This document shows, in pieces, positions 1-64,000 of a stretch of DNA of 64,000 nucleotides. Every line of letters begins with the position of its first letter. Position 1 is the first letter of the stretch. The notes under the pieces are model-generated. The model was not told the DNA's origin. It did not search any database and worked only from the letters and a program-made list of their open reading frames with translations. The position numbers and the translations under genes are program-made. Source of the stretch: Curvibacter sp. CHRR-16 (lineage in GTDB: Bacteria > Pseudomonadota > Gammaproteobacteria > Burkholderiales > Burkholderiaceae_C); assembly GCF_018474005.1 (NCBI RefSeq), contig NZ_JAHCSH010000001.1, forward strand, positions 62,001 to 126,000, read 5' to 3'.

Positions 1-1
1 C

Positions 2-991
2 AGTGAGATGGCATTGCAGCATGCCGGTTTGTTGGGCGATGAGCGCATTGCCGATGGGCGCATGGGCGTGGCCTATGGCTCCTCGGCTGGCAGTATGGAG
101 CCTGTCAAAGCATTTGGTCACATGCTGGAAAACGGCTCTATGCAAGGCGTTTCCTCGACCAGCTACATCCAGATGATGGGGCATACCACAGCGGTCAATA
201 TTGGTCTGTACTTTGGGTTGCAGGGGCGGGTCATTCCCACTTCCAGCGCCTGCACTTCGGGCAGTCAGGGTATTGGTTATGCCTACGAAGCCATCCGCTT
301 TGGGCGTCAGCGCATGATGCTGGCTGGTGGCGCTGAGGAGTTATCAGCCCCCAGCGCTGCGGTGTTTGACACCCTGTTTGCTACCAGTACACGCAATGAG
401 GAGCCCGCCCTCACACCGCGTCCGTTTGACGCTGGGCGCGATGGTTTGGTGGTGGGCGAGGGTGCAGCCAGTTTGGTGTTGGAAGACTACGAGCATGCAC
501 GCGAGCGTGGCGCTTCCATCTTGGCTGAGGTGGTGGGTTTTGCCTGTAACAGCGATGGTCGTCACGTGACCCAGCCTGAAGCCAGCACCATGGCCTATGC
601 CATGCGTGCAGCCTTGGCCGATGCAGGGCTGTCGGCCCACGACATTGACTACGTGAGTGCCCACGGCACAGCCACTGACCGCGGCGATGTGGCCGAATCG
701 CACGCTACCCATGCAGTGCTGGGGGATGGTGTCCCCATCAGTTCTATGAAGAGTTACCTAGGGCACACGCTGGGCGCATGTGGTGCTATCGAGGCCTGGT
801 GGACTATTGCCATGATGCGCGATGGGTGGTTTGCTCCCACCATCAATTTGCACACACCCGATCCCGCTTGTGCGCCCCTGCGGCACCTGTTACCAGAGGG
901 GTTGGCCTTGCAAGCGCAGCATGTCATGAGCAACAACTTTGCCTTTGGTGGCATCAACACCTCGCTCATTTTCAAGCGCTGGGAGAACTGA
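2..991 (+). CDS. Beta-ketoacyl-ACP synthase, FabF-like (5' end missing)
   Basis: This is a condensing enzyme that extends an acyl or polyene chain on an acyl carrier protein. The frame is open to the left edge, and about 80 N-terminal residues are missing compared with FabF (about 410 residues), so the Met at position 8 is not the true start. The Cys-His-His set is complete: Cys82 counted from that Met in an SACTSG context, His in AHGTATDRGD, and His in the GHTLGA loop. It is therefore a catalytic ketosynthase and not a chain-length factor. Its stop overlaps the start of a second ketosynthase by one base, and a phosphopantetheinyl transferase follows. That set fits the end of an aryl-polyene-type cluster better than housekeeping fatty-acid synthesis, which is inference. 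Confidence 0.85.
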   Translation, partial: SEMALQHAGLLGDERIADGRMGVAYGSSAGSMEPVKAFGHMLENGSMQGVSSTSYIQMMGHTTAVNIGLYFGLQGRVIPTSSACTSGSQGIGYAYEAIRFGRQRMMLAGGAEELSAPSAAVFDTLFATSTRNEEPALTPRPFDAGRDGLVVGEGAASLVLEDYEHARERGASILAEVVGFACNSDGRHVTQPEASTMAYAMRAALADAGLSAHDIDYVSAHGTATDRGDVAESHATHAVLGDGVPISSMKSYLGHTLGACGAIEAWWTIAMMRDGWFAPTINLHTPDPACAPLRHLLPEGLALQAQHVMSNNFAFGGINTSLIFKRWEN

Positions 992-2232
992 TGACACAGC
1001 CAGCACGACATTTGCGACGCGTGGCAATCACCGGCATGGGCATAGTCTCGTGCTTGGGCAACGATTTGCAGACCGTGAGTGCCAGTTTGCGCGAGCAGCG
1101 TTCGGGCATTGCGTTTGTGCCCGAATATGCCCAGAAGGGTTTTTTAAGCCAAGTGGCAGGGGTGCCCGATACCAGCGCATTGCCTGCCGTGGCGCGCAAA
1201 TGGAGCCGCTTTATGGCCGCCCCCGCGCTCTATGCTTACCATGCGTGTAGCAGTGCCTTGCAGGATGCAGGTATACAGCCTGAGCAGCTGCGCCACCCCA
1301 AGGCTGGTGTAGTGGTGGGGTCGGCAGCATGCTCGTTTGCTGAGTTCACGCAGATGCTGGACACCCTGCACAGCAAGGGAGTGCGTAAGGTGTTGCCTTA
1401 TTCGGTGCCGCGCATCATGAGCAACTCCGCCTCGGCGGTACTCTCTACTATGCTGGGCATGCAAGGCATTAGTGTGACGGTGGCATCGGCTTGCGCTAGC
1501 GCGGGGCATGCGCTGGGTATGGCTGCAGACTTGATCCGCTGTGGACGGCAAGACATTATTCTCTCTGGCGGTAGCGATGAGGTGGCATGGACTATTACGC
1601 TGCCTTTTGACGCCATGGGTGCCTTGGCCACAGCGCGCAAAGACAATACGGCTTCGCGCCCCTATGACGCCCAGCGTGATGGCTTTGTCATCGCTGGGGG
1701 GGCTGGTGTACTGGTGCTCGAAGAAATGGAGCATGCTCGCCGCCGGGGCGCACGCATTTATGCCGAATTGGCCGGGGTGGGTTACAGCAGCGACGGGGTG
1801 GACATGATCAGCCCCAGTCCACAGGGGGCTGCCCAAGCCATGCGCGATGCCTTGCAGGATGCCGATTGCGCCTCCCTGCAGGAGGTGGACTACATCAACG
1901 CACATGGAACCTCTACCCCCATAGGGGATGTGAGCGAGTTGCAAGCCATAGGTCAGGTGTTCGGTGCACAGATGCCGTTGATCTCGTCCACCAAGGGTTT
2001 GAGTGGGCATTCGCTCGGTGCGGCGGCAGCGCATGAATTGATTTACAGCTTGCTCATGTTGCAAGAAGGATTCATTGCTGGGTGCGCGCATGTAGAGCAG
2101 CTCGACCCGGCTTGTGCTGATTACCGTCTCTTGCTGCAAAACCGTGCCCAGCGCATCCATACGGTGATGAGCAACAGCTTTGGCTTTGGTGGCACGAACG
2201 TGAGTTTGCTGCTGCGTCGACTGGCGCACTAG
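991..2232 (+). CDS. Beta-ketoacyl-ACP synthase, FabB/KAS I-like
   Basis: This is a 413-residue ketosynthase that condenses malonyl-ACP with an acyl-ACP. The start is the ATG at 991, which overlaps the TGA of the previous gene (TGATG) and gives the normal N-terminus ending in RRVAITGMGIVSCLGN. The catalytic residues are all visible: Cys168 (ASACAS), His305 (AHGTSTP) and His340 (GHSLGA). The GFGGTN loop near the C-terminus is also present. Two different intact ketosynthases in tandem, without fabD, fabG or acpP beside them, are typical of type II pigment clusters such as aryl polyenes. The rest of such a cluster would lie to the left, outside the window. Confidence 0.88.
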   Translation: MTQPARHLRRVAITGMGIVSCLGNDLQTVSASLREQRSGIAFVPEYAQKGFLSQVAGVPDTSALPAVARKWSRFMAAPALYAYHACSSALQDAGIQPEQLRHPKAGVVVGSAACSFAEFTQMLDTLHSKGVRKVLPYSVPRIMSNSASAVLSTMLGMQGISVTVASACASAGHALGMAADLIRCGRQDIILSGGSDEVAWTITLPFDAMGALATARKDNTASRPYDAQRDGFVIAGGAGVLVLEEMEHARRRGARIYAELAGVGYSSDGVDMISPSPQGAAQAMRDALQDADCASLQEVDYINAHGTSTPIGDVSELQAIGQVFGAQMPLISSTKGLSGHSLGAAAAHELIYSLLMLQEGFIAGCAHVEQLDPACADYRLLLQNRAQRIHTVMSNSFGFGGTNVSLLLRRLAH

Positions 2233-2259
2233 CAGAGTTCTGCACTGAAGGGGCAACGC

Positions 2260-2919
2260 ATGCATTACCAGCGCTACTCGGCTCCTGAGGGGGTAGAGGT
2301 GCAAATAGCGCTGGCCTATATGCCGCCGCTAGAGGCCTTGCCTTTGCCTCAGCGCCGTCAAGCGCAAAGCCATGCTGCCCGCCAGATGGCGCGCTGGTTG
2401 CTATCCGAGAGTTACCCGTCCGTGGCTCCTGATGCTTGGGGGCTGGAGGGCGGGGGGCGGCATGTGCTGCGGGTGGTGGCCCCCATGCGGCTTTCCATCA
2501 GTCTCTCGCACCGCGATGGCTGGTTGGCTTGTGCTGTGAGCAAACTGCTGCGTGTGGGTATCGATATCGAACGCTATCCAGCGCCTAGCTTGGCGGATGA
2601 ACAAACATGGCCGCTGTATTTGCATGCGCAAGAACAAATCCAAATGGCGCAACTCCGTGCCGAAGAGCGCTCCTTGCAAGCGATGCAGCTATGGTGTCGC
2701 AAAGAAGCGTGGCTCAAAGCCAGTCACTGTGCACATGCCATCGGTATGGAAAGCGTGCTGGTGCAATCTGATGGATCGGTGGCGGCTGTACCCGCTACTC
2801 CGAGCCACCCGGCTATACCGCGTTTAGACACAGCAGCATGGCCGCTGCCACTGTGCCATGTGGGTGCCCACAACCAAGGTGACGGCATTAGCGCTGTGCT
2901 GGCCTTGGCGTGGGGCTGA
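2260..2919 (+). CDS. 4'-phosphopantetheinyl transferase, Sfp type
   Basis: This protein of 219 residues would attach the phosphopantetheine arm of CoA to a carrier-protein serine. The two superfamily signatures are present: VGIDIE at residues 98-103 (Mg-binding Asp and Glu) and WCRKEAWLKA at 145-154. A third region, LSISLSHRDGW, contains the His that usually precedes the active site. It lies 27 bp downstream of the ketosynthases on the same strand, which suggests that it activates their partner acyl carrier protein. It is not the small AcpS type, judged by its length and two-lobed layout. Its specificity cannot be told from sequence. Confidence 0.85.
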   Translation: MHYQRYSAPEGVEVQIALAYMPPLEALPLPQRRQAQSHAARQMARWLLSESYPSVAPDAWGLEGGGRHVLRVVAPMRLSISLSHRDGWLACAVSKLLRVGIDIERYPAPSLADEQTWPLYLHAQEQIQMAQLRAEERSLQAMQLWCRKEAWLKASHCAHAIGMESVLVQSDGSVAAVPATPSHPAIPRLDTAAWPLPLCHVGAHNQGDGISAVLALAWG

Positions 2920-2943
2920 GTGGTATGGAGTGGGTGTAGCGCC

Positions 2944-4608
2944 TTACTTTTTCTTGGATTTGGTAGCTGCTTTGGCCTGGCTGCTTTTGGCGGCGGCTTT
3001 GGTGGTGCTAGTGCGGGTGGCTTGAGCGGTCTTCTTACCAGGCAACATCAGCACAACGCTTTGTCCGGGCTTGAAGCTGGCTTTGACGCTGCTCAGTTTG
3101 TTCCATTGGGCTACGTTTTCGGCGCTTACTTTGTACTTGGTGGCAATGCTGCTGACGGTATCTTTCTTGCCCGCTTTGACGGTGACGCGGCGCAACACGA
3201 TTTCGGGGGCAAAGCTCACTGCACCAGTGTCGGCAATGCGCTCGTTCACATCCCGGCCATTTTCTTTGCGGTGTACCAGCAAGGTGGAGCCGGTTTTGAT
3301 GAGCATGCGTGGGGGGATGGTGTTGACTTGGCGCAGCTCCGATTCGCTCATGCCAACCATCTGGGCTGCATCTTTAGGGTGCAAGGTTTTGGGAGCCACC
3401 CAAGCAGTCCAAGTGGCCAGTTGGCCTTTGTAGTGGGCCAGATTTTTTTGGAAAATTTCCGCGTTGTCCCATGGCAACAAGATTTGCGGTGTACCAGCGG
3501 CCAAAATCACAGGGCGGCTCATGGATGGGTTGAGTGATTTGAAGTCATCCAAGGCTACATCAGCCAGCTTGGCTGCCAGCGTAACGTCTATGTCGCGGTG
3601 GATGGTCACGCTGTCAAAGTAGGGGTGGTTGGGTATGACAGGCACTTTGCTGCCGTACAAGTCGGGATCAAACACGATGTTTTTGACCGCTTGCAGCTTG
3701 GGCACGTACAGGCGTGTTTCAGCGGGCATGCGCAAGCTTTCGTAGTTGCCGGGTAGGCCTGCTTTGGTGTTGCGGGCGATGGCGCGCTGCACATTGCCTT
3801 CGCCCCAGTTGTAGGCGGCCAAAGCCAAGTGCCAGTCACCAAACATGGCGTACAGGCGTTGCAGGTAGTCCAACGCGGCACGGGTGGAGGCCAGCACATC
3901 GCGGCGGTCATCCCGGAAGATGTTTTGTTTGAGGTCAAAGTGCTTGCCAGTTGCAGGCATGAACTGCCACATACCAGCGGCTTTGGCGCTCGATACCGCT
4001 TGGGGGTTGAAAGCACTTTCGATGAAGGGCAGTAGTGCCAGCTCGGTGGGCATATTGCGCAGTTCCAGTTCCTCCACGATGTGGAACAGGTATTTGCGCG
4101 AGCGCTCGGTCATGCGCTCGATGTAGTCGGGCCGATTGGCATACCACTGTTCGCGGTCACGTACCAAATCATTGTCCAGCGTGGGCATGGCTGCACCACG
4201 CCGAATGCGCTCCCACAAGTCGCGGGGAGCAGACAGTTGCACGATAGAGCGAGAAGACGGTTCTGCCGTTTGCAATGGGCTGGGAGCAGCGGCATCGCTG
4301 CTGCTCGCCAAGTTGGGCATTGGCTCTGCGGGGGGGCTGGCTGTGCTTGCAGCACTGCTAGCTGTGGCACTGGGCGTGGGCACGCTGTTGGTGCTAGGCG
4401 CTGGGTTGGGTTTGGTGGTTTTGTTCAGGTCACGGCTGTCACGCAGGGTCAGCTTGTCGTTGCTGCTGGGCTTGGCGGGTGCCGGTTTGGTTGCTGGGGT
4501 GGGGGTTGTAGCCACGGGGGCTGGCTGGGTGGGCACGTCTAGCGGAACAGAGGTGCAGCCTGCAGCCAGCAAGGCCACGCTGAGGGTGAGAAGGGTGAAG
4601 CGGATCAT
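2944..4608 (-). CDS. mltD: Membrane-bound lytic murein transglycosylase D
   Basis: This cell-wall lyase cleaves the MurNAc-GlcNAc bond to form 1,6-anhydro ends. The 554-residue product begins with a lipoprotein signal (LLAAGC, Cys18), so it is probably anchored in the outer membrane. A low-complexity Pro/Ala/Ser linker runs to about residue 130. The SLT domain follows, with the catalytic Glu near residue 196 in LLPFIESAFNP, then GMWQFMPATGKHF and AYNWGEGNV. A LysM peptidoglycan-binding module lies at about 470-515, with a weaker one before it, and the tail is Lys-rich. The start overlaps the gloB stop by 4 bp, so the two are probably co-transcribed. The mltD-gloB pairing also occurs in E. coli. 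Confidence 0.92.
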   Translation of the reverse strand: MIRFTLLTLSVALLAAGCTSVPLDVPTQPAPVATTPTPATKPAPAKPSSNDKLTLRDSRDLNKTTKPNPAPSTNSVPTPSATASSAASTASPPAEPMPNLASSSDAAAPSPLQTAEPSSRSIVQLSAPRDLWERIRRGAAMPTLDNDLVRDREQWYANRPDYIERMTERSRKYLFHIVEELELRNMPTELALLPFIESAFNPQAVSSAKAAGMWQFMPATGKHFDLKQNIFRDDRRDVLASTRAALDYLQRLYAMFGDWHLALAAYNWGEGNVQRAIARNTKAGLPGNYESLRMPAETRLYVPKLQAVKNIVFDPDLYGSKVPVIPNHPYFDSVTIHRDIDVTLAAKLADVALDDFKSLNPSMSRPVILAAGTPQILLPWDNAEIFQKNLAHYKGQLATWTAWVAPKTLHPKDAAQMVGMSESELRQVNTIPPRMLIKTGSTLLVHRKENGRDVNERIADTGAVSFAPEIVLRRVTVKAGKKDTVSSIATKYKVSAENVAQWNKLSSVKASFKPGQSVVLMLPGKKTAQATRTSTTKAAAKSSQAKAATKSKKK

Positions 4609-5378
4609 TGAAATTGGTTCTTCCAGTGCCGGAGGGTGGCAAAAGCCCCGTGTTGCGTCACATAGTCAGCGTCGTACTGCCGCAGCGCTTGCACGATGTG
4701 CGGCTGCTGCCAGCGCAGGAAGGGGTTGATCCGCTTTTCCTGCGCGATGCTGGTGGGCAACGTGGGCTTTTCCAACGCTCTGAGTGTTTGACAGTCTTGT
4801 TGGTGGGCCATTATGTCCGGGTTGCCGGGCTCTACAGCTTGGGCAAAGCGGAGGTTGGAGAGAGTGTATTCATGGGCTGGATAAACCCGGGTAGCAGCGG
4901 GTAATGCGGCCAAGCGCTCCAGCGACTGCTGTAGCTGCGCGATGGTGCCATCAAATACCCGGCCACAGCCGGCGCTAAACAGGGCATCGCCGCAAAACAG
5001 CACGCCTTCTGGCAATGCTTGGGTGCTGTAGTAAGCCACGTGGCTGGCGGTATGGCCTGGCACACCCAGCACTTGCCATTGGTAGCCCAAAAGCTCAAGT
5101 ACCATGCCATCGGCGACAGATTGGTAGGGGCAGTCCAAGGGCGTAGTGAAATGCGGGCAGTACACGCTAGCCCCCGTAGCTTGTTGCAAAGTGGGTACGC
5201 CGCCAGTGTGGTCGGCATGGTGGTGCGTCACTACAATCGCCCGCAACGCAAGGCCCAAGGTCTGCAAGGCGGTTTGCACAGGCTGCGCTTGCCCCGGATC
5301 GACCACCAGAGCGTCTTGCCCGTTGTGCATCAACCAGATGTAGTTGTCCGAGAAAGCATTCAGCGCAAGCAGTTCCAT
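4605..5378 (-). CDS. gloB: Hydroxyacylglutathione hydrolase (glyoxalase II)
   Basis: This cytosolic metallo-beta-lactamase-fold enzyme hydrolyses S-lactoylglutathione in methylglyoxal detoxification. The binuclear metal motif THHHADH is at residues 51-57. Further metal ligands are seen in VPGHTASH and FCGDALF, and HEYTLSNLRFA is the family substrate-site segment. The length of 257 residues is normal. The gene order gloB, divergent methyltransferase, rnhA matches gloB-yafS-rnhA of E. coli. Its ATG and that of the divergent methyltransferase share two bases, so each promoter must lie inside the other gene. Confidence 0.93.
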   Translation of the reverse strand: MELLALNAFSDNYIWLMHNGQDALVVDPGQAQPVQTALQTLGLALRAIVVTHHHADHTGGVPTLQQATGASVYCPHFTTPLDCPYQSVADGMVLELLGYQWQVLGVPGHTASHVAYYSTQALPEGVLFCGDALFSAGCGRVFDGTIAQLQQSLERLAALPAATRVYPAHEYTLSNLRFAQAVEPGNPDIMAHQQDCQTLRALEKPTLPTSIAQEKRINPFLRWQQPHIVQALRQYDADYVTQHGAFATLRHWKNQFQ

Positions 5379-6186
5379 GAGCGGTCGAATTATAAATTTG
5401 CACGATTGGCTACAGACCCCCGCCGGACAGTACCTGTGCGCATGGGAAGCTCCGCTGTTGCAAGAGGCGGTGGCCGATGTGTTTGGCTACCACGCGCTGC
5501 AGTTGGGCAGTCCCAGCATACCGGTATTGCATGCCAACCGCATGCCGCACCGTTGGCAAGCGTGTGTGCACTGGCAAGGGGAAGATGTCATTGCCAGTGC
5601 CCGAACCCAAGGCGCACAAGTGGTTCTCGATTGCGGTGCCTTGCCTTTTCCAGGGCGCAGCTTGGATTTGGTGGTCATGCCCCACACACTGGAGACGGCA
5701 CACGATCCCTATGCCATCTTGCGCGAAGTGGAGCGAGTGTTGGTGCCCGAGGGCAAGTTGGTGTTGTCGGGCCTGAACCCATGGAGTTTGTGGGGCCTGC
5801 AGCTGGGGGCAGCCTACCGCTGGCCTACTCCCAAAAGCGTCAATGCCGATCAGCTCGATGACGGACGCCCACACTGGTTGTCTTACCCTCGTTTGCGCGA
5901 TTGGCTGCATTTGCTGGGGTTGGAGGTAGAGGTGGTGCACTGCGGGGCGTTTCGGCCTGCGTGTGCCAGTCAGGAGTGGTTGCACCGCTGGCGTTGGCTC
6001 GATGCCGTGGGGCGGCGTTGGTGGCCTGTGCTGGGTGCTGCCTATGTGCTGGTGGCGATCAAGCGGGTGCATGGCATGCGCTTGATAGAGCCCGCACGTA
6101 CCAAGCGCTATGCCCGCAGCCGACCCATTGCCGTGGCCTCGCAGCGGGTGCGCCGCACCCCTGCGCATGAATACAAGGATGAGTGA
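5377..6186 (+). CDS. SAM-dependent methyltransferase, YafS-like
   Basis: This 269-residue protein resembles class I methyltransferases of the Methyltransf_11 type. A core stretch has VVLDCGALPF, then DLVVMPHTLE and a helix-strand pair ending in GKLVLSGLNPWSLWG. The glycine-rich SAM motif I is degenerate. I chose the ATG at 5377 over an upstream TTG because it gives the natural N-terminus and less overlap with gloB. Its place between gloB and rnhA is that of yafS in E. coli, a gene without a firmly known role. The stop directly abuts the rnhA start, so the two are probably one operon. The substrate is unknown. Confidence 0.8.
   Translation: MSGRIINLHDWLQTPAGQYLCAWEAPLLQEAVADVFGYHALQLGSPSIPVLHANRMPHRWQACVHWQGEDVIASARTQGAQVVLDCGALPFPGRSLDLVVMPHTLETAHDPYAILREVERVLVPEGKLVLSGLNPWSLWGLQLGAAYRWPTPKSVNADQLDDGRPHWLSYPRLRDWLHLLGLEVEVVHCGAFRPACASQEWLHRWRWLDAVGRRWWPVLGAAYVLVAIKRVHGMRLIEPARTKRYARSRPIAVASQRVRRTPAHEYKDE
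5389..5394 (-). promoter_or_regulatory. Possible -10 box for gloB-mltD
   Basis: On the minus strand the sequence reads TATAAT, about 10 bp upstream of the gloB ATG and inside the start of the divergent methyltransferase gene. The -35 region at the right distance is poor. If used, the gloB mRNA would have almost no leader. Confidence 0.35.
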
Positions 6187-6648
6187 ATGGAAAAAGCCCT
6201 GACACGGGTGGTGGTCTACACCGATGGTGCCTGCAAGGGTAATCCCGGCCCCGGTGGCTGGGGGGCCTTGCTGCGTGCTGTCGATGGCACCGAAAAAGAG
6301 CTGTTTGGTGGCGAACGTGATACCACCAACAACCGCATGGAAATGATGGCAGTGATCCAAGCCTTGACGGCGCTGCGCCGCCCCTGTGCAGTGGAGTTGC
6401 ATGTGGATAGCCAGTACGTGCTCAAAGGCATGACCGAATGGCTGCCGGGCTGGAAGGCCAAAGGTTGGGTGACGGCTGCTAAACAACCTGTCAAAAACGC
6501 CGATTTATGGCAGCAGCTCGATGCACTGGTCAATGGGCAAGGCCACCGCATTGAATGGCGTTGGGTTAAAGGCCACGCAGGCGACCCCGGTAACGAGCAT
6601 GCCGATGCACTGGCCAACCGCGGGGTAGAGCTGGCTTTGGGGCGCTAG
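6187..6648 (+). CDS. rnhA: Ribonuclease HI
   Basis: This 153-residue enzyme degrades the RNA strand of RNA-DNA hybrids such as R-loops and Okazaki primers. All four acidic catalytic residues are visible: Asp in [16 protein letters not shown], Glu in NNRMEMMA, Asp in [10 protein letters not shown], and Asp in [10 protein letters not shown] basic protrusion (GWKAKGW) is also present. The ATG directly follows the stop of the methyltransferase gene. The 3' end overlaps the convergent mobA by 4 bp. Confidence 0.96.
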
Positions 6649-7304
6649 TGGCCCACCACGTAGTCGGCGCTGTGGTTCAGGTTGGCAAAGGCGTCAGGGC
6701 TATCGCTCTCTACCGTGGCCCAGACCATGGGTAGGCTGGCGTACCAGTCTTGCACGCGCCGTGTGCCTGCATGTAGCGCTGCATCCAGCGCATCGAGCAC
6801 ATCCAGACAGACCAAGCACACCAGTGGTTGTGGGCCCTGTGCGGTGCTGACAGCAGCAAGCCGTGTAGAGGCTGGTGCAGCACGCAGCGCTTGCTGCAAG
6901 CGGTACAGCGTGTGGGTTGGTAGGTGCAGCATGTCGCAGGGGCAAAACAGCAGCCACTCTAGGTTGGTTTGGCTTTGGGCCCAGCGCAGGCTGCTGAGCA
7001 TGCCTGCCAAGGGGCCTGCTTGCAGGTGTTGGTGGTCACTCCAAACCGGGTAACCCAGTGTTTGGTAGCGTTCGATGTGGCGGTTGGCGTTGATGCCAAA
7101 GCGCTGCAGCAGCGTGCTATCGGTGGTGGGATCTGTTTGCTGTTGCAACTGCCCCAGTACGTGTTGCACCATGGGCTGCTGTTGGTAAAGAAGCCAACCC
7201 TTGTCACGTCCTCCAACGCGGCGACCTTGACCGCCCGCTAGTACCACGGCACAGGTGTTGTCTGTGTGGGGGAGTGCGCGGGTTGGCGCAGAGTGTTCAG
7301 CCAC
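6645..7304 (-). CDS. mobA: Molybdenum cofactor guanylyltransferase
   Basis: This enzyme attaches GMP to molybdopterin to form the bis-MGD cofactor of DMSO-reductase-family enzymes. The nucleotide-binding start is [17 protein letters not shown], with the family LAGG and RxGG residues, and the acidic [10 protein letters not shown] follows. The product is 219 residues. The start is GTG at 7304, overlapping the end of moaA by 8 bp, so translation is probably coupled. Production of MGD implies molybdoenzymes elsewhere in the genome. Confidence 0.9.
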
Positions 7305-8382
7305 CGATGTAGCTCATTTCTATGCGGCGCAAGGGCTGGTCGACTACCGTATTCGGTATTTGGCCCAAGCTGCGCAGCTCGGAATAGCGGTCTTGCCGTT
7401 GCTGCCAGATAGTGGCAATGCGTGTTTGCAGCGTGGTGTCATCTACGCCATTGCGCAGCAGGCTGCGCAAATCGTGGCCTTGGTGGGCAAACAGGCACAG
7501 GTAAAGCTGTCCTTCGGTGGACAAGCGTGCACGCGTGCAGCTACGGCAAAAGGCTTGGCTCACGCTGCTGATAAAGCCCAACTCCCCTAAGCTGGGGTCT
7601 GCTCCCGTGCTGTTGGTGCGGCAGTAGCCCCAGCGGGTCGCGGTTTCGCCGCTCTGGCGTGGTAGTTCGGTCAGATGGAAGTGCTGCTGTAGCTGGGCCA
7701 GTAATTGCTCCGAGGGAACCACTTGCTTGGCTTGCCAGCCATTGGTGCTGCCAACGTCCATGTACTCAATAAAGCGCAGTGCCACGTTGTGCCCATGGAA
7801 GTAGCGTGCCATAGGCAGCACTTCATGGTCGTTCACACCGCGCTGCACCACCATGTTGATTTTGATGCGGCCAAACCCCGCCGACTGCGCAGTGGCTATG
7901 CCTTCAAGCACGCTGTGCACGGGAAAGTCCATGTCATTCATGCGGCGGAAAGTAGCGTCGTCTAGGCTGTCTAAGCTGACGGTGATCCGGGTCAGTCCCG
8001 CATCTTTGAGGGCACGTGCTTTTTGGGTCAGCAGGGAGCCATTGGTGGTCAGGGCCAAATCCAGTGGGTGACCATCTGGCGTGCGTAGCATCGCCAGTTG
8101 CTCGACCAAGCGTTCTATGTTTTTGCGCAGCAGGGGTTCACCGCCAGTAAGCCGTATCTTGCGTACACCCAAAGCCACGAATTGGCGTGCCAAGCGGGTG
8201 ATTTCTTCAAAGCTGAGCAAAGCACTATGGGGCAGGTAAGGGTAGTCTTTGCCAAACACTGCCTTGGGCATGCAGTAGGCGCAGCGAAAGTTGCAGCGAT
8301 CGGTCACGCTGATGCGCAAGTCATGCAGTGGGCGATTCAGTGTGTCCAGAAGCGGCAAAAACGGTTGCAAAGTAGAGGGCAT
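7297..8382 (-). CDS. moaA: GTP 3',8-cyclase (molybdopterin synthesis)
   Basis: This radical-SAM enzyme makes the first intermediate of molybdenum cofactor from GTP, together with MoaC. The SAM cluster motif CNFRCAYC follows SVTDR near the N-terminus, and TGGEPLLR is the SAM-binding strand. The C-terminal cluster ligands are in CRSCTRARL and the later LCLF. Many MoaA proteins end in double glycine and this one does too (SYIGG). I chose the ATG at 8382 (361 residues); a TTG 27 bp upstream is possible. It is the first gene of a moaA-mobA operon, and no other Moco genes are nearby. Confidence 0.93.
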
Positions 8383-8462
8383 GCCAGTATTGTGCGGTGA
8401 CTGTGACAATACACCTTGTTATGCACAGATAAATCGGTGGAAATTGGGAGCCACCACACCAG

Positions 8463-10415
8463 ATGTTTGAATCTCGCACGCTGTTTTGGATAGGTTGGTT
8501 TGCCACGGTACCTTTTGTTCACGCGCAGTCCGTGAGCGAGCTCGACTACTTATCTGATGTACCCGTGGTGCTGTCGGTGTCGCGCTTAAGCCAGCCTTTG
8601 CATGAGGCGCCGGGAGCGGTGACGATTCTGGATCAGGCTTTTATCCGTGCCAGTGGTGCCCGCAATGTGGCTGATTTGTTGCGTTTGGTGCCCGGTTTTC
8701 AGTCCACTACCTCATATGAAACCGATGTGTCCACCGCCGCGTACCATGGTCGGGTGGATGATTTCTCCAGCCGCATGCAGGTCTTGGTCAATGGCCGTTC
8801 GGTGTATTTTGGGAACCAAGACGGAACAGTTGGTCTGGGCTTGCAGCAGCTCGATGTGCAGGACATTGAGCGCATAGAGGTGCTGCGTGGCTCCAATTCT
8901 GCAAGCTACGGTGCACGGGCGTTTTTGGGGGTTATCAATATCGTGTCGCGTTCCTTGCGGCAGGGCCCCAGCAGCCGTGTGAGCTTACAAGCCGGCACCA
9001 ATGGAGTGGCTGATAGCAGTGCCCGCATCACGTGGGGCGAAACCGATGCGGTGTACGAAGTGAGTTTCTCCAGTACCCAAGATGATGGCTTGCAAGGAGC
9101 ATTTGGCAAAAACCAAAGCCGTCGCGTCAATATGGCGGCGCTTTGGGATTGGCAAGAGGCAGGGGAGTTGGAGTGGCGTTTGGGTGGTTTGCAACTCAGG
9201 GCTGGAACAGGTTCAACCGATGCCACGGAGTACGGCAATCCCGCCCGCTTTAGGGGTTACACCACAGGCTATACCCAAGTACGCTGGCAGCGGTCTTTGG
9301 ATGCCAACCATGACATCGCCGTCGAGGCTTCCCATTCGGTTTACACACTCAATGATGCCTATACGTACGGGGATCCTTCGTCGATTTATTACGGTTGGTC
9401 GGTCGATAGTTCTTCGCTGGAAATTAACGATGCACTATCGGTGCAAAGCACCCAACGCCTTGGGCCTACGCAGCGCTTAGTGCTGGGTGCAGAGCTTCGC
9501 CAAGAGCGCGATGTCTCTGAATCCCTTTACAGCGCCAGCGGTGGACAAGTGTTGTCGCATTTCGAGCGCCTTTATTCCAACTGGGAATGGCACTTTCAGC
9601 CCGATTGGACTTTGAACGCTGGTGCACTGGCCGAGCGCAGTACTTTGGGGGGCGATTCCTTGTCTCCGCGGTTGATGGTCAATTGGCAGTTCATGCCTGC
9701 ACAGACTGTGCGTGCAGGGGTGTCACAGGCTTTTCGCCCGCCCAGTGCTTTTGAGAAGTTTGGTGTTTTGCGGTTCTGGAATCCAAACCACACCAGTCAA
9801 ACCATCACGTTTTCCCAAGCCGATGGCACGCTCGGCTCTGAGCGTTTGTTGGTGCAGGAGTTGGGGTACAACTTGGGCCGTTTGGGCAATGGCATCAGTG
9901 CCGATGTACGCTGGTTCCAAGAAAAAATCACTGACGGTATTCGCCACAACGGCCAAACGCCTGTCATTTATTTGGGTCTTGAGCGCTACAACATCCAAGG
10001 CCTTGAATACCAATTGGAATGGCGCCCCACCAGTGCAACGGCTTTGTTTCATGGCGCCTCTTGGATTGATATCAGTCAATTGCAGACCAATCGCAGCGAC
10101 AAGACTTATCGGACTGTGTACAGCGCCCCTAAATTCTCGGCATCTTTGTTGGCGATGCATACCCTGCCTTCGGGCATGAGTGTGAGCATGGCTTACAACG
10201 TATGGCAGCAAATGACCTTGTTGTCTGCTAGCGATGAGCAGCCGTATTTCTCGGCTGAGCGCTGGGATGCCCGCATAGCCAAACCCTTTCAGTGGGGCCG
10301 CAACAAAGGTTCATGGCATTTGACGGGGCAGAACATTGGCCCGTCTTACCGCGATGGTGATAGGAAGTTTTACTTACTGCAGCAGTGGCTGTTGGGTATG
10401 ACGGTGGAGTACTGA
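8463..10415 (+). CDS. TonB-dependent outer-membrane receptor
   Basis: This 650-residue protein has a signal peptide (cleavage probably after VHA), then a plug domain at about 45-160 with APGAVTILD, ARNVADLLRLVPGFQ and IERIEVLRGSNSASYGARAFLGVINIVSR. A beta-barrel follows and ends in an aromatic residue (GMTVEY), as expected for Bam-dependent folding. The plug resembles the FepA/CirA/BtuB group, but no diagnostic residue gives the ligand. There is no N-terminal signalling extension of the FecA type. A binding protein and a hybrid kinase follow 2 bp downstream and then by a 4-bp overlap. That suggests that the receptor feeds a sensor and not a full transporter. Confidence 0.88.
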   Translation: MFESRTLFWIGWFATVPFVHAQSVSELDYLSDVPVVLSVSRLSQPLHEAPGAVTILDQAFIRASGARNVADLLRLVPGFQSTTSYETDVSTAAYHGRVDDFSSRMQVLVNGRSVYFGNQDGTVGLGLQQLDVQDIERIEVLRGSNSASYGARAFLGVINIVSRSLRQGPSSRVSLQAGTNGVADSSARITWGETDAVYEVSFSSTQDDGLQGAFGKNQSRRVNMAALWDWQEAGELEWRLGGLQLRAGTGSTDATEYGNPARFRGYTTGYTQVRWQRSLDANHDIAVEASHSVYTLNDAYTYGDPSSIYYGWSVDSSSLEINDALSVQSTQRLGPTQRLVLGAELRQERDVSESLYSASGGQVLSHFERLYSNWEWHFQPDWTLNAGALAERSTLGGDSLSPRLMVNWQFMPAQTVRAGVSQAFRPPSAFEKFGVLRFWNPNHTSQTITFSQADGTLGSERLLVQELGYNLGRLGNGISADVRWFQEKITDGIRHNGQTPVIYLGLERYNIQGLEYQLEWRPTSATALFHGASWIDISQLQTNRSDKTYRTVYSAPKFSASLLAMHTLPSGMSVSMAYNVWQQMTLLSASDEQPYFSAERWDARIAKPFQWGRNKGSWHLTGQNIGPSYRDGDRKFYLLQQWLLGMTVEY

Positions 10416-10417
10416 CG

Positions 10418-11344
10418 ATGCTGCGCCGTTTTTTCCTCCTGATTGCGCTCTTTGGAATGCTGCTTGTGAGTGCCAATGCTTTTGAAGTACTGGTGGTGCG
10501 TTCGGACAGGAATCCGGCTTATGCCGAAGCTTCGGATTTGTTGGTGGAGGAGTTGCTGCGCCGAGGGGTGTCCCGCAGCGATATTGGCTTGCAAACGGTA
10601 ACGGAGTGGCAGCAAAACCGCTCAGTCTCTATGGGTGCCAAGGTTTGGCTTGCTGTAGGGTCAGATGCCTTATCGACTTTGTTGGCGGTGCCCAACCGCC
10701 CGCCTGTTGTGGCATCGATGTTGCCCAAATTGGCATATGACAGAACGCTGCGCGAGTGGGGGGGGCGTTCAGCAGGCGTTACTGCTGTGTATTTTGATCA
10801 ACCATTGCCCCGTGTGCTAGCCGCAGCGCGTGCGGCCTATCCCGAGTCCAAACGAGTGGGGGTTTTGTGGGGCAATGAGTCGGTTCTTGTGTCTAATGCC
10901 TTTCAAACGGCGGCGCACGAGCAGGGCTTTGCGGTACGTTCAGCCCAAGTGTTTGCCAGCACCCAAATTTTTGCTGCATTGCAAAGCGTATTGGATGACA
11001 CCCAATTGCTGATAGCGTTGGCCGATCCTTTGGTTTACAACGCCAGTTCTGTGAGCAATATTTTGCTAACCAGCTACCGTGTTGGTGTGCCTGTGTTGGC
11101 TTTTTCGCCAGCTTACGTCAGGGCTGGTGCGCTGTTGGCTTTGTACACAACCCCCAAGCAGCTAGCACCGCAAATTGTGGCCCAAGTCATGGGGGTGTTG
11201 TCCAGCAACTCTGTACCTGCCGCCCAATTCCCGCAAGATTTCACGATAGACGTCAATGACTACGTGGCCAAGTCCTTGGGTTTTGCTACCAGTGCTGCCG
11301 TTTTGACCGAGCGGGTCAAACGCATGGAGGCTATCAAGCCATGA
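10418..11344 (+). CDS. Periplasmic ABC-type substrate-binding protein (PF04392-like)
   Basis: This 308-residue protein begins with a signal peptide (MLRRFFLLIALFGMLLVSANAF) without a lipobox Cys. The two-lobed pattern resembles the PF04392 'ABC transporter substrate binding' group: GAKVWLAVGSDALSTLL, VASMLPK, TAVYFDQPLPRVLAAARAAYPESKRVGVLWG, and a later ALADPLVYN. No permease or ATPase gene is beside it. Its stop overlaps the start of the hybrid kinase (ATGA), and it begins 2 bp after the receptor stop. I infer that it presents a periplasmic ligand to the kinase; it could also serve a transporter encoded elsewhere. The ligand is unknown. Confidence 0.75.
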   Translation: MLRRFFLLIALFGMLLVSANAFEVLVVRSDRNPAYAEASDLLVEELLRRGVSRSDIGLQTVTEWQQNRSVSMGAKVWLAVGSDALSTLLAVPNRPPVVASMLPKLAYDRTLREWGGRSAGVTAVYFDQPLPRVLAAARAAYPESKRVGVLWGNESVLVSNAFQTAAHEQGFAVRSAQVFASTQIFAALQSVLDDTQLLIALADPLVYNASSVSNILLTSYRVGVPVLAFSPAYVRAGALLALYTTPKQLAPQIVAQVMGVLSSNSVPAAQFPQDFTIDVNDYVAKSLGFATSAAVLTERVKRMEAIKP

Positions 11345-13275
11345 TGTTGTTTACCAGCATACGCCGCCGCATGCTGCTTGCAGCCTTGATGCCTGTGGTA
11401 TTGGTGATTGTGGTCTTGTCCAGTGTGTTCTGGATGAACCGCATGAACGATTTGGACGCCACATTTTTGCAGCACGCACGTTTGATTGCACGCCAGGCCG
11501 CAGCATCTGGGGTGTATGGGGTATTTGCAGGCAATGTGGCGGTGTTGGGCGACATTGCTGCGGGTGCTGCCAAAGAGCCTGATGTGCGATCGGTGGCTAT
11601 TTTCGATATCAATGGCAAAAAATTGGTCAGCGTCGGGCCGTTGACCTATTTGGATTTGGATCAAGCTCGCAGCGATGTGCAGGCCCATTTGGTGCACCAA
11701 CGCAATTTGGAATTGTTGGTGGAACCGATTTCATCGGGCGCAGCCTTGCAAGACGATATGTACAGCACCATGACATTGTCCGATGGCAGTGTGGTGGAGC
11801 GGCCCTTGGGTTATGTGGTGCTAGAGGTCAGTCGCCAGCGGCTCATTACCAGCCAAAAGGACTTGCTGTTTTTGGCTTTGGGTGTGACCCTGTTGGGCAT
11901 TGTGGTCGGTGGCATTTTGGCTTTGCAGTTGGGCGAGGGCGTCATGCGCCCTGTGATGCGCATTACGCGCATGATCGAACGTTTGGGCCAAGGGGATTTA
12001 CGCCCAGCCCACGATGCGCGCGTCGATGACCCGTTGTACGACTTGCAAATCCGTTTGAACCAAATGGCGCAGCGTTTGGCATGGGGGCGCGAAGAGATGG
12101 AGTTTCGCGTTGCGACCGTTACCAATGAGTTGCGTCTCAAGAAAGAGGAAGCTGAATTGGCCACCTTGGCCAAAAGTCGGTTCTTGGCTGCAGCAAGCCA
12201 CGATCTGCGCCAACCGACCCATGCTTTGGGCATGTTTGTTGCCCGCTTGGGGCAACTGTCATTGACCGACGAGGCGCGCCATGTGGTGCGCAATTTGGAA
12301 GCTTCGTTGTCGGCTATGCAGGACTTGCTAGACGGCTTGTTGGATTTGTCGCGTCTAGAAGCTGGGGCCGTACAGGCCCATGCCAAACCAGTTCCGTTGC
12401 AACTCATCTTTGATGATGTGCGCAAGTCATACGAAAACGTTGCGCAAGCCAAAGGTTTGCGTTTGCGTGTGGTCTCCAATAGCCATTGGGTGCAAACCGA
12501 TCCGGTGCTGTTGAAGCAGATCGTGATGAATTTGGTTTCCAATGCCATTCGCTATACCGATACAGGGTCAGTCCTGCTAGGGGCGCGGCGTTTGGTCAAA
12601 GACAATGCTTTGCGGCTTGATGTTCTGGACACTGGCATAGGCATTGCCCCAGAGCACCAAGAGCGCATCTTCCAAGAGTTTTTCCAAATTGGGAACCAAG
12701 CGCGCGATCGCAATTTGGGCTTGGGCTTGGGCTTGAGTATCGTGCAGCGTACAGCCAGGTTATTGGGGCATGCTTTGGCAGTGCAGTCCAATTTGGGCCA
12801 AGGAACGCGCTTTTCTATCGTGTTGCCGCTGGCTGAACCTGTTGCTGCATCCATGGCGACGCTGCCCGTTGGCATGGCTGAAACCGATGTGGCAGGCATG
12901 CGCGTCTGGCTTATCGAGGACGATGATTTGGTGCGGCAGTCGGTCGCTGATTTGCTGCAATCTTGGGGGTGCGAGGTCTACGCATGCAGTGGTGGTCATG
13001 CTGCGCTGGCGCAACTGAATCAATGGCCAAGTCCGGATGTGATAGTCAGTGATTACCGTCTAGCCGATGGGATGGATGGGATTGAGACCATAGTGGCTGT
13101 GCGGGAGCATTTGGGTACATTGACCCCGGCTTGTTTGATCAGCGGGGATACCGATGCCGATCTGTTGGCCCGTGTCAAAGAAGGCGGCCTGACACTCTTG
13201 CACAAGCCAGTACGCCCGGCCAAGTTGCGCAGCTTCTTGAGACGACTGCGCGCTCAAGTACCGGACATTAGTTGA
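11341..13275 (+). CDS. Hybrid sensor histidine kinase with receiver domain
   Basis: This is a 644-residue inner-membrane kinase. TM1 is near residues 10-30, and a periplasmic sensor follows (about 31-175; the DLDATFLQHARLIARQAA helix recalls CHASE8-type sensors). TM2 is at about 178-200 and HAMP at about 200-250. HisKA has its phospho-His in AAASHDLRQP. The ATPase domain has NLVSNAIRYTD, DTGIGI and GLGLGLSIV. A C-terminal receiver runs from about 520, with IEDDD and VSDYRLADGMDGIE (phospho-Asp in SDYR) and the Lys in HKPVRP. The start overlaps the binding-protein stop, so the sensor probably reads that protein. The convergent LuxR-type regulator is the likely output, with the attached receiver as modulator or phosphate sink. 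Confidence 0.9.
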   Translation: MMLFTSIRRRMLLAALMPVVLVIVVLSSVFWMNRMNDLDATFLQHARLIARQAAASGVYGVFAGNVAVLGDIAAGAAKEPDVRSVAIFDINGKKLVSVGPLTYLDLDQARSDVQAHLVHQRNLELLVEPISSGAALQDDMYSTMTLSDGSVVERPLGYVVLEVSRQRLITSQKDLLFLALGVTLLGIVVGGILALQLGEGVMRPVMRITRMIERLGQGDLRPAHDARVDDPLYDLQIRLNQMAQRLAWGREEMEFRVATVTNELRLKKEEAELATLAKSRFLAAASHDLRQPTHALGMFVARLGQLSLTDEARHVVRNLEASLSAMQDLLDGLLDLSRLEAGAVQAHAKPVPLQLIFDDVRKSYENVAQAKGLRLRVVSNSHWVQTDPVLLKQIVMNLVSNAIRYTDTGSVLLGARRLVKDNALRLDVLDTGIGIAPEHQERIFQEFFQIGNQARDRNLGLGLGLSIVQRTARLLGHALAVQSNLGQGTRFSIVLPLAEPVAASMATLPVGMAETDVAGMRVWLIEDDDLVRQSVADLLQSWGCEVYACSGGHAALAQLNQWPSPDVIVSDYRLADGMDGIETIVAVREHLGTLTPACLISGDTDADLLARVKEGGLTLLHKPVRPAKLRSFLRRLRAQVPDIS

Positions 13276-13891
13276 GCCCCATGTAGCCGCTGCGTGCAGC
13301 TGCCACCACGGCTTGGGTGCGGTTTTGCACGTCAAAGTGGCGCAAGATGGCGGCCACGTGGGATTTCACGGTTTCTTCTGAAATGAATAAACGCTCAGCG
13401 ATGTCTTTGTTGGACAAGCCATCAAGCAATAGCTGCAATACCTTGATTTGGCGTTGGGTAAGGTTTTCTTGGTGGTCGCTGTTGAGCAGTTCTGGTGGCT
13501 CGTAAATGTCGCCTTGCAGTACGGTGCGTACCGCAGTCAACAGTTCGTCGCTCATGGATGATTTGCTGACAAATCCGGAGGCCCCGACTTGCAGCATCTG
13601 CCGTATTGCATGCGTGCTGTCTGTGCCAGAGATGACGATGATGGGCAGTTCAGGGTGTTCTTGCCCAAACACCTCCAAGGCTTGTAAACCATTCATGTCA
13701 GGCATGTGGTAGTCCAACAAGACCAAATCGATATCGGAGTGTTGTGCTGCTAAAGCGAAAGCCTGATCGCAGCGTTGGGCTTGGAGTACCTCAACGCTTT
13801 CATCTAGCCCTTTGAGCACTTGGTGCAGGCCTTCGCGCACCAGGGCATGATCATCGACAACGAGTATTTTCACAGGAAGACCAGTATGCAT
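13268..13891 (-). CDS. LuxR/NarL-family response regulator
   Basis: This 207-residue regulator has a receiver domain (VVDDHALVREGL, phospho-Asp in LVLLDYHMPDMNG, Lys in GFVSKSS) and a C-terminal LuxR helix-turn-helix (LTQRQIKVLQLLLDGLSNKDIAERLFISEETVKSHV). The ATG at 13891 is my choice; a GTG six codons downstream is a rival start. It ends 8 bp inside the hybrid kinase gene on the opposite strand, and convergent kinase-regulator pairs of this kind usually work together. Its promoter region is shared with the divergent ppa. Targets are unknown, and the receptor operon is the obvious candidate. Confidence 0.88.
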   Translation of the reverse strand: MHTGLPVKILVVDDHALVREGLHQVLKGLDESVEVLQAQRCDQAFALAAQHSDIDLVLLDYHMPDMNGLQALEVFGQEHPELPIIVISGTDSTHAIRQMLQVGASGFVSKSSMSDELLTAVRTVLQGDIYEPPELLNSDHQENLTQRQIKVLQLLLDGLSNKDIAERLFISEETVKSHVAAILRHFDVQNRTQAVVAAARSGYMGLN

Positions 13892-13972
13892 TAAACCGCT
13901 TAACACCCAGAACACTCTGGAGTGAATCGGTAGAATCAAGGAATTCCTTATTAAACCTTAATTGAGACCCCT

Positions 13973-14509
13973 ATGTCACTGAATCTTGTTACTCCTGGCA
14001 GCAAAGTTCCCGAAGCATTCAATGTGATCATTGAAATCCCTATGAATGCCGATCCCGTCAAGTTCGAGGTGGATAAGGAGTCTGGTGCCTTGTTTGTGGA
14101 TCGTTTCATGAGCACCGCCATGCATTACCCCACCAACTATGGGTATGTTCCCCAAACTTTGTCTGGAGATGGTGATCCAGTGGATGTGCTCGTGATCACG
14201 CCTTTCCCATTGCCTGCAGGCGTGGTGGTGCCTTGCCGTGCATTGGGTATTCTCAAAATGCAAGATGAAGCAGGCGAGGATGGCAAGTTGCTGGCCGTGC
14301 CCACAAGCAAAATTTTGCCGTTGTACGATGGCTACAAAAGCTATACCGATGTCAGCCCATTTCTCTTGAATTCCATAGTTCACTTCTTTGAACACTACAA
14401 AGATTTGGAAAAAGGAAAGTGGGTCAAGGTCACCGGTTGGGATGGTGTTGAAGCGGCGCACAAAGAAGTATTGGATGGTGTTGCCAATTACGCTAAAACC
14501 AAGGCTTAA
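13973..14509 (+). CDS. ppa: Inorganic pyrophosphatase
   Basis: This cytosolic family I pyrophosphatase hydrolyses PPi and drives biosynthetic reactions to completion. The product has 178 residues, the usual size. The signature with three metal-binding Asp is visible as [14 protein letters not shown], preceded by [18 protein letters not shown] and the FFEHYKDLE helix are also typical of the family. It is followed after 34 bp by cheW with its own strong ribosome-binding site. Confidence 0.96.
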
Positions 14510-14530
14510 TTAGTTCTACACGTCTTGATC

Positions 14531-14538
14531 AAAGGAGG
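14531..14538 (+). promoter_or_regulatory. Strong ribosome-binding site of cheW
   Basis: AAAGGAGG lies 5 bp before the cheW ATG and is a near-perfect Shine-Dalgarno sequence. It fixes the start at 14544. Most other genes here have weak sites. Confidence 0.8.
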
Positions 14539-14543
14539 CTGCT

Positions 14544-15032
14544 ATGGAGCAAGTCGCTGATGCCGCGCTGAATGCTACGGTGGACAATCTCAACCAGTAC
14601 TTGGCATTCAAGTTGGGTACAGAAGAGTACGTCATCGACATTTTGCAAGTGCAAGAAATTCGCTCTTATGAGCAGCCCACCAAGATGGCCAATTCGCCGT
14701 CTTACATCAAGGGCGTTATTAACTTGCGTGGGGTCATTGTCCCCATTGTGGATTTGCGGCTCAAACTCAACCAAGCCCAAGTGGAGTACAACGACTTCAC
14801 GGTGGTCATCATCCTTAAAGTGCGTTCTACGGTAGTGGGCGTGGTGGTGGATGGTGTCTCCGATGTGGTCAATATCGCGCCTAATACGATTCAACCAGCA
14901 CCGCAATTCAATGCAGGGATTGAGGCGCGCTTTATCCGCGGCATTGCCCACCAAGGCCAGCGTGCGCTGATCGTGATGGATATGAATGCCTTGATGAGCA
15001 ATGCCGAATTGGGCTTGGCGGCTGTGGGTTGA
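14544..15032 (+). CDS. cheW: Chemotaxis coupling protein CheW
   Basis: This 162-residue single-domain protein couples chemoreceptors to the CheA kinase. The CheW-like fold is clear: YLAFKLGTEEYVIDILQVQEI, then SPSYIKGVINLRGVIVPIVDLRLKL with the conserved INLRG core, then VVVDGVSDVV. No cheA, cheY or flagellar gene is nearby, so it is an orphan or supplementary copy. A chemoreceptor is encoded at 28.3 kb. It is followed by nadE 2 bp after its stop, and no functional link between the two is known. Confidence 0.92.
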   Translation: MEQVADAALNATVDNLNQYLAFKLGTEEYVIDILQVQEIRSYEQPTKMANSPSYIKGVINLRGVIVPIVDLRLKLNQAQVEYNDFTVVIILKVRSTVVGVVVDGVSDVVNIAPNTIQPAPQFNAGIEARFIRGIAHQGQRALIVMDMNALMSNAELGLAAVG

Positions 15033-15034
15033 GG

Positions 15035-16711
15035 ATGGCATTGAAGCTTTGCATTGCTCAACTCAATTACACCGTTGGTGACGTCGCTGGAAATACACAG
15101 GCCATAGCGCAAGCTGCGCGGCAGGCTTATGCACAAGGTGCCCGCTTGGTATTAACACCCGAGTTGGCTATTTGTGGCTATGCCGCTGAAGATTTGTTTT
15201 TACGCCCAGCGTTTGCCCAGGCCTGCGCTGAGGCTGTGCAGCAGTTGGCCGCGCAATTGGCCGATTTGAGCGACTTGGTACTCGTGGTAGGCCATCCGCA
15301 AGGCCACCACACCCACGGTAAATCGTGGTCCCAGTCCCAGCGGTACAACGCAGCCAGCGTCATTCAGGGTGGAAAAGTCTTGGCCAGCTACGCCAAGCGC
15401 TGCTTGCCCAATTACCAAGTGTTCGATGAGTGCCGTTACTTTGCGCCCGGTCAAGCGGTGTGCGTGGTAGATGTGCGGTGCGGCACGGAGTCTGTGCGCT
15501 TGGGGGTACTTATCTGCGAAGACCTGTGGTACGAGCATCCAGCCCAGGAAACCGCTGCCGCAGGCGCTGATTTGATCGTTTCGCTCAACGCTTCACCATT
15601 TCATGTGCACAAAGGGCAAGAGCGAGAGCAGCTGTTAGCGCAGCGTGCCCAGCAGACCGGTGTACCCATTGTTTACGCGCACTTGGTTGGCGGGCAAGAT
15701 GAGTTGATTTTTGATGGCCAATCCTTGGCCGTGCAAGCCAATGGTGCATTGGCTTGCCGTGCCCCAGCTTTCCAGCCAGAGTTGGTCATGCTCGATTGCC
15801 AAGCCAGTGCACAAGGGTGGCAGTTGCAGGGTGCCGTGCACACTGCCCAGAGCGATTTGGAGCAGCTTTGGCATGCGCTGGTTTTGGGCGTGCGGGACTA
15901 TGTCGGGAAGAACGGTTTTCCCGGCGCCTTGTTGGGCTTGTCTGGCGGTATCGATTCGGCGCTGGTGCTGGCCATAGCGGTGGACGCCCTAGGCGCAGAC
16001 AAAGTACGGGCCGTCATGATGCCTTCGCCCTACACCGCAGACATCAGTTGCATTGACTCGCGCGATATGGTGCAGCGCCTTGGTGTTCGCTACGACGAGT
16101 ATTCCATCGTGCCCCAAATGCAGGCCTTTGAGGCAATGCTCAAACCCGAATTTGCAGGGTTGCCTTTGGATGCCACGGAAGAAAATATCCAAGCGCGCAT
16201 TCGTGGCACCATGTTGATGGCCTTGTCCAACAAATTTGGGGCTGTGGTGCTCACCACGGGCAACAAATCCGAAATGGCAACGGGTTATTGCACACTGTAT
16301 GGCGATATGGCTGGTGGCTTTGCCGTCATCAAAGACGTGTGCAAAACCACGGTATTTGCCTTGGCCCGGTGGCGTAACGCGCACGACCCCTATGGGCGCT
16401 GTGCCAATCCCATTCCTGATCGCATCATCACCCGTCCGCCTAGTGCCGAGTTGCGTCCGGATCAGAAAGACCAAGACAGCTTGCCGTCCTACGATGTGCT
16501 CGATGCCATTATCAAGCGCTACATGGAAGAGAACGCCAGCATCGACGATTTAATGGCCGAGGGCTTTGACCCAGCGGATGTCGAGAAAGTCACGCGACTG
16601 ATCAAACTCAATGAATACAAACGGCGCCAAGCCCCCGTTGGCATACGGGTAACCCACCGTAGCTTCGGCAAGGACTGGCGCTATCCTATTACCAATCGCT
16701 TCCGGGCCTGA
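15035..16711 (+). CDS. nadE: Glutamine-dependent NAD+ synthetase
   Basis: This 558-residue two-domain enzyme amidates deamido-NAD to NAD, using ammonia from glutamine. The N-terminal nitrilase domain (about 1-260) shows Glu in LTPELAICGY, Lys in YAKRCLPNY and Cys in VLICEDLWYE. The C-terminal synthetase has the PP-loop GLSGGIDSALVLAIA and the later TTGNKSEMATGYCTLYGD. The ATG at 15035 gives MALKLCIAQ, a natural start; a TTG 6 bp upstream is less likely. glnB follows after 18 bp. Confidence 0.95.
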   Translation: MALKLCIAQLNYTVGDVAGNTQAIAQAARQAYAQGARLVLTPELAICGYAAEDLFLRPAFAQACAEAVQQLAAQLADLSDLVLVVGHPQGHHTHGKSWSQSQRYNAASVIQGGKVLASYAKRCLPNYQVFDECRYFAPGQAVCVVDVRCGTESVRLGVLICEDLWYEHPAQETAAAGADLIVSLNASPFHVHKGQEREQLLAQRAQQTGVPIVYAHLVGGQDELIFDGQSLAVQANGALACRAPAFQPELVMLDCQASAQGWQLQGAVHTAQSDLEQLWHALVLGVRDYVGKNGFPGALLGLSGGIDSALVLAIAVDALGADKVRAVMMPSPYTADISCIDSRDMVQRLGVRYDEYSIVPQMQAFEAMLKPEFAGLPLDATEENIQARIRGTMLMALSNKFGAVVLTTGNKSEMATGYCTLYGDMAGGFAVIKDVCKTTVFALARWRNAHDPYGRCANPIPDRIITRPPSAELRPDQKDQDSLPSYDVLDAIIKRYMEENASIDDLMAEGFDPADVEKVTRLIKLNEYKRRQAPVGIRVTHRSFGKDWRYPITNRFRA

Positions 16712-17068
<357 letters not shown>

Positions 17069-17081
17069 GCCCCTATCCCAT

Positions 17082-17501
17082 TCAAGCAAATCGCTGCCAC
17101 AGGGCAGCGAGCCAAATCCCCGCACACAGCAAAGAGGTGAGCAGCACGGCCGCGCTGCCCATGTCTTTGGCACGTTTGCTCAGGTCGTGCCACTCGGGGC
17201 CAATGCGGTCAATGCATGTCTCAACTGCGGTGTTGAGCAACTCCACCACCATCAGCAAGACGATGCTGCCTGCCAAGGCGGCTACTTCCAACCAATTGCG
17301 GCCCAGCCAAAAGGCCGAAGGCACCAGCACGATAGCCAACATGGCTTCTTGGCGGAATGCCGTTTCTTTCCAGCCCGCGCGCAAGCCTGCCAGTGAATAG
17401 CCAAACGCATACCAAACGCGCAGCAAGCCTGTGCGGGACTTTTGCAGATTGGTGTGCGGTGTAGGGGGTGTGGATGGGGGATTGGGGGGCAATGAACTCA
17501 T
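17082..17501 (-). CDS. dgkA: Diacylglycerol kinase
   Basis: This small integral membrane kinase recycles diacylglycerol to phosphatidic acid. The product has 139 residues starting at the ATG at 17501. The family core is present: GWKETAFRQEAML, the catalytic Glu region VVELLNTAVETCIDRIG, and LSKRAKDMGSAAV. Three hydrophobic helices are visible. The N-terminus has a Pro/Thr-rich extension of about 20 residues. Its start overlaps the stop of the RDD gene by 4 bp, so it is the last gene of the sigma-factor operon. Confidence 0.9.
   Translation of the reverse strand: MSSLPPNPPSTPPTPHTNLQKSRTGLLRVWYAFGYSLAGLRAGWKETAFRQEAMLAIVLVPSAFWLGRNWLEVAALAGSIVLLMVVELLNTAVETCIDRIGPEWHDLSKRAKDMGSAAVLLTSLLCAGIWLAALWQRFA
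17091..17110. terminator. Hairpin between glnB and dgkA
   Basis: An 8-bp perfect stem (TCGCTGCC / GGCAGCGA) with a 4-base loop lies in the last codons of dgkA, 22 bp after the glnB stop. There is no good T-run on either side. It may slow or protect convergent transcripts but is not a convincing intrinsic terminator. Confidence 0.3.
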
Positions 17502-18034
17502 GTCAAACGGCTTAAAGGTTGCGAATGCACCAAGCGGGAACCAGCCCATGCATCGTGCCAAAACTGGCCTTGGGGATGAAAGCGGCTGAGTATGGCCCAA
17601 ATGGCTATCCACCCTAGTACCAACACCAAAGACTGCAGTGAGCTTAGGCCCATCATCCAGTCCACCACCAAGGCGGGCATGAACCACACCCAGGACAGCA
17701 CATAGCGCACCAGTGCGCGTGTTTGGCTCAAAGCCTGGCCGTGGCGATCAACCACCCGAATATTCCAAGTCTTCATGGCCAAGGTTTGGCCATGTGCCCA
17801 AAACCAGACAAAGTAAATACCCAGCACGATGAACAGGAACCACTGCAAGGCGGTGCGGTTTTCCAGTGCATGGCGACTTTGGCTCAGCGTGCTAAAGAGA
17901 TAGCCTGCCAGAAAAACAACCCCAAACAGCAATACCCCCTCATACAGCCAGCAGGCCATGCGGCGGCGCAAACTGGGTGTCGTCCAAGAGGCGTTGCTGG
18001 TGCTAGAAAAAGTGGTTTGCTGGGAAGCTGGCAT
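17498..18034 (-). CDS. RDD-family membrane protein
   Basis: This 178-residue protein has the RDD pattern: RRRMACWLYEGVLLFGVVFL at the first helix, then a second and third helix, with LAMKTWNIRVVDRHG between helices and an RALVRYVLSW segment. The Arg and Asp residues that name the family are partly replaced (RRRMACWLYE), which is common in this subgroup. The function is unknown; some RDD proteins act as Na+/H+ antiporters. It is coupled to dgkA by a 4-bp overlap and preceded by the DUF3106 gene with a 60-bp gap. Confidence 0.82.
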   Translation of the reverse strand: MPASQQTTFSSTSNASWTTPSLRRRMACWLYEGVLLFGVVFLAGYLFSTLSQSRHALENRTALQWFLFIVLGIYFVWFWAHGQTLAMKTWNIRVVDRHGQALSQTRALVRYVLSWVWFMPALVVDWMMGLSSLQSLVLVLGWIAIWAILSRFHPQGQFWHDAWAGSRLVHSQPLSRLT

Positions 18035-18094
18035 GGCCGCCGCATTGTAGGGGTGGGCAATGCCCGCCAGTTGCCTCAGGTCAAGGTTTGCTGC

Positions 18095-18766
18095 TCAAGG
18101 CTGGCGACGCAGCGGCAACAGGGTGCGGGGATCTATGCGCGGATCAGCAGGGATATTGCGGGTGCCGCCGGATTTTTTGGGGGCGACTGCTGGCAGGTTA
18201 TCTGCCGCTGTGGGTTTGACGACCAATGCCGCACCTTTGGGTTTTTTGGGGGCTTGCTCTGCCAGTGCTTTTTTGGCATCGGCATCCAAGGCTTGGTAGG
18301 CCTGCCACTGCGCTAGGCGTTGCTCGGGGGTGATTTTTTGTGTCTGGGCAAAGTTCAGGCGTGCTTGGTCACGGTCTTTGTTGGACAGGGCCGCCCATTC
18401 CTGCATGCGGTCTTGCAGTTTGTCTTTGTCTGCGCTGGCAAGCTGGTGGAAGTTTTTGGCCAAGGCGACCCACTTGCGGCGGTGGCTGTCAGCCATTTTG
18501 TTCCAGTTTTGCTTGAGCGGACGCAGGGCTTCTTGCTGGGCGCTGGTGAGTTCATGCCACTGCGGTGCAGCAATGACCGCAGGCAGTGCGGTTACAGGGG
18601 CTGGGGCAGGTGCTGTCGGAGGCAGCGGCTCCAGCGCATCGGGGGCGGGGGGGGCATCGGCTAGCTGGGCAAAGGCAAGGGTAGCTACAGCATGCAACGC
18701 CACGGCTAGCAGGGTGTTGCGTAGCGTGGTGTTGGGTGCTGTAGAACTAAACCGAGGTGCGTGCAT
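18095..18766 (-). CDS. DUF3106-type exported protein
   Basis: This 223-residue protein starts with a signal-like hydrophobic stretch (about 16-34, ending AFA), then a Pro/Ala-rich linker. A helical domain repeats W, L and R in a DUF3106-like pattern: WHELTSAQQEALRPLKQNWNK, HRRKWVALAKNF and DRMQEWAALSNKDRDQAR. Such W/R-rich helical periplasmic domains recall the CpxP/Spy group in outline. The tail is basic. It lies between a sigma factor-DUF3619 pair and RDD-dgkA. A role as a periplasmic sensor or chaperone in that operon is inference. Confidence 0.75.
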   Translation of the reverse strand: MHAPRFSSTAPNTTLRNTLLAVALHAVATLAFAQLADAPPAPDALEPLPPTAPAPAPVTALPAVIAAPQWHELTSAQQEALRPLKQNWNKMADSHRRKWVALAKNFHQLASADKDKLQDRMQEWAALSNKDRDQARLNFAQTQKITPEQRLAQWQAYQALDADAKKALAEQAPKKPKGAALVVKPTAADNLPAVAPKKSGGTRNIPADPRIDPRTLLPLRRQP

Positions 18767-18787
18767 GAACCGATAGTATGGCGGCGC

Positions 18788-19249
18788 TTATTGTGACTGA
18801 TTGTTACGCAGAAATTGGGCAAAACCGGGGTCAGTATAGGCACTGGGGGGCAATTCACCAGTCAGGATTTGGGTGTCCACATCGGCTACTTCTTGGGCGT
18901 AGTCGTCGGCCTTCCATTGGTCCATGGCCACCCAGGTGGCCATGAGCAGCAAAAACGCAGCAGTGGCACCCATGGGGCGTAGCCAACGCCATAAACCGCT
19001 GGGGCCACCCGTCAAGGTCAGGCTGGCAGAGGCACCATTGGCTTGTGCTTGCCAGTTTTGGGCCGCCACCAAGCTCTGGCGGCGTTTTTCCAGTGCCAAG
19101 CTGCGGGCTGCTTTGAGGCGTTGGCTGATGTCATGCGGTAGCTGCTCCGCGCCGTGGTTGAGGTGACGCACCACAGCATGCGCCAAGGCATCGGCGGCCT
19201 GTTGCTCGGTAGGGGTGACAGAGAGGGTTTGCAGGTGCTGTGTCGTCAT
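18788..19249 (-). CDS. DUF3619 protein, possible anti-sigma factor
   Basis: This 153-residue protein has an N-terminal helical cytoplasmic part (ADALAHAVVRHLNHGAEQL, then LKAARSLALEKRR), one membrane helix near residue 100 (GATAAFLLLMATWVAMDQW), and a short C-terminal part. It starts at 19249 with a 4-bp overlap with the sigma factor stop. Small single-pass proteins coupled to ECF-like sigma factors are often anti-sigma factors, and that is my inference. No zinc-binding ZAS motif (HxxxCxxC) is visible. The C-terminal sequence (GELPPSAYTDPGFAQFL) looks typical for DUF3619. Confidence 0.72.
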   Translation of the reverse strand: MTTQHLQTLSVTPTEQQAADALAHAVVRHLNHGAEQLPHDISQRLKAARSLALEKRRQSLVAAQNWQAQANGASASLTLTGGPSGLWRWLRPMGATAAFLLLMATWVAMDQWKADDYAQEVADVDTQILTGELPPSAYTDPGFAQFLRNNQSQ

Positions 19250-19812
19250 AGTGAGATGCCTTTCGCTTTCAGGGCGGCAGCCAGTGCTTTGACAGCACGG
19301 AAACAGTGCGTTTTGACGCTGCCTTCTGAGCAACCCATCGCCGCCGCTGTCTCTGCCACATCCATATCCTCCCAGTAACGCAGCAGGAATGCTTCCCGTT
19401 GACGCTCTGGCAAATCTTGTAACTCTTTTTCTATCGCAAGCAAGGTTTGTTCCCGTTCTAACCTATTTTCGCTGCTTTCGCCAATTTCACCCGCTTCTTG
19501 GGAGCTGAGCATCTCCAACACATCGAAGTCATCGGAGGAGTCGTCACCCTCAAAATCGCTCATGTTGGTGAACAAGGCCGAACGGGCCTTGTTGCGGCGG
19601 AACCAGTCGAGGGTGGTGTTGGAGAGGATGCGCTGGAACAGCATGGGCCACTCATCCGGGCCTTTGTGGCTGTAGTGTTCAGCCAGCTTGATCATGCTGT
19701 CTTGTACGATGTCCAGCGCCGCTTCATCGTCACGCACATGGTAGAGCGCGCGCTTGAAGGCCCGCGCCTCCACGCTTTTCAGAAAATCTGACAGCTCTTT
19801 TTCGGTTGCCAA
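19246..19812 (-). CDS. RNA polymerase sigma factor, ECF/sigma-70 family
   Basis: This 188-residue protein has region 2 (ALDIVQDSMIKLAEHY, then WPMLFQRILSNTTLDWFRRNKA) and region 4 (LPERQREAFLLRYWEDMDVAETAAAMGCSEG followed by VKTHCFRAVKAL). An acidic linker (DFEGDDSSDDFDVLEML) separates them. The start is probably TTG at 19812: no ATG is in frame upstream and the N-terminus MATEKELSDFL looks natural. It heads an operon with DUF3619, DUF3106, RDD and dgkA genes, all envelope proteins, which points to an envelope-related regulon. Confidence 0.87.
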   Translation of the reverse strand: MATEKELSDFLKSVEARAFKRALYHVRDDEAALDIVQDSMIKLAEHYSHKGPDEWPMLFQRILSNTTLDWFRRNKARSALFTNMSDFEGDDSSDDFDVLEMLSSQEAGEIGESSENRLEREQTLLAIEKELQDLPERQREAFLLRYWEDMDVAETAAAMGCSEGSVKTHCFRAVKALAAALKAKGISL

Positions 19813-19875
19813 GTGCGATTGGGGTTTAGGGTCAAAACGGCGCGGATTATGGCATCTTGCCAGTTCTGCTGTTTT

Positions 19876-21930
19876 TTAGCGCCCGCGCAGGAAGAGGGCG
19901 TCGAGTTCGCGCATGCTCAATTGCCGCCAAGTGGGCCGACCGTGGTTGCACTGGTCGGAGCGCTCGGTTTCTTCCATCTGGCGCAAGAGTGCATTCATTT
20001 CTTCCAATGTCAGACGTCTGTTGGCCCGCACTGCGCCGTGGCAGGCCATGGTGGCCAAAATTTCATGCTGGGCGCGCTCGATGATGGTGCTGGCATCGTG
20101 TTGCGCCAGCTCGGCCAGCACGCTGCGCGCCAACTCCACGGCATCGCCTTGGTTCAGGGCGGTGGGCACGGCGCGCACGGCCAGTGTTTTGGGCGAGAAG
20201 GGACTCACCTCCAAGCCCAGCGTGCGCAGCGTGTCGGCATGGGCTTCGGCGGTAGCCACCTCTTGGGGGGTGGCGGCAAACGTTGCTGGGATAAGCAGCG
20301 GCTGGCTGGGCAGTGGGTGCGGTGTGCCGTCGGGTGCGCTGGGGGCCAGCTGGGTTTTGAGGCGCTCGTAGACGATGCGTTCATGCGCTGCGTGCATGTC
20401 CACCACGATCAGCCCTTGGCGGTTCTCCGCCAGGATGTACACCCCGTGCACCTGGGCCAGCGCCCGGCCCAAGGGCCAGTCGCCTTCTGGTAAGGGGGCG
20501 CTAGGCCACGGTGTGGCAGCCAAATTGCTGTTGACCAATGCCGCAGCGCCAGAGTCCCCCACGCTGGTGTTGACCGTGCCGGGGGAGGGCATGGCGGCTG
20601 TTGCTGCGGCGGCAGTCACTGCAGCCGCATTCCACGCGGGCAGATTTTCTTGTGCTGGTTTTGCTATCAATTCGATAGCTGCTTGAGCACGGTACATGGG
20701 CTCTGCAGGCCAATTTGCTTGGTAATCACCCAGTGGTGCGCTGCCGCTATTGGGCAGCGCAGCGGATGTTGCTGCGCTGCCCAGCGCAGAATGGCCTGGG
20801 GGCTGGGTGCCCGCCCGTGGCACGGCCAGTGCACTTTCCAGCGCGTGGCGTATGGCTTGGTGGATTTCGCGGCTGTCGCGAAAGCGCACCTCTATCTTGG
20901 TGGGGTGCACGTTCACGTCCACACGCTCGGGTTGCACCGCCACAAACAGGGCATACACCGGCTGGCGCTGGCCGTGCAGCACGTCTTCGTAAGCGCTGCG
21001 GGCCGCATGGGTGATGACCTTGTCGCGCACAAAGCGCCCATTCACATAGCCAAACTGCTGGTCGGCGCGGCTGCGGGCAGCATCGGGCACGCCTGCGTGG
21101 CCCCACACGCGCACGAGGGGCTGGCCGTCTTCGCTGCGGTGGTTGCTATGCCAGTTGACCCGCACGCTGTTTCGCACAAAGTCGGCGCCCAGCACATCGG
21201 CCAAACGGCGCTCCAGCGCTTGCAGCGTGGCATCGTCGCTGGGAGGGGCATCTGCAGCTGCGTTGTCTAGATCAGGCGTGCAGCGCCGCCATTGCTCTAC
21301 CAGCTTGCCCTCGTGCCAGATGGCAAAACCCACATCCGGGCGGGCCAGGGCGTGGCGGCGCACACTGTCGATGCAGTGCGCCAGCTCGGTGCTGTCACTT
21401 TTGAGGAATTTGCGCCGCGCCGGGGTGCTGAAAAACAGCTCTTTCACCTCCACCGTGGTGCCATGGGCGCGGGCGGCAGGGCGCAACTCGCCACTGCCCC
21501 CGTCGAGCAAAAAAGCCTCGGCCTGTCCCGCCGGGCGCGAGACGATGGCGCACTCGGCAATCGAGTTGATAGCGGCCAAGGCTTCCCCCCGAAACCCCAT
21601 GGTAGCCACACTCTCCAGCTCGTGCAGATTGCTGATCTTGCTGGTGGCGTGGCGTTTGAAGGCCAGCGGCAAGTCGGCTGGCGCTATGCCGCAGCCGTCG
21701 TCTTCCACGCTGATCAGGCGTACGCCACCCGCGAGCAAGCGCACCGTGATCTGCGTGGCCCCCGAGTCCAAAGCGTTGTCCACCAGCTCGCGCACCACGC
21801 TGGCCGGGCGCTCCACCACTTCACCAGCGGCGATCTGGCTGATCAGCTCATCGGGCAGTTCACGGATGGCGCGTTGGGGCTGGGTGGGGTGCTGGCTGGG
21901 CGAGGGTGCTGAGGAAAGAGCGGCGGACAT
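19876..21930 (-). CDS. mutL: DNA mismatch repair protein MutL
   Basis: This 684-residue protein links MutS recognition to strand nicking. The N-terminal GHKL ATPase shows ELVDNALDSGATQ, VEDDGCGI and MGFRGEALAAI. The C-terminal dimerization domain has ENRQGLIVVDMHAAHERIVYERLK and ends with DQCNHGRPTWRQLSM. The start is the ATG at 21930; codons further upstream do not look like MutL. The Ala/Pro-rich linker (about 340-480) contains a copy of a palindromic repeat at residues 407-423, still in frame. In related genomes mutL usually follows tsaE-amiC; here dedA, azlCD and a regulator lie between. Confidence 0.95.
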   Translation of the reverse strand: MSAALSSAPSPSQHPTQPQRAIRELPDELISQIAAGEVVERPASVVRELVDNALDSGATQITVRLLAGGVRLISVEDDGCGIAPADLPLAFKRHATSKISNLHELESVATMGFRGEALAAINSIAECAIVSRPAGQAEAFLLDGGSGELRPAARAHGTTVEVKELFFSTPARRKFLKSDSTELAHCIDSVRRHALARPDVGFAIWHEGKLVEQWRRCTPDLDNAAADAPPSDDATLQALERRLADVLGADFVRNSVRVNWHSNHRSEDGQPLVRVWGHAGVPDAARSRADQQFGYVNGRFVRDKVITHAARSAYEDVLHGQRQPVYALFVAVQPERVDVNVHPTKIEVRFRDSREIHQAIRHALESALAVPRAGTQPPGHSALGSAATSAALPNSGSAPLGDYQANWPAEPMYRAQAAIELIAKPAQENLPAWNAAAVTAAAATAAMPSPGTVNTSVGDSGAAALVNSNLAATPWPSAPLPEGDWPLGRALAQVHGVYILAENRQGLIVVDMHAAHERIVYERLKTQLAPSAPDGTPHPLPSQPLLIPATFAATPQEVATAEAHADTLRTLGLEVSPFSPKTLAVRAVPTALNQGDAVELARSVLAELAQHDASTIIERAQHEILATMACHGAVRANRRLTLEEMNALLRQMEETERSDQCNHGRPTWRQLSMRELDALFLRGR
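20661..20713 (+). repeat. Palindromic interspersed repeat inside mutL
   Basis: These 53 bases align without gaps to the parE-parC intergenic element at 59152-59204, with 38 identical positions by hand count. The first 10 bases and an inner GATAGCTGC block are identical. The core TTGCTATC..GATAGC forms an inverted repeat. It lies in the mutL linker and is translated in frame (RAQAAIELIAKPA region). Confidence 0.7.
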
Positions 21931-21967
21931 GGCGGGGCATTGTAGGGTGCAGGGATAATGCCCGCCC

Positions 21968-22606
21968 ATGGAACTGCTGACCTTTCTCATCGACTTCATC
22001 TTGCACGTGGACGTTCACCTGCAGAACTTCGTCACCGCCTACGGCGCATGGGTCTACGCCCTGCTGTTTGTGGTGATTTTTGTGGAAACGGGTGTGGTGG
22101 TCATGCCCTTTTTGCCCGGCGATTCGCTGCTCTTTGTGGTGGGGGCGCTGTGCGGCGCAGGGCTCATGAGTTACCCCGTGGCAGTGGGCTTGCTGCTGCT
22201 GGCCGCCGTGCTGGGCGACCAGTGCAACTACAGCATAGGGCGCTACTTCGGGCCCAAGGTGTTCCAGTGGGAGCAAAGCCGGTTTTTCAATAAAGCGGCT
22301 TTCGACAAAGCGCACGCTTTTTACGAAACCTACGGCGGCTTTACCATCATTGCGGCGCGTTTCATGCCCTTTTTGCGCACCTTTGTGCCCTTTGTCGGCG
22401 GCGTGGCGCACATGAACCGTGCCAAGTTCACGCTGTTCAACGTCATTGGCGCTTGCCTGTGGGTGGTGGGCATTTGCACGGCGGGCTACTTCTTGGGCAG
22501 CTTCCCCTGGGTGAAGGCGAATTTGGACAAAATCATTTGGGCCATGATTCTGGTGCCCGGCCTCATCGTCTTGGTGGGCGCTTGGCGCGGGCGCGCCAAG
22601 GCCTGA
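21968..22606 (+). CDS. DedA-family membrane protein
   Basis: This 212-residue inner-membrane protein of the DedA/SNARE-associated (VTT) family may be an undecaprenyl-phosphate or phospholipid flippase. It has about five hydrophobic segments. Family motifs are clear: ETGVVVMPFLPGDSLLFVVGAL, GDQCNYSIGRYFG, and FYETYGGFTIIAARFMPFLRTFVPFVGGVAHM. The Glu and Asp of the first motif and the Arg pair of the last are those needed in E. coli YqjA and YghB. It is divergent from mutL with a 37-bp gap. Confidence 0.9.
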   Translation: MELLTFLIDFILHVDVHLQNFVTAYGAWVYALLFVVIFVETGVVVMPFLPGDSLLFVVGALCGAGLMSYPVAVGLLLLAAVLGDQCNYSIGRYFGPKVFQWEQSRFFNKAAFDKAHAFYETYGGFTIIAARFMPFLRTFVPFVGGVAHMNRAKFTLFNVIGACLWVVGICTAGYFLGSFPWVKANLDKIIWAMILVPGLIVLVGAWRGRAKA

Positions 22607-22617
22607 TCACTGTTGGT

Positions 22618-22956
22618 TCACATACCCATCCAGCGGCTGAGCGCGGCCACCACGGCTGCGCACAGCACCACTGCATACAAGGGTGCACCGCGCCAAGCCA
22701 GCAGCAATGCGCTGGCAACGCCCAGCACGCGGGCGTGTCCGGCGTAAGCGCCGTCTTGCAGCAAGGTGGCGCTCAGGCCCAAGCCTGCCAGCAAGAGCAA
22801 AGACAAGGTCTGCAAATACTGCTGTAAGCGCGGGTAACGGGCCAAACGCCCCCCCAGTTGCACGCCCAGCAGGCGCAGGCCAAAGGTGCCAGCGGCCAAA
22901 CCGCCGGTGGCCAACAGCAGTTGGGTGGTGGAGAGAGAATGTGTCATAGCTTCCAT
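22618..22956 (-). CDS. azlD: Branched-chain amino-acid exporter, small subunit AzlD
   Basis: This 112-residue membrane protein has three to four helices (LLLATGGLAAGTFGLRLLG, LLLLAGLGLSATLL, LLLAWRGAPLYAVVLCAAVVAAL), the size and shape of AzlD/YgaH. It directly follows azlC, with no bases between the azlC stop and this ATG (a second Met three codons later is possible). AzlC and AzlD together export branched-chain amino acids or analogues such as 4-azaleucine, as known from B. subtilis; the E. coli homologue is YgaZH. Confidence 0.85.
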   Translation of the reverse strand: MEAMTHSLSTTQLLLATGGLAAGTFGLRLLGVQLGGRLARYPRLQQYLQTLSLLLLAGLGLSATLLQDGAYAGHARVLGVASALLLAWRGAPLYAVVLCAAVVAALSRWMGM

Positions 22957-23556
22957 TCAGTGGGGTTGTGCAGCCCGTTGTGGGCGCAGCACGGCAATCA
23001 CCAAAGCCAGCATGAGGGAGGGAAAGGCGGCGTCCAAGCCCCAGCGCTGCGAGTCACCCAGCGCGTTGCCCAGAGCCACGCCCAGCAGGCATGCCATGTT
23101 CCAGCTCACATACAAGGCTAGGCCGCAGAGCCAAAAGCCTAGTCTTTGTTGGGCGGGCGTGGGCTGCTGCAAGGCAATGGCCACCGACTCGTCCGTCACC
23201 CAGTGCGCGCCCAGCCAGCGCTGCCAACGCGGCCCCTGCAGCAGGGGCGACACGGCCGAGCTGTACAGCAGCAAGCGGCTGTTGAGCGTGAGGCCCGCCA
23301 GCACGGCAGCCACCCAGCCGCCACCTGCCAGCAGCACCCCCATGAGGGCAAATTGCGCCCCGCCACCAAACGCCAAACTGGACTGCAGCAGCACATACCA
23401 CCACGGCAACCCTGCTGCGCTGGCAATGGCGCCGTACGACAACCCCACCAACGCACAGGCCAAGCACACCAAGGCCACGCTGTGGATGGCTGAGCCATTC
23501 AGGCTTGCCAAGCGGTGGGCCTGTTCGCGATAAATCGTTTGAAATAATGAACGCAT
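22957..23556 (-). CDS. azlC: Branched-chain amino-acid exporter, large subunit AzlC
   Basis: This 199-residue membrane protein has the AzlC pattern: VALVCLACALVGLSYGAIASAAGLPWW, a central LAFGGGAQFALMGVLLAGG, the LNSRLLLYSSAVSPLL segment, and W..HWVTDESVAIAL. The ATG at 23556 is the likely start because codons upstream belong to the divergent promoter region. A GAAC-N4-GTTC palindrome overlaps this start codon. It forms a two-gene unit with azlD, opposite an XRE-cupin regulator. Confidence 0.88.
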   Translation of the reverse strand: MRSLFQTIYREQAHRLASLNGSAIHSVALVCLACALVGLSYGAIASAAGLPWWYVLLQSSLAFGGGAQFALMGVLLAGGGWVAAVLAGLTLNSRLLLYSSAVSPLLQGPRWQRWLGAHWVTDESVAIALQQPTPAQQRLGFWLCGLALYVSWNMACLLGVALGNALGDSQRWGLDAAFPSLMLALVIAVLRPQRAAQPH

Positions 23557-23560
23557 GTTC
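23549..23560. promoter_or_regulatory. Operator-like palindrome at the azlC start
   Basis: The site reads GAAC-GCAT-GTTC and overlaps the azlC ATG. A second copy with the same arms and spacing lies 47 bp to the right. It is a likely binding site of the divergent XRE-cupin regulator. Confidence 0.5.
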
Positions 23561-23595
23561 GGTATGATTTGCCATCCATGGCTGTTTGTCAATAT

Positions 23596-23607
23596 GAACG
23601 ATTGTTC
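23596..23607. promoter_or_regulatory. Operator-like palindrome between azlC and the XRE-cupin gene
   Basis: The site reads GAAC-GATT-GTTC, midway in the 103-bp divergent region. Its arms match the copy at the azlC start. Both could be bound together and control both directions. Confidence 0.5.
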
Positions 23608-23659
23608 TTTTTGAAAAACGATTGCCATTCCTTGCAAGCGTAGCCACTGGAGCTTGTTC

Positions 23660-24238
23660 ATGACCTCTGCTGCCAATCACCCGAATTCCCCCAACCCTAT
23701 CGCCACCATCGCCCAAGCCCTCAAGCGCGAGCGCGAGCGGGCAGGGCTGTCGCTGTCCGAGTTGGCACGCCAAGCGGGTATTGCCAAATCCACGCTCTCG
23801 CAGCTGGAGGCCGGGCAGGGCAATCCATCGATTGAAAGTTTGTGGAGTGTGGCCTTGGCGCTGGATGTGCCCTTTAGCCGCTTGCTAGAACCCACCAAGG
23901 CCAGTGTGCATGTGGTGCGCGCCCACGAGGGCATGACCGTGAACTCTGCCGATGCACCCTACCAAGTGACGCTGCTCAGCACCAGCCCGCCGCTGGCACG
24001 GCGCGATGTGTACCGCATACAGTTTGAGCCCGGACAAGCCAGCCGCCAAGCCGCAGCACACGCCAAAGGCACCATAGAACACGTCATCGTGATGCAAGGC
24101 CGCGCCCGCGTGGGCCCCGTGGGCAACGAAGTAGAGCTGGCACCGGGCGACTACGCTGCTTTTGCCGCTGACGAAGCCCACGTCTACCACGCACTGGAGC
24201 CCAGCACCTCGGCGGTGGTGATACTGGAGTACGTGTAG
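23660..24238 (+). CDS. XRE-family regulator with cupin sensor domain
   Basis: This 192-residue protein has an N-terminal helix-turn-helix of the Cro/C1 type (LKRERERAGLSLSELARQAGIAKSTLSQLEAGQGNPSIESL) and a C-terminal cupin_2 domain (about 110-190, with EHVIVMQGRARVGP, ELAPGDYAAFAADEAHVYHAL). This class usually controls a neighbouring metabolic or export gene, often azlCD. The ATG at 23660 is favoured over a TTG 6 bp upstream. The ligand held by the cupin is unknown; an amino acid would fit the target. Confidence 0.9.
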   Translation: MTSAANHPNSPNPIATIAQALKRERERAGLSLSELARQAGIAKSTLSQLEAGQGNPSIESLWSVALALDVPFSRLLEPTKASVHVVRAHEGMTVNSADAPYQVTLLSTSPPLARRDVYRIQFEPGQASRQAAAHAKGTIEHVIVMQGRARVGPVGNEVELAPGDYAAFAADEAHVYHALEPSTSAVVILEYV

Positions 24239-24258
24239 CCCTCTGAGGGCCTGTTCGC

Positions 24259-25710
24259 CTAGCTCGTCGTGCGTTTGCGGGCCAAGGGTGGGTTCTTGGC
24301 GAAGTAGGCCTCTATGCCTTTCATGATGGCATCGGCCAGTTGGTTTTGGTACGCCTCGGTGTTGAGCTTGGTTTCTTCGCTGGGGTTGCTGATGAAGGCG
24401 GCCTCCACCAACACGCTGGGGATATCGGGCGCTTTGAGCACGGCAAAGCCGGCTTGCTCCACCTTGTTTTTGTGCAGCTTGCCCACGCGCTTGATTTGCC
24501 CCAGCAGGTTGTTGCCTAGGTTCAGGCTGTCTTTGATCTGGGCGGTGGTGCTCATGTCCAGCAGGGCGCGCTGCACGGTGGCGTCTTTGGCGTGTACGTT
24601 GATGCCGCCAATCAAGTCGGCCTTGTTTTCCTTGTCCGCCATCCAGCGGGCGGTGCTGCTGGTGGCCCCTTTGTCGCTCAGGGCGAACACGCTGGCTCCC
24701 TGTGGCTGCGGGGTGATGAAGGCATCGGCATGCAGGCTGATAAACAGGTCGGCCTGCACGCGGCGGGCTTTTTGCACCCGGGTGCCCAGCGGCACAAAGA
24801 AGTCGGCGTCGCGCGTCAGGAAGGCGCGCATGGGGCTGCCGTTGACGCTGCTGTCGTTGATGCGCTCACGCAGCAAGTGGGCGATTTTCAGCACCACGTC
24901 TTTCTCTTGCGTGCCTGCTGGCCCTATGGCACCGGGGTCTTCGCCGCCGTGGCCGGGGTCTAGCGCGACGATGATGTAGCGGTCTGCGTTGTCCTCGCTG
25001 CTGCGGGACGGGGCTTTCTTGGCTGTGTCTTTGGCGGCATCTTTGGCCAGATCGCGGGCGTCTTTGTTGGCTTCGCGTTCAGGGTATTTTTGGCCTGTAG
25101 AGCCCGTGGAATAAGCTGGGAGTGCTACAGAATTGCTAGCAACGGTGTTGCTTGCTTCGGCGCGTTGGCGCTGGGCCAATAGTTCGGCAATGGGGTCGTT
25201 GTCTGCCGCAGATGGCACAGGCGCGTGGCCTTGCTCGGCCAAAAAGTTGCTCAGTGGGTCGGGGGCATCTTGCGGGTACAAGTCCAGCACCAAGCGGTGC
25301 TTGTAGGCACCCACTGGGTTGAGGCTGAACACCTGCGGCAGCATGGGGCGTTTGAGATCGAGCACCAGCCGCACCACGGTGGGCATGAATTGGCCCACCC
25401 GCACGCGGGCGATATTGGGGTCGTCCGACTGAACCTTGGCCACCAGCTCTTTGAGCGCCGCGTTGAGCGTGATGCCTTCTATGTCCACCGCCAGCCGGGG
25501 CGGGTTGGGCACAAAGGTCTGGTGGGTGATGAGGGCGGTGTCGGATTCGATGGTCACCCGTGTGTAGTCGGCCGCAGGCCAGACCCGCACCGTCATGATG
25601 GAGGCACCCCAGGCCAACTCCGGCAAGCCCAAACTCAGCACCAGCGTGCCGCCAGCGGCTTGGAGCCATTGGCGGCGTTGCAGCAGTGGGGCGGGGCGTT
25701 GCTGTGTCAT
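24259..25710 (-). CDS. amiC: N-acetylmuramoyl-L-alanine amidase, AmiC type
   Basis: This periplasmic zinc amidase cleaves the peptide stem from MurNAc during cell separation. The 483-residue product starts at the ATG at 25710 and has a Tat-like signal (QRRQWLQAAGG), as in E. coli AmiC. An AMIN targeting domain follows (about 38-145), then a Ser/Ala/Lys linker. The Amidase_3 domain shows VALDPGHGGEDPGAIG (zinc His), the zinc Glu near LRERINDS, SLHADAF (zinc His) and the catalytic Glu in SVLVEAAFISNPSEE. It overlaps tsaE by 4 bp. Its activator (EnvC/NlpD) is not encoded here. Confidence 0.93.
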   Translation of the reverse strand: MTQQRPAPLLQRRQWLQAAGGTLVLSLGLPELAWGASIMTVRVWPAADYTRVTIESDTALITHQTFVPNPPRLAVDIEGITLNAALKELVAKVQSDDPNIARVRVGQFMPTVVRLVLDLKRPMLPQVFSLNPVGAYKHRLVLDLYPQDAPDPLSNFLAEQGHAPVPSAADNDPIAELLAQRQRAEASNTVASNSVALPAYSTGSTGQKYPEREANKDARDLAKDAAKDTAKKAPSRSSEDNADRYIIVALDPGHGGEDPGAIGPAGTQEKDVVLKIAHLLRERINDSSVNGSPMRAFLTRDADFFVPLGTRVQKARRVQADLFISLHADAFITPQPQGASVFALSDKGATSSTARWMADKENKADLIGGINVHAKDATVQRALLDMSTTAQIKDSLNLGNNLLGQIKRVGKLHKNKVEQAGFAVLKAPDIPSVLVEAAFISNPSEETKLNTEAYQNQLADAIMKGIEAYFAKNPPLARKRTTS

Positions 25711-26222
25711 GGCAAGGCTTCCAATGCGTCTATGAGCGCCAAACCCGCAGGGCTGTGGGCCGCCAGTTGCACATGGCGACTGTCTTCGCTCTCGGCGCTG
25801 TCCATGCGCAGCGTCACTTCCAAGTCGGGCTGGGGCAGCAGCGGCGCGGCTTTTTGTGGCCACTCCACCAGCTTGAGGCCGGGGCTGGCAAAGATGTCGC
25901 GAAAGCCAGCATCCTCCCACTCGCGGGGGTCGGCAAAGCGGTAAAAGTCGAAATGCCACACCTGCAGTGGCGGGGTGCGATCGTCCAATTCGTAAGGCTC
26001 CACCACGGCGTAGGTGGGGCTTTTGATGCGACCTTGCACGCCCAGCGCCCGCAGCAGGTGGCGCACCAGCGTGGTTTTGCCAGCGCCCAAGTCGCCATGC
26101 AGCGCCACGATGGCGTGCTGCAAAGCCGGGCTAGCCGCCCATGCTGTGGCGGCTGCCTGGGTGGCCGCTTCACTGGGCCAATGCCTTTCTACAATGCGGG
26201 GGTGGTGATCGATCACACTCAT
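25707..26222 (-). CDS. tsaE: tRNA threonylcarbamoyladenosine ATPase TsaE
   Basis: This 171-residue ATPase works with TsaB and TsaD to make the t6A37 modification of ANN-decoding tRNAs. The P-loop GDLGAGKTT is at residues 43-51. SPTYAVVEPYEL and the WHFDFYRF segment are TsaE signatures. The pairing tsaE-amiC (4-bp overlap here) is common in proteobacteria. It is divergent from queG with a 29-bp gap, so the two tRNA-modification genes share a control region. Confidence 0.93.
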   Translation of the reverse strand: MSVIDHHPRIVERHWPSEAATQAAATAWAASPALQHAIVALHGDLGAGKTTLVRHLLRALGVQGRIKSPTYAVVEPYELDDRTPPLQVWHFDFYRFADPREWEDAGFRDIFASPGLKLVEWPQKAAPLLPQPDLEVTLRMDSAESEDSRHVQLAAHSPAGLALIDALEALP

Positions 26223-26251
26223 AAGCCTTGAACCATACCAGAAGCAACACC

Positions 26252-27346
26252 ATGACTGAGCAAGAGGGCCACGCCATCGTGGAGCAGTTGCAGCGCTGGG
26301 GAGACGAGTTGGGATTTTCCCAAATCGGCGTGGCCGATGTCGATCTGTCCGATGCCGAGGCCGGTTTGCTCGATTGGCTGGACAAAGGTTTTCATGGCGA
26401 GATGGCCTATATGCAGTCGCACGGACTCAAGCGCGCCCGCCCGCAGGAGTTGGTGCCGGGCACTGTGCGCGTCATCACCGCCCGCATGGACTACTTGCCC
26501 CGCCACACCGCGGCCAACTGGCGCAGCCACGAATGGCAGCGCCTGCACACGGCCAGCGAGGCAGTGGTATCGGTGTACGCCCGGGGCCGCGACTACCACA
26601 AGGTGCTGCGCCAGCGCCTGCAGCAACTGGCCGAACGGCTGCAGCAGCAGGTGGGGCCGCTGGGGTTTCGTGTGTTCACCGATTCGGCCCCTGTCATGGA
26701 GGCCGAGCTGGCCCGGCGCAGTAGCCAAGGTTGGCGCGGCAAGCACACGCTGGTTCTGAACCGGCAGGCCGGTTCCTTGTTCTTTTTGGGCGAAATCTTC
26801 ATCGACATGGCCTTGCCACTGACCGCCCCAACCAGCAGCCAAGGCCATTGCGGCAGTTGCCAAGCCTGCATCGATGTGTGTCCCACGCAGGCCATCGTGG
26901 CGCCGCACGTGCTTGATGCGCGCCGCTGCATCAGTTACCTGACCATCGAGCATGCAGGGCCTATCGCTCCTGCATTGCGTCCGTTGCTGGGTAACCGCAT
27001 TTATGGCTGTGACGACTGCCAGTTGGCCTGTCCATGGAACAAATTTGCCACCACCAGCCGCCTGCCCGATTTTGATGCCCGCAATGGTTTGGAGGCCAGC
27101 AGCTTGGCGCAGCTCATGCGCTGGAGCGAGGCCGACTTCATGCAGCGGCTAGAGGGCAGCCCGATACGCCGCATAGGCTATGAGCGCTGGCAGCGCAACT
27201 TGGCCGTGGCTGCGGGTAACGCTTTGCGTGACAACGCTTTGTCAGCCTCTGTGCGTGCTGAGCTGTTACATAATTTGAATGCATGGTCTGTCACTGCCAG
27301 CACTTTGGTGCAAGAGCATGTGGACTGGGCTTTGCAAGCCTCTTGA
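26252..27346 (+). CDS. queG: Epoxyqueuosine reductase
   Basis: This 364-residue cobalamin-dependent iron-sulphur enzyme catalyses the last step of queuosine formation on tRNA. Two [4Fe-4S] motifs are visible: CGSCQACIDVCP and CDDCQLACPW, the second preceded by GNRIYG. The N-terminal part has LGFSQIGVADVDLS and the cobalamin-site segment around ARGRDYHKVLRQRL. The ATG at 26252 is preferred over a TTG 24 bp upstream. It is followed after 14 bp by an isochorismatase-like gene. Confidence 0.94.
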   Translation: MTEQEGHAIVEQLQRWGDELGFSQIGVADVDLSDAEAGLLDWLDKGFHGEMAYMQSHGLKRARPQELVPGTVRVITARMDYLPRHTAANWRSHEWQRLHTASEAVVSVYARGRDYHKVLRQRLQQLAERLQQQVGPLGFRVFTDSAPVMEAELARRSSQGWRGKHTLVLNRQAGSLFFLGEIFIDMALPLTAPTSSQGHCGSCQACIDVCPTQAIVAPHVLDARRCISYLTIEHAGPIAPALRPLLGNRIYGCDDCQLACPWNKFATTSRLPDFDARNGLEASSLAQLMRWSEADFMQRLEGSPIRRIGYERWQRNLAVAAGNALRDNALSASVRAELLHNLNAWSVTASTLVQEHVDWALQAS

Positions 27347-27360
27347 AACGGAGTGAGTGT

Positions 27361-28203
27361 ATGCACCCTTATCACCTGCTGGTGATTGATCCGCAAAACG
27401 ATTTCATGGACGTGGAGGGCGCCGCCTTGCCTGTGCCCGGTGCCAGTACCGACATGACCCGGTTGGCGCGTTGGTTGCTGGGCCATCTGGATGAGGTGTT
27501 GCACATCACCATTACCTTGGACTCCCACCCCAGCTTGGCCGTGGAGCGCACCAGTTTTTGGCAGCAAGCCGATGGCAGTGCGGTGCAACCGTTTACCGTC
27601 ATCAGCGCACAAGAGCTGGCCCAGGGGCGCTACCGGCCACGCCATGCGGACAAGCATCCCGGCCTCACCGCCGACGTGCTGCGTTACCTGCAAGCGCTGG
27701 AGGGCACCAGCCAGCGCCAACTGGTGGTGTGGCCCGTGCACTGTGTGCTGGGCACGTGGGGGCACAATATTTACCCTGCCTTGGCCGATGCCGTTGCCGC
27801 ATGGGAAGCCCACACGGGGCGTTTGAGCCGCAAAGTGCTCAAAGGCCAAAACCCGCTGACCGAGCAATACAGCGCCTTCAAGGCCGAAGTGCCACGGCAA
27901 GATGACCCTCGCACCCAGCTCAATCTGGATCTCATTCGTGCCATCGCCACGCCCGACACTACGCTGCTGGTAGCGGGGGAGGCCCTGAGCCATTGCGTGG
28001 CAGCCTCGGTGCAGGATTTGATGCTCAATATGCCCGGCGAGCATTTGCGCCAAACTGTCCTGCTCACCGACTGCATGAGCCCCGTTCCGGGGTTCGAAGC
28101 CATGGGCGAGGCGTTCTTGGATGGGGCCCGTGCTGCAGGCTTGGCCACCCAAACCCTGCGCGATTTGGGTTGGCGCGAAAGTGGGCTGCAACCCTTGCTT
28201 TAG
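27361..28203 (+). CDS. Isochorismatase-like cysteine hydrolase
   Basis: This 280-residue protein has the isochorismatase/nicotinamidase fold. The catalytic Asp is in LLVIDPQNDFMD, a Lys is in LSRKVLKGQNP, and the nucleophile Cys is in GEALSHCVAASVQDL. A metal-site-like WPVHCVLGTWGHN lies in the middle. It is longer than the usual 180-220 residues, with insertions around 95-125 and 165-195. The queG gene just upstream may be in the same transcript. Nicotinamidase is possible, but the substrate cannot be told. Confidence 0.78.
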   Translation: MHPYHLLVIDPQNDFMDVEGAALPVPGASTDMTRLARWLLGHLDEVLHITITLDSHPSLAVERTSFWQQADGSAVQPFTVISAQELAQGRYRPRHADKHPGLTADVLRYLQALEGTSQRQLVVWPVHCVLGTWGHNIYPALADAVAAWEAHTGRLSRKVLKGQNPLTEQYSAFKAEVPRQDDPRTQLNLDLIRAIATPDTTLLVAGEALSHCVAASVQDLMLNMPGEHLRQTVLLTDCMSPVPGFEAMGEAFLDGARAAGLATQTLRDLGWRESGLQPLL

Positions 28204-28300
28204 TGGTGGATATGCATCGGTTTGGTGTTTTTATTTGCGATATCTAACAAGTTAGCTATCACTCAATTTGAAACATGCTGTAAATTCGCTCCCACTTTTT

Positions 28301-28321
28301 CAAGGGTTTTCCCTTGTTTTT
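28301..28321 (+). promoter_or_regulatory. Small hairpin plus T-run before the chemoreceptor gene
   Basis: CAAGGG-TTTT-CCCTTG followed by five T lies 17 bp before the ATG. It looks like a short intrinsic terminator of the upstream transcript or a leader hairpin close to the ribosome-binding site. The stem is only 6 bp. Confidence 0.4.
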
Positions 28322-28338
28322 ATGGAAGGGAAGAGGGT

Positions 28339-29961
28339 ATGTTGCAAGTCACCACGTGGAATTTACGCAGCAAGCTAATCGGTGCGTTTGCACTGCTGAT
28401 TGCGATTTTGCTGGGATTGGGTGGGGCCAGTTTGTGGGCTATGAGAGTGTTGGACAGCAACACCGATGACATAGCGGGCAGCTCACTGCCCGCGGTGGAT
28501 GCAATCCAGGAAATGCGCTTTACCCTCAATCGCTTCAGGCGCTTGCAGTTCAACTACTGGATTGTGTATGAAAGCGACGAGAAAAAGCGGGAGTCAACTC
28601 GAAAGAACTTTGACAAGTGGGTGGGCATTTTTGATAAGCAAGTGAGCGAGTACGCCAGCCTGCTGCGAAGTCCGCAAGAGCGCGCACTGTACGAGGAGCT
28701 GAAATCCAAAGTGGCGCCTTTCTATGCCTCGCAAGCCAAAGTGATTGCCCTCATTGAGAAAGGCCCTGACGCACGCCAAGAGGCCTATACCTACACGTTT
28801 GGTGAGGCTGGTGACATGGCCACAGCGATTCAAAACACCATGGACGCTTTGCTCAAACTCAATAAGCAGATGGCGGCTGATTCGTATGAATCTTCCCAAG
28901 CTGTGTACAAGCGCGCTTGGATCACGGTGTTGCTCATCATTTTGGTGGGGGTGGCACTGGCTATGGCGTTGACTTGGCTTATTTTGCGCAGCGTGTTTGC
29001 CCAGCTTGGCGGCGAGCCAGCGGTGGCCACGCAAGAGGTGGCCTATGTAGCGCAAGGTCGTTTGGATCACCCAGTGGCTTTGCAAAGCCAAGAGCCCGAC
29101 AGCTTGTTGGCCCAGTTGGGCCACATGAAGCAGGAACTGACCCGCATCGTGCGCACAGTGCGCGTGGCCGGTGAAAGCGTGGCCTCGGCCAGCTCGGAAA
29201 TCGCCCAAGGCAACCAAGACCTCTCTAGCCGCACCGAGGCGCAAGCCAGTTCGCTGCAGCAAACGGCTTCCACCATGGAAGAGTTCAGCGCCAGTGTGCG
29301 CGAAAACGCCGAGCACGCCCGCCGTGCCAACCAGCTAGCCCAAGTGGCCAGTAGCGAGGTGGAACGCAGTGGTGAAACGGTGCAAGAAGTGGTGCAGACC
29401 ATGAGCGGAATCAGCGAAAGCTCGCGCCGCATTGCCGACATCATCAGCGTCATCGACGGCATTGCGTTCCAAACCAATATCTTGGCTTTGAATGCGGCCG
29501 TGGAAGCCGCCCGTGCCGGTGAACAAGGGCGCGGTTTTGCCGTGGTGGCCACTGAGGTGCGCTCATTGGCTGGCCGCAGCGCAGAGGCGGCCAAAGAAAT
29601 CCGAGGACTGATCTCTGCCAGCGTGGAGCGGGTGGACAAAGGCGTGGATTTGGTCAACAAAGCGGGTCAATCCATGCAAGGCGTGGTGCGCAGCATCCGC
29701 GAGGTGACGGACATCATCCGCCACATCACCCATGCCACCGACGAGCAAAGCACGGGCGTTGTGGCCATTAGCGAGGCAGTGGCGCAAATTGACCGCTCCA
29801 CCCAAGCCAATGCGGCTTTGGTGGAGGAAATGTCTGCCGCAGCCCAGAGCCTGAGCAAGCAGGCCGAGCAGATGGTGCATGCGATGGACTTCTTCAAGCT
29901 GGGTCACGGGGGCGCTGACTATGCCAGTCCCCATCCTGCTACACCGCTGTTGCTGGCCTAA
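28339..29961 (+). CDS. Methyl-accepting chemotaxis protein
   Basis: This 540-residue inner-membrane receptor has TM1 at about 10-32 (LIGAFALLIAILLGLGGASLW) and a four-helix-bundle ligand domain to about 190, of the 4HB_MCP type and rich in charged helices. TM2 lies near 195-215 and HAMP near 216-265. The long signalling coiled coil has the hairpin tip IISVIDGIAFQTNILALNAA. Glu-rich methylation helices flank the tip. There is no C-terminal pentapeptide for CheR binding. The ATG at 28339 follows AAGAGG. The ligand is unknown; cheW is at 14.5 kb. Confidence 0.93.
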   Translation: MLQVTTWNLRSKLIGAFALLIAILLGLGGASLWAMRVLDSNTDDIAGSSLPAVDAIQEMRFTLNRFRRLQFNYWIVYESDEKKRESTRKNFDKWVGIFDKQVSEYASLLRSPQERALYEELKSKVAPFYASQAKVIALIEKGPDARQEAYTYTFGEAGDMATAIQNTMDALLKLNKQMAADSYESSQAVYKRAWITVLLIILVGVALAMALTWLILRSVFAQLGGEPAVATQEVAYVAQGRLDHPVALQSQEPDSLLAQLGHMKQELTRIVRTVRVAGESVASASSEIAQGNQDLSSRTEAQASSLQQTASTMEEFSASVRENAEHARRANQLAQVASSEVERSGETVQEVVQTMSGISESSRRIADIISVIDGIAFQTNILALNAAVEAARAGEQGRGFAVVATEVRSLAGRSAEAAKEIRGLISASVERVDKGVDLVNKAGQSMQGVVRSIREVTDIIRHITHATDEQSTGVVAISEAVAQIDRSTQANAALVEEMSAAAQSLSKQAEQMVHAMDFFKLGHGGADYASPHPATPLLLA

Positions 29962-29967
29962 GGCTAG

Positions 29968-30894
29968 TCAGCTCAGCAAGGCCAAGCCAAACGGCAGGCT
30001 GGCCATGCCCAGCAACACCGAGAGCGTGACCAGCGCCCCCACAAAGCCACCGTCATAGCCCATGCGGGCTGCCAGCGCGTAGCAGCTCGATGCGGTGGGC
30101 AGGCTGGCAAATATCAGCACCACTTGGCTGGCAGTGGGAGGCAAATGCAAGAGCACGCACAGCCCCCACGCCACCAGTGGCAGTGCCAAGTGGCGAATGC
30201 CCAGCACCCCTGCTGACAGCACCTTGGCCTGTGCCAAAGCGCTCAACTGCATGCCTGCGCCTGCGGCCAGCAGCCCCAACGCCAAGGTGGCCGCGCCCAT
30301 GCGCGACATGGGTGTTTGCACCCAAGCGGGCAGGTGGATACCCAGCACCGCCACCAGCAAGCCTGACACGGTGCCGATGATGAGCGGGTTGCGTGCCAAC
30401 TCGCGCAGCACCCCAGTTTGCGCATGCTTGGCCATGGGCCACACAGCGCCCACATTGGCAATGGGCACGCCCACGCCGATGATGAGCGCCATGAGCTGCA
30501 GCCCCTCTGCACCAGCCACCCGTTCGATGATGGCCAAGCCCAAGATGGAGTGAAAGCGAAACGCCACCTGCGCCACGCCAGCGTGGTCGCGGTGGCTGAA
30601 AAACCGTGCGGCACCGGGCCAGTAGGGCAGGCTGTAGGACAGCGCAATACCCGACAACAACACCCCCACAGCCGCCAATAAACCGGTGGAGGCATGCGCC
30701 CAGTCGAGGGGGCTTTTCACGATGGAGTGAAACAGCAGCAGCGGAAACAGCAGGTAGTACACCAGCTTGTCCACCTGGTCCCACACAGTGCGGTTGAGGG
30801 CGGTGTAGCGGCAGATCAGGTAGCCACACACGATGAGCGAAAAATCGGGGAGAAGCAGTTGCGCGTAGTTCACGTTGGAAGCATAGCAGTCCAT
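29968..30894 (-). CDS. AEC-family (auxin efflux carrier-like) permease
   Basis: This 308-residue membrane protein has about ten hydrophobic helices. The N-terminal segment LLLPDFSLIVCGYLICRY and the central GVGVPIANVGAVWPMAK, with small residues between helices, fit the AEC/PIN-like transporter family, which includes malonate and malate carriers. The ATG at 30892-30894 is chosen over a GTG 12 bp upstream. It is divergent from xerD. The substrate is unknown and no metabolic neighbour suggests one. Confidence 0.82.
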   Translation of the reverse strand: MDCYASNVNYAQLLLPDFSLIVCGYLICRYTALNRTVWDQVDKLVYYLLFPLLLFHSIVKSPLDWAHASTGLLAAVGVLLSGIALSYSLPYWPGAARFFSHRDHAGVAQVAFRFHSILGLAIIERVAGAEGLQLMALIIGVGVPIANVGAVWPMAKHAQTGVLRELARNPLIIGTVSGLLVAVLGIHLPAWVQTPMSRMGAATLALGLLAAGAGMQLSALAQAKVLSAGVLGIRHLALPLVAWGLCVLLHLPPTASQVVLIFASLPTASSCYALAARMGYDGGFVGALVTLSVLLGMASLPFGLALLS

Positions 30895-30943
30895 AGAGCG
30901 TGCCACTTTGGCATAGCATGCATGTCTCTATACGTTTGCACCT

Positions 30944-31909
30944 ATGCCCGCCCGTCCGATTCCCACTGCGTCCCCTCTTTCCTCCACGCCAGATACTCAG
31001 ACACCCGCTGCGCTGGGGCTGGCATGGCAAGACATTGATCGCTTCATCGACGCTCTGTGGCTCGAAGAGGGCCTGTCCAACAACACCTTGGCGGCGTATC
31101 GGCGTGATTTGCAGCAACTTGCCAAAGGCTGTGCGGGCCGCAAGCTGCTCGATTTGGGCGAGGCAGATTTGCGCCAATTCATCAGCGCCCAGCACGCCAG
31201 CACCAAGGCCACCACGGCCAACCGCCGCCTGACGGTGTTTCGCCGTTTTTACCGCTGGGCCCTGCGCGAACGCTTGCTGCAAGTCGATCCCACGCTGCGG
31301 CTAGAGCCCGCCAAAATGGCCGTGCGCTTGCCCAAAACGCTGACCGAAGCGCAGGTGGAGTCCTTGCTGGCTGCACCCGATACCGACACCCTGTTGGGTC
31401 TGCGCGATCGCACCATGCTGGAGGTGCTGTACGCATCGGGTCTGCGCGTGAGTGAACTGGTGGGCTTGCAGGTGTTCCAACTGAGCCTGAACGAGGGTTT
31501 GGTACGCGTCACGGGCAAAGGGCAAAAAGAGCGCCTCGTGCCGCTGGGCGAAGTGGCTTTGCTGTGGCTGCAGCGCTATTTGACCGAGGGGCGTCCCAGT
31601 TTGCTGGCGGGGCACGCCTCGCAAGATGTGTTTGTCAGCAGCCGGGGCGCGCAGGCTGGGCAAGCCATGTCGCGCGTTATGTTTTGGGGCATTGTGCGCA
31701 AGTACGCCTTACTGGCGGGCATTCGCGTGCAGCTCTCGCCGCACACCCTGCGCCACGCCTTTGCCACCCATTTGCTCAACCACGGGGCAGACTTGCGGGC
31801 CGTGCAAATGCTGCTGGGCCACGCTGACATTTCCACCACCACCATTTACACCCATGTGGCGCGTGAGCGCTTGGCGGCGCTGCATGCGCAGCACCACCCC
31901 CGGGGCTAG
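30944..31909 (+). CDS. xerD: Tyrosine recombinase XerD
   Basis: This 321-residue enzyme resolves chromosome dimers at dif with XerC. The N-terminal SAM-like domain is at about 25-110. The catalytic set is present: Arg in YASGLRVSEL, Lys in TGKGQKERLVPLG, HTLRHAFATH, the second His in GHADISTTTIYTH, and Tyr in TIYTH. The N-terminus has about 20 extra residues rich in Pro, Ser and Thr. XerD is favoured over XerC by overall resemblance only. It is a single chromosomal gene without att-like repeats, so it is not a phage integrase. Its end overlaps the convergent OsmC-YcaO gene by 4 bp. Confidence 0.88.
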   Translation: MPARPIPTASPLSSTPDTQTPAALGLAWQDIDRFIDALWLEEGLSNNTLAAYRRDLQQLAKGCAGRKLLDLGEADLRQFISAQHASTKATTANRRLTVFRRFYRWALRERLLQVDPTLRLEPAKMAVRLPKTLTEAQVESLLAAPDTDTLLGLRDRTMLEVLYASGLRVSELVGLQVFQLSLNEGLVRVTGKGQKERLVPLGEVALLWLQRYLTEGRPSLLAGHASQDVFVSSRGAQAGQAMSRVMFWGIVRKYALLAGIRVQLSPHTLRHAFATHLLNHGADLRAVQMLLGHADISTTTIYTHVARERLAALHAQHHPRG

Positions 31910-34152
31910 TTTTTGGTGCTGGTGGATGCATGGGCTCGCGCCCGTGCGGCGTGCAGCTTGCGGTAGCTGTCCATCAGGCGCTGGTGCCTGTCGAGCCCCT
32001 CTAGCTGCAAGCTGGTGGGCGTGAGCCCGTAAAAGCGCACGCTGCCATCGACCGAGCCCAGCACCGCGTCCATGCGCGGGTTGCCAAACATGCGGCGGAA
32101 ATTGGCCACGTAGTCGTCCAGCGCCAGTTCATCGTCCAGCACTACTTCCAGCACCGCCCCCAGTGCTTGGTAGAACAAGCGCCGCTCGACCGTGTTGTCG
32201 TTGTACTGCAGGAAAGCGCCTACCAACTCCAGCGTCTCTTCAAACTGTTGTAGCGCCAAGCGGATCAGCAGCTTGAGCTCCAGCACCGTCAGTTGGCCCC
32301 ACACGGTGTTTTCGTCAAATTCAATGCCAATGAGCGTGGCCACGTCGCCGTAGTCGTCTAGCTCGTTGCTCTCTAGGCGCTCCAGCAGTGCCTCCAGCGC
32401 GGCATCGTCTAGCTGGTGCAGGTTCAGGATGTCGGCGCGGAATAGCAAAGCCTTGTTGGTGTTGTCCCATACCAAATCTTCCACCGGGTACACCTCCGAA
32501 TAGCCCGGCACCACGATGCGGCAAGCCGTGGCCCCTAGCTGGTCGTACACCGCCATGTAGGACTCCTTGCCCATGGACTGCAGGATGCCAAACAAGGTTG
32601 CCGCTTCTTTCTCGTTGGCACTTTCGCCTGTGCTGTCACTTGCGTTGTCGTCTTTGGCAGTGAAATCCCAGTCCACAAAAACGTAGTCTGACCGGGCGCT
32701 GAAAAAGCGCCACGACACGATGCCGCTGGAGTCGATGAAGTGCTCGACAAAGTTGTACGGTTCGGTCACCGCGCCGCTGTTGAAGGTGGGGCGGGGCAGG
32801 TCGTTGAGGCCTTCAAAGCTGCGGCCTTGCAGCAGCTCGGTCAGGCTGCGCTCCAGCGCCACTTGCATGCTGGGGTGTGCGCCAAAAGAGGCGAACACGC
32901 CGCCGGTGCGCGGGTTCATCAGGGTTACGCACATCACCGGATACTGGCCGCCCAGCGAGGCGTCTTTGACCAGCACCGGAAAGCCCTGCTCCTCCAGCCC
33001 TTGGATACCGGCCACGATGCTGGGGTAGCGTGCCAGCACTTCGGCGGGCACATCGGGCAGGGCTATTTCCTGCTCCAATATTTCGCGCTTGACGGCGCGC
33101 TCAAATATCTCAGACAGGCACTGCACCTGCGCTTCGGCCAGCGTGTTGCCCGCGCTCATGCCGTTGCTGGCGTACAGGTTTTCTACCAAGCTGGAGGGGA
33201 AGTACACCACCTGCCCATCGGACTGGCGCACAAAGGGCAGGGCGCAGATGCCACGCTGCACGTTGCCCGAGTTGGTATCGATCAGGTGCGAGGCACGCAG
33301 CTCGCCGTCGGGGTTGTAGATGGGCAGGCAATACGCGTCCAGCAGGTCTTTGGGCAGCGCGTCTTTGCGGCCGGGTTGGAACCAGCGCTCGTTGGGGTAG
33401 TGCACAAAGTCGGCCTTGGCCAACTCCGGCCCCCAGTACTGCCCGGCGTAGAAGTGGTTGCAGCTCAGCCGCTCGATGTACTCGCCCAAGGCCGAGGCCA
33501 AGGCGCTTTCCTTGGTAGAGCCCTTGCCGTTGGTAAAGCACATGGGCGAATGCGCGTCGCGGATGTGCAGCGACCACACGTTGGGAATGATGTTGCGCCA
33601 CGAGGCAATCTCGATCTTGATACCCAGGTTCGCCAGCAAGCCCGTCATGTTGGCGATGCTTTGCTCCAGCGGCAGGTCTTTGCCGGGGATGTAGGTGGCC
33701 GCGCCATCCGCAAGCGTTGTCGGGTTGATGGTCAGCAGCGATTGCGCGTCGGCATCGAGGTTGTGCACCTCTTCGATGACGAACTCTGGCCCCTGCTGCA
33801 CTACCTTTTTGACCGTGCAGCGCTCGATGGAGCGCAAGATGCCTTGGCGATCCGCCGTCGAAATATCGGCGGGCAGCTCGACCTGAATTTTGAAAGTCTG
33901 CTGGTAGCGGTTTTCCGGGTCGACGATGTTGTTCTGCGACAGGCGGATGTTGTCCGTGGGGATGTTGCGCGTGTCGCAATACAGCTTGACGAAATAGGCC
34001 GCGCACAAGGCCGACGAGGCCAAGAAGTAATCGAATGGCCCGGGTGCCGAGCCATCGCCCTTGTAGCGAATGGGCTGGTCTGCCACCACCGTGAAGTCGT
34101 CAAACTGGGCTTGCAGCCGCAGCTTGTCGAGAAAGTTGACCTTGATTTCCAT
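31906..34152 (-). CDS. ycaO: OsmC-YcaO fusion protein
   Basis: This 748-residue protein joins an N-terminal OsmC-like domain (about 1-150, with DYFLASSALCAAYFVKLYC holding the peroxidatic-type Cys) to a complete YcaO domain from about 165. ATP-site motifs of YcaO are visible: KESALASALGEYIERLS and QCLSEIFERAVKRE. E. coli YcaO, which lacks the OsmC part, aids RimO-dependent methylthiolation of ribosomal protein S12 Asp88; the role here may be the same. The C-terminal part is helical and TPR-like. It starts at the ATG at 34152 opposite a lipocalin gene, with a large inverted repeat between them. Confidence 0.88.
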   Translation of the reverse strand: MEIKVNFLDKLRLQAQFDDFTVVADQPIRYKGDGSAPGPFDYFLASSALCAAYFVKLYCDTRNIPTDNIRLSQNNIVDPENRYQQTFKIQVELPADISTADRQGILRSIERCTVKKVVQQGPEFVIEEVHNLDADAQSLLTINPTTLADGAATYIPGKDLPLEQSIANMTGLLANLGIKIEIASWRNIIPNVWSLHIRDAHSPMCFTNGKGSTKESALASALGEYIERLSCNHFYAGQYWGPELAKADFVHYPNERWFQPGRKDALPKDLLDAYCLPIYNPDGELRASHLIDTNSGNVQRGICALPFVRQSDGQVVYFPSSLVENLYASNGMSAGNTLAEAQVQCLSEIFERAVKREILEQEIALPDVPAEVLARYPSIVAGIQGLEEQGFPVLVKDASLGGQYPVMCVTLMNPRTGGVFASFGAHPSMQVALERSLTELLQGRSFEGLNDLPRPTFNSGAVTEPYNFVEHFIDSSGIVSWRFFSARSDYVFVDWDFTAKDDNASDSTGESANEKEAATLFGILQSMGKESYMAVYDQLGATACRIVVPGYSEVYPVEDLVWDNTNKALLFRADILNLHQLDDAALEALLERLESNELDDYGDVATLIGIEFDENTVWGQLTVLELKLLIRLALQQFEETLELVGAFLQYNDNTVERRLFYQALGAVLEVVLDDELALDDYVANFRRMFGNPRMDAVLGSVDGSVRFYGLTPTSLQLEGLDRHQRLMDSYRKLHAARARAHASTSTKN

Positions 34153-34236
34153 GAAAACAATCCTGAATCGCCTCGCGCAACGAGGAGGCTACTGGGTTGG
34201 GGGTGTTGCCCCGTGGGTCGCTGAATGTATCCGATA

Positions 34237-34269
34237 GGCCAGTGACCTGTCTTTTACTGGTCACTGGCC
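34237..34269. promoter_or_regulatory. Perfect 11-bp inverted repeat between ycaO and the lipocalin gene
   Basis: The arms GGCCAGTGACC (34237-34247) and GGTCACTGGCC (34259-34269) are perfect complements around an 11-base spacer. There is no T-run on either strand, so it is not an ordinary terminator. It may be an operator in this divergent promoter region. Confidence 0.5.
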
Positions 34270-34285
34270 AGTTTGGGGTATTGTG

Positions 34286-34321
34286 TATACCATTGAGTTT
34301 ATTTTGCGACTGATTGGTATA
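34286..34321. promoter_or_regulatory. Second inverted repeat at the lipocalin start
   Basis: TATACCA (34286-34292) and TGGTATA (34315-34321) are complementary across 22 bases, and the right arm touches the ATG. No good Shine-Dalgarno is seen here, so the repeat could affect transcription or translation of the lipocalin. Confidence 0.3.
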
Positions 34322-34878
34322 TGTCTCCATATTTCCCCTTGCTTCGCCGCGCCATGGCTTTGTGTGCACTGCTGGTGGTGACGGCTTGTACCTCTACACG
34401 TCCACCTGAGGGCATTACGCCCGTGTCTCCGTTCGATGTGCAGCGCTACGCTGGGCGTTGGTACGAAGTGGCGCGGCTAGACCATTCGTTTGAACGCGGC
34501 ATGAGCGATGTGACCGCCACCTACCAGCTGCAGAGTGATGGCAGTGTGCGGGTGCTCAACCGCGGCTTTGACAGTGCCAAAAACGACTGGCGCCAAGCCG
34601 TGGGCAAGGCGCTGTTCACGGGCGATGCGAGCACCGCTTCGCTCAAGGTGTCGTTCTTTGGGCCGTTTTACGGCGGTTACCACGTGGCCGCGCTCGATGC
34701 CGATTACCAGTGGGCGCTGGTGGTGGGGCCAGACCGCGGCTATTGCTGGATTTTGTCGCGCAGCAAGCAACTCACGCCTGCTGTGCGCGAGCAACTGGCC
34801 GCACGTGCGCAAGCGCTGGGCATTGATGCGCAGTCCCTCATTTGGGTGACGCACGACCGCACGGACCCGCAACCCTAA
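34321..34878 (+). CDS. blc: Outer-membrane lipocalin lipoprotein
   Basis: This 185-residue lipoprotein has signal residues 1-21 and a lipobox LVVTAC with the lipidated Cys at about 22. The lipocalin motif GRWYEVARLDHSFERG follows, then YQLQSDGSVRVLNRGFD and DYQWALVVGPDRGYCWILSR. It matches bacterial Blc, which binds fatty acids or lysophospholipids. The ATG at 34321 has a weak ribosome-binding site; a Met 11 codons later would still give a signal peptide. It is alone on its strand. Confidence 0.9.
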   Translation: MSPYFPLLRRAMALCALLVVTACTSTRPPEGITPVSPFDVQRYAGRWYEVARLDHSFERGMSDVTATYQLQSDGSVRVLNRGFDSAKNDWRQAVGKALFTGDASTASLKVSFFGPFYGGYHVAALDADYQWALVVGPDRGYCWILSRSKQLTPAVREQLAARAQALGIDAQSLIWVTHDRTDPQP

Positions 34879-34978
34879 GCAAGCAGCAGCCCTCTTGCAC
34901 AGGGCGGCCATGTGGTGCATGTGTTCGACAAAAGCCGTGGCCCTGCCGTGGGGGCACTGCGGCGGGCTTTGTAAACCT

Positions 34979-36223
34979 TTAGGCCACCAGTGATTCGGCC
35001 CAAGCCAGTGCTTGCAGGTGAGCCCAGTTCACTTGGTTGCTGGTCAGGTTCAGTTGCTTGCACAGGCGGGAAAAGGTGGCTTCATCGCTTTGCTCACAGG
35101 CTACCACCAGCGCCAGGTGGAGGGCCAGTGGGCCGGTTTGCAACAGCAGCGCTTCGGTGATGCTGGCAGGCAGCAGCATCTGGGCCAGTGCGGTGTCCAT
35201 GGGAACGCCCAGCATGGTATCTAGCAAAGAAAAAATCCCCACCACAAAGGCGTTGTCGGTGTCGTCGCTGCTGGCTTCGGTTTCGCTGAGCAGCAGCTCC
35301 ATCATGCGCCCGCGTACCACGGCGGTACTGCCCACAGCCGCTGCGCTTTGGTTGGCGTGCGAGGTAGTCAGCAGCAGAGCCGACCATTTGAAGAGCTTTT
35401 GCAGCCCCAGCAGCATGACGGCGTGGCGGAAGGAGGTGACCTCGGTGCGCATGCCAAAGCTGGCGGAGTTGATAAAGCGCAGCAGGTTGAATGAGAGTGT
35501 GGGGTCGCGTTTGAGCACTTCTTCAATCTCGGCTGTGCTGGCCTGCTGGCGCACCAAGTTGATAAGCTGCAAGATGGACGACTGGCTGGAGTGAATGCGC
35601 TGTCCCTCCACCAGCACGGGGTTGGCAAACCAATAGCCTTGGAACAGGTCTATGCCCAAGGCGTGCAGGGCGCGGAACTGGGCATCGGTCTCCACCTTTT
35701 CGGCTACCAATTGCACAGGCGGGCCATCGTTGCGCGCACTGTGCACGATTTGCGCCAACTCGCTGATAGGGAAGGCTTGGTTGTCCAGCTTGATGAAGCT
35801 GGCCAGCTCGCGCCAAGGGGCATAGCTTTTCTGCAGCACCGTATGGTCAAAGGCCAGTCGAAAGCCCTTCTGCCGCATTTTTTGCAGCGTGGGAGCCAAG
35901 TCGGCAATGCTGCTGGTGCTGTTTTCAGGCAGCGGAGGTATTTCCAGCACCACGTGCTGGGGCGATACCAAGTCCAAATGCCCACTGGCCAAGCTGGTGT
36001 GTGTGCAGTTGATGAACAGGGTGGGGTAAGTGTTCAGGCCGCCATCGTCCTGCGCCACCATCAAAAAGTTGAACAGCAACTGTGCATCGCTGGCTGCTGT
36101 GTGCTCGCCCGAAGGGCGCGAGCGGTTGAACAGCTCGTAGGCGACGACGCTGCGCTCTTTGTCCACAATGGCTTGGCGGGCGATGGACATGGGCTCAGTT
36201 TGCAGGGGTAGGGCGTTGCTCAT
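34979..36223 (-). CDS. EAL-like/HDOD signalling protein
   Basis: This 414-residue cytosolic protein has an N-terminal EAL-like domain (about 12-210) and a C-terminal HDOD domain (about 215-400, with LINLVRQQASTAEIEEVLKRDPTLSFNLLRFINSASFG). The EAL signature itself is changed (YELFNRSRP instead of ExLxR) and several metal residues cannot be found, so it is probably a non-catalytic sensor of the YuxH type. The start at 36223 lies 29 bp inside the DUF455 gene in another frame, so translation is coupled. Such proteins occur in c-di-GMP networks, which are prominent in this window. Confidence 0.85.
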   Translation of the reverse strand: MSNALPLQTEPMSIARQAIVDKERSVVAYELFNRSRPSGEHTAASDAQLLFNFLMVAQDDGGLNTYPTLFINCTHTSLASGHLDLVSPQHVVLEIPPLPENSTSSIADLAPTLQKMRQKGFRLAFDHTVLQKSYAPWRELASFIKLDNQAFPISELAQIVHSARNDGPPVQLVAEKVETDAQFRALHALGIDLFQGYWFANPVLVEGQRIHSSQSSILQLINLVRQQASTAEIEEVLKRDPTLSFNLLRFINSASFGMRTEVTSFRHAVMLLGLQKLFKWSALLLTTSHANQSAAAVGSTAVVRGRMMELLLSETEASSDDTDNAFVVGIFSLLDTMLGVPMDTALAQMLLPASITEALLLQTGPLALHLALVVACEQSDEATFSRLCKQLNLTSNQVNWAHLQALAWAESLVA

Positions 36224-37031
36224 GCTGGTTTTGTAGCAGAAGTTGTTCGAGTTCCGTAGCGCTAAAGCCCGCTTGGGCGCGTGCTTGCAGATTAAACGGT
36301 GGTTTGGGTTTGGGCGCGCGGTAGTGCTGGGCAGCATAGGCGTAAAAGGCGTGGGGTTCGCGCTGCTCGCGTTCGCACAGCCAGTAAAACCAACGGTTGC
36401 CCGTGGCCACATGGCCAATTTCTTCGCGCAGTATGGTGTCCAACACTGGCAGTAGGGCCAGGGCATCGGGTGAGCCCACGCGGCGCAGTTTGTCTTGGAT
36501 GACAGGGGTGGCATCCAGTCCGCGCGCCTCCAGCGTGCGGGGAACCAGCGCCATGCGGGCGGTGATGTGGTGGCGGGTGGCGCTGCACACATCCCACAGG
36601 CCTTGGTGGGCGGCAAAGTCGCCATAGGCGTAGCCCATGTGTCGCAGGCGTTCTTGTAGCAGGCTGAAATGCTGCGCCTCCTCATAAGCCACTTGCAGCC
36701 AGTCTTGGTAGTAGCTGGTGGGCATGTCGGCAAAGCGCCACACCGCATCCAATGCCAGGGCGATAGCGTTGTACTCAATGTGGGCAATGGAATGGGCCAG
36801 TGCAGCCAGTCCGTCACGGGTGTAGGGGGAGCGGCGCGGCACGTCCTGTGGCGCTACCAACTGCAGCTGGGGTGGGTTACCGGGTTGGGCATCGTCGTAC
36901 TGCAGGTGCAGCGCGACGTGGGTATCCAAGCGGGTCTCGTGCCGTTGCTTGAAAAGCGCCAGCACCGCCTCCACCTTGGCTTGGGGGTCTGAGAGAGAAA
37001 ATGCCTGCAAGGCAAGGTTGCGCAAGTCCAT
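36195..37031 (-). CDS. DUF455-family ferritin-like protein
   Basis: This 278-residue protein starts at the ATG at 37031 (MDLRNLALQAF). The ferritin-like helices carry iron-ligand-like residues: HSIAHIEYNAIALALDAVWRF, YYQDWLQVAYEEAQHFSLLQERL, and ILREEIGHVATGNRWF. The pattern E..H on paired helices is as in DUF455, which is distantly related to the tRNA hydroxylase MiaE. The reaction is unknown. Its 3' end overlaps the EAL/HDOD gene by 29 bp, and the divergent neighbour is hslO. Confidence 0.85.
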   Translation of the reverse strand: MDLRNLALQAFSLSDPQAKVEAVLALFKQRHETRLDTHVALHLQYDDAQPGNPPQLQLVAPQDVPRRSPYTRDGLAALAHSIAHIEYNAIALALDAVWRFADMPTSYYQDWLQVAYEEAQHFSLLQERLRHMGYAYGDFAAHQGLWDVCSATRHHITARMALVPRTLEARGLDATPVIQDKLRRVGSPDALALLPVLDTILREEIGHVATGNRWFYWLCEREQREPHAFYAYAAQHYRAPKPKPPFNLQARAQAGFSATELEQLLLQNQHEQRPTPAN

Positions 37032-37107
37032 CTCTACAATTCTAGGTTTATCAAGCAGCGCCGCCGCGTATGGCCTGATAGCAGGCCAGCCATGACTGGA
37101 GAAAACA

Positions 37108-38082
37108 ATGTCCGAACTACACAAATTCCTGTTTGAAGGCCTGCCTGTGCGCGGTGCCATCGTGCGCCTGACTGATGCGTGGCAAGAAGTGCTGCAACGC
37201 CGTGCCAACAACACCGAAACAGGTCCCTATCCACTGGCCTTGCAATCTTTGCTGGGTGAGATGTCCGCTGCTGCGGTGCTGATGCAGTCCAGCATCCAAT
37301 TTGATGGCGACTTGGTACTGCAAATCTTTGGCGATGGCCCTGTGAAAGTGGCGGTGGTGGAAGTCGGGCCAGACCTGTCTTTCCGCACCACGGCCACTCT
37401 GCAGGGCGAAGTGGCTGACCATGTGCCACTGAGCCACATGGTCAACACCACGGGCCAAGGCCGTTGCGCTATCACGCTGGATCCGTCCGATGCGGGTAAA
37501 GAAGCTGGTCAGCAACCCTATCAAGGTGTGGTGCCACTCTCCGATCCACAGGGCAAGCCCTTGCACCACGTAAACCAAATGCTGCAGCACTACATGCAGC
37601 AAAGCGAACAGTTGCCCACCACCTTGGTGCTGGCTGCAGACGACAAGGTGGCTGCAGGCCTCTTTATTCAGCGCCTGCCGCTGGAAGGCACGGGCAACCT
37701 GCAAGGCCAAGGTGTGGTGTTGACCGACGAGGAGCTCGATGAGCACTACAACCGCATCTCGATCCTGGCCAGCAGCCTCAAGCGTGAGGAGCTATTGGGC
37801 TTGGATGTGGAAACCATTTTGCGCCGCCTGTTCTGGGAAGAAGACGTGCGCCGCTTTGCGCCCGATACCCCGCGTTTTGATTGCTCCTGCAGCATGGAGC
37901 GTGTGCAGCGCATGGTGCAAAGCTTGGGCCGCGAAGAGGTGGAGGCCATTTTGGCCGAGCGCCCCAATATCGAAGTGGGCTGCGAGTTCTGCGGTGCCCA
38001 GTACCGTCTGGATCCGATTGATGCCGCTCAACTGTTTTTGGCACCTGAGCATCGGCACGACCAAGGTGCGGGGCGGCATTAA
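37108..38082 (+). CDS. hslO: Redox-regulated chaperone Hsp33
   Basis: This 324-residue cytosolic holdase is switched on by oxidative unfolding. The C-terminal zinc switch has C259-x-C261 (DCSCS) and C292-x-x-C295 (CEFCGAQY). The N-terminal fold has FLFEGLPVRGAIVRL and the central region has HMVNTTGQGRCAITLDP. The product is about 30 residues longer than the E. coli one. It is a single gene, 137 bp before the large kinase gene; that gap is AT-rich and holds no gene that I can see. Confidence 0.94.
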   Translation: MSELHKFLFEGLPVRGAIVRLTDAWQEVLQRRANNTETGPYPLALQSLLGEMSAAAVLMQSSIQFDGDLVLQIFGDGPVKVAVVEVGPDLSFRTTATLQGEVADHVPLSHMVNTTGQGRCAITLDPSDAGKEAGQQPYQGVVPLSDPQGKPLHHVNQMLQHYMQQSEQLPTTLVLAADDKVAAGLFIQRLPLEGTGNLQGQGVVLTDEELDEHYNRISILASSLKREELLGLDVETILRRLFWEEDVRRFAPDTPRFDCSCSMERVQRMVQSLGREEVEAILAERPNIEVGCEFCGAQYRLDPIDAAQLFLAPEHRHDQGAGRH

Positions 38083-38219
38083 ATAATACTTTTAGCTACA
38101 GTTATAGACATTTGTTTCACTACTGCGGTTAAGAAAGCTTTCACTAATAGACAGCTCCACTGACAATGAATAGATCCAGCTATCTTTAACGAAGCTGGGA
38201 GTCAGGGAGCCATCTAAAA

Positions 38220-41200
38220 ATGAAACAGCGCTTCATTGCAGCTAGTGTCTTGGCCGTGGCATTGCCAATAGCGACCTATTTTGGCCGCTTGCTGTTGCCA
38301 ATTGATTTACACCAGCAGCCTTTGCTGGTTACGTTTATTCCTGCCATGCTGGTAGTTGCTTTGCTGGGCGGTAAGTGGCCTGGCTTTTTAGCTACTGCTG
38401 TAACCACCTTGCTGGCAGCATTCAGTCTGTCGCCAGAGACCCCCTTCTTTGTTTTCAGTGAGGATGATTTATACCGCTTAGGAATGGTTGTTTTCAGCGG
38501 TTTATTGGTCAGTGTTTTGGCGCAAAAAATGCTGGATAACAAAACCTATTTGCAGCGCCTCCACGCGCAAGCTGCAGACCAAGAGCGCCGCTTGCGCACG
38601 GTGCTGGAAACATCTCCAACCGGAATTTACGAAACCGATGCCCAGGGGGCTTGTGTGCTGGTGAATAGCACTTGGCAGGGATTTGCGGGTTTAACGCAGG
38701 AACAGGCCTTGGGCAGTGGGTGGTTGCGTGGCATCCATCCCGAAGATAGAGACAAAGTGTCCAGTGCGTGGGAACACATGGTCAAAGCAGGAGGGCGTTG
38801 GGCACTCGAATACCGCATGCAGAACTGCATCACTGGGGTTGTTACTTGGATATCGGGAACGGCAGCGCCGATTTGCCAAGCTGATGGTCATATCACTGGC
38901 TATGTGGGGGCCAATAACAACATCACAGCCCGTAAGACGGCAGAAAAGCATTTGCGCATGAGCGAAATGCGCTTTCTGTCGTCGATCTCGAACGTGCGGG
39001 ACTACTCCATCATCTTTTTGACAACAGATGGTTTGATCGAGTCTTGGAACGATGGGGCCAAACACGTTAAAGGGTACGAGGCCGAGGAGATTATTGGCAA
39101 ACCCATCAGTGTGTTTTACACGCCTGAGGATGTGGCGACTGGCAAGCCTGAGCGGCTGTTGCAGCAGGCCAAGCTCCAAGGTAGTGCCAAAGACATGGGG
39201 CAGCGTGTGCGCAAAAATGGTGAACGTTTCAGTGCCGATGTGGTCATCGTTGCCTTGAACGATGAAGATGGTCATTTCAATGGCTATGCCAAAGTGGTGC
39301 GTGATATCTCGGATCGGGTGGACAGTGAAAAAGCCTTGCGGGACAGTTGGAACCGCTTGAGGGCTGCGGCATCGGCGGGCATTATTGGTATTTGGGATTG
39401 GGATTTGCAAACCCAACACTTGTACTGGGACAGTGTGATGCACAAGCTCTACGGAGTCTCTGAGGAAGACTGGGAGGGCGTGTATGGGGCTTGGCTGCGT
39501 GCCGTTCACCCTGACGATGTGGCTTATGTCGAGGGGGAGATGCAAGCCGCTTTGCGGGGCGAGCGGGACTATGCCCCGGAATTTCGCATCGTATGGCCCA
39601 GTGGCGAGGTGCGGTATATCAAGGCCGCTTCGTACACTACTTTTGATGATGGTAAGCCGCTGCGTATGGTGGGGGTGAACTACGATGTGACAGCCCTTAA
39701 AACCGTCGAGCACGATTTGACGGTGGCCAAAAACAAGGCTGAGGCCGCCAGCCGTGCCAAGTCCGATTTTGTGGCCAACATGAGCCACGAAATACGCACC
39801 CCCATGAATGCCGTGATTGGCTTGTCGCAATTGCTGCTCGATAGCGAGCTCGACACCCGTCAGCGTGACTATTTGACCAAATTGCACACGTCGGCGCGAT
39901 CACTGCTGGGCATTCTCAATGACATTCTCGATTATTCGAAGATGGAGGCGGGCAAGCTCGATATCGAGTCAGTGGATTTCTCAATGGTCGAGCTATTGGA
40001 GAACATTTCCACCTTGTTTGCTTTGGCCGCCGACAGCAAGGGTTTGGAGCTGGTGTTCGATATCGCATCCGACATTCCGATGGTGCTGGTGGGCGATTCC
40101 CTGCGCCTGCGACAGATCATTAACAACTTGCTGGGCAATGCCATCAAATTCACCAGCAAGGGCTACGTCCAGTTATCCATGTCGGTGCAAGAGCGATTAG
40201 GCGATCGCATCGTGCTCCAAACTACGGTGCGCGATACCGGCATTGGCATGAGCACAGAGTTGCAAGCACGCCTATTCCAAGCCTTTGAGCAAGCCGATGC
40301 CTCTACCACCCGCCAATATGGGGGCAGTGGCTTGGGTTTGATCATTGCCCAACGCTTGGTGGAGCTGATGTCGGGGACGATGGTGGTGGAGAGTGCCCCC
40401 GGCTTTGGAAGTGCCTTCACCTTCACAGTCGAGCTCAAGGTCTCGAAAACGCCCATGCAACCCCGTTCAGCGGCTAGCTTGCAGGGAATGCGCACGCTCA
40501 TCATTGATGACCAAGAGGCGGCCTGCTTGGCCATGTCCAACCTTATTAGCGCATGGGACTTTGATGTGGATGTGGCCCATTCCAGCCAAGAAGGATTGGA
40601 TAAATTTGTCGCTGCCCTGCAGCGCAATATGCCTTACGAGTTGGTCATGCTTGATTGGCGGCTACCGGAGATGGATGGCATTGAATTGGCACACCACATG
40701 CGGGAAGAGGAAACCCTGTGGGCTACGCATCACTCGCCTGCCATTGTGGTCATGGTGACGGCTTACGGACGCCAAGATGTGGCCAAGCTCTCACCCGAAG
40801 TGCGCTTGGATGCCATTTTGGACAAGCCCATCATCCCTTCGCAGCTATTGGATTTGGTGAGCAGTTTGCAGCAGGGGATGGGCGGGCCTCAAGCATTTGA
40901 AGACTGGGGCGATTTGCAGCGCAATCGCATGAAAGCCTTTGCCATACGCGGTGCCACAGTGTTGCTGGTGGAAGATAACCCTACCAACCAATTGGTGGCC
41001 TACGCCTTGCTCGAAAAATTAGGACTGCGCATTGTGATTGCGGGCAGCGGTCAGGAAGCGATTGAGCAGAGCAAAGTTCATACTTTTGCGGCTATTTTGA
41101 TGGATTTGCAAATGCCTGGTATGGGGGGGATAGAGGCAACGCGGTATATCCGAACTCTGCCGCAGGGGCAGAGTGTCCCCATCATCGCGATGACTGCGGC

Positions 41201-41960
41201 CACCCTGCCATCGGATCGGCAAGCCGCGCAGGAGGTGGGCATGAATGATTTCTTGCCCAAGCCGATCGACGTTACCGAGCTTACCAGTGTGCTGCTGCGC
41301 TGGATCCAACCCACGCAGCACGAGAGCGTTGCCATGCTGGATGCAGCGCAGCCCTTGGCGCAGCGGAAAACATCCTTTTTTGTGGCTGGTTTGGCGCTCC
41401 CAGAAGCTGCGGCCCGCCTAGGGGGCGATTGGGGCTTGCTGCGTCGCATCGTGCAAAGCTTTGCCATCGACATGTACAAGGTGCCCCAAGAGTTGCAGCA
41501 TCTGCTATCACAAGGGCGCATGCAAAGCGCCAGCGAACTGGTGCATACCGTCAAGGGTGTTGCCAAAACCATTGGCGCTACCGAGTTGGCCGTACTGGCT
41601 GAGCAGCTCGAAATGGAAATGCAGCAAGGACTCTCGACATCGCACAACGCCTTTGCATTGGCGCTGGTCAATGTGTGCGACGCCATTCGCAGGTTGCCCG
41701 CTGACGACATGGCACAGCCTGCGCGTGATCTGCCCAAAGAGCGTATGCAGGCTTTGCTGCACGATATTCATACCGCCTTGCAGCAGTCTAGGTTTGTGTC
41801 GCCGAAATGGTTGGAAGAGTTGGGGGCTGGCGTATCTACCCCTGTACAACACATCGTGTACAGCAAGCTGTTGGCACAAATTGAGGCGCTGTCTTACGAC
41901 ACCGCACTGAGCACATTGCAGGAGTTGGCCTCATGTTGCCAACTGGAAATAGGTGAATAG
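38220..41960 (+). CDS. Multi-domain hybrid histidine kinase (PAS3-HK-REC2-Hpt)
   Basis: This 1246-residue phosphorelay protein has a membrane region of about four short helices (1-110) resembling DUF4118, and then three PAS/PAC units (about 120-240, 245-370, 375-500). HisKA has its phospho-His near residue 523 ([10 protein letters not shown]). The ATPase domain lies at about 620-735 (GNAIKF, DTGIGM, GGSGLGL). REC1 is at about 755-880 (Asp in [11 protein letters not shown]), REC2 at about 913-1030 (Asp in [12 protein letters not shown]), and Hpt near 1065-1150 (phospho-His in LVHTVKG). The layout is BarA-like. It ends 4 bp before a receiver-GGDEF gene, its probable partner. Confidence 0.93.
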
Positions 41961-41964
41961 AGCC

Positions 41965-42897
41965 ATGGATGCACTCATGACCTTGCAGCAGTCCACGTGC
42001 CATCGGATTTTGATTGTGGACGACACGCCAGCCAATATTCAGGTTGTTGCAAGCGCCTTGCACGAAGACTATGAGGTGCTCATTGCCAGCAGCGCGCGCA
42101 AAGCGCTGGAGCTGTTGAAGCGAGAGCACAAGCCCGATCTCATCTTGCTCGATGTGATGATGCCCGATATGGATGGCTACACCCTGTGTGGTCAACTCAA
42201 ACAGGATCCCGAGTTGGCCGATATCCCGGTGATTTTCATCACCGCCTTGTCTGGCTCTGCCGATGAGACCAAAGGCTTGAGCGTCGGTGGCAGCGACTTC
42301 ATTTCCAAACCGATCAACGTGGCCGTTTTGCGTGCCCGAGTCAAAACCCATTTGGCGCTCAAGCAGCATGCGGATTTGTTGCGCAGCATGGTGTATGTGG
42401 ATGGATTAACGGGGGTTGCCAATCGCCGGCGATTTGACGAGGCCTTGCAAACGGCCTATCGCAACTGCGTGCGCCATGCCAAGGACTTGAGTTTGTTGAT
42501 GATTGATGTGGATTACTTCAAGCGCTACAACGACTATTACGGCCACCAAGCAGGAGACCAGTGCTTGCAAAAAATAGCTACCGCCTTGAGCTCAGTGCTG
42601 CACAGGGGCTATGACCTGGTGGCCCGCTATGGCGGGGAAGAGTTTGTGTGTTTGGTGCCAGAGTGCGATTTCACCTCTGCCCAACGCATGGCCGAAGCAC
42701 TGCGCGCTGCCGTTTTGGCTTTGGATATTGCGCATGCCGATTCCCCCATTGCGCCGCGTGTGACGGTCAGTGTCGGGGTTTCGACCGGGCGTGCAGATCG
42801 CTGCCACAGTCCGCACGTCTTGCTAGAAAAAGCCGATGCTGCACTGTATGAGGCCAAACGCCAAGGACGCGACAGGGTAGTGGCGACAGCGCTGTGA
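41965..42897 (+). CDS. Receiver-GGDEF response regulator (diguanylate cyclase)
   Basis: This 310-residue protein makes cyclic di-GMP when phosphorylated. The receiver (residues 1-120) has VDDTPAN, phospho-Asp in LILLDVMMPDMDG, and Lys in FISKPIN. The GGDEF domain (about 145-305) has the active GGEEF site, and an RxxD inhibitory site (RGYD) five residues earlier. The ATG at 41965 follows AGGTG at a fair distance; a GTG 12 bp upstream is possible. It follows the large hybrid kinase directly, so the Hpt of that kinase is the likely phosphate donor, which is inference. Confidence 0.92.
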   Translation: MDALMTLQQSTCHRILIVDDTPANIQVVASALHEDYEVLIASSARKALELLKREHKPDLILLDVMMPDMDGYTLCGQLKQDPELADIPVIFITALSGSADETKGLSVGGSDFISKPINVAVLRARVKTHLALKQHADLLRSMVYVDGLTGVANRRRFDEALQTAYRNCVRHAKDLSLLMIDVDYFKRYNDYYGHQAGDQCLQKIATALSSVLHRGYDLVARYGGEEFVCLVPECDFTSAQRMAEALRAAVLALDIAHADSPIAPRVTVSVGVSTGRADRCHSPHVLLEKADAALYEAKRQGRDRVVATAL

Positions 42898-42998
42898 CCC
42901 ACTGCTGAGCCCATGTCGCGCCACTAGAGATCGGGGGCGCCAGTCTGGCGGAAGGGAATTTATCGGAGAATCTCAACACCAACGTCCCCCAGAGAAGC

Positions 42999-44459
42999 AT
43001 GCCGCAGCACCCACCTTTTTATAAAAGCCATCGCCTTGTTGTCTTCGTTGGTACGCTCTTGTTCGTGGGGTTTTTGGCAATCACCTTCAGCAGTTACTGG
43101 GTCTCGCGTCAAGCTGTGCGCAGTGCCATCGTCGACCAAGAGTTGCCTTTGGCGGCCAGCAATATCTACGCCGAAATCCAAAAAGACTTTGTGCGCCATG
43201 TGCAGTTGGCTTCCACCATGGCCAACAACACTTTCTTGCGTGACTGGATGCTCCATGGTGAGCGGGATGTGGCGGCTCTCACCAAGTACCTGCGGGAGGT
43301 CAAAGGGCGCTACGGTGCCTTTACCAGCTTTGTGGTGTCAGAGCGCACAGCCAACTACTACACCGGTGAAGGCATTCTGAAAAAAATCTCGCCCCAAGAG
43401 CCCCGTGATCGCTGGTACTACCGCGTGCGCGGCATGCAGGTGCCTTACGAAATCAGTGACGATCCTGATATGGCGCACAAAGACGCCATGACCATTTTCA
43501 TCAACTACCGCATGCACGACCCCCAAGGCCACTATCTGGGTGTGGCCGGTGTGGGCATCACATTCGATGCGGTGCACCGCATCGTGGCTGACTACCAGAA
43601 ACGTTACCAGCGCACTGTCTATTTTGTGGATGCGCAAGGGCGCATGGTGCTGGCGGACGCGAACAACCGCAACGCACCGCAACAAACCAATCTGTCAGAT
43701 CGGCCAGGCTTGGCGCGCCAGCTGAGCACCATCTTGGCAGGCAAATCTGGCAGTTACGACTACCACTATGCCAACCGACACTACTTGCTCAATGTGCACT
43801 ACATCCCAGAGTTGCAGTGGTATTTGTTTGTAGAAAAAGACGAATCCGAGGCATTGTCCAGTGTGCACCGTGCGCTCTATGTCAATTTGCTGATTTGCAG
43901 TGTGGTAATGGTGGTGGTGCTGTCGCTGGCGCACCTGATCGTCAAACACTACCAGCGCAATATGGAGCTCCTCGCCACTACTGACGAGCTGACGGGGTTG
44001 CTCAACCGGCGTGCGTTCTTCCTCGTGATGGAGCGCCACATGGTCAACTACCAGCGCGATGCCAAGCCTTTTTGTTTGTTGTTGATCGATATCGACCACT
44101 TCAAAACCATCAACGACCGCTACGGGCACGATGTGGGTGACCAAGTGCTGCGTCTTGTAGCCGAGTTGCTGCGCAACTCATTGCGCCGCTCCGACATTGC
44201 AGTGCGCTGGGGGGGCGAAGAATTTTTGGTGTTCCTGCAGGGGTGTGAGATCGCAGACGCCATGCAGATGGCCGATGCTTTGCGCCTTGCTGTAGAACAA
44301 GCGAGCCTCAAGGTGGGGGATTTGAATATCCAACTCACACTGAGCGTGGGCGTGAGCGGCTACGCCGACGATGAGAGCACCGATGCCTGTATCCAGCGGG
44401 CGGATATGGCGCTGTATGAGGCCAAAAAAACCGGGCGCAATCGGGTTTGCTCTGCCTAA
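42999..44459 (+). CDS. Membrane diguanylate cyclase with periplasmic sensor
   Basis: This 486-residue inner-membrane protein has TM1 at about 14-36. A long periplasmic domain follows, resembling a double Cache fold (DRWYYRVRGMQVPYEIS, YLGVAGVGITFDAVHRIV, VYFVDAQGRMVLAD). TM2 is near 295-318 and is followed by a GGDEF domain. The active GGEEF is near residue 405, and an RxxD inhibitory site (RRSD) precedes it. It lies 101 bp after the receiver-GGDEF gene on the same strand, so it may be the third gene of a signalling unit. The sensed molecule is unknown; Cache domains often bind small carboxylates or amino acids. Confidence 0.92.
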   Translation: MPQHPPFYKSHRLVVFVGTLLFVGFLAITFSSYWVSRQAVRSAIVDQELPLAASNIYAEIQKDFVRHVQLASTMANNTFLRDWMLHGERDVAALTKYLREVKGRYGAFTSFVVSERTANYYTGEGILKKISPQEPRDRWYYRVRGMQVPYEISDDPDMAHKDAMTIFINYRMHDPQGHYLGVAGVGITFDAVHRIVADYQKRYQRTVYFVDAQGRMVLADANNRNAPQQTNLSDRPGLARQLSTILAGKSGSYDYHYANRHYLLNVHYIPELQWYLFVEKDESEALSSVHRALYVNLLICSVVMVVVLSLAHLIVKHYQRNMELLATTDELTGLLNRRAFFLVMERHMVNYQRDAKPFCLLLIDIDHFKTINDRYGHDVGDQVLRLVAELLRNSLRRSDIAVRWGGEEFLVFLQGCEIADAMQMADALRLAVEQASLKVGDLNIQLTLSVGVSGYADDESTDACIQRADMALYEAKKTGRNRVCSA

Positions 44460-45100
44460 GCGGTGGGAGCCAGCAGGGCCCTGAACAAAGCCCTCTCCCC
44501 TTCGGGGTGCGAGCAATTTTCGCAGCGGTGCCACAAGTCCAGCGCAGGGCTTGCGTTCTGCACGGGCTCTAAGGCACGGCGGATAGCGAGTACGGCCTGG
44601 GTGGTGCGCTCCAGACCTTGGCCACGCACCACGCTGAAGGGGATGCCCGCTTGGGCCAGCACCTCGCGCAGGCGGCGGTCTATGCGCTGCTGCATCTCCC
44701 GCCCATCGCGCTGGATGCCGTCGGCCTGCCACGGCAAATCGGTGGCCAGTACCAGCGTGACGGGCATGGCGCGCTGCCACGCCAGTGCCAAGGGGTAGAG
44801 GCTGTCGTCACCCAGTATCACGTCGCTGTAAATAGCGGTCATCAGCGCCGTGGTGTCGGTTACCACGTGGTGGGTGCGCAGCGCGTGTTGGATGCGCTCT
44901 TGCTGTGTCAGCGCAATGTGGGTTTGTTCGGGGCCACGCGGCAGGCGTTGGTGCGTGTCGCACCACTGGCGCAGGTATTCGCCAACCAGCTGGGTGCGCT
45001 CGGCTTGCAGCACCCCGCTGTGCAGCAAAGCGTGCTGCAGGCTGGTTTTGCCCGTGCACTCTGCGCCCAGTAAGGCAATACACAGGTGCTGGGCCGTCAC
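44456..45100 (-). CDS. NadR-like AAA-type nucleoside kinase
   Basis: This 214-residue P-loop protein has Walker A GAECTGKTSL near the N-terminus and resembles the ribosylnicotinamide kinase domain of NadR (AAA_28 group). DTTALMTAIYSDVILGD and DLPWQADGIQRDG match that group. No NMN-adenylyltransferase or HTH domain is fused. A short C-terminal tail has WHRCENCSHPEGE, a CxxC that might bind metal. The start is GTG at 45100, 3 bp after the isomerase gene. Nicotinamide riboside kinase activity is plausible but unproven. Confidence 0.78.
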   Translation of the reverse strand: MTAQHLCIALLGAECTGKTSLQHALLHSGVLQAERTQLVGEYLRQWCDTHQRLPRGPEQTHIALTQQERIQHALRTHHVVTDTTALMTAIYSDVILGDDSLYPLALAWQRAMPVTLVLATDLPWQADGIQRDGREMQQRIDRRLREVLAQAGIPFSVVRGQGLERTTQAVLAIRRALEPVQNASPALDLWHRCENCSHPEGERALFRALLAPTA

Positions 45101-45103
45101 GAT

Positions 45104-45466
45104 TCAGGCTGCGCGGTGGTCTTTGGAGTAGGCTGCGCGGTCAAATTCATTGATCTCTGCCGTGCGCTGCAAATCGGCAGGGCTGCCCACGTGGATGGTT
45201 TGTTCCACCAGCACTTGCACGATGCGCTCGGTCAGCATTTTTTTGGTTTCAGGGCTGCGTCCGGGCATCACGGACAAGCGGACATGCACAAAACCGCGTC
45301 CGCCTTGGGTGCCGATCTGGAAGGCGTCAAATGCTTGGGCGCGGCTTTTCACGTCCACGTCTTTGAACTCACCCGTAGCAATCAGCGCGGTGTTGATGGC
45401 CAGCAGGGTGGCTTGTGCGTCAAAGCCATGGCAGTTGCTGGAGTATTCCAAATTCAGGTGTGGCAT
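45104..45466 (-). CDS. 5-carboxymethyl-2-hydroxymuconate isomerase-like protein
   Basis: This 120-residue protein belongs to the tautomerase superfamily. The N-terminal Pro used as the catalytic base follows the initiator Met (MPHLNLEYSSN), and the ending RTAEINEFDRAAY and the GRGFVHVRLSVMPGRSPE segment fit the CHMI/HpcD family. In the homoprotocatechuate pathway the enzyme isomerises CHM, but no other pathway gene is here. It sits in a housekeeping operon after ftsB (14-bp gap), so its role may differ. Confidence 0.82.
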   Translation of the reverse strand: MPHLNLEYSSNCHGFDAQATLLAINTALIATGEFKDVDVKSRAQAFDAFQIGTQGGRGFVHVRLSVMPGRSPETKKMLTERIVQVLVEQTIHVGSPADLQRTAEINEFDRAAYSKDHRAA

Positions 45467-45480
45467 AGGAAGGAGGGGAG

Positions 45481-45756
45481 TTAGCGGGCGATTTGGACGT
45501 AAATCTCGTCGCTCTTGACCATGCCCAGCTCAGAGCGGGCTTTTTCTTCCACGATTTCCAAACCTTCTTGCAGATCGCGGATTTCGGCTTGCATTTGCTC
45601 GTTGGCCAGTTGGGCCTGCGCATTGCGGTTTTGCTGCTCCTGCACTTGCTGGTGCAGCTTGGCCACGCTCGGCAGGCTGCCACGGCCCAGCCACAGCTGT
45701 GCTTGCAGGCTCACGAGGAGTACCAGCAGGATCAGTGTGACGAGGCGGCGTGGCAT
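45481..45756 (-). CDS. ftsB: Cell division protein FtsB
   Basis: This 91-residue bitopic protein joins FtsL and FtsQ in the divisome. A short cytoplasmic end (MPRR) precedes one membrane helix (LVTLILLVLLVSLQAQLWLG). A periplasmic coiled coil follows (HQQVQEQQNRNAQAQLANEQMQAE) and then the ARSELGMVKSDEIYVQI end typical of FtsB. It lies 10 bp after eno, the same order as in many beta- and gammaproteobacteria. Confidence 0.93.
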   Translation of the reverse strand: MPRRLVTLILLVLLVSLQAQLWLGRGSLPSVAKLHQQVQEQQNRNAQAQLANEQMQAEIRDLQEGLEIVEEKARSELGMVKSDEIYVQIAR

Positions 45757-45766
45757 GGGTGGAGGC

Positions 45767-50959
<5,193 letters not shown>

Positions 50960-50985
50960 TGCGATCACACCAACCTGAGAACCGA

Positions 50986-51432
50986 ATGCAAGTAGAAGTC
51001 AAAATCCTCGATGAACGGCTCAAAAGCCAATTTCCCACCTATGCCACCCCTGGCAGTGCAGGCTTGGACTTGCGTGCCTGCCTGAGCGAGCCCCTAACCC
51101 TGCAACCCAATGCGTGGCAGTTGGTGCCCACCGGCATGTCTATTTACCTGCAAGACCCAGGGTACGCGGCCTTGCTGTTGCCGCGTTCCGGCTTGGGTCA
51201 CAAGCACGGCATCGTGTTGGGCAATTTGGTGGGGCTGATCGACAGCGATTACCAAGGCCAGCTCATGGTCAGCGCGTGGAATCGCAGCGATGTGCCTTTC
51301 ACCATCGAGCCCATGGAGCGCATTGCGCAAATGGTCATCGTGCCCGTGGTGCAGGCGCAGTTCAAGGTGGTGGATGAGTTCGCCCCCACGCAGCGCGGTG
51401 AGGGCGGTTACGGCTCTACTGGAAAGGCTTGA
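50986..51432 (+). CDS. dut: Deoxyuridine 5'-triphosphate nucleotidohydrolase
   Basis: This trimeric 148-residue dUTPase keeps uracil out of DNA and supplies dUMP for thymidylate. All five motifs appear: AGLDLRAC (1), [10 protein letters not shown] (2), [11 protein letters not shown] (3), [10 protein letters not shown] (4) and [10 protein letters not shown] (5). The ATG at 50986 gives MQVEVKILD, matching the known start of Dut; an upstream ATG overlapping the coaBC stop would add nine residues. The last 17 bp overlap the convergent FKBP gene. Confidence 0.96.
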
Positions 51433-51913
51433 AAAAGCCCGTTCCCAAGGTGCCTTGGCCGACTTCGGCCTCGGTGGCTTCGCGCACGGCGCGGATGGCT
51501 AGCTGCACGCGGATGGCAATACCCGCCAGCGGGTGGTTGCCGTCTAGCACCACGTGTTCAGGGTACAGATCGGCCACGGTGTAGAGCACATCCTTGGGCG
51601 CGTCGGGGTTACAGCCAGTGGGCAAGGCGTGGCCTTCGATGGTCATGCCTTCTTCGATTTCTTGTGGAAACAGCGCACGCGGCTCCAAAAACACCAGTTG
51701 GTCGTTGAAGTCACCAAAGGCTTGTTCCGGCTCAAGCTGCAGCTCGACGGTTTCGCCTACGCTCTTGCCCAGTAAAGCACTGTCGATAGCGGGTAGCAAG
51801 TCGTTGCCACCGACCAAAAATTCCACCGGATCGTCCAATACATCCAAGGTTTCGCCCAAGGTGTCTTTCAGCGTCCATGTCAGGGCGACGACGCATTGTT
51901 GAGTAATTTGCAT
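51416..51913 (-). CDS. FKBP-type peptidyl-prolyl isomerase, SlyD/SlpA-like
   Basis: This 165-residue protein has the SlyD-like FKBP arrangement with an insert-in-flap domain: [17 protein letters not shown], then [25 protein letters not shown], the flap [19 protein letters not shown], and the closing [20 protein letters not shown]. No His-rich metal-binding tail as in E. coli SlyD is present. The ATG at 51913 is chosen because the upstream codons do not look coding and fall in the divergent gap before the roxA gene. Confidence 0.88.
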
Positions 51914-51929
51914 AGGAGAGAATTGTCCC

Positions 51930-53057
51930 ATGAACACCACAGAACCCTTGCAGCTGCTGGGCGGCATCAGCCCAGAGCAATTCATGCAACGCTATTGGCA
52001 CCGCAAGCCACTGCTTATTCGCCAAGCCATACCCGGTTTTTCTGCTGTGCTCAGCCGCGCCGAGTTGCTGGACTTGGCCGAGCGCGACGATGTGGAGTCG
52101 CGCTTGATCGTGCAACCCCACCAAGGAAAACAGTGGCAATTCAAGCGCGGGCCACTGGTGCGCCGCTCCTTGCCGCCTTTCAAGCAAGCGGGCTGGACGT
52201 TTCTGGTGCAAGGCGTGGATTTGCACGACCAGCGCATCCATGACTTGTTGCAGCAGTTCCGCTTTGTGCCGGATGCGCGTTTGGATGATTTGATGATCAG
52301 CTACGCCACCGATACGGGCGGTGTTGGCCCGCACTTTGACAACTACGATGTGTTTTTGCTGCAAGCCCATGGCCAGCGCCGCTGGCGCATTGGCCGCCAA
52401 AAAGACAAGCGTTTGGTGCCCGATTTGCCACTGAAGATATTGGCCCATTTCGAGCCTGAACAGGAGTTTGTATTGGAGCCCGGCGATATGCTCTATCTGC
52501 CACCGGGTTACGCCCACGACGGCATTGCAGAGGGCGAGTGCATGACGTATTCGGTGGGTTTTCGCTCCCCCAATAGTGTGGAGTTGGCGCGTGAGCTGCT
52601 GCAACGCATGGCCGATGCTGCCGAGGACTGCCTAGAGGAAAAAATCTACCGCGACCCAGAGCAGGAGGCGGTGACAGAGCCTGCTGCCATGCCCGCCCAA
52701 TTGCACGCTTTTGCCAGCGAGGCGATAGAGGCTGCAGTGTTGGCACCCGATGCCATTGCCCGCGCTTTGGGCGAATACATGACAGAACCCAAGGCCTTGG
52801 TCTGGTTTGATGCAGGCGATGCCCTGCCTGATGGTGTGGATGTGGCGCTCGATAGGCGCACGCACATGATGTACGACCAGCACCATGTTTTCATCAACGG
52901 TGAGAGTTATGTGGCCAAAGGGAAAGACTTCAAGTTGATGCAAAAATTGGCAAACGAGCGGTTTTTGTCGGTAAAAGATGTGAAATTGTTGACAGATGGA
53001 GCCAGAAGCTTGCTCGGCCAGTGGTCAGAAGATGGTTGGGTTTGTGCACTCAATTAA
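51930..53057 (+). CDS. roxA: Ribosomal protein L16 arginine hydroxylase (JmjC/cupin)
   Basis: This 375-residue Fe(II)/2-oxoglutarate oxygenase resembles YcfD/RoxA, which hydroxylates an arginine of ribosomal protein uL16. The start FMQRYWHRKPLLIRQAIPGF is typical. Iron ligands are HxD in GPHFDNYDVFLLQ and the distal His in YLPPGYAHDGIAEG. The C-terminal winged-helix part (from about 280) contains MMYDQHHVFINGESYVA. The gene is divergent from the FKBP gene. The symbol ycfD is equally used. Confidence 0.88.
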   Translation: MNTTEPLQLLGGISPEQFMQRYWHRKPLLIRQAIPGFSAVLSRAELLDLAERDDVESRLIVQPHQGKQWQFKRGPLVRRSLPPFKQAGWTFLVQGVDLHDQRIHDLLQQFRFVPDARLDDLMISYATDTGGVGPHFDNYDVFLLQAHGQRRWRIGRQKDKRLVPDLPLKILAHFEPEQEFVLEPGDMLYLPPGYAHDGIAEGECMTYSVGFRSPNSVELARELLQRMADAAEDCLEEKIYRDPEQEAVTEPAAMPAQLHAFASEAIEAAVLAPDAIARALGEYMTEPKALVWFDAGDALPDGVDVALDRRTHMMYDQHHVFINGESYVAKGKDFKLMQKLANERFLSVKDVKLLTDGARSLLGQWSEDGWVCALN

Positions 53058-53141
53058 GGGCGTGCGCACCATTGCGGAGGCTTTTTTGTTCTCTTTTGGG
53101 GCGCTTTGAGGGTTAACCCCAGAATTTCGCAGTGTTTTTTG

Positions 53142-53147
53142 TATAAT
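53142..53147 (+). promoter_or_regulatory. -10 box of the small lipoprotein gene
   Basis: TATAAT lies 99 bp before the lipoprotein ATG, after an AT-rich stretch. A matching -35 is unclear. The predicted leader is about 90 bases long and contains two inverted repeats. Confidence 0.55.
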
Positions 53148-53155
53148 GTAAGGCT

Positions 53156-53176
53156 CTGCAAGGAAATTTTTTGCAG
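53156..53176 (+). promoter_or_regulatory. Leader inverted repeat 1
   Basis: CTGCAA (53156-53161) and TTGCAG (53171-53176) are complementary around a 9-base spacer, just downstream of the expected transcript start. A hairpin here could protect the 5' end. Confidence 0.4.
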
Positions 53177-53198
53177 GGACTGGCAGGGAACTGCTAGG

Positions 53199-53214
53199 CA
53201 ATTTCCGGAAATTG
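53199..53214. promoter_or_regulatory. Leader palindrome 2
   Basis: CAATTTCCGGAAATTG is a perfect 16-bp palindrome without spacer, 32 bp before the ATG. The lack of a loop makes it a better DNA-binding site than an RNA hairpin. Confidence 0.5.
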
Positions 53215-53246
53215 TTTGTAACAACCAACTTTTTGAGAAGATCAAA

Positions 53247-53471
53247 ATGAACAAGTCTATCGTTTTGGCAGCTGTGATCGCTGCCGCCGCTCTGGCCGCT
53301 TGCAGCAAGAAAGAAGAAGCTCCTGCTCCTGCAGCCGCTCCTGCTGCTGAAGCTCCTGCCGCTCCCGCAGCCGCTCCTGCTGCCCCAGCCGCTCCTGCTG
53401 CTGACGCTGCTGCTCCCGCAGCCGCTCCTGCTGCTGACGCTGCTAAGCCTGCTGAGCCTGCAAAGCAATAA
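53247..53471 (+). CDS. Small Ala/Pro-rich lipoprotein
   Basis: This 74-residue protein starts MNKSIVLAAVIAAAALAACSKKEEAPAP. The signal peptide is followed by a lipobox LAAC, with the lipidated Cys at residue 19. The remaining 55 residues are almost only Ala and Pro with a few Glu, Asp and Lys, in repeats of the type APAAAPAA. The protein is likely an extended tether in the periplasm or outer membrane. The gene has its own promoter, a 90-base structured leader and a strong terminator, so it is a monocistronic unit that may be highly expressed. The function is unknown. Confidence 0.82.
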   Translation: MNKSIVLAAVIAAAALAACSKKEEAPAPAAAPAAEAPAAPAAAPAAPAAPAADAAAPAAAPAADAAKPAEPAKQ

Positions 53472-53488
53472 TTTTTGCTTGTGCAACA

Positions 53489-53514
53489 AAAGCCACCGCA
53501 AGGTGGCTTTTTTT
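53489..53514 (+). terminator. Intrinsic terminator of the lipoprotein gene
   Basis: A 9-bp perfect stem AAAGCCACC / GGTGGCTTT with a GCAA loop is followed by a T-run to 53514. It begins 17 bp after the stop codon. Confidence 0.9.
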
Positions 53515-53537
53515 ATGCCCGCTGCATGCATAGGCAT

Positions 53538-53564
53538 AAAAAAACCAGCACCGAGGTGCTGGTT
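53538..53564 (-). terminator. Intrinsic terminator of dapA-bamC
   Basis: A 10-bp perfect stem AACCAGCACC / GGTGCTGGTT with a 2-base centre reads into a run of seven T on the minus strand. It lies 21 bp beyond the bamC stop and faces the lipoprotein terminator. Confidence 0.88.
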
Positions 53565-53585
53565 CTCTATGCCCGAAGCAAGGGC

Positions 53586-54698
53586 TTACTTGATGTCTTC
53601 GGCCAAGACTTTGGCAATGCTTTCCGCTGCAGGCGTGGTGTCAGGCTGGCCTGCCTCATTCAATACCTTGATGGTGGTGGTTTGGTTGCCTTGGGTTTGC
53701 AGTGCCAAGCGGTATTTGCCGGGTTCTATGGCTTTAGCCCCTTTGAACATGCGGGCAAAAAAGCCGGGATCAGAGTTTTCTGACGTTGCAACCGCATAGC
53801 GCACGTAGAACAGGCCTTGCTTGCGGTCACGGTCTTCCACCGTAAAACCTGTGCGATCCAGTGTCAGAGCCACGCGGCGCCAAGCACGGTCAAAGTCTTC
53901 ATTAAGCACTACCACTGGCAAGCCATCTTGGGTTACCACGGTGGCTTTGCTCGGTGCGGGGGTTGCACTCTGCGCCACTTGCTGTTGCGCTTGTTCGGTG
54001 CTAGAGCCTAGTTTGACCATCAGGCGTGCCAGAAACTCGGCTTCCAGTCCAGGGTCTGCCGCCCGGGGTTGCCACATGGTTTCTTTGGTGCCTTCACGCA
54101 CATAGACCTCTTGCATCCCACGGTGGGTGATGTAGATGTTGGTGCCGCCTTTTTCGTTGCGCTCGATGCGCGTACGGTATTTGTCACGCTCACCAGTGTC
54201 GTATACCGAGTCCAATATGCCGCCCAAGGCTTTGCGAATGCCATCCATGGGCAGTTTGGCTTTGTTTTCACCCCAGTCGGTTTCCATCACGCCAGTGTCT
54301 TGCTGCGCTGTGGCAATTGGCAGGCCGTTTTCTAGCCAGAACGCTTTGACCGTGTCCCATACTTTTTCCGGAGCACGATCGACCACCAACCAGCGTGCCG
54401 AGCCATCACGCTCCAAGCGCACATTGCCCACTTTATCGGGGGCAATGGTGCCGGTGGTGATGTCAGAGCGCTGCAGGCTGGAGGCCGATACACCGCCATC
54501 GACCACGGTGTAGCGTGTCGTTTTGGAGAGCTGTGTGAGATCGGGCGGGACAGCCAGTTCTGGCGCTTTGACGGTGGTGCGGTAGTCCACCTTATCGGTC
54601 TGCAGCGACGAGCAAGCGCCCAGAAGGCTGATGGCTGCCAAGGCGGTGGCGGTGTACACCACGCGGGTGTGTGAGGCAAAAAGCGCAGGACGTGTCAT
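53586..54698 (-). CDS. bamC: Outer-membrane assembly lipoprotein BamC
   Basis: This 370-residue part of the BAM complex folds outer-membrane proteins. The lipobox LLGAC places the lipidated Cys at about residue 29. An unstructured N-terminal segment (TDKVDYRTTVKAPELAVPPDL) is the BamD-binding part of the family. Two helix-grip domains follow (about 100-215 and 255-365), with DRAPEKVWDTVKAFWLENGL and VLNEDFDRAWRRVALTLDRTGF at their starts. It is co-transcribed with dapA (27-bp gap), as in E. coli. Confidence 0.92.
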   Translation of the reverse strand: MTRPALFASHTRVVYTATALAAISLLGACSSLQTDKVDYRTTVKAPELAVPPDLTQLSKTTRYTVVDGGVSASSLQRSDITTGTIAPDKVGNVRLERDGSARWLVVDRAPEKVWDTVKAFWLENGLPIATAQQDTGVMETDWGENKAKLPMDGIRKALGGILDSVYDTGERDKYRTRIERNEKGGTNIYITHRGMQEVYVREGTKETMWQPRAADPGLEAEFLARLMVKLGSSTEQAQQQVAQSATPAPSKATVVTQDGLPVVVLNEDFDRAWRRVALTLDRTGFTVEDRDRKQGLFYVRYAVATSENSDPGFFARMFKGAKAIEPGKYRLALQTQGNQTTTIKVLNEAGQPDTTPAAESIAKVLAEDIK

Positions 54699-54725
54699 GG
54701 GGAACTTGGTTCTCTTCGCAAAGGA

Positions 54726-55619
54726 TTACAGCAAACCAGTGGTTTGCAGGGTGCGTTCCAGCACGCTTTGGTTGGCGCTGGTCAGCGGGGTCAAGGGCAG
54801 GCGGATGCCGGCACTGGCTTTGCCCATGCGGTGCAAGGCCCACTTGACGGGGATAGGGTTGGCTTCCACAAACAGGGTTTTGTGCAGTGGCAGCAGTTGG
54901 AATTGGATCTCCATGGCGCGCTGGATGTTGCCGGACATGGCGGCAACGCACAGTTCGTGCATCAGCTTGGGGGCCACGTTGGCCGTGACGCTGACGTTGC
55001 CATGGCCGCCGCACAGCATCAGGGCCACAGCAGTCGGGTCGTCACCGCTGTAAATAGAGAAGTGCTTGGGCGCTTCTTTGATGAGCCACTGGGCGCGTTC
55101 GATATTGCCAGTGGCTTCTTTGATGCCCACGATGCCCGGCACTTGGGCCAAGCGCAGCACAGTCTCGTGCTGCATATCGGCCACCGAGCGGCCGGGCACG
55201 TTGTAGAGAATGACCGGCAGATCCACCGCTTCGGCAATGGCCTTGAAGTGCAGGTATTGGCCTTCTTGGGTAGGCTTGTTGTAGTAGGGCACGACCTGCA
55301 GTTGGCAATCGGCACCTACTTGCTTGGCGAACTTGGCCAGTTCTATGGCTTCGCGGGTGGAGTTGCCACCGCAACCGGCCATGATGGGCACGCGACCAGC
55401 GGATTGCTCCACCGCCACGCGGATGATTTCGCAGTGTTCTTCCACACTCACGGTGGGCGATTCACCCGTAGTGCCGACCACGCCAATGCAGTCGGTGCCT
55501 TCTGCTATGTGCCAGTCGATCAGCTTTCGCAGCTCCCCGTAGTTGACGGAACCGTCTTCATTCATGGGAGTGATGATGGCAACGATGCTGCCGCGAATGG
55601 GCTTGTAGGTAGCGTTCAT
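54726..55619 (-). CDS. dapA: 4-hydroxy-tetrahydrodipicolinate synthase
   Basis: This 297-residue aldolase condenses pyruvate and aspartate semialdehyde in lysine and diaminopimelate synthesis. The Schiff-base Lys is in [11 protein letters not shown], and the active Tyr and Arg are in [14 protein letters not shown]. The [10 protein letters not shown] loop and the start [16 protein letters not shown] are also diagnostic. The ATG at 55619 is clear. dapA-bamC forms an operon ending in the terminator at 53.5 kb. Confidence 0.97.
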
Positions 55620-55652
55620 AGCAAAGGGTGAAACCAGAAAGGAAACATTCTA

Positions 55653-55820
55653 CTAACTGCCGCACAGCATGATTTGGTTGACCAGCAGTAGCAAAAAATC
55701 CGTTTGCAGATACAAGCTGCCTACAGCCACTAGCACTGCCAAGGCGATGGTGTGCCAGATCAATGGGCGCAACCAAGCCGGCGTGCGGCGTGGAGCTTGG
55801 CTGCGGGCAGCGTATGTCAT
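55653..55820 (-). CDS. Small single-pass membrane protein coupled to the MFS permease
   Basis: This 55-residue product has a basic start (MTYAARSQAPRRTPAWLRP), one hydrophobic helix (about 23-36, IALAVLVAVGSLYL) and a second nonpolar stretch (FLLLLVNQIML), then a short end. Its ATG overlaps the stop of the MFS gene (ATGA), which strongly suggests that it is translated. I do not recognise the family. It may be a partner or stabiliser of the permease. Confidence 0.68.
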   Translation of the reverse strand: MTYAARSQAPRRTPAWLRPLIWHTIALAVLVAVGSLYLQTDFLLLLVNQIMLCGS

Positions 55821-57076
55821 GGTTGGACTGTAGCGCCAGAGTTGGCAGAAGCTGGGTAGGCCTTTTCCTCAATGGGGAGATTGATCAGCGCGGCGGCCAC
55901 GCCCAAAGCGATGCTCAGTCCCCAGACCGCGTCATAGCGGCCTGTCATGTCATAGAGGAATCCCCCCAGCCACACCCCCAGAAAAGAGCCTATTTGGTGG
56001 CTGCAAAACACAAAGCCGCCCAGCATGGAGAGGTATCGCACACCAAAAATCTGTGCCACGGTGGCATTGGTGAGTGGCACGGTGGACAGCCACAGCAGCC
56101 CCATGAGGGCGGCAAAGACGTACACGCTGGTGGGGCTCAGTGGCAGCAGCAAAAAGGCGCTGATAACCACGCTGCGGCTGCCGTAAATAAAGGCCAGCAA
56201 CCAACGCTTGGGCTGGCGTTGCCCCAGCCAGCCCGCGATGTAGGTGCCCACCACGTTGAACAACCCAATGAGCGCCAGTGCAATGCTGGCTACCTCGGGC
56301 AGCAGGCCTTTGTCCTTGAGGTAGCTGGGCAGGTGCACCCCAATGAACACCACCTGAAAGCCACACACAAAGTAACCCGCCATGAGGTACTGGAAGCTGC
56401 GGTAAGCAAAGGCTTGTTGCAAGGCTTGCCACATCCCCAGTCCTGGTGGGGTGGCTGGATGGGGCTGGCCAGGGCTTGAAGGCTCGTACAAGCCCCAAGC
56501 CAGCGGGGCGATCAACAAGGACAAGGCCGCCAATACCAGCAACGCGTTGTGCCAACCCAGTTGCACAATCAACTGCCCCTCCACCGGCACCATGAGGAAC
56601 TGCCCAAACGACCCCGCTGCCGCTGTCACGCCCATGGCCCAAGATCGCTTGTCAGCACTCACATGGCGGCCAATCACACCGTACACCACGGCATAGGTTG
56701 TGCCAGCTTGGGCCAGCCCAATGAGTACGCCTGCGGTGGCAATGAAGGTGCTGGCCTGCGTGCTCAAGGCCATGCCGCACAAGCCCAACGCATACAGCAA
56801 GGCTCCAGCCAGCAGCACACGCCAAGCACCAAAGCGGTCGGCCAACATGCCTGCGGCAATACCGCTCACGCCCCAAACCAGGTTTTGCAAGGCCAGACCC
56901 ATGGAGAACAGCTCGCGCGGCCACCCATTGCTTTGCACCATGGGCTGCAGCCACAGACCAAAGCCGTGCCGTATGCCCATGGATAAGGTCACTACGGCTG
57001 CGGCACAGGCCAACAAACGCAGCAAAGGCAGGCGTGCTGGCATTGCTGCCGCAGGGGTGTTGCGAGGGTGTGTCAT
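55817..57076 (-). CDS. Major facilitator superfamily permease
   Basis: This 419-residue inner-membrane transporter has 12 helices in two halves. The loop 2-3 motif appears as GMLADRFGAWRVLLAG. SMGIRHGFGLWLQPM and FGQFLMVPVEG resemble the monocarboxylate/oxalate-formate group of MFS. A central hydrophilic loop is at about residue 205. The ATG at 57076 is preferred over an upstream start. It is divergent from parE, with an 83-bp gap. The substrate is unknown. Confidence 0.85.
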   Translation of the reverse strand: MTHPRNTPAAAMPARLPLLRLLACAAAVVTLSMGIRHGFGLWLQPMVQSNGWPRELFSMGLALQNLVWGVSGIAAGMLADRFGAWRVLLAGALLYALGLCGMALSTQASTFIATAGVLIGLAQAGTTYAVVYGVIGRHVSADKRSWAMGVTAAAGSFGQFLMVPVEGQLIVQLGWHNALLVLAALSLLIAPLAWGLYEPSSPGQPHPATPPGLGMWQALQQAFAYRSFQYLMAGYFVCGFQVVFIGVHLPSYLKDKGLLPEVASIALALIGLFNVVGTYIAGWLGQRQPKRWLLAFIYGSRSVVISAFLLLPLSPTSVYVFAALMGLLWLSTVPLTNATVAQIFGVRYLSMLGGFVFCSHQIGSFLGVWLGGFLYDMTGRYDAVWGLSIALGVAAALINLPIEEKAYPASANSGATVQP

Positions 57077-57159
57077 GCAAGCCACTGTACAGCCCTTGTG
57101 TAATATGTATGGAAATACAGTGTGCAGTCCCCCTTTTCCCTTCCTTAGAATTTGTCGCC

Positions 57160-59151
57160 ATGGCTAGCAAACCCACTCCCACTCCTGACTATTCCGAAGG
57201 CTCCATCCGTGTGCTCAAAGGGCTAGAGCCCGTCAAGCAGCGCCCGGGCATGTACACCCGCACCGACAACCCGCTGCACATCGTGCAGGAGGTGATAGAC
57301 AACGCCGCCGACGAAGCGCTCGCGGGCTTTGGCAAAAAAATCAAGGTCACGCTGCATGCCGATGGCTCGGTCAGCGTGGAGGACGACGGGCGCGGCATTC
57401 CTTTTGGTATGCACCCGGAAGAGAACGCCCCCGTGATTGAACTGGTGTTCACCCGCCTGCACGCGGGCGGCAAGTTCGACAAGGGCAAGGGCGGTGCCTA
57501 CAGCTTTTCGGGCGGTTTGCACGGCGTGGGGGTGAGCGTGACCAACGCCTTGGGCAAGCGGCTGGAAGCCACCAGCTACCGCGACGGCCAAGTGGCCCGC
57601 TTGGTGTTCGCAGGCGGTGATGTGATTGAGCCACTGCAGGTGCGCAAAGCGGGTGAGGCCGCTGATGGCGAGAAAGACCGCAAACAAGGCACCACCGTGC
57701 GCGTTTGGCCCGATGCGCAGTATTTCGAGTCGGTGCAGTTTCCCATGGGGGAGTTGGCCCATTTGCTGCGCAGCAAAGCCGTGCTCATGCCCGGCGTGAC
57801 CGTGAGCCTGACGGTGGAGAAAACCCGCGAAACCCAGACCTGGCAATACAAAGGTGGCTTGCGCGACTACCTGAGCCAGACGCTCAATGGCGAGCCCGCT
57901 ATTCCCTTGTTTGAGGGCGATGGCTTTGCCGACGCCGGGCACGAGAGCTTTGCCGAAGGCGAGGGCGCTAGCTGGTGCGTGGCCTTCACCGAAGAGGGTG
58001 CGCCCGTGCGCGAGAGCTACGTCAACCTGATTCCCACCAGCGCAGGCGGCACGCACGAGAGCGGTCTGCGCGATGGGCTGTTCCAAGCGGTCAAGAGCTT
58101 TATCGACCTGCACAGCCTGCTGCCCAAAGGCGTCAAGCTGATGCCCGAAGACGTGTTTGTGCGCGCCAGCTATGTGCTGAGCGCCAAGGTGCTGGATCCG
58201 CAGTTCCAGGGCCAAACCAAAGAGCGCCTGAACTCGCGCGATGCAGTGCGTTTGGTGTCAGGCTTTGTGCGCCCCGCGCTGGAGTTGTGGCTCAACCAGC
58301 ACGTGGAGTACGGCAAAAAACTGGCCGAGCTGGCCATCAAGGCCGCGCAAACCCGCCAGCGCGCTGGCCAAAAAGTAGAAAAACGCAAGAGCAGCGGCGT
58401 GGCCGTGCTGCCCGGCAAGCTGACCGACTGCGAGAGCCGCGATCTGGCCTACAACGAGCTGTTTTTGGTCGAGGGGGACTCCGCTGGCGGCAGCGCCAAA
58501 ATGGGCCGCGACAAAGAGACCCAAGCCATCTTGCCCTTGCGCGGCAAGGTGCTCAACACCTGGGAAGTGGAGCGCGACCTCTTGTTCAAGAACACCGAAG
58601 TGCACGACATGGCCGTGGCCATTGGCGTCGATCCGCACGGGCCGGACGACACCCCCGACCTGTCTGGCCTGCGCTACGGCAAGGTGTGCATTTTGAGTGA
58701 CGCGGATGTGGATGGTTCGCACATCCAGGTGCTGCTGCTCACCCTCTTTTTCCGCCACTTCCCCAAGCTGATAGACGCCGGGCACGTGTACGTGGCGCGC
58801 CCACCGCTGTTCCGCGTGGACGTGCCCGCCCGTGGCAAAAAGCCCGCCAGCAAGGCCTACGCGTTGGACGAGGGCGAGCTGCAAGCCATTTTGGACAAGG
58901 CTGTGAAAGACGGCGTGGCGCGGGAGAAGTGCCAGATCAGCCGCTTCAAAGGCTTGGGCGAGATGAATGCCGAGCAGTTGTGGGACACCACCCTCAACCC
59001 TGACACGCGCCGCCTGCTGCCCGTGGCCTTGGGCAGCGTGGACTTTGCCGCCACCGTGGAGTTGATGACCAAACTCATGGGCAAAGGCGAAGCCGCCGCC
59101 CGCCGTGAACTGATGGAGCTGCACGGCGATGCCGTGGAAGTGGATATTTGA
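57160..59151 (+). CDS. parE: DNA topoisomerase IV subunit B
   Basis: This 663-residue ATPase subunit works with ParC to decatenate sister chromosomes. The GHKL site shows EVIDNAADEALAGF, DDGRGIPFGMHPEE and SGGLHGVGVSVTNAL. The TOPRIM part has EGDSAGGSAKMGRD and DADVDGSHI. The start is the ATG at 57160 (MASKPTPTP). The overall length and the parC partner separate it from GyrB. Confidence 0.95.
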   Translation: MASKPTPTPDYSEGSIRVLKGLEPVKQRPGMYTRTDNPLHIVQEVIDNAADEALAGFGKKIKVTLHADGSVSVEDDGRGIPFGMHPEENAPVIELVFTRLHAGGKFDKGKGGAYSFSGGLHGVGVSVTNALGKRLEATSYRDGQVARLVFAGGDVIEPLQVRKAGEAADGEKDRKQGTTVRVWPDAQYFESVQFPMGELAHLLRSKAVLMPGVTVSLTVEKTRETQTWQYKGGLRDYLSQTLNGEPAIPLFEGDGFADAGHESFAEGEGASWCVAFTEEGAPVRESYVNLIPTSAGGTHESGLRDGLFQAVKSFIDLHSLLPKGVKLMPEDVFVRASYVLSAKVLDPQFQGQTKERLNSRDAVRLVSGFVRPALELWLNQHVEYGKKLAELAIKAAQTRQRAGQKVEKRKSSGVAVLPGKLTDCESRDLAYNELFLVEGDSAGGSAKMGRDKETQAILPLRGKVLNTWEVERDLLFKNTEVHDMAVAIGVDPHGPDDTPDLSGLRYGKVCILSDADVDGSHIQVLLLTLFFRHFPKLIDAGHVYVARPPLFRVDVPARGKKPASKAYALDEGELQAILDKAVKDGVAREKCQISRFKGLGEMNAEQLWDTTLNPDTRRLLPVALGSVDFAATVELMTKLMGKGEAAARRELMELHGDAVEVDI

Positions 59152-59204
59152 TTGCTATCAAATTGATAGCTGCATTAGCATATCCCATAAGCTCTGGAGC
59201 TGAA
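59152..59204 (+). repeat. Palindromic interspersed repeat between parE and parC
   Basis: The element begins one base after the parE stop. Its first part is an inverted repeat (GCTATCAA / TTGATAGC) and its second holds AGCATATCCCATAAGCTCT. It aligns with the mutL copy at 20661-20713 over its full 53 bases. From memory, similar elements lie between many Comamonadaceae genes. Confidence 0.7.
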
Positions 59205-59218
59205 TTGACTGTTGAACT

Positions 59219-61546
59219 ATGACCGATCAAGCAACGATTGACCTGAGCAGCCCTAGTGGCGGCGACAACGACCTCAACCTTGCCAGCTACGCGCAGCGGG
59301 CCTACCTCGAATACGCCCTGTCCGTGGTCAAGGGCCGTGCGCTGCCCGATGTGGTGGACGGACAAAAGCCCGTGCAGCGGCGCATTTTGTACGCCATGCA
59401 GCGCATGGGGCTGGGTTACAGCGGCCCCAATGGCAATACGCCCGCCAAACCGGTCAAAAGCGCCCGTGTGGTGGGCGATGTGCTGGGCCGCTTTCACCCG
59501 CATGGCGACCAAGCAGCGTACGACGCGCTGGTGCGCATGGCGCAGGACTTCAGCCAGCGCTACCCGCTGATCGACGGGCAGGGCAACTTCGGCAGCCGCG
59601 ACGGCGACGGCGCTGCGGCCATGCGCTACACCGAAGCGCGCTTGTCCAAGATCACCAGCTTGCTGCTGGACGAGATTGACATGGGCACGGTGGACTTCAT
59701 CCCCAACTACGACGGCTCCACCGAAGAGCCGCGCCAGTTGCCAGCGCGCCTGCCTTTTAGCTTGCTCAACGGGGCCAGCGGCATCGCGGTGGGCTTGGCC
59801 ACCGAAATTCCCAGCCACAACCTGCGCGAAGTGGCCGATGCTTGCGTGGCCCTGATCAAGAACGACAAACTTTCCGACGACGAGTTGTTCACCCTCGTCC
59901 CCGGCCCGGACTACCCCGGTGGCGGGCAGATCATCAGCACCGCCAGCGACATAGCGGACGCCTACCGCACGGGGCGTGGCAGCCTCAAGGTGCGGGCGCG
60001 CTGGAAGATAGAAGACTTGGCGCGCGGCCAGTGGCAACTGGTGGTGACCGAATTGCCGCCCGGCGTGAGCGCCCAGCGCGTGCTCGAAGAGATTGAGGAC
60101 ATCACCAACCCCAAGGTGAAGGCGGGTAAGAAGGCGTTGACGCAGGAGCAAACCCAACTCAAGGCCAGCATGCTGGGCGTGCTCGACGGCGTGCGCGACG
60201 AGTCCAGTAAAGACGCGCCCGTGCGCTTGGTTTTTGAGCCCAAGAGCAGCCGTATCGAGCAGCAAGAACTCATCGTGGCGCTGCTGGCGCACACCAGCTT
60301 GGAAACGTCGGCTCCCATCAACCTGACGCTGATTGGCTTGGATGGCAAGCCGGTGCAAAAGTCGCTGCGCCAGATGCTGACGGAGTGGATTGCGTTTCGT
60401 CACCAGACCATTGAACGGCGCAGCCGCCATCGCTTGGGCAAGGTGCTGGATCGCATCCACATCCTCGAAGGCCGCCAGTTGGTGCTGCTCAACATCGATG
60501 AGGTGATTGCCATCATCCGCGCCAGCGACGAGCCCAAGGCCGCGCTGATGGAGCGCTTCCGCTTGAGTGAGCGCCAGGCCGAGGACATCCTCGAAATCCG
60601 CTTGCGCCAGTTGGCGCGCTTGGAAGCCATCAAGATCGAGCAGGAGCTGTCGGAGCTGCGCGGCGAGCAGCAAAAGCTGGAAGAAATTTTGAACAGCCCC
60701 GCTGCGCTGCGCCGCCTCATGGTCAAAGAGATTGAGCTGGACGCCAAAACCTTTGCCGATGCGCGCCGCACGCTGATTCAGGCCGAGAAGAAAGTGGTCG
60801 CCGAGGTCAAGGTGGTCGATGAACCCGTGACCGTGGTGGTGAGCCAAAAGGGCTGGGTGCGCGTGCGCACCGGCCATGGCCACGAGGCGGGCAGCTTTGC
60901 CTTCAAGGCGGGCGACGCGCTGTATGGCACCTTCGAGTGCCGCAGCGTCGATACCCTGCTGGTGTTTGGCAGCAATGGGCGCATCTACTCCGTGGCCGTG
61001 TCGGCCTTGCCCGGTGCACGCGGTGATGGGCAGCCCATTACTACCTTCATCGAGCTGGAAACGGGTACGCAGATTGCGCATTACTTTGCCGGAGCGGCTG
61101 CTACCCAGTTGCTGCTGGCATCGAGTGGCGGCTATGGCTTCTTGGCACAGGTGGAGCACATGGTCTCGCGTCAGAAAGCGGGCAAAGCCTTTGTGACCTG
61201 CCAAGTGGGCGAGACGCTGTGTGCGCCTTCCCTGGCCGCCGGGGCTACGCAGGTGGCCTGTGCATCGGTGGGGGGGCGCATTTTGACTTTTGACATCACC
61301 GAACTCAAAGTGCAGCCCAACGGCGGGCGTGGCCTCATGCTGCTGGATTTGGAAGACAAAGACAGCTTGGCTGGCGCGGCAGCCTACACCCGCAGTGTGC
61401 GCTTGCAGGGACTGGGGCGTGGTGGCAAAGAGCGCGAGGAGACGCTGGAAATTCGCAGTCTGAACAATGCCAAGGCCGCACGCGGTCGCAAAGGCAAAGC
61501 TGCAGATTTAGGGTTCAAACCCCAGAGAATTGTGCGAGTGGAATAG
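59219..61546 (+). CDS. parC: DNA topoisomerase IV subunit A
   Basis: This 775-residue catalytic subunit cuts and rejoins DNA. The start region has [36 protein letters not shown]. The active Tyr is in [11 protein letters not shown]. The quinolone-pocket region [19 protein letters not shown] carries the wild-type-like residues for this group. The C-terminal beta-propeller domain begins about 500. It follows parE after 67 bp that hold the palindromic repeat. Confidence 0.95.
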
Positions 61547-61570
61547 CCTAATAAGAACTATTATTCGGTC

Positions 61571-62839
61571 ATGGTTCACACAGTCCCCACCAACGTTTGG
61601 ATACCATCGACCGAATGGTGGTTGCATTTGCCCAGTGGTGTGTTGGTATCGGTCAATGGGGTTATCCAGTTTGCCAATCCCATGGCGGCCCAAATTTTGG
61701 AGGTGCCCGATGCCTCTGTACTCATAGGGCAGTCTTTTTGGAACTATCTCCACCCCTTGGATCAGCACCGCATCCGCTCGCGGGTTCGGGTAGTGGAAGA
61801 CAAGACTGAAACAGTCCCCGTGACCGAGTGCCGCGTCATCACTGCACGCGGGGGAGAGCGTGTGTTGGCTGTGCGCAGCTCGCCCATGCAGCACATGGGG
61901 CAAATGGCCATCATTGCCACCATGCTGGATATGACCGATAGGGCTTTGATGGAAAGTCGCTTGCGCGAGAGTGATAGCAACTTCAATCGCCTGATGCGCA
62001 GCTTGCAGGATGTGTACTACCGCACCGATGCCCAAGGCATCGTCGTCTACGTGTCTGCGGCGGTGCAGCGGATTTTGGGTTATGCACCGGAAGAGGTGAT
62101 TGGCCAATCAGCCGTCCAGTTTTACCCAGATGCCAATGAACGTTTGGCCGTGATACAGGCAATCCGCAACCAAGGGTCAGTCTATGAGTACCCAGGTCGT
62201 TTGCGCCACCACAATGGCACGCTCATCGATATTTCCATCACATCCAATGTGCTGTTGGATGAAGATGGTGAATTTGCCGGGGTGGAGGGTATTTGGCGTG
62301 ATGTGACCGAGAGCAAGCGCATGCAGCAGCGCTTGCAGGAGTTGGTTATCCAAGACCAACTGACAGGGTGCCTGAACAGGCGGGGCGTGATGGAGTTTTT
62401 GTCCAAAACCTTTCAACAGCGCGCTGTGGCCGATCGGCGTCGGCACATGCCTTTTTCCGTACTAGTCATCGATTTGGATCTCTTCAAAAGCATCAACGAT
62501 AACTACGGGCATTTGGTTGGCGACATGGTGTTGCGCGGGGTGGTGGAGCGCATCAATGCCCAGTATCGTCCGCAGGATTGTTTTGGCCGCGTGGGAGGGG
62601 AGGAGTTTTTGCTCGTTCTCGATGACGCAGACATAGTCCAAGCGCGGGATGTGGCCGAGCGGATTCGCTGCGCGGTAGAGGCCGCACCAATGGTAGAGGG
62701 GGACTTGGCCATTCCCATCACCGTCAGCATTGGGGTAGCCCAGTACGAATTGGATGATGAGTCGGCCATGCGGGTGTACGAACGAGCCGATGAAGCGCTT
62801 TATCAAGCCAAGACCTTGGGGCGAAATCGCGTCGTTTAG
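61571..62839 (+). CDS. PAS-PAS-GGDEF diguanylate cyclase
   Basis: This 422-residue soluble protein has two PAS domains (about 15-125 and 135-260, with VYYRTDAQGIVVYVSAAVQRILGYAPEEVIG in the second) and a GGDEF domain (about 265-422). The active site is GGEEF, and an RxxD inhibitory site (RPQD) lies five residues earlier. No membrane helix is seen, so it probably senses a cytosolic cue. The ATG at 61571 follows parC by 24 bp. No EAL domain is fused. Confidence 0.92.
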   Translation: MVHTVPTNVWIPSTEWWLHLPSGVLVSVNGVIQFANPMAAQILEVPDASVLIGQSFWNYLHPLDQHRIRSRVRVVEDKTETVPVTECRVITARGGERVLAVRSSPMQHMGQMAIIATMLDMTDRALMESRLRESDSNFNRLMRSLQDVYYRTDAQGIVVYVSAAVQRILGYAPEEVIGQSAVQFYPDANERLAVIQAIRNQGSVYEYPGRLRHHNGTLIDISITSNVLLDEDGEFAGVEGIWRDVTESKRMQQRLQELVIQDQLTGCLNRRGVMEFLSKTFQQRAVADRRRHMPFSVLVIDLDLFKSINDNYGHLVGDMVLRGVVERINAQYRPQDCFGRVGGEEFLLVLDDADIVQARDVAERIRCAVEAAPMVEGDLAIPITVSIGVAQYELDDESAMRVYERADEALYQAKTLGRNRVV

Positions 62840-62849
62840 CACAGTGCGA

Positions 62850-63497
62850 TTAGAACAAGCGCCAGCTGGCTTGGATTTTGGCCAACAACGCTTTGGCCAC
62901 CGTTTGTCCCAGCTCCCCAGCGGTCAAACCGCCTTGTTTGCTACCCACCTCTTTGAGCACGATGTCGGGCAGCTTCATGCCCACGGTATGGCCCAGCATA
63001 AAGCCTGCGCTGGCTTGTACTTTGGCATCGCTGATGCGCAGTTCGCGCACGATAAAGCGCCGGGGGGTTGTGCTGGCGCTGCCAGGGCCTAAATAGCGGT
63101 TGATATTGCGCACAATGGTTTCCAAGTTGGTCGTGCCATTGGCCTTTTCATAAATCAGCTTGGGTTGCACGATGCGCACCCGCTCTATCGTGACTACTGG
63201 GCTGGCCAAGCTGCTGGCCTCTATATCCAGTTCAATGCGTTCCACGGAGAGCGCATGTTCGGTGGCAAATCCTGCGGGATTGCCCACCACCAAGTGCATG
63301 ATGGCTCCATGCCCGGATGTGGCTTGCAGTTGCACCGATTCGACTTGCACACGCGCACCTGTCATGGCGCTGCCGTAGTCGCGCAGGGCTTGCGCCGCCA
63401 GCCCATCCAGATTGCGGTTGAGCCACCATGCGCCAAAGGCCAGTGCCCCCATGAGCAGCACCAGCAGCGCCAACACGACAAGCTTGTATTTATTCAT
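62850..63497 (-). CDS. Uncharacterised envelope protein, AsmA-like N-terminal pattern
   Basis: This 215-residue protein has an N-terminal membrane anchor (about 5-26, LVVLALLVLLMGALAFGAWWL). An extracytoplasmic part is rich in beta strands: GARVQVESVQLQATSGHGAIMHLVVGNPAGFATEHALSVERIELDIEASSL and later FIVRELRISDAKVQA. Short beta repeats of this kind recall AsmA/DUF748 proteins that handle lipids or outer-membrane assembly, but the protein is much shorter. It ends in a helix rich in Leu and Ala. The function is unknown. Confidence 0.65.
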   Translation of the reverse strand: MNKYKLVVLALLVLLMGALAFGAWWLNRNLDGLAAQALRDYGSAMTGARVQVESVQLQATSGHGAIMHLVVGNPAGFATEHALSVERIELDIEASSLASPVVTIERVRIVQPKLIYEKANGTTNLETIVRNINRYLGPGSASTTPRRFIVRELRISDAKVQASAGFMLGHTVGMKLPDIVLKEVGSKQGGLTAGELGQTVAKALLAKIQASWRLF

Positions 63498-63553
63498 ACA
63501 GCCATGGTACGGCAGCGTCCGAGTGCGGCCTATCCCTCGCTATCATGGCTTGC

Positions 63554-63694
63554 ATGAAAACGAGTTATCTGTTCATCGCCATTATTCTGTGCAACGCCGT
63601 GGGCTTGTTTGCCACAGCGCGTTTTGTCAAAACCCTCATGCTGGCCTTGAGTGGTGCCATCGCCTTGTACGGACTGATTCGCCTACTGGGCTAG
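63554..63694 (+). CDS. Small two-helix membrane protein
   Basis: This 46-residue product has two hydrophobic segments: YLFIAIILCNAVGLFATA and TLMLALSGAIALYGLIRLL, separated by RFVK. A Met three codons upstream is an alternative start. It is divergent from the AsmA-like gene and convergent with a GGDEF gene. There is no homologue that I recognise, and the short length leaves some doubt that it is expressed. Confidence 0.55.
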   Translation: MKTSYLFIAIILCNAVGLFATARFVKTLMLALSGAIALYGLIRLLG

Positions 63695-63710
63695 CCAGTC
63701 GCGGGCTGGC

Positions 63711-64000
63711 TCACGCACTGTCGTTGCGCCGCGTGAGCTGGTGGTCTGCGTAGTAGCGGCGTTTGGCGTCGAACATGCGTTGGTCGGCCTTGTGGATGGC
63801 GCTTTCCACTTCGCTCGGCCCGCTGCAGCTAGCTGTACCCACCGATAGGCTGAGTTTTTGGCCGGGGTAAAACTGGTTGTTCAAATCCAGAATGCTGCCC
63901 AGGCGTTCTTGGAATGCTTGGGCTGCGCGTTCGTCCGATCCTGGCATCAGGGCCACAAACTCATCGCCCCCGGTGCGGGCCACGCACACGTGCGACAAGC
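63711..64000 (-). CDS. Diguanylate cyclase, C-terminal part only
   Basis: This is the end of a GGDEF domain whose N-terminal part lies beyond the right edge. The active-site motif appears as VARTGGDEFVALMPG. The later LSLSVGTASCSGPSEVESAIHKADQRMFDAKRR is the usual domain end. The frame is open to position 64000. Whether an inhibitory site or sensor domain precedes it cannot be seen. Confidence 0.88.
   Translation of the reverse strand, partial: LSHVCVARTGGDEFVALMPGSDERAAQAFQERLGSILDLNNQFYPGQKLSLSVGTASCSGPSEVESAIHKADQRMFDAKRRYYADHQLTRRNDSA

What the first reader, a model, noticed from the sequence alone, without database searches (positions are those of the whole stretch)
8463..13891. Receptor, binding protein, hybrid kinase and regulator as one sensing unit
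A TonB-dependent receptor, a periplasmic binding protein and a hybrid kinase are joined by a 2-bp gap and a 4-bp overlap, with a LuxR-type regulator convergent to the kinase. No permease, ATPase, FecR or sigma factor is present. This differs from the known FecA-FecR-FecI surface-signalling route and would carry an outer-membrane signal to a phosphorelay through a soluble binding protein. The coupling is seen; the signalling path is inference.
Basis: partly seen in the sequence, partly recalled or inferred. Interest (0 to 1): 0.75.

Follow-up and report, generated by a model that had tools for sequence, protein, structure and literature searches.

The report
Receptor–binder–sensor gene module
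In this bacterium, likely of the Rhodoferax lineage, the genes for an outer-membrane receptor, a periplasmic binding protein and a membrane kinase form one unit that recurs across related bacteria with interchangeable output enzymes and mostly without the transporter genes that such binding proteins usually accompany, and it is predicted to sense a compound rather than feed on it.

Summary
Observation confirmed: TonB-dependent receptor (TBDR, 8463-10415), PF04392 binding protein (SBP, 10418-11344; 2-bp gap), sCache_4 hybrid kinase (11341-13275; ATGA overlap) and a convergent LuxR-type regulator (13268-13891). In 80 named loci the TBDR directly precedes the SBP in 77 and the kinase directly follows in 78. 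In 399 genomes of the order, 79 strong SBP matches were found; 75 of 78 downstream proteins carry sCache_4, but outputs differ (54 GGDEF, 21 histidine kinase) and change at least 17 times on an SBP tree. An ABC-ATPase-like ORF lies within 4.5 kb in 0 of 49 such loci against 18 of 19 ordinary PF04392 loci, though in 9 of 80 named loci within 8 kb; a TBDR is nearby in 36 of 49 against 0 of 19. So SBP plus sCache_4 sensor is a portable input module, usually with a TBDR. Most likely the TBDR supplies a ligand and the SBP sets the sensor, as LuxP does for LuxQ; path, ligand and regulon are untested. It works like LuxPQ or YfiBNR without being YfiBNR. Ten searches of open-licence papers found no description.

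The parts
8463..10415 (+). TonB-dependent outer-membrane receptor, 650 aa (signal peptide by eye, Plug, beta-barrel); no N-terminal STN signalling domain found
   Evidence: pre-plug motif P-x-[VI]-[IL]-S-[VA]-[SA]-R in 67 of 75 relatives' N-termini
10418..11344 (+). Soluble periplasmic binding protein, PF04392, 308 aa; signal peptide ending ANA by eye, no cysteine so no lipoprotein anchor
   Evidence: AlphaFold mean pLDDT 95, PBP type I fold by matches
11341..13275 (+). Hybrid histidine kinase, 644 aa: TM - sCache_4 (32-171) - TM - HAMP (below cut-off) - HisKA (His287) - HATPase_c - REC (Asp571)
11434..11853 (+). sCache_4 periplasmic sensor region of the kinase (residues 32-171), the proposed docking site of the binding protein
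   Evidence: PF09984 43.5 bits, cut-off 22.1; the only sCache_4 match reported in the genome
13268..13891 (-). LuxR-type response regulator (REC Asp60 + GerE), convergent with the kinase; likely its output
   Evidence: convergent homologue in 57 of 78 kinase-bearing named loci, 8 cut by the contig end, 13 without
8410..8462 (.). 53-bp divergent gap between moaA (from its TTG at 8409) and the receptor gene; presumed promoter region
   Evidence: promoter not tested

Best explanation
The three co-directional genes at 8463-13275 and the convergent regulator at 13268-13891 form a conserved gene unit that likely senses a compound: the TonB-dependent receptor is predicted to bring it into the periplasm, the PF04392 binding protein would capture it, and the loaded (or empty) binding protein would dock on the kinase's sCache_4 domain to set its activity. 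The kinase would then pass phosphate to the LuxR-type regulator, directly or through an Hpt domain of another protein. Shown: gene order, overlaps, domains, conservation of the SBP-sensor pair, exchange of output domains, and rarity of ABC partners. Inferred: ligand import, docking, sign of the response, phosphotransfer route and target genes. In the order-wide sample the same input pair drives GGDEF proteins more often than kinases, so the module is best described as a portable periplasmic input.
For: (1) Named loci: TBDR directly upstream of the SBP in 77 of 80, kinase directly downstream in 78 of 80, both in 76. (2) Order-wide sample of 399 genomes: 79 strong matches (226 bits or more) in 73 genomes; of 78 downstream proteins 75 carry sCache_4, 73 HAMP, 54 GGDEF, 27 EAL, 21 HATPase_c; 54 of 75 sensor pairs have the same 4-bp overlap. 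(3) Same neighbour, different outputs: at least 17 changes among three output classes, at least 10 when coded only as kinase or c-di-GMP, on one quick 89-row SBP tree. (4) ABC-ATPase-like ORFs in 0 of 49 module loci but 18 of 19 ordinary PF04392 loci; BPD_transp_2 permease is the next gene in 14 of 31 low-scoring loci and is not among the 22 families found in the 78 module neighbours. (5) TBDR within the stretch in 36 of 49 module loci, 2 of 12 intermediate and 0 of 19 ABC-type loci. (6) In the window's genome the SBP is the only PF04392 match above cut-off and the kinase the only sCache_4 match. (7) SBP model is a PBP type I fold, nearest CD0873, 3lkv and TrpX-like 3lft; LuxP is Foldseek rank 11; the sensor model is Cache/PAS-like, with LuxQ and a LapD-type domain among matches. 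(8) In 17 loci, TBDR, SBP, kinase and regulator distances correlate after moaA and ppa are regressed out (partial r 0.74-0.92). (9) Binding-protein control of sensor kinases has solved precedents (PMC6321045, passages).
Against: 27 of 79 order-wide loci lack a recognised immediate upstream TBDR (3 of them with no upstream ORF found), and 13 of 49 have none in the fetched stretch, so the receptor is not obligatory. 9 of 80 named loci have an ABC-ATPase-like ORF within 8 kb; of four scanned, three are real ABC_tran genes beside the receptor and one is a two-domain ABC_tran protein. 13 of 78 named kinase loci have no convergent regulator. In the class/phylum set only 28 of 38 downstream proteins have sCache_4. 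The profile A1 came from 15 loci already seen beside a kinase or GGDEF protein, and 5 of the 73 order-wide genomes supplied its rows, so these counts are not fully independent; the bit-score split was read after the data. Raw SBP-MoaA distance correlation (0.82) exceeds SBP-TBDR (0.77), and the pairs are not independent. No free Hpt above cut-off is evident. No docking or binding was tested. sCache domains may bind small ligands themselves. Sensor fold matches are generic to Cache domains; LuxP is not among the 50 rows.
Confidence: 0.6

Rival explanations
1. YfiBNR-like sequestration: the receptor does not mainly import; it (or its TonB-driven movement) binds the binding protein at the outer membrane and so takes it off, or hands it to, the kinase.
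For: Same three-compartment layout, and a published precedent of an outer-membrane protein sequestering a periplasmic repressor of a HAMP-linked sensor whose output varies between GGDEF, GGDEF-EAL, HPT and kinase (PMC3375315, passages); similar output variation here.
Against: SBP matches only PF04392 in Pfam; its model has a full binding-protein fold; no TBDR in the stretch of 13 of 49 loci.
Confidence: 0.2
2. Regulated uptake: receptor and binding protein are import parts for a nutrient carried onward by an unlinked permease, and the kinase only controls their expression.
For: PF04392 proteins lie beside permeases elsewhere; 9 of 80 named loci have an ABC-ATPase-like ORF within 8 kb, real ABC_tran genes beside the receptor in three of four scanned; TBDR genes are often regulated by neighbours (established knowledge).
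Against: ABC-ATPase-like ORFs in 0 of 49 order-wide module loci; one PF04392 protein above cut-off in the genome; the SBP stays with the sensor where the TBDR is not found and when the output is a GGDEF protein.
Confidence: 0.15
3. Neutral synteny: the genes are neighbours by descent and do not work together.
For: Many named loci are Rhodoferax and share other neighbours; moaA is on the opposite strand in 27 of 80; raw SBP-MoaA distance correlation is 0.82.
Against: moaA was not found in 53 of 80 (9 of these cut near the contig end) while the triad stays; the SBP-sensor pair persists with at least 17 output changes; 4-bp overlap in 54 of 75.
Confidence: 0.05

Closest known systems
LuxP-LuxQ, TorT-TorS and XylFII-LytS (binding protein plus sensor kinase)
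   Same: A periplasmic binding protein gene beside a sensor kinase; LuxP is Foldseek rank 11 for the SBP model and LuxQ is among VIA matches of the sensor model; precedents in PMC6321045 (passages)
   Different: Different binding-protein subfamily (PF04392) and sensor family (sCache_4); a TBDR is usually part of the unit; output exchanged for GGDEF proteins in relatives
YfiBNR (AwsXRO, TpbB)
   Same: Outer-membrane, periplasmic and inner-membrane HAMP-linked sensor components; variable outputs described (PMC3375315, passages)
   Different: No YfiR and no OmpA-type lipoprotein; a ligand-binding-protein fold and a TonB-dependent receptor instead
FecA-FecR-FecI cell-surface signalling
   Same: A TonB-dependent receptor linked to a cytoplasmic response
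   Different: No STN domain, no FecR, no ECF sigma in the unit
TrpX/CD0873-type PF04392 binding proteins
   Different: Permease or ATPase partners not found in 49 order-wide loci; a distinct high-scoring subfamily
BarA/GacS-type kinases (sCache_4, formerly DUF2222)
   Same: Same sensor domain family; PMC4822843 calls DUF2222 the sensory module of BarA/GacS-type kinases (passages)
   Different: Coupled to a binding protein; that paper's table row (column heads not in the passages I saw) gives 705 of 713 in what I take to be the kinase column, whereas GGDEF is commonest here
NahK/ErcS kinases with ErdR-type regulators
   Same: Best NCBIfam matches of the kinase (NF041832) and the regulator (NF041830)
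   Different: Both below the curated cut-offs (355.3 of 400; 133 of 390 bits)
TOL_0244 family TBDR (seen raised on a long-chain alkane in Thalassolituus; PMC6304351, passages)
   Same: Best NCBIfam match of the receptor (149.2 bits)
   Different: Far below its cut-off of 645, so no ligand is implied

Membership tests
FecA-type TonB-dependent transducer | N-terminal STN signalling domain | tested here: not met
   Pfam finds only Plug and barrel; Plug starts at residue 46
FecA-type TonB-dependent transducer | Adjacent FecR anti-sigma and ECF sigma gene | tested here: not met
   The one FecR match of the genome is on contig C6; neighbours
ABC importer (PF04392, TrpX type) | PF04392 fold | tested here: met
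   34.6 bits, cut-off 25.9; fold matches
ABC importer (PF04392, TrpX type) | Linked permease and ATPase | tested here: not met
   None adjoins in the window; 0 of 49 order-wide module loci with an ABC-ATPase-like ORF, 18 of 19 ordinary loci, but 9 of 80 named loci within 8 kb
LuxPQ/TorTS-type binding-protein-gated kinase | Binding protein gene coupled to a kinase with a periplasmic domain | tested here: met
LuxPQ/TorTS-type binding-protein-gated kinase | Physical docking of binding protein on the periplasmic domain | not testable with these tools
YfiBNR | YfiR-family periplasmic protein and OmpA-type lipoprotein | tested here: not met
   SBP matches PF04392 only; the outer-membrane part is a TBDR
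YfiBNR | HAMP-linked sensor with exchangeable output | tested here: met
   the window's own HAMP match is below its cut-off
BarA/GacS kinases | sCache_4 sensor | tested here: met
   43.5 bits, cut-off 22.1
BarA/GacS kinases | C-terminal Hpt (tripartite kinase; recalled as a feature of BarA) | tested here: not met
   no Hpt match in the window kinase; Hpt in relatives L055, L058, L059
NahK/ErcS kinases | NCBIfam NF041832 above cut-off | tested here: not met
   355.3 of 400 bits
TOL_0244 family TBDR | NF053590 above cut-off | tested here: not met
   149.2 of 645 bits

The most novel reading that the evidence does not exclude
This is an unnamed family of trans-envelope signalling systems in which a TonB-powered receptor without an STN domain reports to the cell through a freely diffusing binding protein that reads a sCache_4 sensor, with outputs plugged in as needed: phosphotransfer in Rhodoferax, c-di-GMP in most of the sampled order. 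TonB-dependent signalling would then have a second general route besides FecR and sigma factors.
Probability: 0.4. Interest if true: 0.85.

Novelty: new variant of a known kind. Interest (0 to 1): 0.68.

Why it matters
Binding-protein-gated sensors and tripartite envelope signalling are each known from a few cases. Here a binding-protein subfamily found in 73 of 399 sampled genomes of the order is tied to one sensor domain, usually with an outer-membrane receptor, and where named it is called an ABC substrate-binding protein or hypothetical. If the path holds, it gives TonB-dependent receptors a route to gene control and c-di-GMP that needs neither FecR nor a sigma factor, gives a role to receptors with no linked transporter, and predicts which PF04392 proteins are sensors and which are importers.

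Tried and rejected
Uptake operon: not the main reading, because ABC partners are absent from 49 of 49 order-wide module stretches (8 of these stretches are shortened by contig ends or starts). The same regex flagged 9 of 80 named loci within 8 kb; of four scanned, L101, L110 and L121 carry real ABC_tran genes upstream of the receptor and L119 a two-domain ABC_tran protein with ABC_tran_Xtn; five were not scanned and no permease was looked for there, so a transport link in that lineage is not excluded.

FecA-type signalling: rejected on domains and context. Alkane sensing by analogy with TOL_0244 (PMC6304351, passages): rejected, far below the family cut-off. [quoted passage not shown] PrhA and Rsc1598 in Ralstonia (PMC11925246, passages) are two separate inputs. 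The ped cluster (PMC12997753, passages) gave only context for ErcS and ErdR.

Upstream ORFs of about 200-300 aa in loci without a receptor were tested as substitute envelope parts: of 10 scanned, 5 are RNase_T, 2 SCO1/SenC, 1 endonuclease V, 2 without a family, so no common partner.

Not resolved: the three downstream proteins of A2 without sCache_4 appear to be L216 (a DEAD-box match turned up among the 78, probably an ORF choice error), L222 (contig end) and L227 (by local profiles; L177 had no downstream ORF); and class-level neighbours that look unrelated, such as short ORFs in L282, L289, L294 and L296. Neighbours were chosen by rule (longest same-strand ORF close to the SBP). One search scored at most 5 candidates a genome, so its counts are lower bounds. 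Controls: 31 of the 56 low-scoring matches were fetched and split after the fact at about 90 bits into L228-L239 and L240-L258. Of the class-level matches only the best 29 with loci were studied. The tree is a quick one: 26 of 86 inner branches are below 80 support; 10 named rows were labelled kinase plus TBDR by me, L137 with its kinase upstream. Complex modelling of SBP with sensor was not possible.

Paper searches found no description of a TBDR-PF04392-sCache_4 unit; listings only, except for the seven papers whose passages I read (PMC11925246, PMC6321045, PMC9769818, PMC3375315, PMC12997753, PMC6304351, PMC4822843). The library holds open-licence PMC papers only, no preprints.

Full report
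What is there. The window carries, on the plus strand, a TonB-dependent receptor (8463-10415), a PF04392 binding protein (10418-11344) and a hybrid kinase (11341-13275), with a 2-bp gap and an ATGA overlap, and a convergent REC-GerE regulator with its stop at 13268-13270 and its ATG at 13889-13891. The kinase keeps its phospho-accepting His287, ATP-binding boxes and receiver Asp571; the regulator keeps Asp60; the binding protein has a signal peptide by eye and no cysteine. The receptor has Plug and barrel only. The genome is probably of the Rhodoferax lineage: a same-genus genome (G034) has a contig of 742,346 bases, the length of Rhodoferax bucti Scaffold3. The unit is accessory: 21 of 36 same-genus genomes sampled have an SBP match (two of these, G003 and G022, in the variant loci L058 and L059), and several nearly complete genomes have none.

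Is the unit conserved. Eighty named loci (mostly titled Rhodoferax, Curvibacter, Comamonadaceae or uncultured beta proteobacteria) were collected with the SBP profile; 220 stretches matched and the best 80 were kept. The receptor directly precedes the SBP in 77 and the kinase directly follows in 78; a convergent regulator homologue is present in 57 of those 78, with 8 cut by contig ends and 13 without. The receptor misses are L078, L097 and L145; in L078 the receptor frame overlaps the SBP. In L137 the kinase lies upstream of the receptor instead. The profile was made from loci already seen beside signalling genes, so this shows conservation but is not an independent test.

Wider sample. In 399 genomes of the order, 119 had a match at E 1e-15 or better. 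Scores fall in two groups: 79 matches of 226 bits or more, in 73 genomes (five of these genomes supplied rows of the profile), and 56 of 158 bits or less. For the high group, Pfam finds sCache_4 in 75 of 78 downstream proteins, GGDEF in 54, EAL in 27 and HATPase_c in 21; 24 of the 78 are cut at about 500 aa by the length of DNA given, so the EAL count is low (local profiles give 35). Upstream, 51 of 76 proteins are TBDRs (52 of 79 loci by a local profile). Of the other 27 loci, 8 have a receptor elsewhere in the fetched stretch; over the 49 loci with up to 4.5 kb on each side, 36 have one. The low group behaves differently: of 31 downstream genes fetched, 14 are BPD_transp_2 permeases, and among L240-L258 18 of 19 have an ABC-ATPase-like ORF and 0 of 19 a TBDR. 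The intermediate loci L228-L239 are often beside signalling proteins too: of 7 downstream proteins scanned, 6 are kinases or GGDEF-EAL proteins, with a TBDR in 2 of 12 loci; so coupling of PF04392 proteins to signalling is broader than this subfamily. At class and phylum level, 48 of 274 and 13 of 398 genomes match at 1e-40; all 13 phylum-level hits are in the same class. Of 38 further loci from these searches, 30 have an upstream TBDR, 28 a downstream sCache_4, 28 HATPase_c and 2 GGDEF.

Exchange of outputs. On a quick tree of 89 SBPs the output changes at least 17 times among kinase, GGDEF and GGDEF-EAL, at least 10 times when coded as kinase or c-di-GMP, and receptor adjacency at least 11 times (26 of 86 inner branches are weakly supported). 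Kinase, GGDEF and GGDEF-EAL versions occur within one starred clade (L149, L150, L152, L153, L155). The simplest reading is that selection keeps the SBP with the sensor domain, not with the enzyme behind it. In 17 named loci with all genes, distances among receptor, SBP, kinase and regulator correlate after moaA and ppa are regressed out (0.74-0.92). Before that, SBP follows MoaA (0.82) at least as well as it follows the receptor (0.77); the pairs are not independent, so this is weak support.

Mechanism. The best-supported account is a sensing unit in which the receptor supplies a ligand and the SBP binds it and gates the sCache_4 sensor. The precedents are LuxP-LuxQ, TorT-TorS and XylFII-LytS (PMC6321045, passages) for binding protein to kinase, and YfiBNR (PMC3375315, passages) for an outer-membrane to periplasmic to HAMP-sensor relay with variable outputs. 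The genome has one TonB_C match well above cut-off and a second lower one, so TonB energy is available. Its seven Hpt matches above cut-off are all in frames of 737 aa or more, one of them inside the window at about 41448-41690, and the one small frame (130 aa) is below cut-off, so which protein would complete a phosphorelay is open.

Verdict. Confirmed observation, interpretation partly supported: a real, recurrent sensing module, apparently undescribed in the open-licence papers searched, and a new variant of known binding-protein-gated signalling.

Noticed in passing
L036:2197-4251 against window 13939-13973: In L036 an H+-translocating pyrophosphatase gene (PF03030) lies next to the regulator, and ORFs of similar size lie between regulator and ppa in several relatives; in the window no such gene is there and the regulator directly adjoins ppa.
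   Followed up: partly
window 6645-8409: moaA and mobA are divergent from the receptor gene; an opposite-strand moaA is present in 27 of 80 named loci, so a shared promoter region is possible, but other lineages have other neighbours.
   Followed up: partly
L058:792-7951, L059:823-7915: Same-genus variants with SBP, a kinase with REC-REC-Hpt, and the TBDR placed downstream; in L058 the gene between is a REC-GGDEF protein, joining both kinds of output in one gene row.
   Followed up: partly
L228-L239: More distant PF04392 proteins beside kinases (HisKA_3 or GAF hybrid) or GGDEF-EAL proteins, 6 of 7 scanned: the coupling of this binding-protein family to signalling is wider than the subfamily studied.
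   Followed up: partly
window 18788-19812: Sigma-70-family gene followed by a DUF3619 gene, a possible sigma and partner pair unrelated to FecI-FecR.
   Followed up: no
A2 (78 downstream proteins of L149-L227): sCache_4 (DUF2222) is described in the 2016 Cache survey as the BarA/GacS kinase sensor (PMC4822843, passages), but 54 of 78 proteins here carry GGDEF and 75 of 78 sCache_4.
   Followed up: no
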